DNA of 64,000 bases from Luminiphilus sp. (GTDB taxonomy: Bacteria > Pseudomonadota > Gammaproteobacteria > Pseudomonadales > Halieaceae): positions 43,655 through 107,654 of the forward strand of contig JAAXJC010000153.1 in NCBI GenBank assembly GCA_012270045.1, read 5' to 3'. The notes under the pieces are model-generated. The model did no database searches, was not told the origin of the DNA, and was given only the letters and a program-made list of their open reading frames with translations. Below, piece by piece: positions 1 through 64,000 of the stretch. The position numbers were made by a program, and so were the translations under genes. Within the stretch, counting starts at the first letter, position 1, and every line of letters starts with the position of its first letter.

Positions 1-193
1 TGTAGCAGTGCCCACAGCCGTACCAGAAGAATTCCGTAACGATCACTTGGTCGGTCGGTCCAACCCGCACAGCTGGGGAGACCACCTTGTAATGCTCCCC
101 TTCCCGCCACTCGGACTCTGCCCGGGCGCCGCCGGCGATAAGGACAAGGGAGGCGAGTAGCACTCCCATCAGCTGTTTAGCAAAAACGACCAT
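1..193 (-). CDS. dsbA: Thiol:disulfide interchange protein DsbA (N-terminal part, cut by window edge)
   Basis: DsbA is the periplasmic oxidant that introduces disulfide bonds into exported proteins. Only the first 64 codons are in the window. Reading down from the ATG at 193 gives a signal peptide with a hydrophobic core (GVLLASLVLIAGGARA), a mature N-terminus, and then the thioredoxin-fold active site FFWYGCGHC about residues 56-63, where CGHC is the redox pair. The place next to a cytochrome c4 gene matches the Pseudomonas order engB-cyt c5-cyt c4-dsbA. The rest of the gene lies left of the window. The assignment rests on the CGHC motif in its correct context and is fairly secure; a related DsbA-like oxidase is the only alternative. 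Confidence 0.87.
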   Translation of the reverse strand, partial: MVVFAKQLMGVLLASLVLIAGGARAESEWREGEHYKVVSPAVRVGPTDQVIVTEFFWYGCGHCY

Positions 194-278
194 ACTTGGC
201 TCCACTGGGCTCATTGATTGCGTGCCAGCACGGTGCCAACACCGTTGCCAGCCTACCAAGGGTTGGACTCGATGGGGA

Positions 279-294
279 GGCCGGAGTTCCGGCC
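279..294. repeat. Perfect inverted repeat between the cytochrome c4 and dsbA genes
   Basis: GGCCGGA-GT-TCCGGCC is a 7-bp perfect stem with a 2-nt loop just downstream of the cytochrome c4 stop codon. There is no U-run, so it is not a classical terminator. It could be a 3' stabilising hairpin or a processing site between the two messages. Confidence 0.4.
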
Positions 295-306
295 ACGCCT
301 CTGGAA

Positions 307-945
307 CTAGCGCAGGCCCGCCGCGTAGCTGGCAACGGCTTCGATTTCAAGGTCACTGAGCTCGAAGGCCGTGGTGCGCATGATTTTGGTATCGCCGTCG
401 TTGGTCCGGCCTGCCGGGTCCTCATAACCCTTGCGGAACATTTTCAGCTGGGCTGCAATGTAATCGGCATGCTGACCGGCCAGGCCGGGAAAGCCACCAG
501 GGCCATTGCCTTTACCGGTGGGGCTGTGGCACCCCGAGCAGGCGGCGACCTTGCGCTCCATGATGCCCGACATGTAGACCTTCCGACCCAGTTCCAGCAG
601 ATCGGCATCGGCCATTTCGGTACTGCGGACCTTGCTGTCATAAAAAGCAGCGATGTCAGCCAGGTCCTGATCAGACATGTTGTCAACCTGCCCGGCCATG
701 GCAGCCACCGGGCGGCGACCGTCACGGATATCCTGCATCTGCTTGAGCAGGTACTTTTCACCCAGCCCCGCGAGCTTGGGGAAGTTCGGCACCACACTGT
801 TGCCATCTGCTCCGTGGCAGGCACCGCAGGTGACCGCCTTGGCTTCCCCGGCAGCGGCATCACCCTGAACCGGGTCGGCTGCCTGGGCCGTTGCCATTGC
901 CAGGACCAGCGCTGCTGTCGCGATTATCCTCATCATATTGAACAT
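307..945 (-). CDS. Diheme cytochrome c4
   Basis: A 212-residue periplasmic diheme electron carrier, which in relatives passes electrons to terminal oxidases. A signal peptide ends near AQAADP. Two CxxCH heme sites are visible, CGACH about residue 41 and CSGCH about residue 137, one in each of two homologous halves, with Met residues downstream as likely sixth ligands (for example in KIMRTTAFELS). Length and the double-domain pattern fit the c4 family. The ATG at 945 sits directly against a weak TTTGGA element, so the ATG at 936 may be the true start. It lies 24 bp after the monoheme cytochrome c5 gene and is probably co-transcribed with it and with dsbA. Confidence 0.93.
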   Translation of the reverse strand: MFNMMRIIATAALVLAMATAQAADPVQGDAAAGEAKAVTCGACHGADGNSVVPNFPKLAGLGEKYLLKQMQDIRDGRRPVAAMAGQVDNMSDQDLADIAAFYDSKVRSTEMADADLLELGRKVYMSGIMERKVAACSGCHSPTGKGNGPGGFPGLAGQHADYIAAQLKMFRKGYEDPAGRTNDGDTKIMRTTAFELSDLEIEAVASYAAGLR

Positions 946-969
946 TCCAAATTACAGTTGCTGTTGGTG

Positions 970-1287
970 CTACTCGGGCGACGCCATATAGGTAATCAGT
1001 GCCGCGTATTCCTCGTCGCTGCAATCGGCGCACAAGCCGGTGGGTGGCATGGCGTTCAAACCATTTTTGACCGACGCCACCAGCGCCTCCATTCCCTTCG
1101 CCATTCGGGGCTCCCAGGCCGCCACGTCGTGGGTTTTTGGGGCACCCGCCGCACCGGACACATGGCACATGGCACAGGACTTGCCGTACTTGTCCATATC
1201 GGGCTCAGCCACAACCGGAGTGGCAATGGCGGCTACCGTCAGCGCGGCTGGTGCAGCTATACGCCGCAGTACTCTCATTCGGTTCAT
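970..1287 (-). CDS. Monoheme cytochrome c5 family protein
   Basis: A small periplasmic c-type cytochrome of 105 residues. The signal peptide ends about residue 27 (TPVVAEP). One heme site, CAMCH at residues 38-42, is followed by a NAMPP element, whose Met is the likely axial ligand, and then by CADC, the cysteine pair typical of c5 proteins. The open frame continues upstream to 1416. The ATG at 1287 is chosen because a good GAGGAA ribosome site stands 7 bases before it and the signal peptide begins there. It is the first gene of the cyt c5-cyt c4-dsbA run and diverges from engB. Confidence 0.9.
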   Translation of the reverse strand: MNRMRVLRRIAAPAALTVAAIATPVVAEPDMDKYGKSCAMCHVSGAAGAPKTHDVAAWEPRMAKGMEALVASVKNGLNAMPPTGLCADCSDEEYAALITYMASPE

Positions 1288-1418
1288 AACAATTCCTCGG
1301 TCTGTGATGCGAACACAACGCGCCCGGGCGGTTATTGTCCTCCCCACTGACACACATGTGCCGCAGGGAAAAGCGCGTGGCATTATAGACAAACACCCCG
1401 CCCGGACAAAAGCCAACC

Positions 1419-2087
1419 ATGGCCAAGGATTACAACCCTGAAAAGACGCTGCAGAGCATTGACTTTCGCGCCACCGCGTTTTTGCAAAGCGCCAGCCAGC
1501 TGTCCAATGCGCCCCCGGATCTGGGCTCCGAGGTCGCTTTTGCAGGTCGCTCCAACGCCGGAAAATCCAGCGCCATCAATACCCTGACAGGTAATCGTAA
1601 ACTGGCAAGGACCAGCCGCACCCCCGGGCGCACCCAGTTGATCAATTTTTTCTCTCTCAGTGACAACCAGCGGCTGGTGGACCTGCCCGGCTATGGCTAC
1701 GCGAAAGTGCCACTGAAAATGAAACGGGAGTGGAACCGACACATGGCGGCTTATCTGCAGCGCCGTGAGAGTTTGCGCGGCCTGATCCTGCTCATGGATA
1801 TCAGGCACCCGCTCACTGATGCCGATGAGCAGATGGTCGGTTGGGCTGCCGCGGCGCAAATGCCGGTGCACGTGCTGCTGACCAAGGCCGATAAGCTGAA
1901 GCGGGGACCCGCCAAATCGACCCTGCTGGGGGTACAGGCGCGACTGCTGGAGTTCGGCAACCTCACCACCGCCCAGTGCTTTTCCTCGCTCAAGGGCGAC
2001 GGCTTACCGGAACTGCGAAAAAAACTTACCGCCTGGCTGACGGACGAGTCGGTACTGATGGCCGAGGACCCCGACGCCGATCAGTGA
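1419..2087 (+). CDS. engB: Ribosome biogenesis GTPase EngB (YihA/YsxC)
   Basis: A 222-residue essential GTPase needed for late assembly of the 50S ribosomal subunit. The G motifs are intact: P-loop GRSNAGKSS about residues 43-51, G3 [11 protein letters not shown] about 88-98 and G4 TKAD about 154. The GYGYAKVP switch is diagnostic of the EngB/YsxC group. The gene diverges from the cytochrome c5 gene across 131 bp that must hold both promoters. Its last 7 bases overlap the 3' end of polA on the other strand. The C-terminal tail is acidic. Confidence 0.96.
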
Positions 2088-4801
2088 GCCTCATCCCAGT
2101 TGCTGCCGACTCCGGCTTCTACGATCAGCGGCACATCAAGGTTGACCACGCCCGACATCAGGTCTGGCAATGTTGCCAGCAGTGTATCCGTTGCATCCTC
2201 GGCCACCTCAAATACCAGTTCATCGTGCACCTGCATGATCATCAGGGCATCGACCTGCTGCCCGGACAGCCACCCATCGACGGCGATCATCGCCAGCTTG
2301 ATGATATCTGCCGCCGTGCCCTGCATGGGGGCATTGATCGCCGTGCGCTCGGCCGCCATCTGTCGCTGCTTGTTGCGGGCATTGATTTCCGGCAGGTACA
2401 GCCGGCGGCCCAGCAGGGTCTCGACATAGCCCTGCTGATGGGCCAACTCCCGGGTAGCGGTCATGTAATCCGCAACACCCGGGTAACGCTCGAAGTAGCG
2501 ATCAATGTAAGCCTGGGCCTCGTTACGCCCCAGCTGTAGCTGGCGGGCCAGGCCAAAGGCGGACATGCCGTAGATGAGACCAAAGTTGATGGCCTTGGCT
2601 TTTCTGCGTTGGTCGGCTGATACCGCCTCCAGTTCGACACCGAATACCTCGGCGGCAGTAGCGCTGTGGACATCAAGGTCGGCGCCAAAGGCACCCAACA
2701 AGCCGGCGTCCTGTGACAGATGGGCCATGATGCGCAATTCAATCTGGGAGTAATCCGCGGCCACAATTTGGCGCCCCGGCCGCGCGCAAAAGGCCTGTCG
2801 GATCCGACGCCCCTCCTCGGTACGGATGGGGATGTTCTGGAGATTGGGGTCCGATGATGACAAACGGCCGGTGGCGGTAACCGCCTGGTGGTAGGAGGTA
2901 TGGACTCGTCCGGTATCGGGGTCGATCATCTCGGGCAGCTTGTCGGTGTAGGTAGACCGCAGCTTGCTCAGACTCCGATACTCCATGAGCACTGCCGGTA
3001 ACGGATAGTCCAGCGCCAACTCGGCCAGCACCTCCTCCGCGGTCGAGGGGGCACCCTTGGGGGTTTTTTTCAGTACCGGCAGCTCCAACTTCTGAAACAG
3101 TATTTCCCCCAGCTGTTTGGGCGAGCCCAGGTTGAAGGGCTGCCCTGCCAGCTCATGGGCGCGCTGCTCCAGGGCCGCCATGCGCTCACCCAGCTCATGG
3201 CTGTGGTCCACGAGCCGCTGTCGATCAACCCAGGTGCCATTGCGCTCTATCCGCGACAGCACCGGGACCAGAGGCATTTCCACATCCTGATACAGGTCCT
3301 TGAGCCTCTGTTCCGCTTCCAGGCGAGGCCACAGGGTCTGGTGCAGTTTCAGGGTGACAGCGGCATCTTCAGCCGCATAGGGTGCGGCCTGTTCTAGGGC
3401 CACCTGATTGAATGTCAATTGTTTAGCGCCCTTGCCCGCCACCTCCTCGAAATGGGTGGTTTTTTGACCCAGGTATTTTAGCGCCAGGCTGTCCATATCA
3501 TGACGGCTGCCGGTGGCGTCCAGGACATAGGACTGCAACATGGAATCGTGGGCAATGCCCTTCAGCTGAATGCCATAGTTGACCAGTACATTGGCGTCGT
3601 ACTTCAGGTTCTGGCCCACCTTCGGACGCTCCGGGTCTTCCAGCAGCGGCCGGAGCCTGGCGAGCACGGTATCCCGGTCCAGCTGTTCCGGAGCGCCGGG
3701 GTAATCGTGGGCGACAGGGATGTAGGCAGCCCTGGACCCCTCCACAGCCAGGGCAACCCCAACAATCTCCGCCTGCATGTAGTCGAGACTGGTGGTTTCG
3801 GTATCGAAGGCAAACACCGGCGCCGCTTCGATAGCTGCCAGCCAGTGATCGAACTGCTCAATATCCAGCACCGTCACAACCTCCAGCGCCGGCTCGGCCG
3901 GAGCGGGTTCCCCCTCTGTGTCCGGGCCGGGCTCGGACAGGGCGTCGGACAACCAGCCCTTGAATTCGAGCTCCCGGTACCAGTCGGTCAGGACGGCCTG
4001 GTCGGGGGGCGTCGCCAATAACTCGTCGGGCTGCAGCGCCAGGTCACAATCGGTTTTTATGGTGGCCAGCTGATAGGAGAGCTGCGCCGATTCCCGGTGC
4101 TCTGCCAGCCGTCCACCCAGTTTCTGGGCACCCCGAACCGGCAGATCAGCCACCTTATCAAGGCCGGCATAAATCGCCTCGATACCGCCCAGGGCCTGCA
4201 GCAATGCCAGCGCAGTTTTTTCGCCCACACCGGGCACCCCGGGGATGTTGTCGACCTTATCCCCCTGCAGAGCCAGCAGGTCAATAATCAGGTCGGGCGG
4301 CACACCGAACTTTTCGACAACACCGCCGTGGTCCATGGTGGTGTTGGTCATGGTGTTAACCAGCGTGACATGGTCGTTGACCAATTGGGCCATGTCCTTG
4401 TCGCCGGTGGATATCAGCACTCGCTGGTCACGTCCCGCCGCCGCCACCGCCAGTGTGCCGATAACATCATCGGCCTCCACTCCGGAGACACAGACAAGTG
4501 GCAGACCCATCGCCCGGATAATGGCGTGGATGGGCTCTATCTGCTCCCGCAGCTCCTCGGGCATGGGCGGCCGGTTGGCCTTGTACTCGGCATAAATTTC
4601 GTTGCGAAAGGTTGGACCCTTGGCATCAAAAACAACCACCACCTGGTCGTCGGGGTAATCGGCAACCAGCTTGCGGATCATGCCAATAACGCCCTTCACC
4701 GCACCGGTATTGAGGCCCTTCGAATTGGTCAGGGCAGGCAGGGCGTGGTAGGCGCGAAACAGATAAGAGGAACCATCAACCAGAACCAGTGCAGGGCTCA
4801 T
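2081..4801 (-). CDS. polA: DNA polymerase I
   Basis: A 906-residue polymerase for Okazaki-fragment maturation and excision repair. All three domains are present: an N-terminal 5'-3' flap nuclease (about 1-290, with [11 protein letters not shown] and helix-hairpin-helix [12 protein letters not shown]), a 3'-5' proofreading domain that keeps its DTET metal-binding motif (333-336), and the polymerase with motif A DYSQIELR (about 680), the O-helix [14 protein letters not shown] and motif [10 protein letters not shown] (about 857). It therefore looks proofreading-competent. It starts 4 bases after the stop of the Sco gene, so it is probably translated from the oxidase-assembly transcript as well as from any promoter of its own. 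A linker rich in Pro and Glu (about 290-306) separates the first two domains. Confidence 0.98.
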
Positions 4802-4805
4802 AACA

Positions 4806-5456
4806 TCAGTTCTCCCAAAGGTAGCGGGCCGAGCGGTAGGTCACCTTTGCCTTGGCCAGGTCCAGGGGCGCCTTGAAAAAGCCGTGGTAATGACCCCGGG
4901 GATTCACCAATGCAATGTTGGCGCTGTGATCCAGCTGATAGCTGCCGTCAGCCGCCGTAACCTTTTTGAACGGCGCATTGAAACCACGGGCCAGACCCAG
5001 CACGTCAATGAAATTCCCGGTCACCCCGAGAAATGCCGGATCAAAATAGGGCACATATTGGGCCAGCACCTCGGGTGTATCCCGTGCCGGGTCCACGGTG
5101 ACCATAACCACCCGGGTATCGGCAGCTTCCGTGCTTTCCAGTTCCTGCACCAGTCGCGCGAGGAAGGACATGGTGGTCGGGCAGATATCGGGACAGTGGG
5201 TGAAGCCAAAGAACAACAGGGTCCAGTGCCCCGTCAGAGCGGCCCTGTCGAAGCTGTCACCCCGGTGATCCAGCAGTTGAAAATCCCCCAACTCCCGTGG
5301 GGTATCAAAGACATAGAGGCCATTGATCTGCATTTCGGTCGGGCTCATTACCCGGGGCATCTGTATCCGATTTACGAAGCTTACAAGAATTACCGCAACC
5401 AGCAGCAACACTCCCAGCACGGTCAGCCGGATTCGATTTTTTTCAGACAGCGGCAA
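4806..5456 (-). CDS. SCO1/SenC/PrrC family copper chaperone
   Basis: A 216-residue membrane-anchored thioredoxin-fold protein that delivers copper to the CuA site of cytochrome c oxidase subunit II. One N-terminal transmembrane helix (about 10-30) precedes the periplasmic domain. The copper ligands are visible: CPDIC (about 97-101) and the distal His in DHSANIALV. It follows ctaB by 25 bp and precedes polA by 4 bp. The context at the end of an aa3 oxidase assembly run supports the role directly. Confidence 0.94.
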   Translation of the reverse strand: MPLSEKNRIRLTVLGVLLLVAVILVSFVNRIQMPRVMSPTEMQINGLYVFDTPRELGDFQLLDHRGDSFDRAALTGHWTLLFFGFTHCPDICPTTMSFLARLVQELESTEAADTRVVMVTVDPARDTPEVLAQYVPYFDPAFLGVTGNFIDVLGLARGFNAPFKKVTAADGSYQLDHSANIALVNPRGHYHGFFKAPLDLAKAKVTYRSARYLWEN

Positions 5457-5481
5457 GAGAAGACTCCGTCGGAATGCGGTG

Positions 5482-6381
5482 CTACAACAACACGCCCAAC
5501 AGCCAGTGGTCAGCCAGCATGATGACGAAAAGCATCAGCAGGTAGGTTATAGAGTATTTGAAGGTCTCCATGGGTGCCTTGTCATTCTTACCGCGCACGA
5601 TTTCGATGGCCCAGTAGATGAAAACACTGCCCAGCAGCACGGCCCCGGCCAGATACAGGGGCCCACTCATACGGGTAGCAAAGGGCAGCAGGGTGACCAG
5701 GAACATGATGATGGTGTAAAGCAGGGTATGCAGGGCGGCGAACCGGGTGCCGTGGGTGACCGGCAACATGGGAATACCCACGGAGGCGTATTCGTCACGG
5801 CGATGGATGGCCAGCGCCCAGAAATGGGGCGGCGTCCAGGCGAAGATGATCAGTACCAGCAGCAGGGCGTGTCCGTGCAGTTCCCCGGTCACAGCCGTCC
5901 AGCCCAGCAAAGGCGGCGCCGCTCCTGCAAGGCCCCCAATCACGATGTTCTGGGGTGTCGCCCGCTTGAGATACATGGTGTAAACAAAGGCGTAGCCAAT
6001 CAGACTGGCCACCGTCAGCACGGCGGTTAACACGTTGACCCAGAGCACCAGCACCGTCACACCCAGGGTGGCCAGGGCAAAGGCAAACAGTGTGGCGTCC
6101 TGCTGGGAAATTCGCCCGGTGGCAACGGGACGGGCCTGGGTCCGCGCCATTTGCTGGTCAATACGCTCGTCGACAATGTGGTTAATGGCCGCCGCGGCAC
6201 CGGCGCAGAGGGCGATGCCCAGGTTACCGAACACCAGGGGCTGCCATGGCACCAGACCCGGCACGGCCATACACATGCCGATGACGGCCGTGAGAATCAT
6301 AAGCGCCACAACCCTGGGTTTGGTTAACTCAAGGTAATCCTGCCAGAGCGGTGCAGCATAGACTGTGGATTCAGCCATCAC
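5482..6381 (-). CDS. ctaB: Protoheme IX farnesyltransferase (heme O synthase)
   Basis: A 299-residue polytopic UbiA-family prenyltransferase that adds farnesyl to heme B to give heme O, the precursor of heme A. The cytoplasmic loop with the polyprenyl-diphosphate motif is present as INHIVDERID followed by MARTQARPVATGR. About eight to nine membrane segments are evident. Its start overlaps the stop of the SURF1 fusion gene by 4 bases, so the two are translationally coupled. In related clusters the heme A synthase ctaA stands immediately upstream of ctaB; here that gene is missing. Confidence 0.96.
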   Translation of the reverse strand: MMAESTVYAAPLWQDYLELTKPRVVALMILTAVIGMCMAVPGLVPWQPLVFGNLGIALCAGAAAAINHIVDERIDQQMARTQARPVATGRISQQDATLFAFALATLGVTVLVLWVNVLTAVLTVASLIGYAFVYTMYLKRATPQNIVIGGLAGAAPPLLGWTAVTGELHGHALLLVLIIFAWTPPHFWALAIHRRDEYASVGIPMLPVTHGTRFAALHTLLYTIIMFLVTLLPFATRMSGPLYLAGAVLLGSVFIYWAIEIVRGKNDKAPMETFKYSITYLLMLFVIMLADHWLLGVLL

Positions 6382-7886
6382 CCCCCTCCGGAGTTTTTCA
6401 GCAGGAATTTCAGGTCAGAGATCACAGCCTTGTAGTCCAGTCCATCCTCGTAGCGCATCATTATCCAGCCGGCAGGATCTGCCAGATACCAGCCGCCCTG
6501 CCACTCTACACTGTCTTCCAACGCGGATTCATTGAACAGGTTGGCAAAGTCCTGTTTTTGCGCCTGCAGCGCGAGAACCCCCGAGTGCCCCAGTGCCAGA
6601 TACTCCAATACACTGCCAGAGTCAAAGCCCGCAGGCCATCCCTCGGGATCGACTGGCCCCCGCTCAACAGCCATCTCCGCCGCGGGATAGTCGGTGATAA
6701 CAACCCGGCGCACCCGATTGAAGTCCTTGCCCAGGGCCACGTGGATCTGTCGGGTAAACCAGATTCGCCGCTCACAGGCGGCATCACAGGCGTCCCCGGC
6801 TGCAGGCACGATGAGGGTCCAGCGTGGCTCGACGTCGCCCCAGCGGAATGCGATGCCGTTGTCATCGACAAAGCCAAGATGCTGTAAGCCCCGGGGGGGT
6901 GTCACCAGATCACCGTTATTGGCGGTGCCCAGAGCAGCCACCAGGTCCATGTCGCCCCTGGCGACCAGATACCACAGCAAGGACGCGCCCAGGATCATGG
7001 CCAGTGGGATGCCCCCGCTCAGCAGCAGGGTACCCCTGCCCGACCCCGTAACCGCCGCCTGTGGCGCCATGCCGATCCCGCCTGGTTGCGGGTGCCGGCG
7101 CCCGACCAACAACGGCCATACATTCGAACTGCGCAGCAGGAACGCCAACAGCAGGACCGCGGCCATGGCAAACCACTGCACGGCGTAACCGGTATGCTTT
7201 TCCGGGCTCTGGTTCACCGTCGTCCAGTTGGTACGCAGGGCAAGCGAATCCTCGGGCGCAATCCTCACCACCGCAGGCAGTACGCCTGCGCCCAACAGAC
7301 CGGACAGCCCACTACCCATGGCAGCGGCTTCATAGGCCTGGACAACGGCAGGCAGGGCCTCTGGAACCTGCTGCTCCGCCAGCAGAAAGGGCGCCTTCTG
7401 GGGCACATACAGGTGGCCGGAGACACTGTGGTAACCGGCCTCCAGCTCGGGGTCGGGCAGGCTGCGGCGCGCCGGATCCCCGGCGATCCAACCGATGTTA
7501 ACCGGGATATAACCCTCCGCTGCCGCCACCAGAGCCACCACCTCGTAGCCAAAGCGACCCTCCATGATCCTGTTGTCGATCAGCACATACCGGTCTGGGG
7601 CCAATGTACCCGCCACCAGCACCCTGCGGTCCGCAACAGCGGAGGCAGCGCGCCCGGTGGCGTCAGGTCCTGCCAGCGCCTGAAACAGATCGGCATCGGA
7701 GAGTGCTACCATTGCGCTGCGGGCCGCATGACGCGCTGCCAGATCCCGCTTTTCCCCTGCGCGATCCAACTGCCAAAAGCCCAGGGCCAGCAGGCAGGGA
7801 AAGAGGACCGCCGTAAACAGGGCAAGGCGCCATTCGAGTAACAGCTGCACCGGCCCCCAGGAAAGTTTATAGATACGCGCGGTCAT
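6378..7886 (-). CDS. SURF1 oxidase-assembly protein fused to a Sco/thioredoxin-like membrane protein
   Basis: A 502-residue protein joining two normally separate oxidase-assembly proteins. Residues 1-255 are a SURF1 domain: helix about 23-39, the conserved GFWQLDRAGEK, a periplasmic loop, then the closing TVNQSPEKHTGYAVQWF and a second helix. A short polar linker leads to a third helix (about 286-308) and a periplasmic domain. That domain resembles the cox-cluster hypothetical protein found between SURF1 and ctaA in pseudomonads: NNGDLVTPPR, then a thioredoxin-like fold with CDAAC (about 367-371) in the position of the Sco CxxxC copper motif. SURF1 helps place heme A in subunit I; the second domain has no proven function. 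The ATG at 7886 is preferred to a GTG at 7901, but no strong ribosome site marks either. Confidence 0.85.
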   Translation of the reverse strand: MTARIYKLSWGPVQLLLEWRLALFTAVLFPCLLALGFWQLDRAGEKRDLAARHAARSAMVALSDADLFQALAGPDATGRAASAVADRRVLVAGTLAPDRYVLIDNRIMEGRFGYEVVALVAAAEGYIPVNIGWIAGDPARRSLPDPELEAGYHSVSGHLYVPQKAPFLLAEQQVPEALPAVVQAYEAAAMGSGLSGLLGAGVLPAVVRIAPEDSLALRTNWTTVNQSPEKHTGYAVQWFAMAAVLLLAFLLRSSNVWPLLVGRRHPQPGGIGMAPQAAVTGSGRGTLLLSGGIPLAMILGASLLWYLVARGDMDLVAALGTANNGDLVTPPRGLQHLGFVDDNGIAFRWGDVEPRWTLIVPAAGDACDAACERRIWFTRQIHVALGKDFNRVRRVVITDYPAAEMAVERGPVDPEGWPAGFDSGSVLEYLALGHSGVLALQAQKQDFANLFNESALEDSVEWQGGWYLADPAGWIMMRYEDGLDYKAVISDLKFLLKNSGGG

Positions 7887-7915
7887 TGCCCGCTGCCACA
7901 CCCGAGGACGTTGAA

Positions 7916-8170
7916 TTGCTGAAAGTACTGATTGTGTTCTTTATGTTGGCGTTGGTCATGAGTCTGGGGTCGGGTCTGTACTTCCTGATGGCGGACCAGG
8001 GCAACCTTGCCAAAAAGCGGCTGTTCACCTCTCTGGGCATTCGGCTGGCGCTGGCGACAGGCCTCATCACCGTCATTGTATTCGGTGTCGCAACGGGGCA
8101 GCTGGGCCACAAGAACCCCTGGGACGCCGGCACTGTGGAACGACAGCAGCGCACCTCGGAAACCGACTGA
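7916..8170 (+). CDS. DUF2909 twin-transmembrane protein
   Basis: A protein of 84 residues with two transmembrane helices (about 2-22 and 38-60) and a short charged loop. The pattern matches DUF2909 proteins that accompany proteobacterial cytochrome c oxidase clusters; the function is unknown. The frame is open from a TTG at 7886. The TTG at 7916 is chosen because GAGGA stands 7 bases before it and the hydrophobic helix begins there. It is the only gene of this cluster on the plus strand, lying divergent from the SURF1 fusion and convergent with ctaE. Confidence 0.78.
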   Translation: MLKVLIVFFMLALVMSLGSGLYFLMADQGNLAKKRLFTSLGIRLALATGLITVIVFGVATGQLGHKNPWDAGTVERQQRTSETD

Positions 8171-8199
8171 GGTTTGCCCGACGCGCCGGGCCAGGTCAT

Positions 8200-9180
8200 C
8201 TACAGTATGTAGACAAACAAAAACAGGAATACCCAGACCACATCGACAAAGTGCCAGTACCAGCTGGAGGCCTCAAAGCCGAAATGGTCTGATGCTGTGA
8301 AATGATGGCCCTTCACCGAGCGAATCAGCTGCACCAGCAACATGGTCATACCCATGGCCACATGGAAGCCGTGGAACCCTGTCAACATGAAGAACGTAGA
8401 CCCGTAAATACCGGAGTTCAGGGTCAGGCCAAAATGGGCATAGGCCTCGTAGTACTCCGCCGCCTGCAGGCCAACGAAAATGATGCCCAGGGCGACGGTA
8501 ATGCCAAGCCAACGGTTGAATCGGGCCCGCTCGTCATTGAGTAGCGCCGTGTGGGCTACGTGTACGGTGAAGCTGGAGGACAACAGGATGATGGTGTTCC
8601 ACATGGGCAGCCACTGGTACCAATGGTGGGCATCAGCAAAGCTCATGCTTCGGTCCTGGGTCACGAAGTCACCGTTGTTGGCGATGGGCTGAGCATCGGT
8701 GCCGCCCACTGCCTCCTGGGGGGTAATCGCCGGTGGCCAGGAGAACTCAAACCCCGGCCAGAGCAAATCGTTCATGCGCCCCGCTTCGCCCTCGCCAGCC
8801 AGCCACGGGCCCGCCAGTTGCCGGACGTAAAACAAGGTGCCGAAAAACGCGGCAAAAAACATGACCTCGGAAAAAATAAACCAGAACATACCCAGCACGT
8901 AGCTGTGGCTCAGCTGGGCGCTGTTCATGCCCTGCATATTTTCCCGGATGGTCGTACGGAACCAGCTGGCCAAAGTGAGAATGAAGAAGGCCAGACCAAT
9001 GAACAACACCCATTTGGCGCTGCCCGCTTCGTGACTGCCGCCGAAGGTCATGTTGTTGAGCACCAGGCCGCCACCAAATACCGTCAGCAGCAGTCCAACC
9101 GTAGCGCGAACGGCGAGGCTCGAACTGTCAGGTACGTAGTACTTCTGGTAACCGGATGCTGCCTGTTCAGTGGCCGCCAT
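8200..9180 (-). CDS. ctaE: Cytochrome c oxidase subunit III
   Basis: Subunit III (326 residues) of the aa3 oxidase, an inner-membrane protein that stabilises the core and the proton-uptake path. Seven helices are expected. Family features include MFWFIFSEVMFF with its conserved Glu, a TGFHGFHV segment and the C-terminal WYWHFVDVVWVFLF. An extra loop of about 50 residues after helix III is usual in gammaproteobacteria. The ATG at 9180 has GGAG at good spacing. The upstream ATG at 9186 lies almost on the ribosome site and is rejected. It follows ctaG by 41 bp. Confidence 0.97.
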   Translation of the reverse strand: MAATEQAASGYQKYYVPDSSSLAVRATVGLLLTVFGGGLVLNNMTFGGSHEAGSAKWVLFIGLAFFILTLASWFRTTIRENMQGMNSAQLSHSYVLGMFWFIFSEVMFFAAFFGTLFYVRQLAGPWLAGEGEAGRMNDLLWPGFEFSWPPAITPQEAVGGTDAQPIANNGDFVTQDRSMSFADAHHWYQWLPMWNTIILLSSSFTVHVAHTALLNDERARFNRWLGITVALGIIFVGLQAAEYYEAYAHFGLTLNSGIYGSTFFMLTGFHGFHVAMGMTMLLVQLIRSVKGHHFTASDHFGFEASSWYWHFVDVVWVFLFLFVYIL

Positions 9181-9221
9181 GTGCATTCTCCAATTCTATG
9201 TTCATCCAGCGGCCGGACATG

Positions 9222-9782
9222 TCAGCGGGCCGCGATTTTGTCACCGGTCATATCGGTGACATCAAATAGTGTGTAGGACAAGGTGATGGTGCGGATATCA
9301 CTGGGCAGCGCTTGGTCGACCACAAACTGCAGCGGCATTTCGGCTGCGGACCTGCCCTCAAGGGGCTGTTGGTCGAAACAAAAACACTCCGTCTTGTGAA
9401 AATACGCCGCCGCCCGGGATGGCGTGACGCTGGGGATGGCCTGGGCCACCATGGCAGCGCCGGTGGGATTGGTGGCATGGAACAGCATGTCGACCGCCTC
9501 CCCCGGATGCACCGTTAACTGCCTTACTTCAGGACGAAATACCCAGGGCATACCATCGTTGTTGGTGGCAATGAACTGGACCGTCACCTGGCGGCTGGTA
9601 TCGACCTGGGCCGGAACCGCCGTATAGGCACTGCCCGAAGTCTTGCCGTTGATACCCAGGACGTCGCACATAACGTCGTACAGCGGCACCATCACGACAA
9701 AAACAAAGGCGAACATGACACAGGCGACCGCCGCCAGCTTTAGCGCGGTATCGGTTCCTGGGTTGTTCGTCAGCCGCAGCAC
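9222..9782 (-). CDS. ctaG: Cytochrome c oxidase assembly protein CtaG/Cox11
   Basis: A 186-residue copper chaperone that inserts CuB into subunit I. There is a single N-terminal membrane anchor (about 14-35) followed by an immunoglobulin-like periplasmic domain. The copper motif CFCF is intact in FHKTECFCFDQQPL, and the upstream YDVMCDVLGINGKT is typical of Cox11. It lies between ctaD and ctaE, 12 bp after ctaD, as in other proteobacterial clusters. Confidence 0.96.
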   Translation of the reverse strand: MLRLTNNPGTDTALKLAAVACVMFAFVFVVMVPLYDVMCDVLGINGKTSGSAYTAVPAQVDTSRQVTVQFIATNNDGMPWVFRPEVRQLTVHPGEAVDMLFHATNPTGAAMVAQAIPSVTPSRAAAYFHKTECFCFDQQPLEGRSAAEMPLQFVVDQALPSDIRTITLSYTLFDVTDMTGDKIAAR

Positions 9783-9794
9783 CCGTCCTTCCTC

Positions 9795-11375
9795 TTAGCC
9801 GTGGGCAGCTGCGGTGTCGACTTTCGGCGGCACCTCAAAAGTATGGTACGGGGCCGGTGTCGGCACCGTCCATTCCAGGCCTTCAGCGCCGTCCCAAACC
9901 TTCTCATCGGACACCTTCTCGCCCGCAACAATGGTGGCGATGACGTTATAGAGGAACAGGATCTGGGATGCTCCGTAAACAAAGGCACCGATCGAGGACA
10001 TCATGTTGAAGTCCGCAAACTGCAGGGCGTAGTCCGGCACGCGACGGGGCATACCTGCCAGACCGACGAAATGCTGGGGGAAGAAAGTAATGTTGAAGCC
10101 GACGAAGGAAACCCAGAAATGCAGCTTGCCCATGGTCTCGTTGTACATTCGGCCGGTCCACTTGGGCAGCCAGAAATACACCGCAGCGGTCATTGAGAAC
10201 ACCGCGCCAGCCACCATGACATAGTGGAAGTGGGCGACTACAAAATAGGTGTCGTGGTACTGAAAATCCGCCGGCGCAATGGACAGCATCAGGCCCGTGA
10301 AGCCACCGATGGTGAACAGCACAAGAAAGCCAATGCTGAACAGCATCGGGGTTTCAAAGGACAGGGCGCCACGCCACATGGTGCTGATCCAGTTAAACAC
10401 CTTCACTCCGGTCGGCACCGCAATCAGCATGGTGGCGTACATAAAGTACAGCTCTCCAGCTACCGGCATACCCACCGTATACATGTGGTGGGCCCAGACA
10501 ATAAAGGACAGGAAGGCGATCGATGCAGTGGCGTAAACCATCGACGCATAGCCGAACAGGGGCTTGCGGGAGAACGCCGGGATGATCTGGGAAACCACCC
10601 CGAAGGCGGGGAGGATAATGATGTAGACCTCGGGATGGCCGAAGAACCAGAAAATGTGCTGGAACAGCACGGGGTCACCACCACCCGCCGCAGAGAAAAA
10701 GCTGGTACCGAAATGAATGTCCATCAGCATCATGGTCACCGCACCGGCCAGCACGGGCATAACCGCTACCAGCAGGAAGGCGGTTATCAACCAGGTCCAG
10801 ACGAACAGGGGCAGTTTCATGTAGGACATGCCGGGGGCCCGCATATTCATCACGGTAGCGATGATATTGATGGAGCCCATGATGGATGACATACCCAGCA
10901 CGTGGATCGCGAAAATGAAGAAAGTCACCGACGGCGCGGCGTAGGTGGTAGACAGCGGCGCATAGAAAGTCCAGCCGAAGGCGGGGGCTCCCCCCTCCAT
11001 GAACAGGGTCGATGCCAACATCAGAAAGCCCGGTGGCAGAATCCAGAAGCTCCAGTTATTCATGCGCGGCAGTGCCATATCCGGCGCCCCGATCATCATG
11101 GGAATCAACCAGTTGGCCAGGCCGACAAAGGACGGCATGATGGCGCCAAATACCATGACCAGACCGTGCAGGGTGGTCATCTGGTTAAAGAAGCCGGGCT
11201 CAACCAGCTGCATGCCGGGCTGAAAGAGTTCCGCACGAATAATCATGGCGAACGCGCCGCCAAGAATGAACATCGCGAATGAAAACCACAGGTACATCGT
11301 GCCGATGTCCTTATGGTTTGTCGTGAACAGCCAGCGGGTGATACCTCTGGCGGGACCGTGATGATGAGCACCCAT
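9795..11375 (-). CDS. ctaD: Cytochrome c oxidase subunit I (aa3, A1-type)
   Basis: The 526-residue catalytic subunit with heme a and the heme a3-CuB centre; it reduces O2 to water while pumping protons. Twelve helices are expected. The A1-type signature FGHPEVYIIILP gives the CuB His, the cross-linked Tyr and the D-channel exit region. The distal pair is in VWAHHMY, and the heme-ligand pair is in VVAHFHYVM. It follows ctaC by 15 bp. Its need for heme A is why the missing ctaA is notable. Confidence 0.98.
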   Translation of the reverse strand: MGAHHHGPARGITRWLFTTNHKDIGTMYLWFSFAMFILGGAFAMIIRAELFQPGMQLVEPGFFNQMTTLHGLVMVFGAIMPSFVGLANWLIPMMIGAPDMALPRMNNWSFWILPPGFLMLASTLFMEGGAPAFGWTFYAPLSTTYAAPSVTFFIFAIHVLGMSSIMGSINIIATVMNMRAPGMSYMKLPLFVWTWLITAFLLVAVMPVLAGAVTMMLMDIHFGTSFFSAAGGGDPVLFQHIFWFFGHPEVYIIILPAFGVVSQIIPAFSRKPLFGYASMVYATASIAFLSFIVWAHHMYTVGMPVAGELYFMYATMLIAVPTGVKVFNWISTMWRGALSFETPMLFSIGFLVLFTIGGFTGLMLSIAPADFQYHDTYFVVAHFHYVMVAGAVFSMTAAVYFWLPKWTGRMYNETMGKLHFWVSFVGFNITFFPQHFVGLAGMPRRVPDYALQFADFNMMSSIGAFVYGASQILFLYNVIATIVAGEKVSDEKVWDGAEGLEWTVPTPAPYHTFEVPPKVDTAAAHG

Positions 11376-11390
11376 CTATAACTCTCCCGA

Positions 11391-12515
11391 TTACCCTTTC
11401 TTGTAACTGGCCACATCAGCGGGCTGCACAACGTCGCCCGTGTTGTTGCCAAACGCATTTCGCTGGTAGGTGATGACGGCCGCCATCTCCGTGTCACTCA
11501 GCTGCCCGCCGAAAGCCTGCATGGCTGTACCGGCAACGCCCTTGATGCTGACATCAAGGTGCGTGTTGATATCACCCAGCGCGACGGCACTGCCTGCGAT
11601 AGCTTTGCCCACGCCGCCCTCGCCGGCAGCGCCGTGGCAGGCGACACACTGTGTGTTGTAGATTGCCTCACCTTCCGACATCAGCGCGTCGAGGCTCATT
11701 TCCACGGATGCTGACGCCAGTTCGGTGGCTTTCTCGGCCCGTTTGGCAGCCATCCAGCTGTCAAACTCTTCCTGGCTGACGGCATGGACAACAACCGGCA
11801 TGAAGCCGTGGTAGGCGCCGCAGAGCTCGGTGCATTGGCCCCGGTAGATGCCCTCCTCACTCACTTTCGACCAGGCCTCGTTGATAAAGCCAGGGATGGC
11901 ATCGCGCTTCACCGCCATCTCGGGTACCCACCAGGAGTGGATGACATCATTGGCGGTGATCAAAAAACGGACCTTGGTATCGACGGGGATAACCAGAGGC
12001 TCATCGACCTCAAGCAGGTAGTTCTGACCCTTGTCCTCGGTGTTGTAGATGGCTTCCTGGGACGTGGACAGGTTGGAAAAAAACGCCACCGGTGCGCCCG
12101 AATCGTCCAGATACTCGTACCGCCACTTCCACTGGTAGCCGGTAATGAGAATATCCAGCTCGGCCTCGTCGTTGTCGTATACCTCCAACAGCGTGGAGGT
12201 GGCAGGCACCGCCATGCCCACCAGAATCAGAAACGGAACCGCCGTCCAGGCAATTTCAACCTTGGTGCTCTCGTGGAACTGGGCCGGTACCACACCACGG
12301 GACTTCCGGTGATAGATGATGGAGTAAAACATCACCCCAAAGACCAGCAATCCGATGATCACGCAGATGATCAGAATCAGCATGTGCAGGTCGTATATCT
12401 CCGCGCCGATCTCGGTAACCCCGGGGGACATATTGACCTGGTTCTGGGCCAGTGCCAGCAGCGGCCAGGATGACATGGCAGCGCCAGCAACAAACAAACT
12501 TTTCTTGAACGACAT
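11391..12515 (-). CDS. ctaC: Cytochrome c oxidase subunit II with fused cytochrome c domain
   Basis: A 374-residue subunit that accepts electrons from cytochrome c at CuA. A signal peptide and two helices are followed by the cupredoxin domain with the CuA ligands in RGQCTELCGAYHGFM. A C-terminal mono-heme cytochrome c domain with CVACH makes this the caa3-like variant common in marine gammaproteobacteria. The frame is open to 12575. The ATG at 12515 is chosen for the GGAGAGG ribosome site just before it and for the signal peptide starting MSFKKSLFVAG. It is the first gene of the oxidase run. Confidence 0.96.
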   Translation of the reverse strand: MSFKKSLFVAGAAMSSWPLLALAQNQVNMSPGVTEIGAEIYDLHMLILIICVIIGLLVFGVMFYSIIYHRKSRGVVPAQFHESTKVEIAWTAVPFLILVGMAVPATSTLLEVYDNDEAELDILITGYQWKWRYEYLDDSGAPVAFFSNLSTSQEAIYNTEDKGQNYLLEVDEPLVIPVDTKVRFLITANDVIHSWWVPEMAVKRDAIPGFINEAWSKVSEEGIYRGQCTELCGAYHGFMPVVVHAVSQEEFDSWMAAKRAEKATELASASVEMSLDALMSEGEAIYNTQCVACHGAAGEGGVGKAIAGSAVALGDINTHLDVSIKGVAGTAMQAFGGQLSDTEMAAVITYQRNAFGNNTGDVVQPADVASYKKG

Positions 12516-12858
12516 GTTCGCCTCTCCAAGGTGGCTTTGGGGCAAACCGGGTTTTGACCGCCGGCCACACAGCATCGCTAACCACGCCGGTTGTGGATGC
12601 CAGGAAGGTGTGGTGTTCCCCCAAAAAATGTATGGGCAACCGGGTTGATCTCTCGGCTACCCCGCCGCCAATGGCTCACCCACACCGTGGGTGCCATCTC
12701 AAGCGCGGCGAATTATAAACAAATGATCGAACAAACACAGGCTGCACCGTGTTTTTCAGTATCATTCACAGGAATGTGCCAGACCGGACCTGGGCTGCCC
12801 TTTATATAGTGGCTTGTAAAGTCGCTGGGCACTAGATATGGCGTAGCCCGGTCGGGGT
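12516..12858 (-). promoter_or_regulatory. ctaC leader and promoter region (343 bp without a gene)
   Basis: On the minus strand a perfect -10 box TATAAT lies at 12717-12712, with no good -35 at normal distance (CTGTGT at 17 bp). It would give ctaC a leader of about 190 nt. Within that leader, 12677-12693 is a perfect inverted repeat CACCCAC-ACC-GTGGGTG, a likely hairpin or operator near the start of the transcript. No open frame here looks protein-coding. The left part near 12850 also holds the 3' flank of the YheV-like gene. Confidence 0.5.
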
Positions 12859-13134
12859 TTATTCGTCGCTGCCATCGGGTTCGGCTGCACCGTCAGCCAC
12901 ATCAACCAGTCGAACGACATCGGCGGGGGTTTCTACCCGGCGCGCAGCGGGCCGGGACACCCGTGTTGCCACCGGCGCCGGCACTTCTACCGGACGCTCA
13001 TCACCAAACCCGCAGTCCACGCAACGTCGGGTTGCTCCATCACCGCTGACCACAATTCTATCCATGACCCCGCACCGGGGGCACACAGCTCCGGCAATGA
13101 AGCGAACGGGGGGTGGTCTTTGCTTACCTGGCAT
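12859..13134 (-). CDS. YheV-like zinc-ribbon protein (DUF2387)
   Basis: A 91-residue protein whose N-terminal 45 residues match the YheV/DUF2387 group: RFIAGAVCPRCG followed by RCVDCGFGDER, two CxxC pairs that would hold one zinc. The remaining part is a Pro-, Val- and Ala-rich low-complexity tail ending in acidic residues. The molecular function of YheV is not established. It is transcribed away from the gamma-carbonic-anhydrase-like gene, with only 73 bp between the two starts. Confidence 0.75.
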   Translation of the reverse strand: MPGKQRPPPVRFIAGAVCPRCGVMDRIVVSGDGATRRCVDCGFGDERPVEVPAPVATRVSRPAARRVETPADVVRLVDVADGAAEPDGSDE

Positions 13135-13207
13135 GTTGGGGTTTCCGGGTCGGGGTCTGTTACCTTAGGGGAATTCATAGCACTTTTCGCGTTCAGGGGT
13201 AATAGCA

Positions 13208-13780
13208 ATGCGCCGCGTTTCCTATCGCGCTGAAGACAACGTCCGCCAGTGGACCACCAGCGAACCGCGTATTGGCGCCCGGGTGATGGTGGACCCCACC
13301 GCCATGGTCCTGGGCGATATCAGTCTTGGTGACGACGTCAGTATCTGGGCCAACTGCTCGATCCGTGCGGATATGCATCGAATCAGTATTGGCTCTGGCA
13401 GCAATATTCAAGACAACTCGGTACTGCACATCACCCACGCCGGTCGCTTCAATCCTTCGGGCTGCCCGCTCGTTATTGGCGAGCAGGTGACGGTGGGACA
13501 CCGTGCGGTGCTGCACGGTTGCTCCATCGGCGACCGGGTCCTTGTTGGCATGGGCGCCATTGTCATGGACGGCGCCGAAGTGGCCGATGAGGTGATGATT
13601 GCAGCGGGGGCCCTGGTCACCCCGGGCAAAAAACTGACCAGCGGCTGGCTTTATGGTGGCAGCCCTGCAAAAGCCATGCGCGAGATCACTGCCTCAGAGC
13701 GGGAGTTCCTGAGCTACAGCGCAGAGAACTATGTGCGCCTCAAGCAACAATATCTCGATGACGGCAGCGATAACCCGGTG

Positions 13781-13810
<30 letters not shown>
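13208..13810 (+). CDS. Gamma-carbonic anhydrase-like hexapeptide-repeat protein (YrdA family)
   Basis: A 200-residue left-handed beta-helix protein forming trimers. Hexapeptide repeats run about residues 20-150. The metal-binding His residues of gamma carbonic anhydrases are present in VLHITHAG, VTVGHRAVLHGC. The substrate is not certain: YrdA-type proteins bind zinc, but many lack measurable carbonic anhydrase activity. A ribosome site AGGGG lies 8 bases before the ATG. The 3' end overlaps the 3' end of aroE by 30 bp on the opposite strand. Confidence 0.9.
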
Positions 13811-15585
<1,775 letters not shown>

Positions 15586-15635
15586 TTAACATCCATCTGC
15601 TGCACACTGTGCCCTGCAAACCCAAGACCGAGCCA

Positions 15636-16193
15636 TCAGGCTCTCAGTACTTCTCCGGTGCCCAGCCGGCGTATTGTCGACGGTTTGGCGGTGGCGTCAA
15701 CCGACCCCCGGGCCCGGGGCAGATTCGGACCAAAGTAACGCACGACCTGGAATCCCTGGCGCGCTGGCTGAGACCCGGCAGGATTCGCCGATGTCGAAAC
15801 AACCGGTCCACCAAAAGCGCAACTCAGCGCCTTTAAGCTGGGCGCCCCGGTGACACGAACCGCAACCTCCTCACTGTCCCCGGTAATCCAGGGCGGAAAC
15901 AGTCCCCGATTGGGGAGCAACCAGGTATTGCCGCCGGGCCAGCTCATTTCCAGCTCGGCGCGCAGGGGCGCGGGCAAGGGCGCCAGTATCGGAGCCAGCA
16001 TATCAATGTCCCCCGCCACCACGATCAGTCCCTTGGTCACGGAACGCTGCTTGAGTGCCAGGACCGTATCGACTGCGGACTCGCAAAAGGGATCACAGCT
16101 GAGCCCCCAGACCGCCTCCGCAGGACAGGCAACCACACCTCCCTGCCCCATGTGCTGGGCCAGCCCCTGTATGGCAAATCTTGAAACTTTCAA
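15636..16193 (-). CDS. tsaC: L-threonylcarbamoyladenylate synthase (TsaC/YrdC domain)
   Basis: A 185-residue protein of single-domain TsaC length. It forms threonylcarbamoyl-AMP from threonine, bicarbonate and ATP, the first step of t6A37 modification in ANN-decoding tRNAs. The N-terminal GGVVACPAEAVWGLSCDP, the segment LALKQRSVTKGLIVV and the SANPAGSQPA near the end match the fold's substrate pocket. Its ATG overlaps the dprA stop by 4 bases, the usual dprA-tsaC coupling. Confidence 0.93.
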   Translation of the reverse strand: MKVSRFAIQGLAQHMGQGGVVACPAEAVWGLSCDPFCESAVDTVLALKQRSVTKGLIVVAGDIDMLAPILAPLPAPLRAELEMSWPGGNTWLLPNRGLFPPWITGDSEEVAVRVTGAPSLKALSCAFGGPVVSTSANPAGSQPARQGFQVVRYFGPNLPRARGSVDATAKPSTIRRLGTGEVLRA

Positions 16194-17341
16194 TGGGCAC
16201 CTGTTCCCCGGAAACCGGCGTGAGTCTGCTCCACATAGCCAGCAAGCTCAAGCCGCGTAATGGTAATCAGCAACTCACCGGTCGACAGTCCGGTGGCAGT
16301 CGCCAGAGAGCCGAGGTCAACCTCACCATCCCCCAGCAGGGTCATTATGCGCGCCTCCTGTGCTCCCATTTGGGCACTGGACCGGCTTTGGGCATCCGGG
16401 CCACTCCCGCTGCCAACAGCAACCCCAGCCCCGTCCTCCAACGCCGCCCAACCGCGCAGGTTTACCCCCAGTTGTGTGATGAGCTGCTCCGGCGTCTCCA
16501 GCAGCTGTGCACCCTGACCCAGCAGGTAGAGACAGCCGGCGCCGTTCCTGTGGAACAGGGACCATGGCGCGGCGAACACCTCCCGGCCCTGCTCAACGGC
16601 AGCGGTTGCCGTGATCAGGGAGCCGCTGGGGCGGCCTGCCTCGATCACAACGGTGGCCAGGCACAGGCCGGCCAGGGTTCGATTGCGCCTGGGAAAATGC
16701 CAGCGGTGGGGTACAGCACCCGGGCAAAACTCGGTAAGCAAAGCACCACGGGCCTGAATATCCCGGGCCAGCCCCCGGTGTTTGCTGGGATAGATGCGAT
16801 CCAGGCCCGTGGCCATGACCGCCAGGGTTTGCCCACCACTGTCCAGCGCCCCGCGGTGAGCCGCAGCATCGATGCCCTTCGCCAAACCGCTGACCACCAG
16901 AAACCCCGCCGCGGCAAGTGCCCCGGCCACCCGTTCAGCAAGCCGCAACCCATCCCTGGATGGCTGCCGTGTACCCACCACAGCGATGGCCGGCTTACGC
17001 AGGCATGAAGGGTCTCCGGACAGAAAAAATCCCAGGGGGGCATCCGGAAGCTGCGCCAGTAGCGGCGGGTAATGGGCGACCCCCGGGGGCTGCTCCCCGA
17101 GGTGAACCAGCACCCCCGGGAATAGCGGCTCCGGGCTGGCCTGCCGGCCCTGTTCAGCGTCCAGCAGTGGGCGCAGATCGGCAAGTCCGGGGGGGCCAAG
17201 ACCATGGTTTGCCCGCCAGGCAACCGGATCGAAACCCGATATCAACAGGTCTTTTTTGGTCTCTCGAGCTATCCGGTCCGTTGTCAGAAACCCATACCAA
17301 AGGGCATCAGCCCCAGGGTTCTGGGCCAGGGTGTGTGGCAT
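16190..17341 (-). CDS. dprA: DNA-processing protein DprA (Smf)
   Basis: A 383-residue protein that binds single-stranded DNA and loads RecA during natural transformation. The Rossmann-like domain is clear: AIAVVGTRQPSRDG, VVSGLAKGIDAAAHRGAL, FPRRNRTLAGL and IEAGRPSGSLITA. An N-terminal helical segment and a C-terminal winged-helix domain (about 320-383) complete the long form. It stands between the LysM gene and tsaC as in Pseudomonas. Its presence does not by itself prove competence; no other competence genes are in the window. Confidence 0.96.
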   Translation of the reverse strand: MPHTLAQNPGADALWYGFLTTDRIARETKKDLLISGFDPVAWRANHGLGPPGLADLRPLLDAEQGRQASPEPLFPGVLVHLGEQPPGVAHYPPLLAQLPDAPLGFFLSGDPSCLRKPAIAVVGTRQPSRDGLRLAERVAGALAAAGFLVVSGLAKGIDAAAHRGALDSGGQTLAVMATGLDRIYPSKHRGLARDIQARGALLTEFCPGAVPHRWHFPRRNRTLAGLCLATVVIEAGRPSGSLITATAAVEQGREVFAAPWSLFHRNGAGCLYLLGQGAQLLETPEQLITQLGVNLRGWAALEDGAGVAVGSGSGPDAQSRSSAQMGAQEARIMTLLGDGEVDLGSLATATGLSTGELLITITRLELAGYVEQTHAGFRGTGAH

Positions 17342-17407
17342 TGCGCTCGTCCTTGAGCTGGGTAAAAGCGGAAGCTGTGGCCTATGTCAGCCCCAACCCG
17401 TCACGCC

Positions 17408-18511
17408 TCAGGGGTTTTTAACCTTGTCCCCCACCGCCAGCGGCCGGGTGGCGGTCAATACCAGGCCATAGCTCGCCTTTTCATAGACCGAAAACAGCAT
17501 CAGCACGCCGGCACGCACATCGGGCAGGGACACCATTTCATTATTGACGGGATCCTTGACCACGTCTCCGGTTTGATAAATGGCCAGCACATCACCCAGT
17601 TCCAGGCCCTCTCGGGCGCCGCGGTTGATGGTAACGATATTCATCTCGCCAATTTGGGTCACGCCGGAGGTCACTGCGACCATGAAGCCATTCTCGACCT
17701 CAACCCCGGGTGCCTTGGGCTGGAAAAATGCATCCAGGATGCCCTCCTCCAGGGGTATCAGGCGGTCCCCGATCCGAATTTCCTCGGTCATTCGGGTGAT
17801 TTCAAATTCCTTGACATCCCCGGGGGCAGAACTGGGTTCCTCGCCGGGCAGCAGGGAGGCGCTGCCAATGTCTATCGCTGTTATACCCAGCATTTCCTGG
17901 GTGATGGGGTCCACGATGGGGCTGCCCTCACGGATTATTCCGAAAGCGCGATCCTCGGGGTCAATGGGGCCCCTCACGTAAATGCGATCCCCCAAACCAC
18001 TGATGATGCGCTTGGCATCTCCCGCGATGACGTAGGCCAGCGAGCCCATCAGCCCCGGGTCCAACACCCGGTTGGCGCGCAGGAATGGGTCAATCTGGTC
18101 TCGGGGTATGGGCGGAATGGCGGTGTCCAGGGACTCGCTGCGCACGCTGGGGGACAGTTTGACATCGCCCCGGCTGGCCAACCCCAGCCGTGGCCGACCG
18201 TCTTCCCAGCGCAGGGAGAGGACATCCCCCGGGTAAATCAGGTGTGGGTTATCAATTTGGGGGTTGCTGTCCCAGAGCTCCGGCCAGCGCCATGGCTCCT
18301 CAAGATAGATGCCACTGATGTCCCACAGGGTGTCGCCCTGCTTGACCACGTAGGTCAGGGGGACATCGCTTCTCAATTTAACAGTGTCCGGGCGCTGGGC
18401 GCCCACTGTCACCGACACCAAAACCAGCCAGACAACCATTGCCGCCAACAACCACCTTGCGGCGGCCGGGCTGCTGCGACCACTATCCAAACTGCAAGCA
18501 GAACGTCTCAC
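17408..18511 (-). CDS. LysM-domain envelope protein
   Basis: A 367-residue protein with one N-terminal membrane or signal segment (about 18-37) and one LysM peptidoglycan-binding module (about residues 53-100: YVVKQGDTLWDISGIYL, then NPHLIYPGDVLSLRW). The rest, rich in beta-strands, corresponds to the conserved C-terminal part of the gene found upstream of dprA in pseudomonads; its role is unknown. The frame is open to 18556. The GTG at 18511 is preferred because GAGGGG stands 7 bases before it. It is divergent from def. Confidence 0.88.
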   Translation of the reverse strand: MRRSACSLDSGRSSPAAARWLLAAMVVWLVLVSVTVGAQRPDTVKLRSDVPLTYVVKQGDTLWDISGIYLEEPWRWPELWDSNPQIDNPHLIYPGDVLSLRWEDGRPRLGLASRGDVKLSPSVRSESLDTAIPPIPRDQIDPFLRANRVLDPGLMGSLAYVIAGDAKRIISGLGDRIYVRGPIDPEDRAFGIIREGSPIVDPITQEMLGITAIDIGSASLLPGEEPSSAPGDVKEFEITRMTEEIRIGDRLIPLEEGILDAFFQPKAPGVEVENGFMVAVTSGVTQIGEMNIVTINRGAREGLELGDVLAIYQTGDVVKDPVNNEMVSLPDVRAGVLMLFSVYEKASYGLVLTATRPLAVGDKVKNP

Positions 18512-18700
18512 TATCGAGCCCCTCTTTTGACACGTCCGGTGACCATCCCTGGCCACGCTGTTTGATTACCCCGGGGTCACCAGCACCGGTTTTTAATGCA
18601 CGTCCGGCGTGGCACCTTGCAAGGTATCCAATAGCGCGACGGCGGCTCCCGGAATACTGCGTGTATAAAGGCGCTTGGGACGGCGAGCCTGCACAGGCGC

Positions 18701-18706
18701 TATAAT
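18701..18706 (+). promoter_or_regulatory. Candidate -10 box for the def-fmt-rsmB run
   Basis: TATAAT is a perfect -10 hexamer. The nearest -35-like TTGGGA (18675-18680) is 20 bp away, longer than ideal. Transcription would start near 18713 and leave a leader of about 80 nt before def. The position in the LysM/def divergent gap fits. Confidence 0.5.
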
Positions 18707-18795
18707 CCCAGTTTGATGCGGCAATTTGACGCTGGCAAGCGCAAATGCTGCCACCTTATACCGTTCCAGGTCACACCGGAGCCGAACCCCAGACC

Positions 18796-19302
18796 ATGGC
18801 ATTACTCCCCATTCTCGAATTTCCTGACCCGCGCCTGAGAACCGTGGCGGCCCCCGTTACGGACGTCGACGCGCGTGTACTCCGGCTCATTGATGACATG
18901 CTGGACACCATGTACGACGCGCCCGGGATTGGGCTTGCAGCAACACAAGTGGATGTTCATGAACGCATCATCGTCATCGACGTGTCGGAAGGACGCGACG
19001 AACCCAGGGTCTTCATCAACCCGGAAATCGAAATTCTGGACAATGAACTTGGGGAATACGACGAAGGCTGTCTGTCCGTGCCGGGCTTTTATGAAACCAT
19101 AAACCGGCCCAGGACAATCCAGGTCACAGCCTTGGACCGGACCGGAGCGACCTACAGCGAACAGCTGGATGGCCTGTTGGCCATTTGCCTGCAACACGAG
19201 ATCGATCACCTGGAAGGCAAGCTGTTTGTCGATTACCTGTCGCCGCTGAAACGTCAACGCATACGCCGCAAGCTTGAGAAAAGCCAACGGCAGCGCGGCT
19301 GA
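18796..19302 (+). CDS. def: Peptide deformylase
   Basis: A 168-residue metalloenzyme that removes the formyl group from nascent chains. All three motifs are intact: [15 protein letters not shown] with the metal Cys, and [12 protein letters not shown] with the HExxH pair of metal ligands. The frame is open from 18745, but the ATG at 18796 gives the family's usual N-terminus, [14 protein letters not shown]. fmt starts 3 bases after the stop, so formylation and deformylation enzymes are co-expressed. Confidence 0.97.
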
Positions 19303-19305
19303 GCA

Positions 19306-20271
19306 ATGAGCGCGCCCCTGCGGGTCATTTTTGCCGGCACGCCGGAATTTGCCGCTGAACACCTGGACGGTTTGCTGTCCGCTGGGCACCTCGTCTGTGC
19401 CGTGCTCACCCAGCCCGATCGCCGGGCTGGGCGCGGCAAACGCCTGCAACCCTCGCCGGTCAAAGCCAGGGCGCTGGCCGCGGGCTTACCCGTGCTGCAG
19501 CCTGATTCCCTGGGCTCGACAGACATACAGAGCCAACTGGCCGCACTGGAGGCGGACGTCATGGTGGTGGTCGCTTATGGGCTGCTTTTGCCCCAGGCGG
19601 TTTTGGACATACCCCGGCACGGCTGTCTCAACGTACACGCCTCCTTGCTACCCCGCTGGCGCGGCGCGGCCCCCATTCAGCGGGCGATTGAAGCGGGGGA
19701 TGCCGAGAGCGGCATCACCATCATGCAGATGACCGCCGGGCTGGATACCGGCCCCATGTTGCGACAGCTACGCTGGCCATTGGACGCCCACGAAACCGCA
19801 GGCACTCTGCAGGCGCGCATGGCAGAGGCTGGCCCCCCGGCATTGCAGTCGGTGCTGGCCTCCCTACCCGAGCAACTGGCCAACGCCCAGCCACAAAACG
19901 ATGGGCTGGCGACCTATGCCAGCAAAATCAAGAAAGCGGAATGCCAACTGGACTGGCAGGGGGACGCCCAAACCCTGTGCCGGCAAATCCGCGCATTCAA
20001 TCCCGCGCCGGTGTGTTTCAGCTTTCTGGACGGCGAGCGCATCAAATTCTGGCAGGCTGAGGAGGTCGCCATGCCGGAGCCCCAGCCTCCGGGAACCATA
20101 TTGGCGGCAACCGATGAGGGAATCACCGTCGCCTGCGGCGCCGGGGCACTGCAAGCGACCCAGCTGCAGTTTCCGGGCGCGCGCCCGCTGCCCTGTGCAG
20201 AAATCATGCGGGGCCGTTCCTCGGCACTGGCCCCGGGCCAGCGTTTCGCCGGGCTCGACCCGAACCCATGA
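19306..20271 (+). CDS. fmt: Methionyl-tRNA formyltransferase
   Basis: A 321-residue enzyme that formylates initiator Met-tRNA using 10-formyltetrahydrofolate. The catalytic domain has FAGTPEFAAEHL, the formyl-binding VHASLLPRWRGAAPIQRAI (Asn-His-Asp type active site) and GITIMQMTAGLDTGPM. The C-terminal OB-fold domain (about 205-321) is present. It is coupled to def upstream and overlaps rsmB by 4 bases downstream. Confidence 0.97.
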   Translation: MSAPLRVIFAGTPEFAAEHLDGLLSAGHLVCAVLTQPDRRAGRGKRLQPSPVKARALAAGLPVLQPDSLGSTDIQSQLAALEADVMVVVAYGLLLPQAVLDIPRHGCLNVHASLLPRWRGAAPIQRAIEAGDAESGITIMQMTAGLDTGPMLRQLRWPLDAHETAGTLQARMAEAGPPALQSVLASLPEQLANAQPQNDGLATYASKIKKAECQLDWQGDAQTLCRQIRAFNPAPVCFSFLDGERIKFWQAEEVAMPEPQPPGTILAATDEGITVACGAGALQATQLQFPGARPLPCAEIMRGRSSALAPGQRFAGLDPNP

Positions 20272-21566
20272 GCAAATCACTGCCGGCCCGGGCGATGGCT
20301 GCCAAAGCCCTGGCTGCGGTCTGCAACGGGGAATCCCTGGCGCGAGCCCTGCCGGCCCAGCTTGAAGACGCCGCCAGCGAACAACGGCCGTTTATTCAGG
20401 AGTTGGTTTACGGGTCATTACGGGAGTGGCCTCGACTGGCGGCCATTGCCAGGCAGTTGTTACGCAAACCCCTGCGCAGCAAGGACCATGACATCCACGC
20501 CCTGATCATGCTGGGATTGCACCAGTTGTCCAGCCTCAGTACCCCGGACCACGCGGCGGTCGGGGAAACCGTGGCAGCAACACGCAGCCTGGGTAAAAGC
20601 TGGGCAACGGGCCTGGTCAACGGCTGTTTGCGCAGCTACCAGCGGGATGCTGCCGAGCTTGAATCCCGGCTCACAACCCCAGAACAGCTGGCCTTACCCG
20701 ATTGGTTTTGGCAGTCAATTGACCGGCAATGGCCTGGGCAAGCCGCCACAATTGCCGCTGCCAGCCGCAGCCACCCACCCCTCACCCTGCGCTGCAACCG
20801 GTCGCGCATTAGCCCGGAGCAGTACCACAAACGCCTCACCGAGGCCGGTTGCAGCGCGCACTTTAGCGCCGAAGTAGCAACCGCCATCACTCTGGATCCG
20901 CCGCGACGGGTTGAGGACATCCCGGGGTTTGCCGACGGACTGAGTTCCGTGCAGGACGCATCGGCACAACTGGCCGCCCAGTTCCTTGAGCCCCAGGACG
21001 GTGAGTCCATCCTTGACGCCTGTGCAGCCCCCGGGGGCAAAACCTGCCACCTGCTGGAATGGGCCCCCGGGGCCAAAGTGCTGGCCACGGATAACAACGA
21101 GCAGCGGCTGGACAGCGTCGCAGAGAACGCCCGGCGTTTGGGCCTGACGCCGGAAATGGCTGTCCTGGATGCAAGCTGCGCCGATACCGTTCTGGCGGGC
21201 CGCTCCTTCGATGCCATCCTTGCAGATGTGCCCTGCTCCGCCACCGGCGTCATGCGACGCAACCCTGACATCAAGATCACACGCAGCCGGTCAGACATCG
21301 AGGGCTTTGCCAGGCAACAACGCAGTATTCTGGCCGGCCTCTGGCCCCTGCTGCGACCCGGCGGACGCCTGCTCTATGTGACCTGTTCTGTTTTGGGCGA
21401 AGAGAATGATGACGTTATTGCGGCGGTGCGCCCTGATTTGGACGGATGCTCCATTGCACCACTGGCATCATCGGCGGCTGTTGAGACGAAATACGGCTTG
21501 CAGACCCTGCCCTGCCAGGGCGGGGGCGACGGGCTTTATTTTTCCCTACTGGTGAGAAATTGCTGA
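20268..21566 (+). CDS. rsmB: 16S rRNA (cytosine(967)-C(5))-methyltransferase
   Basis: A 432-residue SAM-dependent RNA methyltransferase. It has an N-terminal NusB-like domain (about 1-140), a central PUA-like part and the Rossmann domain with DACAAPGGKTCHLLE. The two catalytic cysteines lie in DVPCSATGVMRRNPD and LLYVTCSV. It overlaps fmt by 4 bases and is followed by a 95-bp gap before trkA. Confidence 0.96.
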   Translation: MSKSLPARAMAAKALAAVCNGESLARALPAQLEDAASEQRPFIQELVYGSLREWPRLAAIARQLLRKPLRSKDHDIHALIMLGLHQLSSLSTPDHAAVGETVAATRSLGKSWATGLVNGCLRSYQRDAAELESRLTTPEQLALPDWFWQSIDRQWPGQAATIAAASRSHPPLTLRCNRSRISPEQYHKRLTEAGCSAHFSAEVATAITLDPPRRVEDIPGFADGLSSVQDASAQLAAQFLEPQDGESILDACAAPGGKTCHLLEWAPGAKVLATDNNEQRLDSVAENARRLGLTPEMAVLDASCADTVLAGRSFDAILADVPCSATGVMRRNPDIKITRSRSDIEGFARQQRSILAGLWPLLRPGGRLLYVTCSVLGEENDDVIAAVRPDLDGCSIAPLASSAAVETKYGLQTLPCQGGGDGLYFSLLVRNC

Positions 21567-21661
21567 CACCAATTGACGCCCAATGCGGTAAAAAACACCA
21601 TGAAAATCCGACGCTGTCCGTTTAAGGTCGTGTCACCTCCAGAGGAGAGGTTCGACAAACC

Positions 21662-23038
21662 GTGAAAATTATCATCCTGGGCGCAGGCCAGGTCGGGGGC
21701 ACCCTGGCGGAACAACTGGCTGACGAGCAAAACGAAATTACGGTTGTCGACAGCCAGGCCACCACCTTGCGGGCGCTGCAGGAGCGGCTTGATATCCGCA
21801 CGGTGCTGGGAGATGCAGCACACCCTTCCACGCTTCTGAACGCGGGTGCTGAAAATGCCGATCTGCTGATAGCGGTAACCAACTCGGACGAGATCAACAT
21901 GCTCGCCTGTCAGGTGGCTTTTACCCTGTACAGAACACCCACCAAAATATCCAGAATACGCTCCTCTGATTACCTCGAACGCAGCAGAGAGCTGTTTAAA
22001 AACGGTGCCATCCCCGTCGACGTCATCATCGGCCCGGAGCAGTTGGTAACCAACAACATCGAGCAACTCATTGCCAACCCCGGATCGCTGCAGGTACTGG
22101 ACTTTGCCGAAGGGCGAATACAGCTGGTGGCCGTGCGCGCCATCGAGGGTGGGCCCATCGTTGGCCGACAACTGCAGGAAATACGCGACCACATGCCCAA
22201 CATCGATACCCGGGTGGCTGCGATTTTCAGACAGGACGCGCCACCCATCATTCCCGAAGGGCTGACTGTGGTACAGCCCAACGACGAGGTGTTTTTTATC
22301 GCCGCCCGGGAGAATATCAAGGCGGTAACCTCGGAGCTGCGCACCATCGACGAACCCTACCGCCGGGTCATGATTGCCGGCGGCGGAAACATTGGTGCGA
22401 CACTGGCCAGCCGCCTGGAGCGAAATTATCAGGTCAAGGTCCTGGAACTGTCCTATGACCGCTGCCGGTTTCTTTCGGAGATGCTGGAGGAGACCATCGT
22501 GCTGCATGGCAGCGCCAACGAACCGTCTTTGTTGTTGCAGGAGAACGTTGAGAACACCGATGTGTTCTGTGCGCTGACCAACAACGACGAATCAAACATC
22601 ATGATGTCCATGCTGGCCAAGCGCTTGGGGGCCAAGAAAGTCATCACGCTGATTACCAACGCGGCCTACGCCGACCTCGTGGGAGAAGAGATCGACATTG
22701 CCATCTCGCCCCAGCAGATCACGATTGGCAGCCTGCTGACCCATGTGCGCCGGGGCGATATCAGTAATGTGCACTCCCTGCGCCGGGGCGCAGCGGAGGC
22801 TATTGAACTTATCGCCCACGGTGATGAGCGATCCTCAAAGGTAATTGGGCGGCGGCTGGACGAGATCGACCTGCCCCCCGGGGTAACCGTAGGCGCCATC
22901 CTGCGTGGCAGCGATGTGGTCATAGCCCACAGTCACATCACCGTGGAGCCCGATGACCACGTGATTCTGTTCCTCACCGACCGCAACCGTATCGCTGAGG
23001 TCGAGCGACTGTTTGCCCCGGGGTTTGGATTCTTCTGA
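21662..23038 (+). CDS. trkA: Trk potassium uptake regulatory subunit TrkA
   Basis: A 458-residue cytoplasmic NAD-binding ring protein that gates the K+ channel TrkH. Two RCK (KTN plus TrkA-C) units run in tandem, with Rossmann loops IILGAGQVGGTLA at the N-terminus and MIAGGGNIGATLAS about residue 236. The start is GTG, preceded by a GGAGAGG ribosome site about 9 bases upstream. The stop and the trkH start share bases in TGATG, so the channel and its gate are coupled. Confidence 0.97.
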   Translation: MKIIILGAGQVGGTLAEQLADEQNEITVVDSQATTLRALQERLDIRTVLGDAAHPSTLLNAGAENADLLIAVTNSDEINMLACQVAFTLYRTPTKISRIRSSDYLERSRELFKNGAIPVDVIIGPEQLVTNNIEQLIANPGSLQVLDFAEGRIQLVAVRAIEGGPIVGRQLQEIRDHMPNIDTRVAAIFRQDAPPIIPEGLTVVQPNDEVFFIAARENIKAVTSELRTIDEPYRRVMIAGGGNIGATLASRLERNYQVKVLELSYDRCRFLSEMLEETIVLHGSANEPSLLLQENVENTDVFCALTNNDESNIMMSMLAKRLGAKKVITLITNAAYADLVGEEIDIAISPQQITIGSLLTHVRRGDISNVHSLRRGAAEAIELIAHGDERSSKVIGRRLDEIDLPPGVTVGAILRGSDVVIAHSHITVEPDDHVILFLTDRNRIAEVERLFAPGFGFF

Positions 23039-24486
23039 TGCACCTGTCGGTGTCACTGCGCATTACCGGGGTATTGCTGATGTTGTTCAGCACGGCAATG
23101 TTGCCGCCCATGCTGCTTGGCCTGGTGGACAACGACGGTTCGGCCCACGCTTTTGCGGTGGCCTTTGGCATCAATATTCTGGCGGGGCTGGCCCTGTGGT
23201 TGCCAACCCGTGACGCCCGGCGGGACCTGCGTATACGGGATGGCTTCCTTGTCACCGCCATGTTCTGGATTGTTCTCGGCGCCTTTGGGGCAGTGCCCTT
23301 TCTGACCAGCGCCGCCCTGCCCCTGTCCGTCGCAGAGGCGCTTTTTGAGTCCGTGTCGGGATTGACCACCACCGGTGCCACGGTCATCGCGGGACTCGAC
23401 GAGCTGCCGCGCTCCCTGCTGCTGTACAGACAGCAGCTGCAGTGGCTGGGCGGCATCGGCATTATCGTGCTGGCGGTTGCGGTCCTGCCCATGCTCGGCA
23501 TCGGCGGTATGCAGCTGTATCGGGCGGAAAGCACCGGTCCGGCCAAAGACCGGAAACTGACCCCCCGGATCACCGGTACCGCCAAGGCATTGTTCGGCAT
23601 TTATCTGGGCCTGACCGCACTCTGTGCGATTGCCTACTGGCTGGCCGGCATGACCGCCTTTGATGCGATCTGTCACGCCTTTTCGACCATTGCCATCGGC
23701 GGGTTTTCCACCCATGACGCCAGCATGGGGTTTTTCCAGAACAACACCATCCTGCTCATCTGCACCTTCTTCATGGTGGTATCAGCGATAAACTTTGGTC
23801 TGCATTTCATTGCCCTGCAGCGAAAAAGCCTAGACATTTACCAGGGCGACTCGGAGACCAAATTCTTCTGCAGCGTGATCTGCATCGCCATCGTTGTCAC
23901 CTGCGCCACGCTGTTGATTACCCACACCCTGCCCCCCACCGAGGGGCTGATCCACGGCATGTTCCAGACCGTCTCCATTGCCACGACGACCGGGTTCACG
24001 ACCCAGGACTTTGCACTCTGGCCCCATTTTTTGCCGGTTATGCTGCTGATTTTGTCTTTCATGGGCGGCTGCGCCGGATCGACCGGGGGCGGGCTCAAGG
24101 CGATGCGCCTACTGCTGATTTTTCGCCAGGGCATGCGAGAACTGAAACAACTGCTGCATCCCAACGCCATCATCCCGTTGAAGCTCGACGCCCGGAGAGT
24201 GCAGCCCAGCGTGGTCAGCGCGGTGTGGAGTTTCTACGCCGTGTATATGGTGTGCCTGGTGACCATCATGCTGCTGATGCTGGCAACGGGGCTGGACTTT
24301 ACTTCGGCGTTCTCGGCGACCACGGCGGCCATGAACAACCTGGGCCCAGGCCTGGGCAGTGTCGCCAACAACTACCACCAGGTCAGCGAGATAGGAAAAA
24401 TTATCCTGTGCTTTGCCATGCTGCTGGGGCGGCTGGAGGTTTTTACCCTGCTGGTGCTCTTTACCCCGGCGTTCTGGCGTCCCTGA
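23038..24486 (+). CDS. trkH: Trk potassium transporter membrane subunit TrkH
   Basis: A 482-residue K+ uptake channel of the SKT superfamily with four M1-P-M2 repeats. Filter loops with their central Gly are recognisable, for example SGLTTTGATV, STIAIGGFSTHD, SIATTTGFTTQDF and AAMNNLGPGLG. The conserved GGCAGSTGGGLKAMR marks the gating-loop region of the third repeat. It ends 3 bp from the convergent djlA gene. Confidence 0.97.
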   Translation: MHLSVSLRITGVLLMLFSTAMLPPMLLGLVDNDGSAHAFAVAFGINILAGLALWLPTRDARRDLRIRDGFLVTAMFWIVLGAFGAVPFLTSAALPLSVAEALFESVSGLTTTGATVIAGLDELPRSLLLYRQQLQWLGGIGIIVLAVAVLPMLGIGGMQLYRAESTGPAKDRKLTPRITGTAKALFGIYLGLTALCAIAYWLAGMTAFDAICHAFSTIAIGGFSTHDASMGFFQNNTILLICTFFMVVSAINFGLHFIALQRKSLDIYQGDSETKFFCSVICIAIVVTCATLLITHTLPPTEGLIHGMFQTVSIATTTGFTTQDFALWPHFLPVMLLILSFMGGCAGSTGGGLKAMRLLLIFRQGMRELKQLLHPNAIIPLKLDARRVQPSVVSAVWSFYAVYMVCLVTIMLLMLATGLDFTSAFSATTAAMNNLGPGLGSVANNYHQVSEIGKIILCFAMLLGRLEVFTLLVLFTPAFWRP

Positions 24487-24489
24487 TGC

Positions 24490-25296
24490 CTACCGCAGTC
24501 CCCGGGCGTTTTTGATCACCTCATAAGCAGTTGATATTTCCTGGGACCGCTCGGTAGCAAGTTTTACCATCTCGTCCGGTACGCCCTTGGCAATCAGTTT
24601 GTCCGGGTGGTTTTCACTCATCAGGCGGCGATAGCTTTTCTTGATGACATCGTCACTGTCATCCGCTTTGACACCCAACGCCTGGTAGGCGTCGGCCAGG
24701 CGATCCCCTGGGGCCGCCTGGGTCGAACCGGCCCCGGCACCGCCATGGAAGCGGGCCTGGGCCACCAGCATGGCCACCAGGCGATCAACCTCCTGGGTGG
24801 GCATGCCCAGAAGCCCGGCAATATGGTGCAGTGCTGTTCGCTCAACACCGTCAAGTTCACCGTCCGCCAGGGCCATGGTGGCCAGGAAGGCAAACAGCGT
24901 TTGCTGCACCTGCCGCCGGGGGCCAACCCGTTCGGCAAAGGCCCGAACAGTAGCGGCGGGGTCGAAACCCGGTTGAGCCCCCCTTTGAAATTGCTGGATA
25001 GCGGACTGGCGCTGTGCCGGGCTCAGCCTGAGCTGCCTGAACAGGACCTCTGCCTGCGCAATCTCTGCCTCGCTGACACGGCCGTCGGACTTGGCGATGT
25101 AGCCCAGCAGGGTAAAGGTTGTTTCGAAAAACTGTTTCTGTATGCGGGCCAGATTTTCCGGACTGGCAGCCTGCAGGGCCTGCCAGAGGCCGCGGTCAAA
25201 GGCATGGCCAATGGCCAGACCAAAAAACAAGCCGACAATGCCCAGAGTGACAAAGCCAATGAGGCCCGCGACAACTTTTCCAGCAACCCTGTTCAA
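24490..25296 (-). CDS. djlA: DnaJ-like membrane co-chaperone DjlA
   Basis: A 268-residue type III J-protein. It has an N-terminal membrane segment with glycines (GKVVAGLIGFVTLGIVGLFFG), a central TerB-like helical domain (about 50-170) and a C-terminal J domain with HPD in SENHPDKLIAKG. The frame is open to 25401, but the TTG at 25296 is the likely start: a GGAG site lies 8 bases upstream and the codon overlaps the upstream stop as TTGA. It probably recruits DnaK to the inner membrane. It is coupled to the acyltransferase gene. Confidence 0.93.
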   Translation of the reverse strand: MNRVAGKVVAGLIGFVTLGIVGLFFGLAIGHAFDRGLWQALQAASPENLARIQKQFFETTFTLLGYIAKSDGRVSEAEIAQAEVLFRQLRLSPAQRQSAIQQFQRGAQPGFDPAATVRAFAERVGPRRQVQQTLFAFLATMALADGELDGVERTALHHIAGLLGMPTQEVDRLVAMLVAQARFHGGAGAGSTQAAPGDRLADAYQALGVKADDSDDVIKKSYRRLMSENHPDKLIAKGVPDEMVKLATERSQEISTAYEVIKNARGLR

Positions 25297-26267
25297 CGTT
25301 TTTGCTCCGGTCTGATCTGGAAGCGGGACCTGGGCGCTTTCAGGTCCCGATAGTGATCTGTGCCATCCTCGGGACGACAGCGAAAGCGCTTGTAGGACCA
25401 CTGATACTGTGTGTCATGGCCCCTGACAAGATCGGCAACGGCGTCGTTCATCGCCACCAGTGCCGCCACCTCATCGTCATGGTAAACGCCTTCGGGGGCA
25501 GGAACATAATGAACCCGAAAGCCGCCTTTACAACGGAACGCCACACCCATGAAGGCGCTGGCATTTGAGCGACGGATGAGATTACAGGCGAGGCTGGCGG
25601 TGCCGCAGGTAACGCCCATGAACGGCACGTTGTGTCCCCCGGCAGCCGCGTCCGGAACCTGGTCCGGGAGGATTCCCGAGATACCGCCCTTGCGCACACA
25701 GCGAACCAGTGCCGCTAGACCCCGGGGGTCGGTGGGCACCAGACGACTGCCGCTGCGTTCCCTGGCACGCTGGATAATGGGCCCCAGGCCCGGAATTTTG
25801 GGCGGCTCGAACAGAGCCACGGTGTCCCCCAAGGTGGCGAGATGCAGACCCAGAACCTCCCAGTTGCCCAGGTGGGGAGCCAGGATGATGACCCCGTGGC
25901 CCTGGTCAAGGGCCTGTCGCACCTGGTCTGAACCCTCAGCGCTGGCGATCAAGCCCGCGGTATGCGGCCAGGGCGCATGCCAGACATGACCCATCTCTGC
26001 GGCAAGGGCGCCGGTTTCCTCCAGGCTGCTGCGCACGAGTTCCCGTTGCGCCGTCGGGTCAAGTTCGGGATAGGCCAGGGCGATGTTGCGCTCGGTCACC
26101 CGGCGACTGCGACCGTCTGCTCGGTAGAGCAGGCGGCCCAGCCAGCGCCCCAAACCCCTGGTCCACTCCAGGGGCAGGCGGTAGCTGCACCACAGCGCAA
26201 CCCGAAGCAGGGGCGGGACCAGTCGGTCACGGAGGTATTTCGTCTTCGGCGAGGACACGGGAGACAT
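25293..26267 (-). CDS. Lipid A biosynthesis acyltransferase (LpxL/LpxM family)
   Basis: A 324-residue inner-membrane acyltransferase of the HtrB family that adds a secondary acyl chain to the lipid A precursor. The catalytic HX4E motif is visible as HLGNWE (about residue 140), and ILPDQVPDAAAGGHNVPFMG matches the second conserved block. The frame is open to 26519, but that part would overlap glyQ and shows no family similarity, so the ATG at 26267 is used although its ribosome site is weak. Whether it acts as LpxL or LpxM cannot be decided from the sequence. Confidence 0.9.
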   Translation of the reverse strand: MSPVSSPKTKYLRDRLVPPLLRVALWCSYRLPLEWTRGLGRWLGRLLYRADGRSRRVTERNIALAYPELDPTAQRELVRSSLEETGALAAEMGHVWHAPWPHTAGLIASAEGSDQVRQALDQGHGVIILAPHLGNWEVLGLHLATLGDTVALFEPPKIPGLGPIIQRARERSGSRLVPTDPRGLAALVRCVRKGGISGILPDQVPDAAAGGHNVPFMGVTCGTASLACNLIRRSNASAFMGVAFRCKGGFRVHYVPAPEGVYHDDEVAALVAMNDAVADLVRGHDTQYQWSYKRFRCRPEDGTDHYRDLKAPRSRFQIRPEQKR

Positions 26268-26308
26268 CTCTGGGGGTATGACGCGTATTATGCCCGCCCC
26301 ATCGTGGG

Positions 26309-26314
26309 TATAAT
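26309..26314 (+). promoter_or_regulatory. Candidate -10 box for glyQS
   Basis: A perfect TATAAT stands 31 bases before the glyQ GTG, in the 77-bp gap to the divergent acyltransferase gene. No convincing -35 is seen at 17 bp. A minus-strand CATAAT at 26292-26287 may serve the acyltransferase gene. Confidence 0.5.
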
Positions 26315-26344
26315 CAAGCGGCAACTTGTCGATCGGACCCAACA

Positions 26345-27268
26345 GTGATCCCCGAAACCTTCCAAGAACTGATTCTGCGACTGCAGAATTTCTGGGGCAG
26401 CCACGGCTGCGTCGTCCTGCAACCCCTGGATATGGAAGTGGGGGCGGGCACCTTTCACCCCGCGACATTTCTCCGTGCGGTAGGCCCGGAGAACTGGAAC
26501 GCCGCCTATGTTCAGCCAAGTCGACGACCCGCCGACGGCCGTTATGGGGAAAACCCCAATCGCCTGCAACATTACTATCAATTTCAGGTGGTCATGAAAC
26601 CCAGTCCGGACAACTTTCAGGAGTTGTATCTGGCGAGCCTCGCCGATCTGGGCCTGGACGCGCTGGAACACGATATCCGCTTTGTGGAAGATAACTGGGA
26701 GTCACCTACCCTGGGCGCCTGGGGCTTGGGCTGGGAAGTCTGGCTCAACGGTATGGAAGTCTCCCAGTTCACCTATTTCCAGCAGGCCGGTGGCCTGGAA
26801 TGTTTTCCCGTGACCGGGGAAATCACCTACGGCCTGGAGCGCATCGCCATGTACCTGCAGGACGTGTCCTCGGTATATGACCTGGTCTGGGCCCAGACGC
26901 CCGCGGGGGTAGTGACCTATGGGGATGTGTTCCACCAGAACGAGGTGGAAATGTCGACCTATAACTTTAAGGAGGCCGATACCGACGCGCTGTTCGCAGC
27001 CTTTGATTTTTGCGAACATGAGGCCATGCGGTTGGTGGATTGCAAACTGCCGCTGCCGGCCTATGAGCAGGTGATGAAGGCCTCCCACGCGTTCAACCTT
27101 CTTGATGCCCGACATGCCATCGGTGTCACTGAGCGCCAGCGCTATATCCTTCGGGTACGCAGCCTGGCGAAAGCCGCCGCCAAGGGGTACTACGATTCCA
27201 GGGCTGCCCTGGGCTTTCCCCAGGCCGATCCCGACTTGAGACAGCAAGCCCTGGAGGCCCAAGAGTGA
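26345..27268 (+). CDS. glyQ: Glycyl-tRNA synthetase alpha subunit
   Basis: The 307-residue catalytic subunit of the bacterial alpha2beta2 glycyl-tRNA synthetase, which activates glycine and transfers it to tRNA-Gly. Class II features include TFHPATFLR, the motif around [20 protein letters not shown] and the [19 protein letters not shown] block. The start is GTG. The stop overlaps the glyS start by 4 bases, so the two subunits are coupled. Confidence 0.98.
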
Positions 27269-29349
27269 CCATGGCCAGGACCGACCTGTTATTTGAATTG
27301 GGTACTGAGGAGCTGCCCGCGGGATCGCTGATGGTGATGGCGGAGGCCTTGCAGCAGGGCTTGTCAGAGGGCCTCGCCTCCCATGACCTGGGGTTCGAGA
27401 CCTCGCAACTGTTCGCCACCCCACGCCGTTTGGCTGTGCTGATCACGGGGCTGGCTGTACAGGCACCGGAACGGACAGTCGAAGCCCTGGGGCCACCGGT
27501 GGCAGCGTCCAGGGACGCTGACGGCAACTGGTCACCCGCGGCCCTGGGTTTTGCCAAAAAGCAGGGCGTTGATGTTGAGACCCTGGACGCCATTGCTACA
27601 CCAAAAGGTGAGCGGCTGGGGCTGCGCAGGGTCGAGGCCGGGGCGACGGCGACAGCGGTGCTACCCGACGTAATCGAAACTGCAGTGGCCGGGATTCCGG
27701 TCAGCAAGCGCATGCGCTGGGGACGAACGCAGCACGAATTCCTGCGGCCGGTGCAGTGGTTGGTGGCCCTGTTGGGTGATGACGTGGTACCCGTACAACT
27801 CATGGGCATACGTTCCGATCGTGTCACCCGGGGACACCGGTTCCACCACCCCCAACCCATCAGTCTCGATCGGGCGGCGGACTACGAAAAGACGTTACAT
27901 GATGCCTTCGTGCTGGCGGACTTTGCCGCGCGCCGGGAGCAGATCAGGTCCCAGGTGGTGGCGAGTGCCGCAGAGGCAGACGCCGAGGCGGTGATTGCTG
28001 ACGACCTGTTGGATGAAGTGACAGGGCTGGTCGAGTGGCCGGTGGCGCTGCGGGGCAGTTTTGATCCCGCGTTCCTGGAAGTGCCCGCCGGCGCCTTGAT
28101 CTCTTCCATGAAAGAGCATCAAAAGTACTTTCATCTGCTGGATAAACAGGGACAGTTGCTGCCCCTGTTCATCACCATCGCCAACCTCGAGAGCAGCCGC
28201 CCGGAGACCATCATTGCGGGCAATGAAAAGGTCATCAGGCCCAGGCTCAGTGACGCCGCCTTCTTTTTCGACAATGACAAGTCGACCCCCCTTGCCGACC
28301 GCCGGGCGCGGTTGGAAACCGTCATATTCCAACAAAAGCTGGGTAGCCTGGCCGACAAGACGGAACGAATCACAACGCTGAGCGGCTGGTTGGCGGACAA
28401 GCTGGGCGCTGACCCTGACACCACCCGCCGCGGCGCGGAATTAGCGAAGTGCGACCTGGTTTCCGACCTGGTGCTCGAATTTCCAGACCTTCAGGGGATA
28501 GCGGGCGCTCACTACGCTGCCCACGACGGCGAACCGCAAGGGGTCGCAGACACCATCGAACAGCATTATTGGCCCCGTTTCGCCGGTGACGCATTGCCGG
28601 CCAGCCCGGAGGCCGCCGCGGTGGCCTTGGCGGATCGCATGGACACATTGGTGGGTATCTTCGGTATTGGTCAGCTGCCAACCGGCTCCAAGGACCCCTT
28701 CGCCCTGCGCAGGGCATCCTTGGCCGTGCTGCGCATCCTGATGGAATTGGGCAGCGACCTCGACCTGGGCCAGATCGCCCAAAAAGCCGCATCAGGATTC
28801 ACCGATGGTGTGCTTGATGGGGATACCGCCCAGCGGGTCAGCGACTACGCCATGGATAGGTTCAGGGCTTGGTACGAGGACCAGGGCGTACCCGTTGCTG
28901 TCCTCCGCGCCGTGATCGCGACAGGTGTCACCTGCCCCGCAGAAGTAGACCGGCGTGTGCAGGCTTTGACAGCGTTTATAGGCACCGAAGCGGCGACGGC
29001 CCTGGCCGCCGCCAACAAACGGGTGGCCAACATCCTCGCCAAGTCCGAAGACGAAGCCACCGGCAAGCCCGACCCCGCTCTTTTCGAACAACCCGCTGAA
29101 CAGCAATTGCACGATCGCCTGCTGGCCGTCCAGCCCGGGGTGCAAACCGCTGTTGCGTCCGGGGACTTCGGTCACGCCCTGGCGCAACTGGCGAACCTGC
29201 AGGACCCCGTGGATGCGTTTTTTGATGAGGTGATGGTCAACGCCGATGACCCAGCAACCAGGAATAACCGGCTGGAATTGCTGGCGGCTTTACGCAATGC
29301 ATTTACCGGCATCGCGGATTTCGCGTTGCTGAGCGGCGCCGGGAAGTAG
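27265..29349 (+). CDS. glyS: Glycyl-tRNA synthetase beta subunit
   Basis: The 694-residue beta subunit that binds tRNA-Gly. The N-terminus [11 protein letters not shown] is diagnostic. An HD-like domain and a C-terminal anticodon-binding (DALR) domain are expected along the full-length protein. A GTG at 27265 overlaps the glyQ stop; an ATG at 27271 is the alternative start and leaves the family N-terminus unchanged. Confidence 0.98.
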
Positions 29350-29408
29350 ACCCCTCTCGGCCTATCCCCTCGCCTTGGGTTCTGCTGTCAGACCGCAGAC
29401 ACGCTTAA

Positions 29409-29454
29409 CAACGGACCGGGTCGTATCCGTTGCTGAGCGCTGATAGCTGCTCAG
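29409..29454. repeat. Two adjacent perfect inverted repeats downstream of glyS
   Basis: CAACGGA at 29409-29415 pairs with TCCGTTG at 29426-29432. Directly next, CTGAGC at 29433-29438 pairs with GCTCAG at 29449-29454. They abut without a spare base. Neither is followed by a T-run. They may end or protect the glyS transcript in the convergent gap with the small membrane-protein gene. Confidence 0.5.
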
Positions 29455-29504
29455 TGATAAAACCAACGACGACATGAGGGTGAATATACCCAGCCCAGCA
29501 CCCA

Positions 29505-29819
29505 TTACGTAAAAAGCAGCTCGTACACTGCTTGGAAACCTCCTTCCAAAAATATATCCAACATCATTGGAGCGACACCGCCCAGCATTACGCCCCAGAA
29601 AAGTGAAAATACAAAGGGGTTCTCCGGCTTGTTTGCTGTCGGCCAGAATGAGTCCAGGAAGGACGCAAAAATGATAGATAAAAGTCCTATCAGTCCAGCG
29701 ACGTAGCCGAGAATGGGTGACTGCAAAGAACCCCAGAACACAAGGGCTGCAACAATAACGGTGAACGATATGGACTGCCTGCTTGGCTTTGCCAGCTCTC
29801 CGCCTCTGAACATACCCAT
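29505..29819 (-). CDS. Unrecognised small membrane protein
   Basis: A 104-residue protein that I do not recognise. Three hydrophobic segments are visible at about residues 18-32, 35-55 and 68-90, with a polar loop containing PTANKPENP. No catalytic motif is seen. The DNA has visibly lower G+C than its neighbours, which suggests a recent arrival or an orphan gene. The first ATG at 29819 has no clear ribosome site; the ATG at 29813 is an alternative. It lies alone between glyS (convergent) and gyrB (same strand, downstream). Confidence 0.55.
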   Translation of the reverse strand: MGMFRGGELAKPSRQSISFTVIVAALVFWGSLQSPILGYVAGLIGLLSIIFASFLDSFWPTANKPENPFVFSLFWGVMLGGVAPMMLDIFLEGGFQAVYELLFT

Positions 29820-29989
29820 TACCGATTTATTATTGACAAGTGGGACCGCCGCTTCGTGGACGAAAGCAGGCGTTCAGGAAGCAATAACACAGAGTGCGCT
29901 GGCAACTATCCGAAATAAGCGGACATGGCGAGTGGCCTGTTGCAGCTATCCTGGGTGTCGCCTGGCGCTACAGACGACACATGCCCGAT

Positions 29990-32425
<2,436 letters not shown>

Positions 32426-32442
32426 TCAATCCGTTATCCGTA

Positions 32443-33570
32443 TTACAAATCGTTACCACGGCCTGAGCCTGGTGAGCCCGTTACCGCTCCCTGTTCCACG
32501 TGGAACAGTTTTTTGTTCGCACCAGACCAAAACCCAGCGACCTCTTGCTCACTAACCGTGGTGATGAGCACCTGAGAGGCCTCGTTCTCGAGCAAACCAC
32601 CGACCCGGGCGGCATGATCCAGGTCCAGTTCCGCGGCAATATCATCAACCGCGTAAACTGGCGAGCCGCCCCGGCCGTCGGCCATCAGTCGCCCCTGTGC
32701 CAATCTCAGGGCGATGGTGGTCAGTTTCAACTGGCCCCGGGACATGACCTCTGCCGCCGGGCGACCTCCCCATTGCAAACGCAGATCAGCCCTGTGCGGC
32801 CCAACATGGGTGAACCCCCTGGCCCTGTCGGACTCGAGACTCCTGACCAAACCAGCCTCCAGAGTCCCCGCCTGGTCCCACCCGGGGCGATAAGACAAGC
32901 AAACCGACGCCAGCTCCGGGCTTAATTCAGCCATCACCCCCTCAAATACAGGGCCCAGCTCTTCAACCAATGACGCACGTTGTGTTGTCAGGATGCTGCC
33001 GGTCTTTACCAGCTCGGGCAACCAGGGATCATCCCTGCCTATAGTACCATGGCGAAGCCCCGCATTACGCTGTTTTAGCGCTCGCTGATATCGCCTCCAA
33101 ATATTGATAAAGCCCTGTTCCACGTGGAACAGGGCCCCATCCATCAGCCGCCGCCGGCCCTCGGGCGGCCCCCCAACGAGCTCAGTGGAGGTGGGGTCAA
33201 TAATTATCGTTGGCAACACGGTGGCGAACTCTGCCAGGGATGCGGCGGGCTCGCCGTTAATTTTCAGGGTGAGCTCGCCAGTCCGGGTACGTCTCATACC
33301 CAGGGACAAGACCCCGGCCTTCACCACCACACGGGCCTGAACCACGCAGTCCTCCCGGTCGTGCTGGATTACCGGCCCAATGGTGTTGGAACGAAAGGAC
33401 CGGCCGGTGGCCAACAGGGATACGCCCTCGAGAATGCTGGATTTACCGCTGCCGTTGGGGCCCGCAATAACGTTGCCACCGGCGGCAAATTCGATCCGCT
33501 GCGTAGCCAGGTTGCGCACCCCTTCTACATAAAGGCTCTCAAGCCATGGGCCATGGTTGTCTTTGGTCAT
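32443..33570 (-). CDS. recF: DNA replication and repair protein RecF
   Basis: A 375-residue SMC-like ATPase that, with RecO and RecR, loads RecA at single-strand gaps. Walker A is AGPNGSGKSS near the N-terminus, the signature is around SRGQLKLTTIALRLAQG, and the Walker B part is VYAVDDIAAELD. The gene contains two copies of the peptide LFHVEQG, each encoded by a perfect parS palindrome. It lies 35 bp after dnaN and 20 bp before gyrB. Confidence 0.97.
   Translation of the reverse strand: MTKDNHGPWLESLYVEGVRNLATQRIEFAAGGNVIAGPNGSGKSSILEGVSLLATGRSFRSNTIGPVIQHDREDCVVQARVVVKAGVLSLGMRRTRTGELTLKINGEPAASLAEFATVLPTIIIDPTSTELVGGPPEGRRRLMDGALFHVEQGFINIWRRYQRALKQRNAGLRHGTIGRDDPWLPELVKTGSILTTQRASLVEELGPVFEGVMAELSPELASVCLSYRPGWDQAGTLEAGLVRSLESDRARGFTHVGPHRADLRLQWGGRPAAEVMSRGQLKLTTIALRLAQGRLMADGRGGSPVYAVDDIAAELDLDHAARVGGLLENEASQVLITTVSEQEVAGFWSGANKKLFHVEQGAVTGSPGSGRGNDL
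32492..32507. other. parS: parS centromere site 1 (inside recF)
   Basis: TGTTCCACGTGGAACA is a perfect 16-bp palindrome and a full match to the chromosomal ParB-binding consensus TGTTNCACGTGNAACA. It lies in the C-terminal coding part of recF. It is the expected loading site for the ParB encoded at 44485-45396. Confidence 0.93.
33116..33131. other. parS: parS centromere site 2 (inside recF)
   Basis: A second copy of TGTTCCACGTGGAACA, 624 bp from the first, in the middle of recF. The identity extends to the 20-mer CTGTTCCACGTGGAACAGGG on the recF coding strand. No third copy was seen in the window. Confidence 0.93.
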
Positions 33571-33605
33571 CCTGGGCTAGGCCTGACGGGGGCGCCCGGG
33601 GTGGT

Positions 33606-34703
33606 TCAGAGCCGCATTGGCATAACCACGTAAAGCGAGTCGCCCTCCTCCGCCTCTTCGAGCAGTGCGCTGCTCGCCGAGTCCGACAGGGACAGCCTGA
33701 TTTTCTCGCCATCCAACACGGAGAGCACATCCAGGAGATAGCTGACATTGAAGCCCACCTCCAGCTCATCTCCCTGATATTCGACAGCGACCACCTCCTC
33801 AGCCTGCTCCTGCTCTGGGTTGTTGGCGGTGATATCCAGGGTGTCCTCGCTTAGCTTTAACCTGACGCCTCGATACTTTTCGTTGGAAAGGATGGCCGTC
33901 CTGGTAAAGGCCTGGCGAAGTTCAAGGCGCTCACCTATCACAGTTTTATCAGCCGACTTGGGCAGTACCCGTTCGTACTCAGGAAACTTGCCGTCGACCA
34001 GCTTTGAGGTGAAGGTGAACTGTTTGTTCACCGCTCGAATATGGTTGCTGCCAATCACAAGCCGCAGCGTATCGTCGGCATCCAACAGGCGTGACAGCTC
34101 CAAAATGCCCTTGCGAGGGACAATGACCGAGGCGTCTCCAACACTGACCGCATCGTCCGCGGTACACAGTGCCAGGCGATGCCCGTCGGTCGCGACCATG
34201 CGCAAGCGCCCCGCCTTCAGCTCCAACAGCATACCGTTCAAGTAGTAGCGCACATCCTGCTGCGCCATGGCGAAGCTGGTCCGCTCTATCAGCCGTTTCA
34301 GCACCGCCTGGGGTAGTTCGAGGGACAAATCACCCCCCTGCTCATCCACCGACGGAAACTCAGACGCTGGCAAGGTGGAGAGTGTGAATCGGCTGCGCCC
34401 CGCCTTCACCATGGCCTTACCCGAGCTGACACTGAATTCTATTGTGGAACCGTCTGGAAGGGACTTACAGATGTCCACCAGCTTGCGCGCCGGAACGGTG
34501 ATTTCCCCATCCTCGCTATCACCATCCACAGGCACCCGACCCACCAGCTCCACCTCCAGGTCCGTCCCCGTAAGAGACAGCTGCCCCGCCTCCAGGCTCA
34601 TGAACACGTTGGACAATATGGGCAGGGTCTGGCGCCGCTCGACCACACCGGCTACCAGGTTGAGCGGTTTGATCAGGGCATCCCGGGAAATACTGAACTT
34701 CAT
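33606..34703 (-). CDS. dnaN: DNA polymerase III beta sliding clamp
   Basis: The 365-residue ring-forming clamp that tethers Pol III and other partners to DNA. The N-terminus MKFSISRDALIKPLNLVAGVVERRQTLP-type and the C-terminal YVVMPMRL, which forms part of the partner-binding pocket, are typical. The three repeated clamp domains fill the length. It starts 50 bp after the dnaA stop, and the dnaA-dnaN-recF-gyrB order is the ancestral bacterial one. Confidence 0.99.
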   Translation of the reverse strand: MKFSISRDALIKPLNLVAGVVERRQTLPILSNVFMSLEAGQLSLTGTDLEVELVGRVPVDGDSEDGEITVPARKLVDICKSLPDGSTIEFSVSSGKAMVKAGRSRFTLSTLPASEFPSVDEQGGDLSLELPQAVLKRLIERTSFAMAQQDVRYYLNGMLLELKAGRLRMVATDGHRLALCTADDAVSVGDASVIVPRKGILELSRLLDADDTLRLVIGSNHIRAVNKQFTFTSKLVDGKFPEYERVLPKSADKTVIGERLELRQAFTRTAILSNEKYRGVRLKLSEDTLDITANNPEQEQAEEVVAVEYQGDELEVGFNVSYLLDVLSVLDGEKIRLSLSDSASSALLEEAEEGDSLYVVMPMRL

Positions 34704-34753
34704 GGTGTTACGGCTCCAAGCAGAATGCGTCCAGGACGCTCCTGAACCGCTGT

Positions 34754-36196
34754 TCAGGTGGTCAGTAGACGCAGCAAATTCTTGTAATCTTCGCGAATAT
34801 CTGAGGTGGTTTCACGAAGCTCCTTTATCTTACGACAAGCGTGCAGCACTGTCGTGTGGTCTCTACCCCCAAAGGAGTCACCAATTTCCGGCAAGCTGTG
34901 ATTGGTAAGCTCCTTGGACAGCGCCATCGCAACCTGGCGCGGACGCGCAATGGAGCGACTGCGTCTCTTGGACATGAGATCAGCGAGTTTAATTTTATAG
35001 TATTCAGCGACAATGCGTTTGATGTTGTCGAGGCTGACCTGCTTGTCCTGCAGCGCCAGCAGATCCTTCAGGCTTTCTTTTATCAGATCAATATCAAACG
35101 GTCTGCCGGTAAAATTGGCGCTGGCAATGACACGCTTCAATGCGCCCTCAAGCTCCCGAACATTGGAACGAATACGCTGGGCAATGAAAAAAGCCGCCTC
35201 AGGTGACAGGGAAATTCCAGATTGCTCGGCCTTCTTCATCAAAATGGCCACCCGGGTTTCAAGCTCGGGGGGCTCCACTGCCACAGTGAGACCCCAGCCG
35301 AAGCGGGACTTCAGACGCTCCTCAAGCCCGTCAATTTCCTTGGGATATCGATCGCAGGTGAGAATCATCTGTTGGCCGCCCTCGAGCAGCGCGTTAAAGG
35401 TGTGGAAAAACTCTTCCTGGGACCGGTCTTTATTGGCAAAGAACTGAATATCGTCAATCAGCAGTGCATCCACCGAACGGTAATAGCGCTTGAAGTCATT
35501 GATGGCATTAAGCTGCAGGGCTTTGACCATATCCGCGACAAACCGCTCTGAGTGCAGGTATACAATGCGCGCGTCCGGTTTGTGCCGGCGCAGGGAATTG
35601 CCCACAGCGTGCATCAAGTGGGTCTTGCCAAGGCCCACCCCTCCATAGAGAAACAACGGGTTGTAGGAGTCACCCGGATTGTCCGCCACTTGTTGGGCTG
35701 CTGCCAGCGCCAACTGGTTGCTCTTCCCCTCCACGAACGACCGGAAGGTATAGCTGTCCACGAGATTGTGCTGGTGAGTGGGAACGGCTCTGATCGGGGC
35801 CCGTGGGGCACCGGCAGAAGTCACGCCGCCACGAATACTGCTGTTACTGGTAACGACGGTAGCAACCGTGGTCGGACGCTCCGCTGGCTGTATCCCGGGT
35901 AACGCTGGCCTGCCCCGCTCGGGCTGGGAGGGAGTCGCCGGGTTCGCACCAACAACCACACTGACACGCGCCCCTTTAATGCCAGCCTCGGACAGAATTT
36001 GGGAGATCATGGCGGCATAACGCTCTTCCACAAAGTCCCGGATAAACCGGTTGGGGGCTGAAAGGGTGACCCCGCCACTGGACGTGTCGGCCAACAGTGG
36101 GCGGATCCAGGTGTTGAATTGTTGGGAGGGCAGTTCGTCCTCCAGTCGACCGAGGCACCACTGCCAGGAATCTGTGTTTATAGCGCTGAGTGACAC
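34754..36196 (-). CDS. dnaA: Chromosomal replication initiator protein DnaA
   Basis: A 480-residue AAA+ initiator that binds DnaA boxes and melts oriC. Domain I has [13 protein letters not shown]. Domain III has Walker [14 protein letters not shown] and Walker B DDIQFF. Domain IV ends with [15 protein letters not shown], the DNA-binding signature. The frame is open to 36448. The GTG at 36196 is chosen because CGGAG lies six bases before it. The ATG at 36202 abuts that ribosome site, so it is the less likely start. The upstream gap carries the candidate origin. Confidence 0.98.
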
Positions 36197-36202
36197 GTGC
36201 AT

Positions 36203-36697
36203 CTCCGTTGGGTGACTGCTCACCACAACTTGTTGTTGGCGCCGCTCGGAGGGGCTTGTGGCCCTGTTTCCGGCGTCGGCTCTTATGGTTAAGGGCATGT
36301 ACCAGCGGCCCGGGGCTGGAACGCAGCAAACCGCTTGTGCAGACATAGTTATCCACAAACCCAATCCGTTCGCAAACGCTTTTTTTATCAACAAAATCAA
36401 TGGTTTGTGCGTTGTCTTGGCGCTAACCCGAAACCCAAAACAAATCAAGTATCAACAACGATCTGCCTGTGGATAAGCTGTGTATTTTGCTGCGGGGTTA
36501 CGCCTAAATGCAGGGGCTGTTATGGGGTGGATTTTATCAAGTGCACCTCCAGCCCAGCCGGCTATGTAAGTGGGTACACACTTCAAAAAAATATGACTTT
36601 TTTGCGCGCCGGTCATCCTGCTCTCACCAGCACTTGCTACGGGGCTATGCCGCACGTATACTCCGCGCCCCCAATCTTCCTGCACAGGCACACTGCC
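36203..36697. other. oriC: Candidate oriC in the dnaA-rpmH gap
   Basis: A stretch of 495 bp without a gene. It holds a perfect DnaA box TTATCCACA at 36349-36357 (plus) and another at 36468-36476 (minus), with a one-mismatch box TTATCAACA at 36385-36393. The 120 bp between the perfect boxes is AT-rich, with a T-tract at 36380-36386 that could unwind. Only one GATC was seen there (about 36460), so SeqA-type clustering is absent. The right part carries the rpmH promoter. Pseudomonas origins lie at the same place. Confidence 0.8.
36634..36662 (+). promoter_or_regulatory. rpmH-rnpA promoter
   Basis: TTGCTA at 36634-36639 and TATACT at 36657-36662 are separated by exactly 17 bp. Transcription would begin about 36669, 29 bases before the rpmH ATG. 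Confidence 0.75.
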
Positions 36698-36832
36698 ATG
36701 AAGCGTACATTTCAGCCCAGCGTATTGAAGCGCAAACGCACCCACGGCTTTCGCGCCCGCATGGCGACCAAGAGTGGCCGCCAGGTCATAGCCCGTCGTC
36801 GAGCGCGTGGACGCAAGCGCCTCGCCTGCTGA
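36698..36832 (+). CDS. rpmH: 50S ribosomal protein L34
   Basis: A 44-residue, strongly basic ribosomal protein. It starts MKRTFQPS, has the core [17 protein letters not shown] and ends in an Arg/Lys-rich tail, all standard for L34. The ATG at 36698 follows a recognisable sigma-70 promoter. rnpA begins 41 bases downstream, as in nearly all bacteria. Confidence 0.99.
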
Positions 36833-36873
36833 CCCAACAACACCCCGCGGACAGCACCGAACGGCCCGGCCTG

Positions 36874-37236
36874 ATGGCGGATCAGGGCTTCACATTTCCC
36901 CGGACCAGTCGGCTCCTCAATGCCAGCGACTTCAGTCGCGTGTTTAAGCATTGCGAATTCAGGGCAGCGTCAAAGCACCTGCTGCTGCTATCGATCACCA
37001 ACCCCAGTCATTCCCGCCTGGGTTTGATCATTGCCAAGAAGCATGTTCGGCTGGCGGTTCAGAGAAACCGTATTAAACGCATTATCAGGGAACATTTCCG
37101 ACTGTCTCCGCCCAACAAAAACATCGACGCCGTGGTTTTGGCCAGACCGGGCCTCGCCGATCTGTCTAACGACGAAATTCGCCGCACGCTCGCCACCCTG
37201 TGGCAAAAGATTGAGCGCCAGGGTGCAACAACATGA
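36874..37236 (+). CDS. rnpA: Ribonuclease P protein component
   Basis: A 120-residue basic protein that assists the catalytic RNase P RNA in tRNA 5' maturation. The RNR signature is present in [16 protein letters not shown], preceded by [12 protein letters not shown]. The frame is open far upstream, but the ATG at 36874 gives the family N-terminus ([13 protein letters not shown]). Its stop overlaps the yidD start by 4 bases. Confidence 0.96.
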
Positions 37237-37496
37237 CGCCGGCCACCTCCTCCAGCCCGCTGAACCAGATTAGCCAGTTGTTGCGTCTCGGGTGCGCAAA
37301 ATTAATTCAGCTGTACAGACTGGTCCTCAGCCCATGGGTTGGCCGTGCCTGCCGATTTGAGCCTACATGCTCCCACTACACCGAAGAGGCCATAATCCGG
37401 TTCGGTGTTGTGCGAGGCATTTGGCTGGGCATGCGGCGCATTGGGCGGTGTCATCCTGGGTGCCAAGGCGGTTATGATCCGGTGCCCGACGACTGA
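37233..37496 (+). CDS. yidD: Membrane protein insertion efficiency factor YidD
   Basis: An 87-residue amphipathic protein that helps YidC-dependent insertion. Family blocks are [24 protein letters not shown]-like with three cysteines, and the end [17 protein letters not shown]. It overlaps rnpA by 4 bases and precedes yidC by 55 bases, the conserved rpmH-rnpA-yidD-yidC order. Confidence 0.96.
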
Positions 37497-37551
37497 TGAA
37501 GACCTTACCAACAGAACCCCAAACCACCACATTGATGTACAGACGAGCCCA

Positions 37552-39267
37552 ATGGACATTCAACGCTATTTACTGATTGCGGTTGCAGCCGCACTGTCAT
37601 TTATGCTGCTGACCGAATGGACCGCCTTCAAAGACCAGCGGTTGGCAGACGAGCGTGACCTGCGCTCCGGCGTTGTAACCGCCTCGGGTTCCCTTGCCGA
37701 CAACACCGAGCTGCCCGCCGCCACCGACGCGCCTGTAGTGCCGATAAGCGTCCCGGACACGGGTGATGACCTTCCCGCGGTTGAGTTGCCAGAGGCTTCT
37801 TCCCCCGGGGATGTCGATGCTGGCTCTTCAGCAGACAACGCCATCCGGATAACCACCGAGGTGCTTGATGTCGTCATCGACCTTACTGGTGGTGACATCA
37901 TTGAAACATCCCTGACCAAATTCCCAGAAAAAATTGATGACCCCGACACGCCCCTGTTACTGCTGGAGCAGAACGGCAACCGGACCTACATCATGCAGTC
38001 GGGCTTGGTAGGGCCCGACGGCATCGACACGCCCTCCCGGGCGCGCTATTCGGCAGAACAGCGTCATTTTCGCGTTGCCGGTTCCGCACCGACAACGGTC
38101 ACCCTGGTCGCCCTGGATACGCCTGAGGGCGTCCGTGTTGAAAAACAATTCACACTGACCGGCGACAGTTACACCATCGAGATCGGCTACCGCGTCAGCA
38201 ACAGCGGCATGGATGAATGGCAGGCGGTACCTTTCGCACAACTGAAACGAGACAGCTCCGCGCCCATTAACGCCGACTCCAGTGGTTTTGGTATGCAGCC
38301 TTTTCTCGGCGCAGCAACCACCACACCGGAAGACCGGTTTCTGAAGTTCAGCTTTTCAGATATCGCCGAGGACCCCTGGAAGATTCAACAAACGGGCGGC
38401 TGGATTGCCATGCTGCAGCACTACTTCACCGCCGCCCTGATCCCCGCGCCGGATCAAAGCCACAGTTATTCCACCCGGCAAACCAAGACTGGATTCAACA
38501 TAGCCGGCTTCACCAGCACACCTCTGCGGGTTGGCCCCCAAAACGAGGGTCAGTGGTCAACCCGTTTTTATGTTGGACCCAAAGATCAATACACCCTGGC
38601 TGCCCTGGCCCCTCACCTGGAATTGGTGGTGGACTACGGCTGGCTGTGGTGGATTGCCCAGCCACTGTTCTGGCTGCTCACCCAAATTCAGGCCATCGTC
38701 AGCAACTGGGGTGTTGCCATCATCCTGCTGACCTTGCTGATCAAAACCGCCTTTTACAAGCTTTCTGCGGCGAGTTATCGATCCATGGCAAGAATGCGAA
38801 AAGTGCAGCCCAAGATGATGGCAATCCGGGAACAGCACGCCAGCGATAAGCAAAAACAATCCCAGGCCATGATGGAGCTGTACAAAAAAGAGAAGATCAA
38901 CCCGATGGGGGGCTGCTTGCCCATCCTTGTCCAGATGCCGGTCTTTATTGCCCTGTACTGGGTGTTAATGGAATCCGTGGAGTTACGACAGGCGCCGTTC
39001 GCGCTGTGGATCAAAGACTTGTCTGTGATGGATCCCTACTTTGTCTTGCCGGTGATGATGGGCGCTTCCATGTTTTTCATGCAAAAGCTGAACCCGCCGC
39101 CACCGGACCCCATGCAGGCGAAACTGATGCAGTGGTTACCTGTGGTCTTTACATTCTTCTTCCTTTGGTTCCCGGCCGGACTGGTGCTGTACTGGGTGGT
39201 GAACAACCTTCTCTCCATGGCACAACAATATGTCATCACCCGGAAAATCGAGCGAGAAGGCGCCTGA
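37552..39267 (+). CDS. yidC: Membrane protein insertase YidC
   Basis: A 571-residue inner-membrane insertase. It has an N-terminal helix (IQRYLLIAVAAALSFML), a large periplasmic beta-domain (about 60-350) and five C-terminal helices with the hydrophilic groove; GGCLPILVQMPVFIALYWVL is the conserved core. The frame is open from 37405, but the ATG at 37552 gives the canonical MDIQR start. The 3' end overlaps mnmE by 38 bp. Confidence 0.98.
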   Translation: MDIQRYLLIAVAAALSFMLLTEWTAFKDQRLADERDLRSGVVTASGSLADNTELPAATDAPVVPISVPDTGDDLPAVELPEASSPGDVDAGSSADNAIRITTEVLDVVIDLTGGDIIETSLTKFPEKIDDPDTPLLLLEQNGNRTYIMQSGLVGPDGIDTPSRARYSAEQRHFRVAGSAPTTVTLVALDTPEGVRVEKQFTLTGDSYTIEIGYRVSNSGMDEWQAVPFAQLKRDSSAPINADSSGFGMQPFLGAATTTPEDRFLKFSFSDIAEDPWKIQQTGGWIAMLQHYFTAALIPAPDQSHSYSTRQTKTGFNIAGFTSTPLRVGPQNEGQWSTRFYVGPKDQYTLAALAPHLELVVDYGWLWWIAQPLFWLLTQIQAIVSNWGVAIILLTLLIKTAFYKLSAASYRSMARMRKVQPKMMAIREQHASDKQKQSQAMMELYKKEKINPMGGCLPILVQMPVFIALYWVLMESVELRQAPFALWIKDLSVMDPYFVLPVMMGASMFFMQKLNPPPPDPMQAKLMQWLPVVFTFFFLWFPAGLVLYWVVNNLLSMAQQYVITRKIEREGA

Positions 39268-40636
39268 GGTAGCAGCTGAAGAGCTCCCCCAGAGACCTGG
39301 TGTCGAGCGGGATACCATCGCCGCCATTGCCACACCCGCTGGCGTTGGGGGTGTCGGCATCATCAGGCTTTCAGGCACGAAAGTAACAGACATCGCCGGC
39401 TCCCTTTGCGGCGACACCCACCTGCGCGAACGCTTTGCCCACTACCGCGAATTCCTGGACAGCAACGGTGACGTTATCGACGACGGCTTGGCCATCCGGT
39501 TCACTGCTCCCCGTTCGTTCACAGGCGAAGACTGCCTCGAACTACAGTGCCATGGTGGCCGGTACGTACTTGCTAGATTGCTACAGCGCTGCCTGGAACT
39601 CGGTGCCCGGGAGGCCCGGGCCGGAGAATTTACCGAACGGGCATTTCTGAATGACAAGATCGATCTGGTGCAGGCGGAGGCCATAGCGGATTTGATAGCT
39701 GCCAACAGCGACGCCGCAGCCCGCCAGGCCCAAGCCAGCCTGCGCGGCGTTTTTTCCGACGCCGTAAACAGTCTGGCCGGCGACGTCACAGCGCTGCGTG
39801 TCTACGTTGAAGCAGCGTTGGACTTTCCGGATGAAGACGTGGATTTTCTTTCCGATGGCAAGGTCGCAGCGTCACTGGAAAGCCTTACGGCGGGACTGCA
39901 ACAACTACTCGATAAAGCGAGGGAAGGGGCATTGTTCCAGGCGGGCGCACAATTGGTGCTGGCCGGCAAACCCAATGCCGGTAAAAGTAGCCTGCTGAAC
40001 GTGTTATCGGGAGATGATGTGGCGATTGTCACCAGCATACCAGGGACTACCCGGGACCTGCTGAAAGAGAACATCGTCATCGGGGGTGTGCCCTTCCAGG
40101 TTGTCGACACCGCAGGCCTGCGCACCAGTGACGACCCCATCGAGCGAGAGGGTATCCGTCGGGCAGAAACCGCTATCCGTGACGCCGACATCACCCTGCT
40201 GGTGATTGATGATGACGCCGAGGATTCGCCAACCACGGATATTGAATCCAAAGACAGCACGCTGCTGGTTTTCAACAAAATAGACCGAAGCGGTCGCTCC
40301 CCCGGGTTTTTTCAACACATCAACAAGGATGCCGTCGCCCTGTCGGTGCACACAGGAGCCGGCATCGACGCTTTGAAGTCTGCAATACTGGACAAGCTGG
40401 GGCTGCAGCAAACCACAGACAACCGGTTCAGTGCCCGACAACGACATATCCAGGCGCTGGAGTCGGCACGGGAGCAACTGGAGGGTTGTCGGCAACGATT
40501 TTCAGAGAACGGCGCCGGGGAGTTGCTGGCCGAGGATCTCAAGTTGATCCATGCCACACTGGGTCAAATAACCGGCGTACTGTCCAGCGATGAATTGTTG
40601 GGCGAAATCTTTGCCAGCTTCTGTATCGGCAAATAA
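39230..40636 (+). CDS. mnmE: tRNA uridine-5-carboxymethylaminomethyl GTPase MnmE
   Basis: A 468-residue GTPase that acts with MnmG to modify U34 of several tRNAs. The N-terminal folate-binding part has DTIAAIATPAGVGGVGIIR. The G domain has KPNAGKSSLLN, DTAGLR and NKID, and the protein ends with the essential CIGK. The only in-frame start before the conserved region is the ATG at 39230, inside yidC, which gives an N-terminal extension of about 25 residues relative to E. coli. The yidC-mnmE overlap suggests coupling. Confidence 0.96.
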   Translation: MSSPGKSSEKAPEVAAEELPQRPGVERDTIAAIATPAGVGGVGIIRLSGTKVTDIAGSLCGDTHLRERFAHYREFLDSNGDVIDDGLAIRFTAPRSFTGEDCLELQCHGGRYVLARLLQRCLELGAREARAGEFTERAFLNDKIDLVQAEAIADLIAANSDAAARQAQASLRGVFSDAVNSLAGDVTALRVYVEAALDFPDEDVDFLSDGKVAASLESLTAGLQQLLDKAREGALFQAGAQLVLAGKPNAGKSSLLNVLSGDDVAIVTSIPGTTRDLLKENIVIGGVPFQVVDTAGLRTSDDPIEREGIRRAETAIRDADITLLVIDDDAEDSPTTDIESKDSTLLVFNKIDRSGRSPGFFQHINKDAVALSVHTGAGIDALKSAILDKLGLQQTTDNRFSARQRHIQALESAREQLEGCRQRFSENGAGELLAEDLKLIHATLGQITGVLSSDELLGEIFASFCIGK

Positions 40637-41119
40637 CACAGCCTTATCACAGCTTGCTGACAATCTGCCCGGACTACCACAGGTTGCTACGGCACAATCC
40701 ACAGCTTGTTAGCCACGGCCGCCGGCTTATCCCGGGGCTGTGATTAATGTCATGGACCACTCGGTGACTGAACTGTGAATAGCCTGGAGAGTAATTCGCG
40801 CCCCAGCTACGGCCTGCAGTTATGCACGGACTATAAAAGGGAATTACCGCTGCTCAGGGCCGGATACCCATAGGGTTACGAGTTCGTAAAACCAGCGAAA
40901 AACCTACGCTGTGACCGGTTATCCCCTGACCAGCAGCGCACTAATAACAACAGCATTAAGATAACCTAACTCATATAAAAATCTTACTTCTTAATGTTTA
41001 TAAGACGGAGGAATAGAAGATCGGGTAATGTCAGGCGACCCAATAGTGGCACTACAACCATTTTCCTCACCTCCCTGTGCGCCTATACTCCGCGGTCGGG
41101 AATTTTCGGGTGAACGGTT
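40637..41119. other. 483-bp gap before mnmG; possible second origin-like region
   Basis: No gene is seen here. The segment 40935-41015 is strikingly AT-rich for this window. Only degenerate DnaA-box-like words occur: TTATGCACG at 40820-40828, TTATCCCCT at 40919-40927 and a CAATCCACA near 40695. In E. coli the origin adjoins mnmG (gidA), so the region is a possible secondary or relic origin. The right end carries the mnmG promoter. Confidence 0.45.
41084..41089 (+). promoter_or_regulatory. Candidate -10 box for mnmG
   Basis: TATACT stands 30 bases before the mnmG start, with a weak TTTTCC 17 bp upstream as -35. The -10 and its right flank (TATACTCCGCG) are identical to those of the rpmH promoter. 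Confidence 0.55.
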
Positions 41120-43015
41120 TTGACTAACCCCTCACAACAGTACGACGTCATCGTGGTTGGCGGCGGTCATGCGGGTACCGAGGCTGCTCTCGCGGCTGCG
41201 CGGACCGGTGTCCGCACGCTGCTGTTGACCCACGCTGTTGATACCCTGGGCCAGATGTCCTGTAACCCGGCCATTGGTGGCATTGGCAAGAGCCATCTGG
41301 TGCGCGAGATCGACGCCCTCGGTGGCGCCATGGCGGCGGCGACTGATCAGGCGGGTATCCAGTTTCGAGTCCTGAACCGACGCAAAGGCCCTGCGGTCAG
41401 GGCAACCCGCGCCCAGGCTGACAGGTCACTTTACCGAACCGCCATACAGGGGCTGTTACTTAATCAACCCCATCTCGATATTTTCCAGGACTCGGTAGAA
41501 GACCTGTCACTGGAAGGCAATCGTGTGACCGGAGCGAAGACCCGGTCAGGTCTTCATTTTATGGCTCGCACCGTCGTCCTGACGGCGGGTACTTTTCTGA
41601 GGGGCCAACTGCACCTGGGAATGAGTAGCCACCAGGGTGGCAGGGCAGGCGATGCCGCAGCCATCGGTCTGGCAGACCGGCTGCGGGAGTTGTGCCCCCG
41701 GGTTGGCAGATTAAAAACCGGTACGCCTCCCAGACTTGATGCCCGTTCCATAGATTTTTCTTCCATGCAGCAGCAGTGGGGCGATGAACCCCGGCCGGTC
41801 ATGTCCCTGTTTGGCGACAGGAACAGTCACCCACGCCAGTTATGTTGCTGGATCACAGCAACCAATGAGCGGACCCATGACATCATCAGGGGCAACCTGG
41901 ATCGTTCGCCCATGTTTGGTGGCGTTATAGAGGGTACCGGACCCCGTTACTGTCCCAGCATTGAGGACAAGATTCATCGCTTTGCCGACAAGGAATCCCA
42001 CCAGATATTCCTGGAGCCTGAGGGTTTGGCAACCACCGAACTTTACCCGAACGGCATATCAACCAGTCTGCCCTATGATGTCCAGCTTGAGTTCGTGCGC
42101 TCTATCCAAGGCATGGAGAACGCACACATCATCCGCCCCGGATACGCCATAGAGTACGATTATTTTGACCCCCGGGATCTGCGACATTCCCTAGAGACTC
42201 GCACCATAGAAGGGTTGTTTTTTGCCGGCCAGATTAATGGCACCACCGGGTACGAGGAGGCCGGTGCCCAGGGCCTGCTCGCCGGACTGAATGCCGCCCG
42301 CAAGGTACGCGACCTGGCACCCTGGGAGCCCCGCAGGGATGAGGCTTACCTGGGCGTGCTGATCGACGACCTGGTGACCCTGGGCACCCAGGAACCCTAT
42401 CGAATGTTCACCTCCAGGGCGGAGTACCGATTATTGTTGCGGGAGGACAATGCCGATCTGCGTTTGACTGACATTGGGCGGGAACTTGGGTTGGTACCCG
42501 ATGCCCAATGGCAGGCTTTTCAGGAGCGCAGGGACACGATTACTCGCGAAGTCGGGCGTCTGGAAAGTACCTATATCCAACCCGAGTCCCCCGAGGCAGC
42601 AGAGCTTAACCAGAAAATACCTTCGCCCCTGACCAGGGAGTACTCCCTGGCGGACCTGCTGCGCAGGCCGGAACTTGAGTACCGGGATGTGGCGAGCCTT
42701 GCAGCGGGCCCAGGGCTAATTCCGGAGCATGCTGCCAACCAGGTAGCAACCCAGATCAAATATGCGGGGTACATCGATCGCCAGGCGGATGAGATAGCAC
42801 GTCTGCGGCGACAGGAATCCCTGCCCATCCCGGAGAATCTGGATTACAGCGCTGTTCGGGGGTTATCCAACGAGATCCAACAAAAACTGAGCGCAGCCCA
42901 ACCCACAACCCTGGCCAGGGCGGGTCGTATTTCCGGCGTTACACCGGCAGCTTTGTCCTTGCTGTTGGTACACCTGAAGCGCCAGGCGGGAAATCAACAA
43001 GCCTCTAATGCCTGA
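41120..43015 (+). CDS. mnmG: tRNA uridine-5-carboxymethylaminomethyl modification enzyme MnmG (GidA)
   Basis: A 631-residue FAD enzyme that, with MnmE, installs the cmnm5 group on U34 of tRNA. The dinucleotide-binding [15 protein letters not shown] is at the N-terminus, followed by [18 protein letters not shown] and GLKTGTPPR-like ([11 protein letters not shown]), all diagnostic. The second FAD block is [17 protein letters not shown]. The start is TTG; no ATG or GTG in frame precedes the conserved region. It overlaps rsmG by 8 bases. Confidence 0.97.
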
Positions 43016-43640
43016 ATCGGCGCCGGTGCTGCTGCAACAAGGCTTGCGCCGCTTGGGGGTTTGCCTGGCAGATGCCCAGCAGGACACGCTGCTGGCCTAC
43101 CTTGATCTGGTGCACCGTTGGAACAAGGCCTACAACCTGACTGCGGTCCGGGGCCTGGATACCATGGTCACCCGTCATCTGCTCGACAGTCTGGCGGTAA
43201 TAGATCTGCTGCCATCGGGTGTGGTTTTGGATGTTGGCTCGGGTGCGGGCTTGCCCGGTGTACCTCTCGCCGTCGCCCGCCCGGACCAAACGTTCCATCT
43301 TTTGGACAGTAATGGAAAAAAAACCCGGTTTCTGTATCACGTAAAAACCCAACTGGCACTGGATAATGTTGAGGTCCTGGAACAACGTGTTGAGAGTTAC
43401 CGGCCAAGCTCCCGGTATCCAACCATTATCAGCCGGGCCTTTGCGAGCCTGGATACCATGGTGAGTTCCTGTGCCCATCTTCTGGCGCCCCAGGGAGTAA
43501 TGTTGGCCATGAAAGCCATCGGTGTTCATGACGAGTTACCGGCCCTGGAGGACCGGGGTGTCTCAGTAGCGCTGCAGGAACTGCAGGTACCGGGGCTGGA
43601 TGAGACAAGGTATCTTGCCCAGCTGGCATTGTCCCAGTGA
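43008..43640 (+). CDS. rsmG: 16S rRNA (guanine(527)-N(7))-methyltransferase
   Basis: A 210-residue SAM-dependent methyltransferase of the GidB family. The N-terminal [13 protein letters not shown] and HLLDSLAV are typical, followed by the SAM loop [18 protein letters not shown] and [11 protein letters not shown]. It overlaps mnmG by 8 bases and precedes parA by 25 bp, the usual order in pseudomonads. Confidence 0.97.
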
Positions 43641-43665
43641 GCGAAACGAGAGCCGAATACCCGTT

Positions 43666-44436
43666 ATGAAAATCGTAGCCGTTGCAAATCAGAAAGGGGG
43701 CGTTGGCAAAACCACCACCAGTGTCAACCTGGCAGCCAGTTTGGCGGCGATGGGTAGGCAGGTTCTGCTGGTGGATCTGGATCCCCAGGGCAATGCCACC
43801 ATGTCTTCCGGTGTCGACAAGCAGGCCGCTGAGTTAACGACCTATGATCTGCTGGTTGATGAACTGCCCCTCAACGAGGTGATGGTGCCGGCGGCGGACA
43901 GCGGCTATTTTGTTGTACCTGCCAACCGCAACCTGACAGCTGCGGAGGTGGAATTACTTGACGTCGATGGTCGGGAGCGCCGGCTGGCAAAAGCACTTTC
44001 TGCAGGTTACCAATTCGACTTGATCATCATCGACTGCCCGCCTTCCCTGAGCATGCTGACCATCAATGCCCTCGTTGCCGCCCAGTCGGTCATTGTTACC
44101 ATGCAGTGTGAGTACTTTGCCCTAGAGGGCCTGTCTGCCCTGCTCAACACCATTCGCCGTATCGCGGACACGGTCAACCCAAAGCTCAAAATAGAGGGTA
44201 TTCTGCGTACCATGTACGACCCCAGAAACTCCCTGACCGGGGAGGTATCGAAGGAACTGCAGAAACATTTTGGCGATTTGGTGTACCGGACAGTAATACC
44301 GCGCAACGTTCGTCTTGCAGAGGCGCCAAGCCACGGCTTACCGGCCCTGCATTATGATCGGTACTCTTCTGGAGCCCGGGCTTATGCGGCGCTGGCGGGT
44401 GAGTTCGTGAAGAAACAGAATCAGGATGCGTCCTGA
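43666..44436 (+). CDS. parA: Chromosome partitioning ATPase ParA (Soj)
   Basis: A 256-residue deviant-Walker ATPase that moves ParB-parS complexes over the nucleoid. The deviant Walker A KGGVGKTT is at about residues 10-17, DLDPQGNAT follows at 40 and IIDCPPSLS at about 117. The short form without an N-terminal helix-turn-helix is the chromosomal Soj type. The frame is open from 43600; the ATG at 43666 gives the canonical KIVAVANQKGGVGKTT start. parB follows after 48 bp. Confidence 0.97.
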   Translation: MKIVAVANQKGGVGKTTTSVNLAASLAAMGRQVLLVDLDPQGNATMSSGVDKQAAELTTYDLLVDELPLNEVMVPAADSGYFVVPANRNLTAAEVELLDVDGRERRLAKALSAGYQFDLIIIDCPPSLSMLTINALVAAQSVIVTMQCEYFALEGLSALLNTIRRIADTVNPKLKIEGILRTMYDPRNSLTGEVSKELQKHFGDLVYRTVIPRNVRLAEAPSHGLPALHYDRYSSGARAYAALAGEFVKKQNQDAS

Positions 44437-44484
44437 ACGAGGGCATTTCAGCGTGTCACAAAGGTGCGTCCCCGGGGGGTTTGA

Positions 44485-45396
44485 TTGAGCACAAAAAAAC
44501 AACGCGGCAAACTGGGTAAAGACCTGGACCTGTTGTTGGGCGACCTGAAGGCACCGATCCCGTCCCAGGATGGGCCCGGGCAAACAGAGTCCGGTGCACC
44601 GGCTCGTGAGGCCCAGTCGGGGAGCCGGTCTGACCTGCGCCACCTGCCCCTGGAGCAACTTCGGCGGGGTCAGTTCCAGCCGCGCAGGGATTTTGATGAC
44701 CAGACGCTGGCGGAACTCGCTGACAGTATCCGGGTGCACGGGGTGTTGCAGCCGATAGTGGTCAGGCCCCTGGCCACGGGCGGTTGGGAAATTGTAGCCG
44801 GCGAGCGCCGTTGGCGCGCCAGCCAGATTGCGGGCAAAGACAGTATTCCGGCGGTGGTCAGGGACGTGGGTGACGAGGCCACGGTGGCGATGGCCCTGAT
44901 CGAAAATATTCAACGTGAAAACCTGAACGCCATAGAAGAAGCCCAGGCCCTGCAGCGTCTGCAGATGGAATTTACCCTCAGTCAGCAGGACATTGCGGAC
45001 CGGGTAGGCAAGTCCAGGCCGGTAATCGCCAACTTGTTGCGGCTGTTAACTCTGGAACCCGCGGTCAGAGGCTTGCTGGAAGCAGGTCATATCGACACGG
45101 GTCATGGCAAGGTGCTGCTGGCGTTACAGGGGGGCGAGCAGGTCAAAGCCGCCCAGCAGGTTGCCAAAAAGGGTCTCTCGGTACGCCAGACAGAAGCTTT
45201 GGTGAAGTCCCTGCAGGGAAGTGGTGGTTCTGACAGCAACGGGCAGGACCCGGATGTTGCGCGACTGGAGCGGGAGTTGTCCGGCCGGCTTGGCTCCCCG
45301 GTCGCCATCACCCAGGGTAAAGGGGGTAAAGGCAAGATTGAAATCCGTTACTCCAGCCTCGACGAGTTGGATGGCATTCTTGGTCGCATCCGCTGA
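44485..45396 (+). CDS. parB: Chromosome partitioning protein ParB (Spo0J)
   Basis: A 303-residue CTPase clamp that loads at parS and spreads. The N-terminal CTP-binding part has GVLQPIVVRP, the box II GERRWRA and ENIQRENLN. The central helix-turn-helix LSQQDIADRVGKSRPVIANLLRL-like segment reads parS, and a C-terminal dimerisation domain follows. The start is TTG, preceded by a G-rich CCGGGGGGT. Two perfect parS sites lie about 11.4-12.0 kb to the left in recF. Confidence 0.97.
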   Translation: MSTKKQRGKLGKDLDLLLGDLKAPIPSQDGPGQTESGAPAREAQSGSRSDLRHLPLEQLRRGQFQPRRDFDDQTLAELADSIRVHGVLQPIVVRPLATGGWEIVAGERRWRASQIAGKDSIPAVVRDVGDEATVAMALIENIQRENLNAIEEAQALQRLQMEFTLSQQDIADRVGKSRPVIANLLRLLTLEPAVRGLLEAGHIDTGHGKVLLALQGGEQVKAAQQVAKKGLSVRQTEALVKSLQGSGGSDSNGQDPDVARLERELSGRLGSPVAITQGKGGKGKIEIRYSSLDELDGILGRIR

Positions 45397-45407
45397 AACA
45401 CAACGTG

Positions 45408-45436
45408 TTGAAGGGCCTTGGCCTTTCGACTAGACT
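45408..45436 (+). promoter_or_regulatory. Candidate promoter of the atp operon
   Basis: TTGAAG at 45408-45413 and TAGACT at 45431-45436 are exactly 17 bp apart, just after the parB stop. Transcription would start about 45443, inside the left arm of the hairpin that precedes atpI. Confidence 0.6.
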
Positions 45437-45438
45437 AG

Positions 45439-45460
45439 CGCCCCCACCAATTCGGGGGCG
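45439..45460 (+). other. GC-rich hairpin overlapping the atpI ribosome site
   Basis: CGCCCCC at 45439-45445 pairs with GGGGGCG at 45454-45460 around an 8-base loop. The right arm holds the only purine-rich element before the atpI TTG at 45469. In a read-through transcript from parB the hairpin would hide this ribosome site; in a transcript starting at 45443 most of the left arm would be missing. Confidence 0.55.
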
Positions 45461-45468
45461 GTGTACTG

Positions 45469-45864
45469 TTGGATAAAAAAGGGTCACCGGACTCGATATT
45501 GGACGTTCGACAGGGGGTGATACGGGCGTTTTGCTGGTCCCTTGGATGCACAGCCCTGGTGGCCCTTGCGGTTGCTGCCGGATGGGGCTTGGGGGCCGCG
45601 ACAGCTGTCTTGATGGGGGGGGGCATTGTGCTAGTGCCCCACGGATGGCGCGGGCGTCGGGTCGCGCGCCATGCGGGGTCCCGAACGGCCACGCAGGTGG
45701 CGTTGTTAAAGTTCACATTATGCGGCTTGGGTTTCGGGGTTTTGTTTGCGCTGAGGCCCGAGGTGAGTGCCCCCGGGGGTTTTTTGGGGGCGTCGGTGGC
45801 GCTGGTAGCGCTGCCGGTTACTACGGCGCTGGCACAGCAGCAAGGCCAACGCCAAAACGGGTAA
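45469..45864 (+). CDS. atpI: ATP synthase assembly factor AtpI
   Basis: A 131-residue membrane protein with four hydrophobic segments (about 19-36, 40-55, 74-93 and 102-120), the first gene of the atp operon. AtpI aids c-ring assembly and Mg2+ supply in some species and is not essential. Sequence similarity within the family is low, so position counts heavily. The start is TTG behind a GC-rich hairpin. Confidence 0.85.
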   Translation: MDKKGSPDSILDVRQGVIRAFCWSLGCTALVALAVAAGWGLGAATAVLMGGGIVLVPHGWRGRRVARHAGSRTATQVALLKFTLCGLGFGVLFALRPEVSAPGGFLGASVALVALPVTTALAQQQGQRQNG

Positions 45865-45877
45865 AAAGAGAGTCTAA

Positions 45878-46771
<894 letters not shown>

Positions 46772-46806
46772 GCTCGAAACTTTTACCCCAACAAAGCACT
46801 ACCTAA

Positions 46807-47046
<240 letters not shown>

Positions 47047-47064
47047 ACGTCCTTGATAATGATG

Positions 47065-47084
47065 GCCGGCAACCTTGTGCCGGC
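47065..47084 (+). repeat. Intercistronic hairpin between atpE and atpF
   Basis: GCCGGCA-ACCTTG-TGCCGGC is a 7-bp perfect stem with a 6-base loop, 18 bases after the atpE stop. There is no U-run. It could protect the atpE message from 3' decay and so favour subunit c output. Confidence 0.6.
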
Positions 47085-47110
47085 GTCACAGGTGACAACA
47101 GGAGCACACA

Positions 47111-47581
47111 GTGAACATTAACCTAACGCTTATCGGCCAGCTGATTGCATTCGTGGCCTTTGTTGCGTTCTGCATGCGCTTTGTCTGGCCGCCCATCGTG
47201 GCGGCAATGGCAGAGCGTCAGCAGAAGATCGCCGATGGACTCGCGGCAGCTGACAGGGCCGGCCATGATCTCGAGTTGGCCCAGAAGCGGGCTGTTGAGG
47301 AGATGGCGGAGGCCAAGCGCGAAGCGGCGGCCATCATTGACGCGGCCAACAAGCGCGCCGCTGCTTTGGTCGACGAGGCCAAGGTGGCTGCACAGGCCGA
47401 GGCCGAGCGGGTGAAGGCGGCTGCGACAGCGGAGATAGAGCAGGAGCGAGCCCGGGCACAGGAACAGTTAATGGCCCAGGTGAGCAGCCTTGCGGTTGCC
47501 GGCGCAGAGAAAATCCTCGCCAGCGAAATAGATGCGGCCAAACATGCGGAGCTCCTCAGGGGCCTGACGGTGGACGGCTGA
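47111..47581 (+). CDS. atpF: F0F1 ATP synthase subunit b
   Basis: The 156-residue peripheral stalk subunit: one N-terminal helix ([20 protein letters not shown]) and a long charged alpha-helical stalk rich in Ala, Glu, Lys and Arg. The length matches E. coli b. The start is GTG with an AGGAG site before it. It ends two bases before atpH. Confidence 0.97.
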
Positions 47582-47583
47582 CC

Positions 47584-48120
47584 ATGGTGGAACCCAGAAC
47601 CCTGGCGCGTCCCTACGCGCGGGCAGCCTTCGAGTACGCCCGGCAGGCGGCCGACCTGGACAAGTGGTCTGCGGCCCTGAACCTGGCCGCCGCCGCCAGC
47701 AGTGAGCCTTCGGTGCAAGCTGTGTTGGGGGACCCTGGCAAAACCGCCCAACAGCGCGCCCAGATTCTTGCAGAGGTTCTGGGTGATGCACTGGACGGCC
47801 CAGTTCGGGGGTTTCTCGCCATCATGGCAGACAACGGCAGGTTGGCCCTGCTGCACGAAACCGCCGCGCTGTTTGCCGAATTCAAAGCGGCCCAGGAAGC
47901 ATCAGTCAACGTTGAGGTTATCTCGGCATTCGATGTCGATGAGGCAGCGCTCAACCAAATATCAGAAGCCATGTCTCGCCGTTTCGAGCGCACGGTTTCA
48001 ATTACATCAGAGACGGACCCCAACCTGGTTGGTGGCGCCGTTATTCGTGCCGGCGACATGGTTATCGACGGTTCGGTTCGCGGTCGGCTGAACAAATTGG
48101 CCGGCACGCTGACACCCTGA
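47584..48120 (+). CDS. atpH: F0F1 ATP synthase subunit delta
   Basis: The 178-residue OSCP-type protein linking the b stalk to the F1 head. The N-terminal ARPYARAAFEYA and the C-terminal PNLVGGAVIRAGDMVIDGSV are family signatures. It is placed between atpF and atpA, as always in this operon. Confidence 0.97.
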   Translation: MVEPRTLARPYARAAFEYARQAADLDKWSAALNLAAAASSEPSVQAVLGDPGKTAQQRAQILAEVLGDALDGPVRGFLAIMADNGRLALLHETAALFAEFKAAQEASVNVEVISAFDVDEAALNQISEAMSRRFERTVSITSETDPNLVGGAVIRAGDMVIDGSVRGRLNKLAGTLTP

Positions 48121-48134
48121 CAGAGGAATAGGTC

Positions 48135-49679
48135 ATGCAACAACTCAACCCTTCGGAAATCAGCGACATCATTCGGCAGCGAATTGATCAGCTTGATGTG
48201 ACGTCCCAAGCCACAAACGAAGGCACCATCGTATCGGTCACCGACGGCATCATCCGAATTCATGGCCTTACCGAAGTCCAGTACGGCGAGATGATCGAAT
48301 TCGACGGTGGGGTGTTTGGTCTCGCGCTGAACCTGGAGCGGGATTCAGTGGGCGCGGTGGTTCTGGGTGACTACAAGCAACTTGCCGAGGGTCAGACCTG
48401 TCGCTGCACGGGCCGTATTCTGGAAGTGCCGGTGGGACCTGCATTGCAGGGCCGGGTGGTTGACGCCCTGGGTAACCCCATTGATGGCCGTGGCAGCATT
48501 GATACCGATGAGACCGATGCTATCGAGAAGATCGCCCCCGGGGTTATTGCCCGACAATCCGTTGACCAGCCGGTGCAGATTGGCCTGAAGGCCATCGACG
48601 CCATGGTGCCGATTGGCCGGGGTCAGCGGGAACTGATCATCGGTGACCGGCAGGTGGGTAAAACCGCCATTGCGGTTGACGCGATCATCAACCAGAAGGG
48701 CACTGGCATTAAGTGTGTCTATGTTGCCGTTGGCCAGAAGGCTTCCTCGGTTGCTTCGGTGGTGCGTAAGCTGGAGGAGCACGGGGCCATGGAGCACACC
48801 ATCGTGGTGGCGGCCAACGCTTCCGATCCCGCAGCAATGCAATACCTTGCGCCCTTTGCGGGCTGCACCATGGGTGAGTACTACCGGGACCGCGGTGAAG
48901 ATGCGCTCATCATTTATGACGATCTGTCCAAACAGGCGGTGGCCTATCGCCAGATCTCCCTGCTGCTGCGTCGCCCCCCGGGTCGTGAAGCCTATCCGGG
49001 CGACGTTTTTTACCTGCATTCCCGCCTGCTGGAGCGGGCAGCCCGGGTTAATGCGGACTACGTCGAGAACTTTACCAACGGCGAAGTCAAAGGACAGACC
49101 GGATCACTGACTGCGCTGCCAGTTATTGAAACCCAGGCGGGTGACGTCTCGGCCTTCGTACCCACCAACGTTATTTCCATTACTGACGGGCAGATTTTCC
49201 TGGAAGCAGACATGTTCAACGCGGGCATCCGCCCTGCCATGAACGCCGGCATTTCAGTATCCCGCGTTGGTGGTGCCGCCCAGACCAAGATCGTGAAGAA
49301 GCTGTCCGGAGGCATCCGTACCGCCCTTGCCCAGTATCGCGAGCTCGCGGCCTTTTCCCAGTTTGCCTCGGACCTTGATGATGCGACCAAAGCCCAGCTT
49401 GACCACGGCGAGCGGGTTACCGAACTCATGAAGCAGAAACAATATGCACCCCTCTCCATTGCAGAGATGGGCGTACTGCTATACGCCGCCAACGAAAATC
49501 ACCTGAATGACGTCGAGGTTGCCAAAGTGGGTGGTTTTGAAACGGCGCTGCTGGCGTACATGCAGGCCGAGCATGGGGACCTGATGGCCGAGATCGTCGC
49601 CGATGGCAACTGGAATGATGACCGGGAGGCGGTTTTCAAAACGGCTATCGAGACTTTCAAGTCAACCCAGGCCTGGTAA
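48135..49679 (+). CDS. atpA: F0F1 ATP synthase subunit alpha
   Basis: The 514-residue non-catalytic nucleotide-binding subunit of F1. Walker A is GDRQVGKTA, and the signature [20 protein letters not shown]-like block ([19 protein letters not shown]) is intact. The N-terminal delta-binding segment is present. It has an AGAGGAAT ribosome site and lies 14 bases after atpH. Confidence 0.99.
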
Positions 49680-49685
49680 CAGACG

Positions 49686-50549
49686 ATGGCGGCCGGAAAG
49701 GAAATTCGCACCAAGATCTCGAGTATCCAGAGTACTCAAAAGATCACCAGCGCCATGGAAATGGTCGCCGCGAGCAAAATGCGCCGGGCCCAGGACCGAA
49801 TGGAGCTGGGTAAACCCTATGCTCGTCGCATCCGCGATGTGGTGGGACATATCGCCAATGCCGTGCCCGAGTATCGCCATGCCTACATGGAGCAACGGGA
49901 AGTCAAACGGGTTGGTTATGTGATTGTGTCCACCGATCGCGGCCTGTGTGGCGGGTTGAACATCAACCTGTTCAAGGCGGCGATTGCAGCCATGCGGCCC
50001 CAACATGAGGCGGGGCTGGAGGTGGACCTGTGCCTGATAGGTGCCAAGTCCCTGGCGTTTTTCAAAAGTGTCGGTGGCAATGTAGTGGCCAGTGTCCGGG
50101 ACGTGGGAGAAGAGCCCACCGTAGACCAACTCATTGGCGGCGTGAAGCAGATGCTCGATGCCTATGTTGAGGGGCGTATAGACACCCTTTACCTGGTTAG
50201 CAACGAGTTTGTAAATACCATGACCCAGGTGCCCCAGGTCGAGCAGCTGTTGCCACTGGAAGCCAGTGAGGATGACGGTTTGTCCCACCACTGGGACTAC
50301 ATCTACGAACCTGACGCACGGGAGCTGCTGGATGCGCTGTTGGTGCGCTATGTGGAATCCCTGGTGTACCAGGCCGTGGTGGAAAACGGCGCCTGTGAGC
50401 AGGCTGCGCGCATGATTGCCATGAAGAACGCCAGTGATAATGCCGGTGAGCTGATTGATGAGTTGCAGCTGGTTTACAACAAGGCGCGCCAGGCGGCCAT
50501 TACCCAGGAACTGGCAGAAATTGTGGGTGGCGCAGCGGCCATTGGCTGA
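49686..50549 (+). CDS. atpG: F0F1 ATP synthase subunit gamma
   Basis: The 287-residue central rotor shaft. The N-terminal coiled-coil helix ([20 protein letters not shown]) and the C-terminal helix with [20 protein letters not shown]-like signature are clear. The middle Rossmann-like part ([17 protein letters not shown]) is typical. It starts 6 bases after the atpA stop. Confidence 0.99.
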
Positions 50550-50572
50550 TCGCCAACCGGTTGAATTTTTGA

Positions 50573-52024
<1,452 letters not shown>

Positions 52025-52043
52025 TCGCGGGGAGTAGCGGATT

Positions 52044-52472
52044 ATGGCGATGACAATTCACTGTGACATCGTGTCCGCCGAGGCCCAGATCTACTCGGGT
52101 TTGGTGGAGTTGCTGGTGGCCACCGGGTCCGAGGGCGAGCTGGGAATTTGTTATGGCCACGCGCCGCTGCTGACGGCTCTGGTTCCCGGGCCGGTGCGAC
52201 TGGTGGAGCAGGGTGGTGAAGAGCAGGTGTTCTACGCCTCCGGTGGTTTTCTCGAGGTCCAGCGTGATGTGGTCACCATCCTGGCTGACACCGCACTGCG
52301 TGCAGCCGATGTCGATGAAGCGGCAGCTGAGGAAGCCAGAAGGTCCGCCGAGGAGGCGCTGGCCAATCAAAGTGGCGAGCTGGACTACGGTCGCGCGTCA
52401 GCGCAGCTGGCAGAGGCGGCAGCCCAGCTTGCGACCCTGCGCAAATTGAAAACCCGGGCAGGGCGAGGCTGA
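52044..52472 (+). CDS. atpC: F0F1 ATP synthase subunit epsilon
   Basis: The 142-residue regulatory subunit that inhibits ATP hydrolysis. The N-terminal beta-sandwich has [12 protein letters not shown] and [14 protein letters not shown]. The C-terminal helical hairpin is Ala- and Glu-rich. Starts at 52044 and 52050 are both possible. It is the last gene of the operon and is followed by a strong terminator. Confidence 0.98.
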
Positions 52473-52485
52473 CAGGTCAAGCAGC

Positions 52486-52513
52486 AAAAACCGCCACCCC
52501 GGCGGTTTTTTTT
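52486..52513 (+). terminator. Rho-independent terminator of the atp operon
   Basis: AAAAACCGCC pairs perfectly with GGCGGTTTTT around the loop ACCCC, and the run of eight T continues to 52513. It is 13 bases after the atpC stop. Confidence 0.95.
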
Positions 52514-52538
52514 CGTCTTTTATTCCTGGCCTCCTTGC

Positions 52539-52544
52539 TATGAT
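52539..52544 (+). promoter_or_regulatory. Extended -10 promoter for glmU
   Basis: TGC-TATGAT is an extended -10 element located 25 bases after the atp terminator. No strong -35 is seen. Transcription would start about 52551, which excludes the in-frame ATG at 52540 and supports the GTG at 52570 as the glmU start. Confidence 0.65.
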
Positions 52545-52569
52545 GCAGCTCGCTTTGGAGGGCGACGTC

Positions 52570-53949
52570 GTGAGCAGCGAGGACCCCAAACTGGAAATCA
52601 TCGTATTGGCCGCGGGTCAGGGGTCGCGTATGCGCTCCCACAAGCCCAAGGTCCTGCATCGGCTGGCGGGCAAGCCCCTGCTTGAACATGTGCTCGATAC
52701 TGCCAGGGCCCTCAGCCCGGCCGCCATCCATGTGGTTGTCGGCCACGGTGCCGAGGCGGTCCAGGCCGCTGTCTCGGCCACCGATCTCAGCTTTCATCAG
52801 CAGACCGAGCAGTTGGGCACCGGTCATGCGGTGTCCTGCGCTCTGCCATCCTGTCACCCGGACGCCAGGGTGTTGGTGCTGTTTGGTGATGTTCCCCTAA
52901 TGTCCGGCGAGACCCTGGCCCGTTTGATTGAACGGGCCGCTGACGGACCGGCACTGCTCGCGGCCCAACTCAGTGAGCCTGCGGGTTATGGTCGCGTGCT
53001 GCGGGACGCCGCCGGCAACTTTGCGGCGGTGGTCGAGCATGCCGATGCCAGTGCCGAGCAGCGCACCATCAAAGAGGTCAACACCGGGGTGCTGGTGGCA
53101 CCCGCAGAACTGCTTGGGACGCTCCTTGCAGAGGTGAACAACAACAACGCCCAGGGCGAATATTATCTGCCGGATGCCCTTACCCAGGCGGTGCAGCGCA
53201 ATATTCCAGTCCAGTTGGTGGTCACCGGGGACGCCGTGGAAATAACAGGCGTCAACGACCGGGCCCAACTGCAGTCCCTGGAGCGGGCATTTCAAACCCG
53301 TCTGGCCGATGGCCTGATGGCTGATGGCGTAGGGGTCGTGGATCGCCTGCGCATTGATATTCGTGGCGAGTTGCAGTGCGGCAGGGATGTTGAGATCGAC
53401 GTCAACGCCGTCTTCGAGGGACAGGTTGTCCTGGGAGACGGGGTAAAGGTTGGACCCAACTGCCTGCTGAAGGATGCAGTGGTGGGGCCTGACACGGATA
53501 TCCAGGCCTTCTGCCATATTGAAGGGGCAGCCATCGGTGCGGGCTGCCGCATCGGCCCCTACGCGCGCCTGCGACCGGGGACTGACCTTGGGGCGGCCGC
53601 CCGGGTCGGTAACTTTGTGGAAACCAAAAACTCCGTGCTGGGGCCCGGTAGCAAAGCCAATCACCTTGCCTATATTGGTGACGCCGAGATTGGCGCCGAC
53701 AGCAATGTCGGTGCCGGCACCATCACCTGCAACTACGACGGTGTCGACAAGCACCCTACCCGCATCGGTGATGGTGTTTTTGTCGGTTCCAACAGCACTC
53801 TGGTTGCACCGGTCACCCTCTCGGACCACAGCTTCGTCGCTGCCGGCTCGGTGGTGACCGAGGATGTGCCGGAGGACCAGCTGGCGCTGGGCAGGGCCCG
53901 GCAACGTAATGTATCGGGCTGGACCCCCCCCGGCCGTAAAGAGGACTGA
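52570..53949 (+). CDS. glmU: Bifunctional UDP-GlcNAc pyrophosphorylase / glucosamine-1-phosphate acetyltransferase
   Basis: A 459-residue cytoplasmic enzyme making UDP-GlcNAc for peptidoglycan and lipid A. The N-terminal uridyltransferase has LAAGQGSRMRSHKPKVLH. The C-terminal left-handed beta-helix acetyltransferase has ETKNSVLGPGSKANHLAYIGDAEIG and NYDGVDKHPTRIGD with its catalytic His. The frame is open from 52540. The GTG at 52570 follows GGAGG at good spacing and lies downstream of the likely transcription start. glmS begins 3 bases after the stop. Confidence 0.97.
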   Translation: MSSEDPKLEIIVLAAGQGSRMRSHKPKVLHRLAGKPLLEHVLDTARALSPAAIHVVVGHGAEAVQAAVSATDLSFHQQTEQLGTGHAVSCALPSCHPDARVLVLFGDVPLMSGETLARLIERAADGPALLAAQLSEPAGYGRVLRDAAGNFAAVVEHADASAEQRTIKEVNTGVLVAPAELLGTLLAEVNNNNAQGEYYLPDALTQAVQRNIPVQLVVTGDAVEITGVNDRAQLQSLERAFQTRLADGLMADGVGVVDRLRIDIRGELQCGRDVEIDVNAVFEGQVVLGDGVKVGPNCLLKDAVVGPDTDIQAFCHIEGAAIGAGCRIGPYARLRPGTDLGAAARVGNFVETKNSVLGPGSKANHLAYIGDAEIGADSNVGAGTITCNYDGVDKHPTRIGDGVFVGSNSTLVAPVTLSDHSFVAAGSVVTEDVPEDQLALGRARQRNVSGWTPPGRKED

Positions 53950-53952
53950 AGT

Positions 53953-55773
53953 ATGTGTGGCATCGTTGCTGCCGTCGGCCAACGGGATGTGCCCGAAATC
54001 TTGCTGGAGGGCCTGCGGCGCCTGGAGTACCGCGGTTACGACTCGGCGGGTCTGGCGGTAATCGATGGCGCCGGCCAGCTTCGGGTGTGCAAGCGCCAGG
54101 GAAAAGTAGCGGCACTGGAGTCGGCACTGGACAGTGGGCCGATAGCGGGGCGGACCGGTATAGCCCACACCCGCTGGGCCACCCACGGCGCGCCCAGCGA
54201 GATCAACGCCCACCCCCACACCAGCGGCGACCGGATAGCGCTGGTGCACAACGGCATTATTGAAAACCACCAGGAACTGCGGGATGAACTGGAGGCATCC
54301 GGCGTCGTGTTTTCTTCAGAGACCGATACCGAAGTGGTAGTGCACCTCATTGCGGCCGCGCTGGCCGAGGGGGGAGGATTGTTTGAGGCCCTGCAGCAGG
54401 TTGTGCCACGACTACAGGGGGCCTATGCACTGGCCGTGGTCGATGCCGAGGCTCCGGACCGACTGGTCGTGGCCCGGGAGGGCAGCCCCTTGGTATTGGG
54501 AGTTGGTGTGGCCGAGACCTATGCGGGCTCGGATACCCTGGCACTGCGCCCGGTGACCGACCGCTTCGTCTATCTTGAAGAAGGGGACATGGCGGAGCTG
54601 GTGGCAGGAAGCTACCGTATCGTCGACCGCTCAGGTGAGCCGGTGCTTCGGCCCGTCACCCGAATTGAAACAACCCAGGACAGTGGTGACCTGGGTGACT
54701 ATGAGCACTACATGCTCAAGGAAATCCACGAACAGCCAAAATGCCTTGACGATACCCTGGCCATGGATTGGCGCGGTGCCGACTGTTTTGGCGAGCAAAC
54801 CGATGCCCTGCTTGGCAAAGTCGCCGCTGTGCAGATTATTGCCTGTGGCACCAGCTATCACGCCGGTCTGGTGGCCCGCCACTGGATTGAAGCCGAGGCG
54901 GGTCTGCCCTGCCAGGTTGAAGTGGCGTCCGAGTACCGCTATCGGCGCTCGGTCACACTGCCCGGGACGCTGATTGTGTGTATCTCGCAAAGTGGTGAAA
55001 CCGCGGACACCCTGGCGGCCTTAAAACATGCCGGGGGCGACAATGTGGTGGCCCGGCTGGCCCTGTGCAATGTCGATCATTCCGCTATTGTCCGGGCCAG
55101 CGATTTGGCCATTCTTACCCGGGCCGGCGCTGAGATCGGCGTCGCTTCAACCAAAGCCTTTACCACGCAACTTGCGGCTCTGATGCTGTTAACGGGCAAG
55201 CTGGCTGGTATTAAAGGTAGGCGGGGTGTTGATGCCCTTGACCTGGATACCGCCCTCGCCGGTCTGTCCAGGGATGTCAGCAGCGTGTTGGCCATGGAGA
55301 CCGCCATACGGGGCTGGGCCAGGCACTTCGTCAACCGTCACCATGCCCTGTTCCTTGGCCGGGGTATTTTTAACCCGGTGGCGATGGAGGGAGCGTTAAA
55401 ACTCAAGGAGATCTCCTACATCCATGCCGAGGCCTACCCCGCTGGAGAGCTCAAACACGGCCCTCTTGCTTTGGTGGATGCAGATATGCCTGTGGTGGCG
55501 GTGGCGCCAAACGACCAACTGCTGGAAAAGTTGCGCTCAAACCTGGAAGAGGTCAAAGCCCGGGGCGGCGAGTTGTTTGTGTTTGCCGACACCGAAGCGG
55601 GCTTTGAGTCGGAAGAGGGCACCCACGTGTTGTCGATGCCCCATTGCTCCCCGTGGTCGGCACCCATCGTCTATTCCGTGGCACTGCAGCTGCTCGCCTA
55701 CCACGTCGCCTTAGCCAAAGGAACCGACGTGGACAAGCCCAGGAATTTGGCTAAATCCGTTACCGTGGAGTAG
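53953..55773 (+). CDS. glmS: Glutamine-fructose-6-phosphate aminotransferase
   Basis: A 606-residue enzyme that makes glucosamine-6-phosphate. The N-terminal glutaminase starts with the catalytic Cys (MCGIVAAVGQRDV), and HTRWATHGAP is intact. Two SIS domains carry ISQSGETADTL and the C-terminal HGPLALVD and PRNLAKSVTVE. It follows glmU by 3 bases, so the two hexosamine steps are co-expressed. No GlmS ribozyme-like leader is present. Confidence 0.99.
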   Translation: MCGIVAAVGQRDVPEILLEGLRRLEYRGYDSAGLAVIDGAGQLRVCKRQGKVAALESALDSGPIAGRTGIAHTRWATHGAPSEINAHPHTSGDRIALVHNGIIENHQELRDELEASGVVFSSETDTEVVVHLIAAALAEGGGLFEALQQVVPRLQGAYALAVVDAEAPDRLVVAREGSPLVLGVGVAETYAGSDTLALRPVTDRFVYLEEGDMAELVAGSYRIVDRSGEPVLRPVTRIETTQDSGDLGDYEHYMLKEIHEQPKCLDDTLAMDWRGADCFGEQTDALLGKVAAVQIIACGTSYHAGLVARHWIEAEAGLPCQVEVASEYRYRRSVTLPGTLIVCISQSGETADTLAALKHAGGDNVVARLALCNVDHSAIVRASDLAILTRAGAEIGVASTKAFTTQLAALMLLTGKLAGIKGRRGVDALDLDTALAGLSRDVSSVLAMETAIRGWARHFVNRHHALFLGRGIFNPVAMEGALKLKEISYIHAEAYPAGELKHGPLALVDADMPVVAVAPNDQLLEKLRSNLEEVKARGGELFVFADTEAGFESEEGTHVLSMPHCSPWSAPIVYSVALQLLAYHVALAKGTDVDKPRNLAKSVTVE

Positions 55774-55802
55774 CACGGGACAGCAAGTTAGGAGGAGGAA
55801 TC

Positions 55803-55922
55803 ATGGAGGCCTTTGGGATTTTGGGCTTTATTTTTGGGGTGGTTGCCTTTGTGCGAGTTGAAAAACTCACCAAGACCTTAAAGGAAAAAAACATCCTGGA
55901 AGAGGACTACAAGGAAGAGTAG
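55803..55922 (+). CDS. 39-residue membrane peptide with a very strong ribosome site
   Basis: A short frame, too small for usual gene callers. It starts MEAFGILGFIFGVVAFVRV, one hydrophobic helix of about 16 residues, and continues with a highly charged tail (KLTKTLKEKNILEEDYKEE). A near-perfect AGGAGG site lies seven bases upstream of the ATG, 30 bp after the glmS stop. The helix-plus-charged-tail layout resembles small inner-membrane regulators. I have no function for it. Codon use and the ribosome site make it a convincing gene. Confidence 0.75.
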   Translation: MEAFGILGFIFGVVAFVRVEKLTKTLKEKNILEEDYKEE

Positions 55923-55958
55923 GGCGCTGCCCTGATCCGATTCGCAACGGTAAAACAG

Positions 55959-56168
55959 GTGCTTCCAGTGATTTGTATCAAGACAGAAATTCCAGACGAC
56001 CTCTGTGCAATAGATGATGAGCTCAAGGCCATTTACCATTCACGTGATACGGTCTGCGTCTGGGTCTTCAAATCCAGGGAGGACAGAAACCGTTTCATGG
56101 ACGAGACAGTGGGTATGGACAAAGCCCATAGGGAAGCTTACTTCGCACAACACTTTGGTCAGCAATGA
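55959..56168 (+). CDS. Unrecognised 69-residue protein
   Basis: A small soluble protein that I do not recognise. The sequence has an N-terminal strand-like part (ICIKTEIPDD), a segment VCVWVFKSREDRNRFMDE and a charged C-terminus with AHREAYFAQHF. The start is GTG at 55959 or GTG at 55968; neither has a strong ribosome site. It lies 36 bp after the 39-residue peptide gene in the same direction and is convergent with the cysteine-rich peptide gene. The balanced composition suggests it is real. Confidence 0.55.
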   Translation: MLPVICIKTEIPDDLCAIDDELKAIYHSRDTVCVWVFKSREDRNRFMDETVGMDKAHREAYFAQHFGQQ

Positions 56169-56186
56169 ACGCGCTGGCCAGCTGCG

Positions 56187-56321
56187 CTATTCCTTCTCAG
56201 CTTCCTTGCTTTCTGCCTGTTCCTGATGCTCTTTTAGTTTCTCTTGATACTCTTCCTCGGAAAGTGCATGCCAACCAATGCACTTGCCCGTGGGACTCCG
56301 TCCACAGCCACAGTCCGCCAT
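56187..56321 (-). CDS. 44-residue Cys-rich CDGSH-like peptide
   Basis: A short frame starting MADCGCGRSPTGKCIGWHAL, with a charged helical tail rich in Glu and Lys. The order C-x-C-x2-S-x4-C-x-G-x-H closely follows the CDGSH iron-sulfur motif (C-x-C-x2-S-x3-P-x-C-D-G-S-H), but it is one residue shorter and lacks the Asp. It could bind a [2Fe-2S] cluster or zinc. A GGGAG ribosome site lies 7 bases before the ATG. It is convergent with the 69-residue gene. The function is unknown. Confidence 0.7.
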   Translation of the reverse strand: MADCGCGRSPTGKCIGWHALSEEEYQEKLKEHQEQAESKEAEKE

Positions 56322-56604
56322 TATCTGCTCCCATTCACGCTACGTGATCTGATCACCGAAATTAGGCGATTTGCTGTGGACTGGCAATACGTTGACGGCC
56401 ATCCCCGGCCGGTGGCGAGATCTTGAGGTCGTGTTGAACATCATGGCCGGGGGGCGGCTGTTGATCTGAAGCCTGCCAGCAAGGAACATAATAACCCTCT
56501 GATGAACCACCCACCCGGCGCCAACAGCCCGCCTGACTGAGGCGGCAGAGAACAGGGTAAATAGCCCTGCGAAACCCAAACCCCAAGGATTGCGTAGTTA
56601 ACCC

Positions 56605-57240
56605 ATGAACCCTATCCGCGAACGAGTCAAAACCAATGTGCCGGCTGTCGTTCTGGCGCTATTGGGGATTATCCAGGCCTTTGCCATAGAATTACTGTGG
56701 TCGTTCCTGGTGGCAGAACCCGCCATTTACCAGTTCAGCTTCGCTACCTTGATCACCTGGTTGCAAATCCTGCTTGGCTTGTTGGGTATGCTGATGATCT
56801 GGCTGGTCTACGCGATGAATGTTGCAAGGTTTGTCTGGGTCCCCACCGCCAGCGAGTTTGTTACGCCGTTTTGGGTCGGGTTCTTACAGTTCTTTTCTGT
56901 CTATAGCCTTGAACTCGAAAACCCTGGGCTGTGGTTTATATGCTTCGCCCTGATCATGGCGACCATGAACTGGATTGCCCACAGCACCATGAGGCGGGCG
57001 CGTATCGAGCCGGAGAACGCCGCTTTCTTTCAGGGCCGTCACAAGGCCACCCGCCATGACTTTTATCCCGCAATTGCGGCCATTGCCGCCATGACTGCGA
57101 CTGGGCTCGGTTGCCTGGTCTTCGGTGTCAACCAGTGGGTTGTCCTGCTGGTTCTGGTCGTTGTTGTTGGGGGCTATTGTATTTGGCAAACGGCCCGGTT
57201 GCGGGCATGGTGGCAGCTGTCGGTTGCTCCTGCCCAGTAG
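56605..57240 (+). CDS. Unrecognised multi-pass membrane protein
   Basis: A 211-residue protein with about six hydrophobic segments (about 13-34, 42-70, 81-98, 105-122, 150-172 and 175-195). A central loop has RRARIEPENAAFFQGRHKATRHDFYP. No transporter or enzyme motif is visible and the family is unknown to me. The 283-bp gap upstream (56322-56604) shows no gene. A 40-bp region with an 8-bp inverted repeat (57241-57280) follows the stop directly. Confidence 0.75.
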   Translation: MNPIRERVKTNVPAVVLALLGIIQAFAIELLWSFLVAEPAIYQFSFATLITWLQILLGLLGMLMIWLVYAMNVARFVWVPTASEFVTPFWVGFLQFFSVYSLELENPGLWFICFALIMATMNWIAHSTMRRARIEPENAAFFQGRHKATRHDFYPAIAAIAAMTATGLGCLVFGVNQWVVLLVLVVVVGGYCIWQTARLRAWWQLSVAPAQ

Positions 57241-57280
57241 TCACCCCCCACCTCTCTGGGTATTGGGACTGAGGGGGTGA
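57241..57280. repeat. Inverted repeat right after the membrane-protein gene
   Basis: TCACCCCC at 57241-57248 pairs with GGGGGTGA at 57273-57280, leaving a 24-base loop. It begins on the base after the stop codon. No T-run follows, so it is at best a weak terminator or a processing hairpin. Confidence 0.4.
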
Positions 57281-57355
57281 TTGGATAACCGATTGCCCCT
57301 GTAACCATGTCCAGACAGAAGTGCCAAAGAGCTGCAAAAGGAGTACGAACACGCC

Positions 57356-57754
57356 ATGGCGCGGGTTAAAAGTTCAGCTTTCGTGCGGCGGTTTGCCATT
57401 GCCAGCTGTTGCTTGGCCGGCATCCATTTCCTTCTGGAAACAGCGTACACCGTTCAATACGGCCAGGCATTACTGGGTTTGTTGCCCGATTATCTGGCGG
57501 ACCTACTGTTGATCTGGGGGAGTGTAGTGGCTTTGAAAGATCATAAAGCCACCGGTGTTCTCTGCGGCGCCTGGGGGTTCACCCTGTGTCTGCATTACCG
57601 GGCATGGGCGTGGCGGTTTCAATCCGTTATGGACGGCACCGCCAACGCCGTTGATCAGGGCACCATGGTTGTGCTGGCCTCGACCATGGCCGTCTCAGCC
57701 TTGTGTTTCCTGCTGACCTTGCTTATGGCGCTGCCAGATAAACCACAGGCCTGA
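57356..57754 (+). CDS. Unrecognised small membrane protein
   Basis: A 132-residue protein with four hydrophobic segments (about 10-27, 36-60, 66-82 and 103-125) and no recognisable motif. The loop after the second segment has VALKDHKATG, and the third carries CGAWGFTLCLHYRAW. It is in the same direction as the preceding membrane-protein gene, 115 bp away, and may be co-transcribed with it. Confidence 0.7.
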   Translation: MARVKSSAFVRRFAIASCCLAGIHFLLETAYTVQYGQALLGLLPDYLADLLLIWGSVVALKDHKATGVLCGAWGFTLCLHYRAWAWRFQSVMDGTANAVDQGTMVVLASTMAVSALCFLLTLLMALPDKPQA

Positions 57755-57847
57755 TGTCAGCGCGACCAGGTCGCCAATCCGTCGATTTCCTGTACCCACC
57801 CCGCTACCCCAGCAAGGCGCTGCAGAAGCCAGGGTGGTGGTTTTACA

Positions 57848-58210
57848 TCAACTGGGGTTGGCGGCTTTGTAGGCTCGAATTGACTGATTGAATTGCTCTG
57901 CAACCTGCTCTTCCACCGTTACCGATTTGTTGTAAGCATCCGTTGCTGCCTGATAGGCCGGCGCAGCGTCGGGATCCCCTTCCTCAACAGCGGCTTTCAT
58001 GGCTTCCATGCGGCCGTCCTGGCAACCTCGATAGTCCGCTACCGCGGCCTGAAAAGCCTTGACGGCTGACTGCCCCGCGATCATCTCCTCCATGGTGGCA
58101 GTACTGCCATCGGGAATTTCAGGCACCTCGGGCATGGTGCAGTCCTTGGCGACAGCCGGCCCTGCCAGCAGGGTGAGAAGTAGTGCAAGGGAGGTGATCA
58201 TTCTGTTCAT
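57848..58210 (-). CDS. Unrecognised secreted/periplasmic protein
   Basis: A 120-residue protein with a clear Sec signal peptide (hydrophobic SLALLLTLLAGPAVA, cleavage after AVA) and a mature part of about 98 residues. The mature protein has two cysteines that could form one disulfide (KDC and RGC) and a mostly helical, Ala-, Glu- and Gln-rich composition. Similar short secreted proteins occur in marine gammaproteobacteria without a known role. It lies 42 bp after the SPOR gene on the same strand. Confidence 0.75.
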   Translation of the reverse strand: MNRMITSLALLLTLLAGPAVAKDCTMPEVPEIPDGSTATMEEMIAGQSAVKAFQAAVADYRGCQDGRMEAMKAAVEEGDPDAAPAYQAATDAYNKSVTVEEQVAEQFNQSIRAYKAANPS

Positions 58211-58252
58211 AGTGGTTTTTCCGTATTTCGACGTTATGGTTGGTTTATGTGA

Positions 58253-59764
58253 TCAATATTGTCGGAGCTGCAAATTCGGCATGTCCCCCCTGGCAGCCAG
58301 GGTTTCGATAATATCCTCACCCTGCCCTCGGGATTCAATACCCACAATTTGCACCCGGTAAAACAATTCATTTGACCGGTATTCCACGGCTACTTTGGCG
58401 GCGTAGCCCGCATCCTCTATCTGTTGCGCCTTTTTATCCGCTTCAAGGCCCTGGGCATAGGTATCTACATAAATAAACCAGCCCCCGGGTCCGGTTCCAG
58501 TTGTGGGTGACGGTGTCGGTGGCATGGCTGCTGCCGTTGGGCTGGTCTCGGGGGCGGGTGTTTCAACGGCCGGGTCCAGGGCATCGACTGGTTTTGCAGG
58601 GGCCAGAGAGCTGTCCTCTCCCACCCACAGGGGTCCTATTTTGTAGGCGTCCTCCAGTTCGGCTGCAGCTGCTTTTGCCTCTGTTTGTGTTGAGAAGCCC
58701 ACGGCACGAACCCGGTACAGGGTGCGGCCTCCGGTATCCACGGTCTGGGTGATGGCATTGAATCCCTCCCCGACAAGCTTATCCCGCCAACTCTCAGCCG
58801 TCGTTGACTTCGAATAGGCCGCCACGTTGACAAACCAAGCCCCAGTGACGACCTCTGTGGGTTCAGGGGGGGTGCTATCGTTATCTGCCACCGCTGATTC
58901 TGGTTGTGGCGCCGCCACCGGTGCGGGCGGCGGGTCTTCTGAAACCCTTGTCTCAGGCTCTTCCGGGGCAATTTCAACCTCGGCCACGGGCACGGGTGCC
59001 TCGGCCTCGACACCCCCCGCGCTTGCATCGAGCTCAGCCTGTAAGTCGCTGATCATTGAATTGGCGACGTTGTATTGATCACGCAGGGATGAGAGTTGCA
59101 TTTGAAGGGCCTGGTTTTCCGCTGCCAACTCAGCTTCCGCGCCGGCGTCCAGGTCACCCATGGACTTGGGAGTGGACTGCTGTTGCTCGAGTTCGACGAT
59201 GCGCTGCTGCAGCGCGGTGCGTTCAGAGATCGCGCCCCAACCGCCAATCATCAACAAGACCACGGCTACAGCACCCCCCAGGGTGGGCCAAAGGGGCAGG
59301 CGACCGGCCGACCCGGTGCCGACTATCTGGTGATCTGTCAGCAAATCCTCTGAGGAAAAATTAATGTTCTCCCCGGTCTTTGCGGTGGGCGGCGCCTTTT
59401 CGGGGCGGGCACTGCTGTCTGCAGGCGCCTTGGGCGGTGCCGGACTCGGATCGGGTGCCGCCGCGAGATCATCCTCGGAGAACCAGTCGGCTTCCGGCTC
59501 GCTATCGGCCGCCGGCGCGAAGTCGGGTTCCGGCGGCGCGTCCTCCGCCGTCAGCCAACCCGCATCGTCCACTTCCGGTCTTTCGGGGGTTTCCTCTTTG
59601 CCCTGCTGATCGGGCTCCGACTCAGCATCACTGAGCCAATCCGAGTCTGAATCGCTGTCGTCCTGATCACCATTCCACTCCTTGGGCGGGGTCATGACAC
59701 GACGCTTCTCGTCTTCATCACGGTCATCCATAGCCGTTTCGATCCTCTGTTTTGACTGCGACAT
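58253..59764 (-). CDS. Tandem SPOR-domain membrane protein
   Basis: A 503-residue protein with a long acidic cytoplasmic N-terminus (1-155), one transmembrane helix (about 161-179), a coiled coil (about 181-248), a Pro/Glu/Ala linker and two SPOR domains (about 309-385 and 428-503). SPOR domains bind glycan strands lacking stem peptides at the division septum, so a role in cell division is likely. Two SPOR copies in one protein are unusual. The N-terminus repeats a short motif around Trp43, Trp70 and Trp94 (DWLSDAE, GWLTAED, DWFSEDD). It is divergent from uvrD. Confidence 0.88.
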   Translation of the reverse strand: MSQSKQRIETAMDDRDEDEKRRVMTPPKEWNGDQDDSDSDSDWLSDAESEPDQQGKEETPERPEVDDAGWLTAEDAPPEPDFAPAADSEPEADWFSEDDLAAAPDPSPAPPKAPADSSARPEKAPPTAKTGENINFSSEDLLTDHQIVGTGSAGRLPLWPTLGGAVAVVLLMIGGWGAISERTALQQRIVELEQQQSTPKSMGDLDAGAEAELAAENQALQMQLSSLRDQYNVANSMISDLQAELDASAGGVEAEAPVPVAEVEIAPEEPETRVSEDPPPAPVAAPQPESAVADNDSTPPEPTEVVTGAWFVNVAAYSKSTTAESWRDKLVGEGFNAITQTVDTGGRTLYRVRAVGFSTQTEAKAAAAELEDAYKIGPLWVGEDSSLAPAKPVDALDPAVETPAPETSPTAAAMPPTPSPTTGTGPGGWFIYVDTYAQGLEADKKAQQIEDAGYAAKVAVEYRSNELFYRVQIVGIESRGQGEDIIETLAARGDMPNLQLRQY

Positions 59765-59916
59765 TAATGTGTGGGTTGCTTACCCCAACCGCACGGCCTG
59801 CCACTCCATTGATTGTCATGAGTTCTGGCACTAAAACAAGTGCAAACTTGGTTAAAGTACACGATGTTATCGGGCGCCGATCGGGTCAATGGATGATTTT
59901 CCGGTAGACTTTGACC

Positions 59917-62064
59917 ATGGATGTGTCTGATATTTTGGCTGATCTCAATGCGGCACAGCGGGAAGCTGTGGCTGCGGAGCCCGGCAACCTTCTGGTACTG
60001 GCGGGAGCCGGCTCGGGCAAAACCCGTGTTCTGGTACACCGTATCGCCTGGCTGATCCGGGCCGACGGCGTCTCCCCCAACGCCGTGCTGGCGGTAACCT
60101 TTACCAACAAGGCTGCCCGGGAAATGCGCCTTCGCATCGAAACCATGCTGGGCTTGCCTACCCATGGCATGTGGGTGGGTACCTTCCACGGACTCGCCCA
60201 CCGGCTGCTCAAGCAGCATTGGTCTGAGGCGGGATTGCCCCAGAACTTCCAGATATTGGACAGTGATGACCAGCTCCGCCTGGTGAAACGCGTCTGTCGT
60301 GAGCTCGATCTCGACGAGGCGCGCTGGCCACCCCGGCAGGCCCAGTGGTACATCAACGCCCAAAAAGATGAGGGTTTACGCGCCCGGCACATCGAGCCTC
60401 CCTTCGGAGACCTGTACGCAAAAACCATGCATCGGCTCTACACGGCCTATGAGGAGGCCTGCGAACGGGGTGGGCTGGTCGATTTTGCCGAACTATTGCT
60501 GCGCGCCCATGAACTGTGGCTCAAGTCTCCCGACACCCTCGCCCACTACCGGCGGCGTTTCCGCTCGATACTGGTTGATGAGTTCCAGGACACCAACACC
60601 ATCCAATATGCCTGGCTACGAGTGCTGGCGGGGGACGAAGTACCCGTGGTGGCCGTGGGGGATGACGACCAATCCATTTATGGTTGGCGCGGTGCCAAAA
60701 TTGAAAATATCCACCGCTTCTCAGAGGACTTTTCACCCGCGCAAACCATCCGCCTGGAACAAAATTACCGCTCCACACAAACGATTCTGGATGCCGCCAA
60801 CAGCCTGATAGGCCATAACTTTGGCCGGTTGGGTAAGGAGCTGTGGACCGCCGGCGATCCCGGCGACCCGATCAGCCTGTACGCCGGCTTCAACGAGCAG
60901 GATGAGGCCCGGTTTATTGTCGAGCGGATAGACGGCTGGGTTGGGGAGGGCAACGCCAGACGATCCAGCGCCATTCTGTACCGATCCAACGCCCAGTCCC
61001 GGGTGTTGGAGGAGGCCCTGATCAGGGCCCAGATACCTTATCGAATTTATGGTGGGCAGCGCTTTTACGAGCGACTGGAGATTCGCAACGCCCTGGCCTA
61101 CATGCGCCTGCTGCTGACCCGAAGCGATGACATGGCCCTGGAGCGTGTGCTCAACATCCCGCCCCGGGGTATTGGTAACAAGACCGCCGAACAGCTGCGG
61201 GATCTGGCCCGCAGCCGACAGGTGCCGCTGTGGCAGGCCATCACTATTGCCCGGGATGAAAAATTGTTCACCCCCCGGGCGCTGAATGCCCTGGTCGGTT
61301 TTATGGCCCTGGTGGATGAACTGGATTCGGGAACGCTGGAGCTGCCCCTGGAGGAACTCACCGAGCACGTTGTGGCGCAGTCGGGTCTACTTGAATACCA
61401 CCGAGCTGAAAAGGGCGAGCGCGGACAGGCTCGGGTTGAGAACCTGGAGGAACTGGTATCCGCTGCCAAGACCTTTGTGCCTGAAGAGACTGAATTGTCA
61501 GCGTTACAGCAGTTTCTGGATGCCGCCGCCCTCGATGCCGGCGATGCCCAGGCCGACCCCCATGAGGACAGCGTGCAGTTGATGACCCTGCATTCTGCCA
61601 AGGGTCTTGAATTTCCCCTGGTGTTTTTGGCGGGTATGGAGGAAAACCTGTTTCCCCACCGCATGTCGTTGGATGAACCCGGCCGTCTGGAGGAGGAGCG
61701 CAGGCTGTGTTACGTGGGAGTTACCCGGGCCATGCAGAAATTGGTGCTCACCTATGCAGAGAGCCGTCGCATACACGGGTCCGAGTCCTACAACACGGCC
61801 TCCCGGTTTGTTCGGGAGATCCCCGCAGAACTGATCCATGAGGTGCGACTGGGTGCCTCGGTATCCCGGCCGCTGGCGACACTGGCACCGGCCGCCCACG
61901 CGGAGAGCGGGGTTAGCCTGGGCCAGCGGGTTATGCACAAGGTGTTTGGTGAAGGCGTGGTGACAAACTTCGAGGGCCGGGGTGCCAATGCCCGGGTTGA
62001 GGTCAGTTTCGCCGAGGGTTCCAAATGGCTGGTGCTGCAATACGCAAACTTACAAACACTTTGA
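59917..62064 (+). CDS. uvrD: DNA helicase II (UvrD)
   Basis: A 715-residue superfamily 1A helicase for mismatch and excision repair. Motifs in order: Q-motif LNAAQREAV, Walker A AGAGSGKT, DEFQDTN (Walker B), DDDQSIYGWRGA, the QNYRST block, TLHSAKGLEFP and VGVTRAM. The C-terminal Tudor-like part binding RNA polymerase is present (GQRVMHKVFGEGVV). The ATG at 59917 gives the family start MDVSDILADLN and is preferred to a TTG at 59911. Confidence 0.97.
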   Translation: MDVSDILADLNAAQREAVAAEPGNLLVLAGAGSGKTRVLVHRIAWLIRADGVSPNAVLAVTFTNKAAREMRLRIETMLGLPTHGMWVGTFHGLAHRLLKQHWSEAGLPQNFQILDSDDQLRLVKRVCRELDLDEARWPPRQAQWYINAQKDEGLRARHIEPPFGDLYAKTMHRLYTAYEEACERGGLVDFAELLLRAHELWLKSPDTLAHYRRRFRSILVDEFQDTNTIQYAWLRVLAGDEVPVVAVGDDDQSIYGWRGAKIENIHRFSEDFSPAQTIRLEQNYRSTQTILDAANSLIGHNFGRLGKELWTAGDPGDPISLYAGFNEQDEARFIVERIDGWVGEGNARRSSAILYRSNAQSRVLEEALIRAQIPYRIYGGQRFYERLEIRNALAYMRLLLTRSDDMALERVLNIPPRGIGNKTAEQLRDLARSRQVPLWQAITIARDEKLFTPRALNALVGFMALVDELDSGTLELPLEELTEHVVAQSGLLEYHRAEKGERGQARVENLEELVSAAKTFVPEETELSALQQFLDAAALDAGDAQADPHEDSVQLMTLHSAKGLEFPLVFLAGMEENLFPHRMSLDEPGRLEEERRLCYVGVTRAMQKLVLTYAESRRIHGSESYNTASRFVREIPAELIHEVRLGASVSRPLATLAPAAHAESGVSLGQRVMHKVFGEGVVTNFEGRGANARVEVSFAEGSKWLVLQYANLQTL

Positions 62065-62120
62065 TTCGGCACTATTGGTAAGCCGGCCTGTGGCGGCCCA
62101 TTAAAATAAGGAGTGTGTCC

Positions 62121-63278
62121 ATGTTTGAGCGACGCTTTTTACCGGTGGTGGTTGTCGCCCTTGTGGCCCTGCTGGTGCTGGTGACCGGCTTGTGGGCGGT
62201 GGACAGCAATCGCCAGTCAACAACAGAGGTTGATCCCTCCGGGCAACCTCGCCAGATCGTCCACAACTGGAAGTTGGTAACAACCTGGCCAAAGAATCTG
62301 CCGGGGCTGGGCACTGCGCCGGAAAACTTCGCACGCTATGTCAACGAAATGAGCGCCGGCCGAATGCAGGTTCGGGTGTTTGGCGCCGGGGAGATCGTAC
62401 CTGCGTTCGAGGTTTTTGATGCGGTGTCCCAGGGCGCTGCCGAGGTCGGACACGGCGCAAGCTACTACTGGAAGGGCAAAATTCCCGCTTCGGTTTTTTT
62501 CACCGCAGTCCCCTTTGGCATGACGGCCCAGGAAATGAACGGCTGGCTGCATTATGGGGGTGGCCTGGAGTTATGGCAGGAGCTTTATGCGCCCTTTGGC
62601 GTCATCCCTTTTGCGGGCGGTAGTTCGGGTGTACAGATGGCAGGCTGGTTCAACCGAGAACTGAAAACCACCCAGGACCTGGTGGGTTTGAAGATGCGTA
62701 TTCCCGGCCTGGCCGGAGAAGTATTTGACGCGGCCGGCGGCACGGCGGTTCGAATCGCCGGTGGTGAAGTCTATACGTCCATGCAAACAGGCGTGATTGA
62801 CGCGGTGGAATGGGTCGGACCGTACAACGACAGGACGTTGGGACTCAATGAGGTCGCTGAGTTCTATTATTACCCGGGCTGGCACGAGCCCGGCGCCCTG
62901 CTGGAGTTCACGGTCAATGCCAAAGCCTTCGCCAAGCTGTCACCCGATTTACAGGCCATTGTTCGTGCCGCCGCCCGTGCCGCGAACCAGGATATGCTCG
63001 ACGAATTCACTGCCCGCAACAATGAATCACTGCAACAGCTGTTGCAGGCCGGCACCAAACTGCGCCCCCTTCCAGACGACATACTTGCCCTGCTCTACGA
63101 AAAATCGCTGGTGGCCATGGCGAAGCTGCGGGCCGCTGACCCAAGGGCGGAAAAGATTGCCCGGTCCTATGATGCTTTTGCCACCAATGTCAGGGCTTAC
63201 CACGAGATATCAGAGCGCGCCTATCTCAATGCCCGGGACAAGGTGCTGCCGCCGGTCATGCCCGAGCCGGTTGACTAG
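62121..63278 (+). CDS. TRAP transporter substrate-binding protein (DctP/TakP-like)
   Basis: A 385-residue periplasmic receptor of a TRAP transporter. It has an N-terminal hydrophobic signal or anchor segment. The body matches the subgroup that binds 2-oxo acids and related carboxylates, with ELKTTQDLVGLKMRIPGLAG, the Arg that grips the ligand carboxylate, and AVEWVGPYNDRTLGLNE. The substrate cannot be assigned from sequence. An AAGGAG site lies 7 bases before the ATG at 62121. The 3' end overlaps the convergent thioesterase gene by 4 bases. The permease gene is on the opposite strand beyond that. Confidence 0.92.
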   Translation: MFERRFLPVVVVALVALLVLVTGLWAVDSNRQSTTEVDPSGQPRQIVHNWKLVTTWPKNLPGLGTAPENFARYVNEMSAGRMQVRVFGAGEIVPAFEVFDAVSQGAAEVGHGASYYWKGKIPASVFFTAVPFGMTAQEMNGWLHYGGGLELWQELYAPFGVIPFAGGSSGVQMAGWFNRELKTTQDLVGLKMRIPGLAGEVFDAAGGTAVRIAGGEVYTSMQTGVIDAVEWVGPYNDRTLGLNEVAEFYYYPGWHEPGALLEFTVNAKAFAKLSPDLQAIVRAAARAANQDMLDEFTARNNESLQQLLQAGTKLRPLPDDILALLYEKSLVAMAKLRAADPRAEKIARSYDAFATNVRAYHEISERAYLNARDKVLPPVMPEPVD

Positions 63279-63679
63279 CTGATACCCGGGCGTTGTATAG
63301 CCCGGGTGCGTTTATCGTCACCGATAGCGACATACACGAATGTGCCCTCAGTGACCTTTATCGGCTCGCCATCCTGTCGCGAGTTAATCCAAACCTCCAC
63401 CACCACACGCACGGAGCTGCGGCCGATCTCCAGAATGTCCGAGTAACAGCTGACCACGGCCCCCACATGCACCGGGGTAAGAAAGACCATTCCATCCACG
63501 GCGACCGTGGCCACTCGGCCGCCGGCCACTTCACAGGCGGTGACGTAGCCTGCGAGGTCCATCTGGGACATCAGCCAGCCGCCAAAAATATCGCCATGGG
63601 GGTTGGTATCTGCCGGCATGGCAACCGCCTGTAAACTCAACTCGCCCTGGGGCGTCGGGTTCATATCGAGGTCAGTCAT
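63275..63679 (-). CDS. yciA: Acyl-CoA thioesterase, YciA family
   Basis: A 134-residue hot-dog-fold thioesterase that hydrolyses acyl-CoAs. Family signatures are MPADTNPHGDIFGGWLMSQMD, with the catalytic Asp/Asn region, and VAVDGMVFLTPVHVG. The protein is of normal length. It sits between the TRAP receptor and permease genes, on the strand of the permease gene. Confidence 0.93.
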   Translation of the reverse strand: MTDLDMNPTPQGELSLQAVAMPADTNPHGDIFGGWLMSQMDLAGYVTACEVAGGRVATVAVDGMVFLTPVHVGAVVSCYSDILEIGRSSVRVVVEVWINSRQDGEPIKVTEGTFVYVAIGDDKRTRAIQRPGIS

Positions 63680-63750
63680 GGATCAATCTGCCTTTGGCCA
63701 GGGAGTTATCGCCCGATCATACCGACTGTTTTGCCTACCTGTCCTGCGGT

Positions 63751-64000
63751 TCAGCCCCTAAGCTGCGCCGGCAGCCAGGTGGCCAGTTCGGGGATCATCC
63801 AGAGCATGGCCAGCAGGGCGATCTGCAGCATTACAAAGGGTATGACGCCCCGGTATAGCTGCGCCGTTTGCAAACCCTCCGGTGCCACGCCGCGCAGGTA
63901 AAACAAGGCAAAGCCAAAGGGTGGTGTCAAAAAGGACGTCTGCAGGTTGATCGCCACCATGATTCCCAGCCAGATCGGGTCGAAGCCCATGGCCAGCAGT
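63751..64000 (-). CDS. TRAP transporter large permease DctM (C-terminal part, cut by window edge)
   Basis: About 82 residues of the C-terminus, running off the right edge. The end FDPIWLGIMVAINLQTSFLTPP, here broken by the edge, with NLQTSFLTPPFGFALFYLRG is the conserved signature of DctM/TRAP large permeases (12-helix symporter subunit). It belongs with the TRAP receptor gene at 62121-63278, though on the other strand, and a DctQ gene is expected beyond the edge. Confidence 0.9.
   Translation of the reverse strand, partial: LLAMGFDPIWLGIMVAINLQTSFLTPPFGFALFYLRGVAPEGLQTAQLYRGVIPFVMLQIALLAMLWMIPELATWLPAQLRG

Follow-up and report, generated by a model that had tools for sequence, protein, structure and literature searches.

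A small conserved gene downstream of glmS

The window analyzed here, a stretch of 64,000 nucleotides from Luminiphilus sp., contains at positions 56187-56321 on the minus strand a reading frame that translates to 44 residues, MADCGCGRSPTGKCIGWHALSEEEYQEKLKEHQEQAESKEAEKE, followed by a stop codon. We refer to its product and relatives as CIGWH proteins. The features that we assign to the locus are the following:

56187..56321, minus strand: CIGWH microprotein gene, stop codon included (translation, conserved family, pN/pS 0.079)
56328..56332, minus strand: Shine-Dalgarno-like GGGAG, 7-11 bases 5' of the ATG (upstream sequence)
56268..56312, minus strand: putative metal-loop motif C4-G-C6-G-R-S-P-T-G-K-C14-I-G-W-H18 (W17 and the ligand positions do not vary among 62 relatives; aligns with CDGSH loops via intermediates)
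56205..56258, minus strand: predicted single helix, residues 22-39, the SEEEYQEKLKEHQEQAES region (AlphaFold2 model)

The gene is located downstream of glmS and convergent with it (53953-56321), an arrangement that recurs in a second Luminiphilus (L007) and in a SAR86 genome (L015); the region downstream of glmS is a known insertion hot spot (attTn7). Just past glmS, at 55803-55922, a 39-residue frame has a strong AGGAGGAGG site; its translation shows a charged tail and probably one membrane segment, and only a weak match, to a CCC-motif membrane protein, was obtained for it. A perfect inverted repeat, GTGATCAGATCAC, is found at 56344-56356, 23-35 bases 5' of the start codon of the CIGWH gene, and was not found upstream of the relatives checked. 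No match to a sigma-70 promoter was detected near the gene, and comparison of the relatives gave neither a conserved promoter nor a conserved operator.

The preliminary description of this DNA had proposed a 44-residue peptide with a ribosome site, and this is indeed what is encoded on the minus strand, with GGGAG at -11 to -7 from the ATG. The window, read in all six frames, contains two patterns of the form C-x-C-x6-8-C-x3-H, compared with a mean of 0.27 in shuffled sequences; as chance yields such patterns occasionally, the motif by itself is weak evidence, and conservation is the test. Loss of the motif in homologs had been set beforehand as one outcome that would refute the proposal, and the opposite was found: an alignment of 62 diverse relatives revealed the core C-x-C-[GK]-R-S-P-[TN]-G-x-C-x-G-W-H-x-L, with 11 invariant positions (C4, C6, R8, S9, P10, G12, C14, G16, W17, H18, and L20). 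Most of these relatives were gathered by a script that demanded C-x-C-x-R-S-P-[TN]-G, so that conservation at those positions is partly imposed, while C14, G16, W17, H18, and L20 were not demanded. An alignment of 13 bacterial genes gives a pN/pS of 0.079, with variation at 27 of 28 third codon positions, and 83 of the 92 non-redundant members carry a Shine-Dalgarno-like sequence. The frame is short and the sigma-70 match is missing, as might be expected of an open reading frame that arose by chance and has no product, yet such a frame would not be conserved across phyla and phages or be preceded by ribosome sites, and the substitution pattern has already refuted it; we consider its probability negligible. 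Based on conservation, pN/pS, and the Shine-Dalgarno-like sites, the 44-residue frame is a real gene.

Occurrence in plankton bacteria and uncultured phages

While the preliminary description had looked to other gammaproteobacteria for relatives, the family reaches well beyond them, to Rhodobacteraceae, Verrucomicrobia metagenome-assembled genomes (MAGs), and phages. Scanning 84,980 species genomes yielded 52 loci, among them Luminiphilus, SAR86, and SAR92, the Methylophilales isolates HTCC2181, KB13, and LSUCC0665, the Rhodobacteraceae isolates HIMB11, HTCC2083, and HTCC2255, Verrucomicrobia MAGs in which the neighbors are conserved, and a single contig from an archaeal MAG (L040). Misbinning probably affects the taxon labels of some MAGs, given the near-identical pairs L009/L010, L028/L027, and L039/L038, and those phyla were therefore left uncounted. 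The family occurs patchily and, for the most part, in plankton. Matches were found in 6 of 58 related genomes, all from the genus of the window itself; one of these (G035, L006:1501-1623) is a decayed copy with stops and loss of Cys. In the sampled family of HTCC2181, clear matches were present in 11 of 150 genomes, all of 1.1-1.3 Mb; the order of a SAR86 genome gave 18 of 199, one with stops, and the family of HIMB11 gave 8 of 298. Decay was also seen in Nereida ignava (L057:6001-6132), where a TAG stop replaces the Trp codon, and in a broken second copy in HIMB11 (L228, near 1261). Weak matches in two further genomes (G672 and G648) were rejected, being stretches full of stops.

In addition, 271 relatives were found on phage contigs in IMG/VR. 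Annotated phage records (n = 50,697) contained no recognizable homolog, with only noise at E-values of 8 and above, and neither did plasmid records (n = 72,556). A neighboring protein on one IMG/VR contig is 43-47% identical to proteins of large phages, Phosso and PA5oct among them. Around the phage copies, GTP cyclohydrolase I was encoded in 16 of 48 lineages, a phosphoribosyltransferase in 11, a QueE-like (radical SAM) protein, so assigned from its sequence, in 11, and a HIT protein in 9. On phage contigs L059-L138, these four recur as part of a module of small genes, and a frame reading MSDGGKGSxPRPFSV is found upstream of the CIGWH gene, sometimes in frame with it. Another contig (L066) encodes an iron-sulfur biosynthesis protein at a distance of 2.4 kb. 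Two phage contigs (L061:5004-5192 and L076:420-749) encode fusions of the CIGWH domain with a C-terminal DUF1674 (PF07896, E-value 1e-11 in L061), which we take to cover the succinate dehydrogenase assembly factor SDHAF4.

Four uncultured Caudovirales proteins from BFVD (A0A6J5LU87, A0A6J5KWJ4, A0A6J7WD41, and A0A6J7WI56), deposited without a function, are 45-59% identical to the peptide and have a similar predicted shape according to Foldseek; with E-values of 0.019-0.12, identity counts for more than E-value in this match, and the four apparently belong to the same family. None of the Pfam, NCBIfam, or PHROGs models or PDB entries describes the family: PHROGs gave nothing below an E-value of 0.03, and PDB gave nothing useful by sequence or by fold. 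Literature searches with motif strings, or with CDGSH and bacteriophage, returned no relevant description. The family is small, unnamed, and common to plankton bacteria and uncultured phages.

Relationship to CDGSH proteins

The presumed ligands of the window peptide, C4, C6, C14, and H18, are spaced C-x-C-x7-C-x3-H, against C-x-C-x8-C-x3-H in CDGSH proteins, and an Ile occupies the position of the Asp, in agreement with the earlier remark that the spacing is one residue short and the Asp missing. With CDGSH proteins (PF09360; mitoNEET/CISD1; types 1-7, PMC3174974), the family has in common the order of three Cys and one His, invariant in the alignment, and the turns C-x-C-x2-S and C-x-G-x-H. 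Compared with the CDGSH consensus C-x-C-x2-(S/T)-x3-P-x-C-D-G-(S/T/A)-H (PMC3174974, PMC5859297), the Ser and Gly are retained, while the loop is one residue short and the loop Pro, the Asp, and the small residue before the His, here a Trp, are lost. All three lost residues, with Ser, Thr, or Ala as the small one, are universally conserved in CDGSH domains (PMC3174974). In all CDGSH structures compared in 2011 by Lin et al., the cluster is bound at a dimeric or pseudo-dimeric beta-sandwich, and an N-strand and a lid-proline strand are common to them (PMC3174974). The window peptide has neither the N-strand nor the P-motif strand: only three residues precede C4, and its AlphaFold2 model (mean pLDDT 76, pTM 0.48) consists of a loop and one helix, with no strand. 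As the peptide cannot form the required beta-sandwich, mitoNEET-like spectra cannot be assumed for it. Finally, none of the 62 CIGWH members matched PF09360 at E-values up to 10, leaving them short of its gathering cutoff of 29.5 bits, and the genome of the window encodes no PF09360 protein.

A different picture emerges for ancestry. The same small phage gene occurs in three states, namely a canonical CGCG[RK][ST]xxxPxCDGSH, a CDGSH form with a loop one residue shorter, and CGCGRSPTGKCIGWH, which have N- and C-terminal extensions in common. A pattern scan of viral contigs for CGCG...CDGSH gave 54 instances, 22 with the canonical x8 loop and 32 with x7, a count that includes near-duplicates and a few proteins seemingly unrelated outside the motif; many of the instances carry the extensions of the CIGWH proteins. 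The CIGWH protein L071 and the CDGSH protein L281 are 50% identical over 54 residues, the single-residue gap falling within the loop; between the window peptide and L235, an x7 CDGSH protein, identity is 59% over 37 residues. As the E-values of these two pairs come from single-subject comparisons, we relied on identity, bits, shared tails, and locus. Genomic position is shared once: L109 (CIGWH) and L277 (x8 CDGSH) have their two directly upstream genes in common, the larger of which is 73% identical. Scores against PF09360 are 29-36 bits for x8 proteins and 10-19 bits for x7 proteins, one of which was unmatched, and CIGWH proteins have none. In a bacterium, a weakly matching Methylophilaceae locus (L219) encodes MRVKKNPEDIGRCGCGRQEYCDGSHGLTESEW, in which a literal CDGSH, CGCGRQEYCDGSH, is flanked by an N-terminus of the phage type and by the same turn on the C-terminal side; no relative was found in viral contigs seeded with this protein.

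Because the phage intermediates share flanking protein sequence, and once genomic position, with CIGWH genes, descent of the family from CDGSH proteins is well supported and, judging from these sequences, very probable. The simplest reading of the order would lead from canonical CDGSH over short-loop CDGSH to CIGWH, with the direction inferred. The CDGSH likeness of the preliminary description therefore holds as ancestry, while as domain membership it fails on profile, spacing, residues, and scaffold; on the sequence evidence, the CIGWH family is a derived CDGSH variant and not a member of the domain family as defined.

An origin related to DUF1289 (PF06945; E. coli YdhL), with the CDGSH likeness being convergent, was raised by weak profile matches (7 of 62 members, best E-value 0.01) and dropped once the CDGSH intermediates were found. 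DUF1289, too, is a small domain with cysteines, in which GC-x-R-S and a Trp are followed by a helix, and a profile alignment of GC-x-R-S...W..LS-x-EE scores above 150 column shuffles. However, its four cysteines follow another ligand order, C-x3-C-x7-C-x2-C, and the three Cys and one His of the CIGWH proteins neither show this arrangement nor score above the DUF1289 cutoff of 27 bits. Intermediates toward DUF1289 were not found, whereas those toward CDGSH share tails and locus with the family, which makes this kinship very improbable.

Putative metal site and possible role

The retained features, the 3Cys-1His ligands C4, C6, C14, and H18 and the turns C-x-C-G-R-S and C-x-G-x-H, together with the changed ones, a loop shorter by one residue, Asp replaced by Ile/Val, and the small residue before the His replaced by an invariant Trp, suggest how such a protein might operate. 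The loop would hold a labile [2Fe-2S] cluster, shielded by Trp17 or by a partner in place of the beta-sandwich, and the helix after the loop, together with the Trp-His edge, would dock the microprotein to a partner. Such a small protein could thereby carry clusters or act as a redox adaptor in the iron-sulfur and thiol metabolism of host or phage. We give this overall reading of a CDGSH-derived microprotein about an even chance, and that a CIGWH protein works like a CDGSH protein is likewise plausible, with roughly balanced prospects. The more specific version, a minimal iron-sulfur protein of ~40 residues in which a CDGSH loop minus its beta-sandwich keeps a Trp-shielded [2Fe-2S] cluster and acts as a carrier or as a redox tool during infection, is put forward only tentatively.

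The gene context in bacteria bears on this weakly. In five Rhodobacteraceae loci that belong to one subclade (L020, L036, L041, L043, and L045), a CDGSH-glutamate-synthase-domain protein is encoded within a few kb, corresponding to type 5 of Lin et al. (PMC3174974), and the same loci contain a LysR regulator, YceI, cytochrome b561, DoxX, and GST genes in varying order. A GST gene follows the CIGWH gene in three SAR86 genomes, and in one locus (L024) a DoxX gene precedes it. These neighbors weakly point to redox or thiol metabolism; most bacterial neighborhoods vary, which makes an inference of function from context weak.

The main rival to a [2Fe-2S] cluster is a zinc site. With the same ancestry, the loop may have turned into a knuckle around one zinc (or iron) ion. 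This mononuclear site would act as a structural adaptor, keep the loop packed on the helix, bind protein or nucleic acid, and form no iron-sulfur cluster. The loss of the conserved Asp, the Pro, and the strands of the beta-sandwich, the shortened loop, and the very small size are consistent with this, and three Cys and one His fit zinc as well; CDGSH itself was first annotated as a zinc finger (PMC5859297). Nevertheless, two residues derived from CDGSH, the Ser that follows C-x-C and the Gly preceding the His, are still invariant, and redox-type neighbors are found in several lineages. On balance, we regard the zinc knuckle as a possible but somewhat doubtful outcome.

Under the preferred reading of a CDGSH-derived cluster protein, the ligands were kept, the scaffold was dropped, and stepwise intermediates are at hand, by which the question of the minimal protein for a 3Cys-1His [2Fe-2S] site becomes testable. 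One of the many small genes of uncultured aquatic phages that still lack annotation would also receive its first name in this way, and one may ask whether these phages adjust the iron-sulfur or redox metabolism of their hosts.
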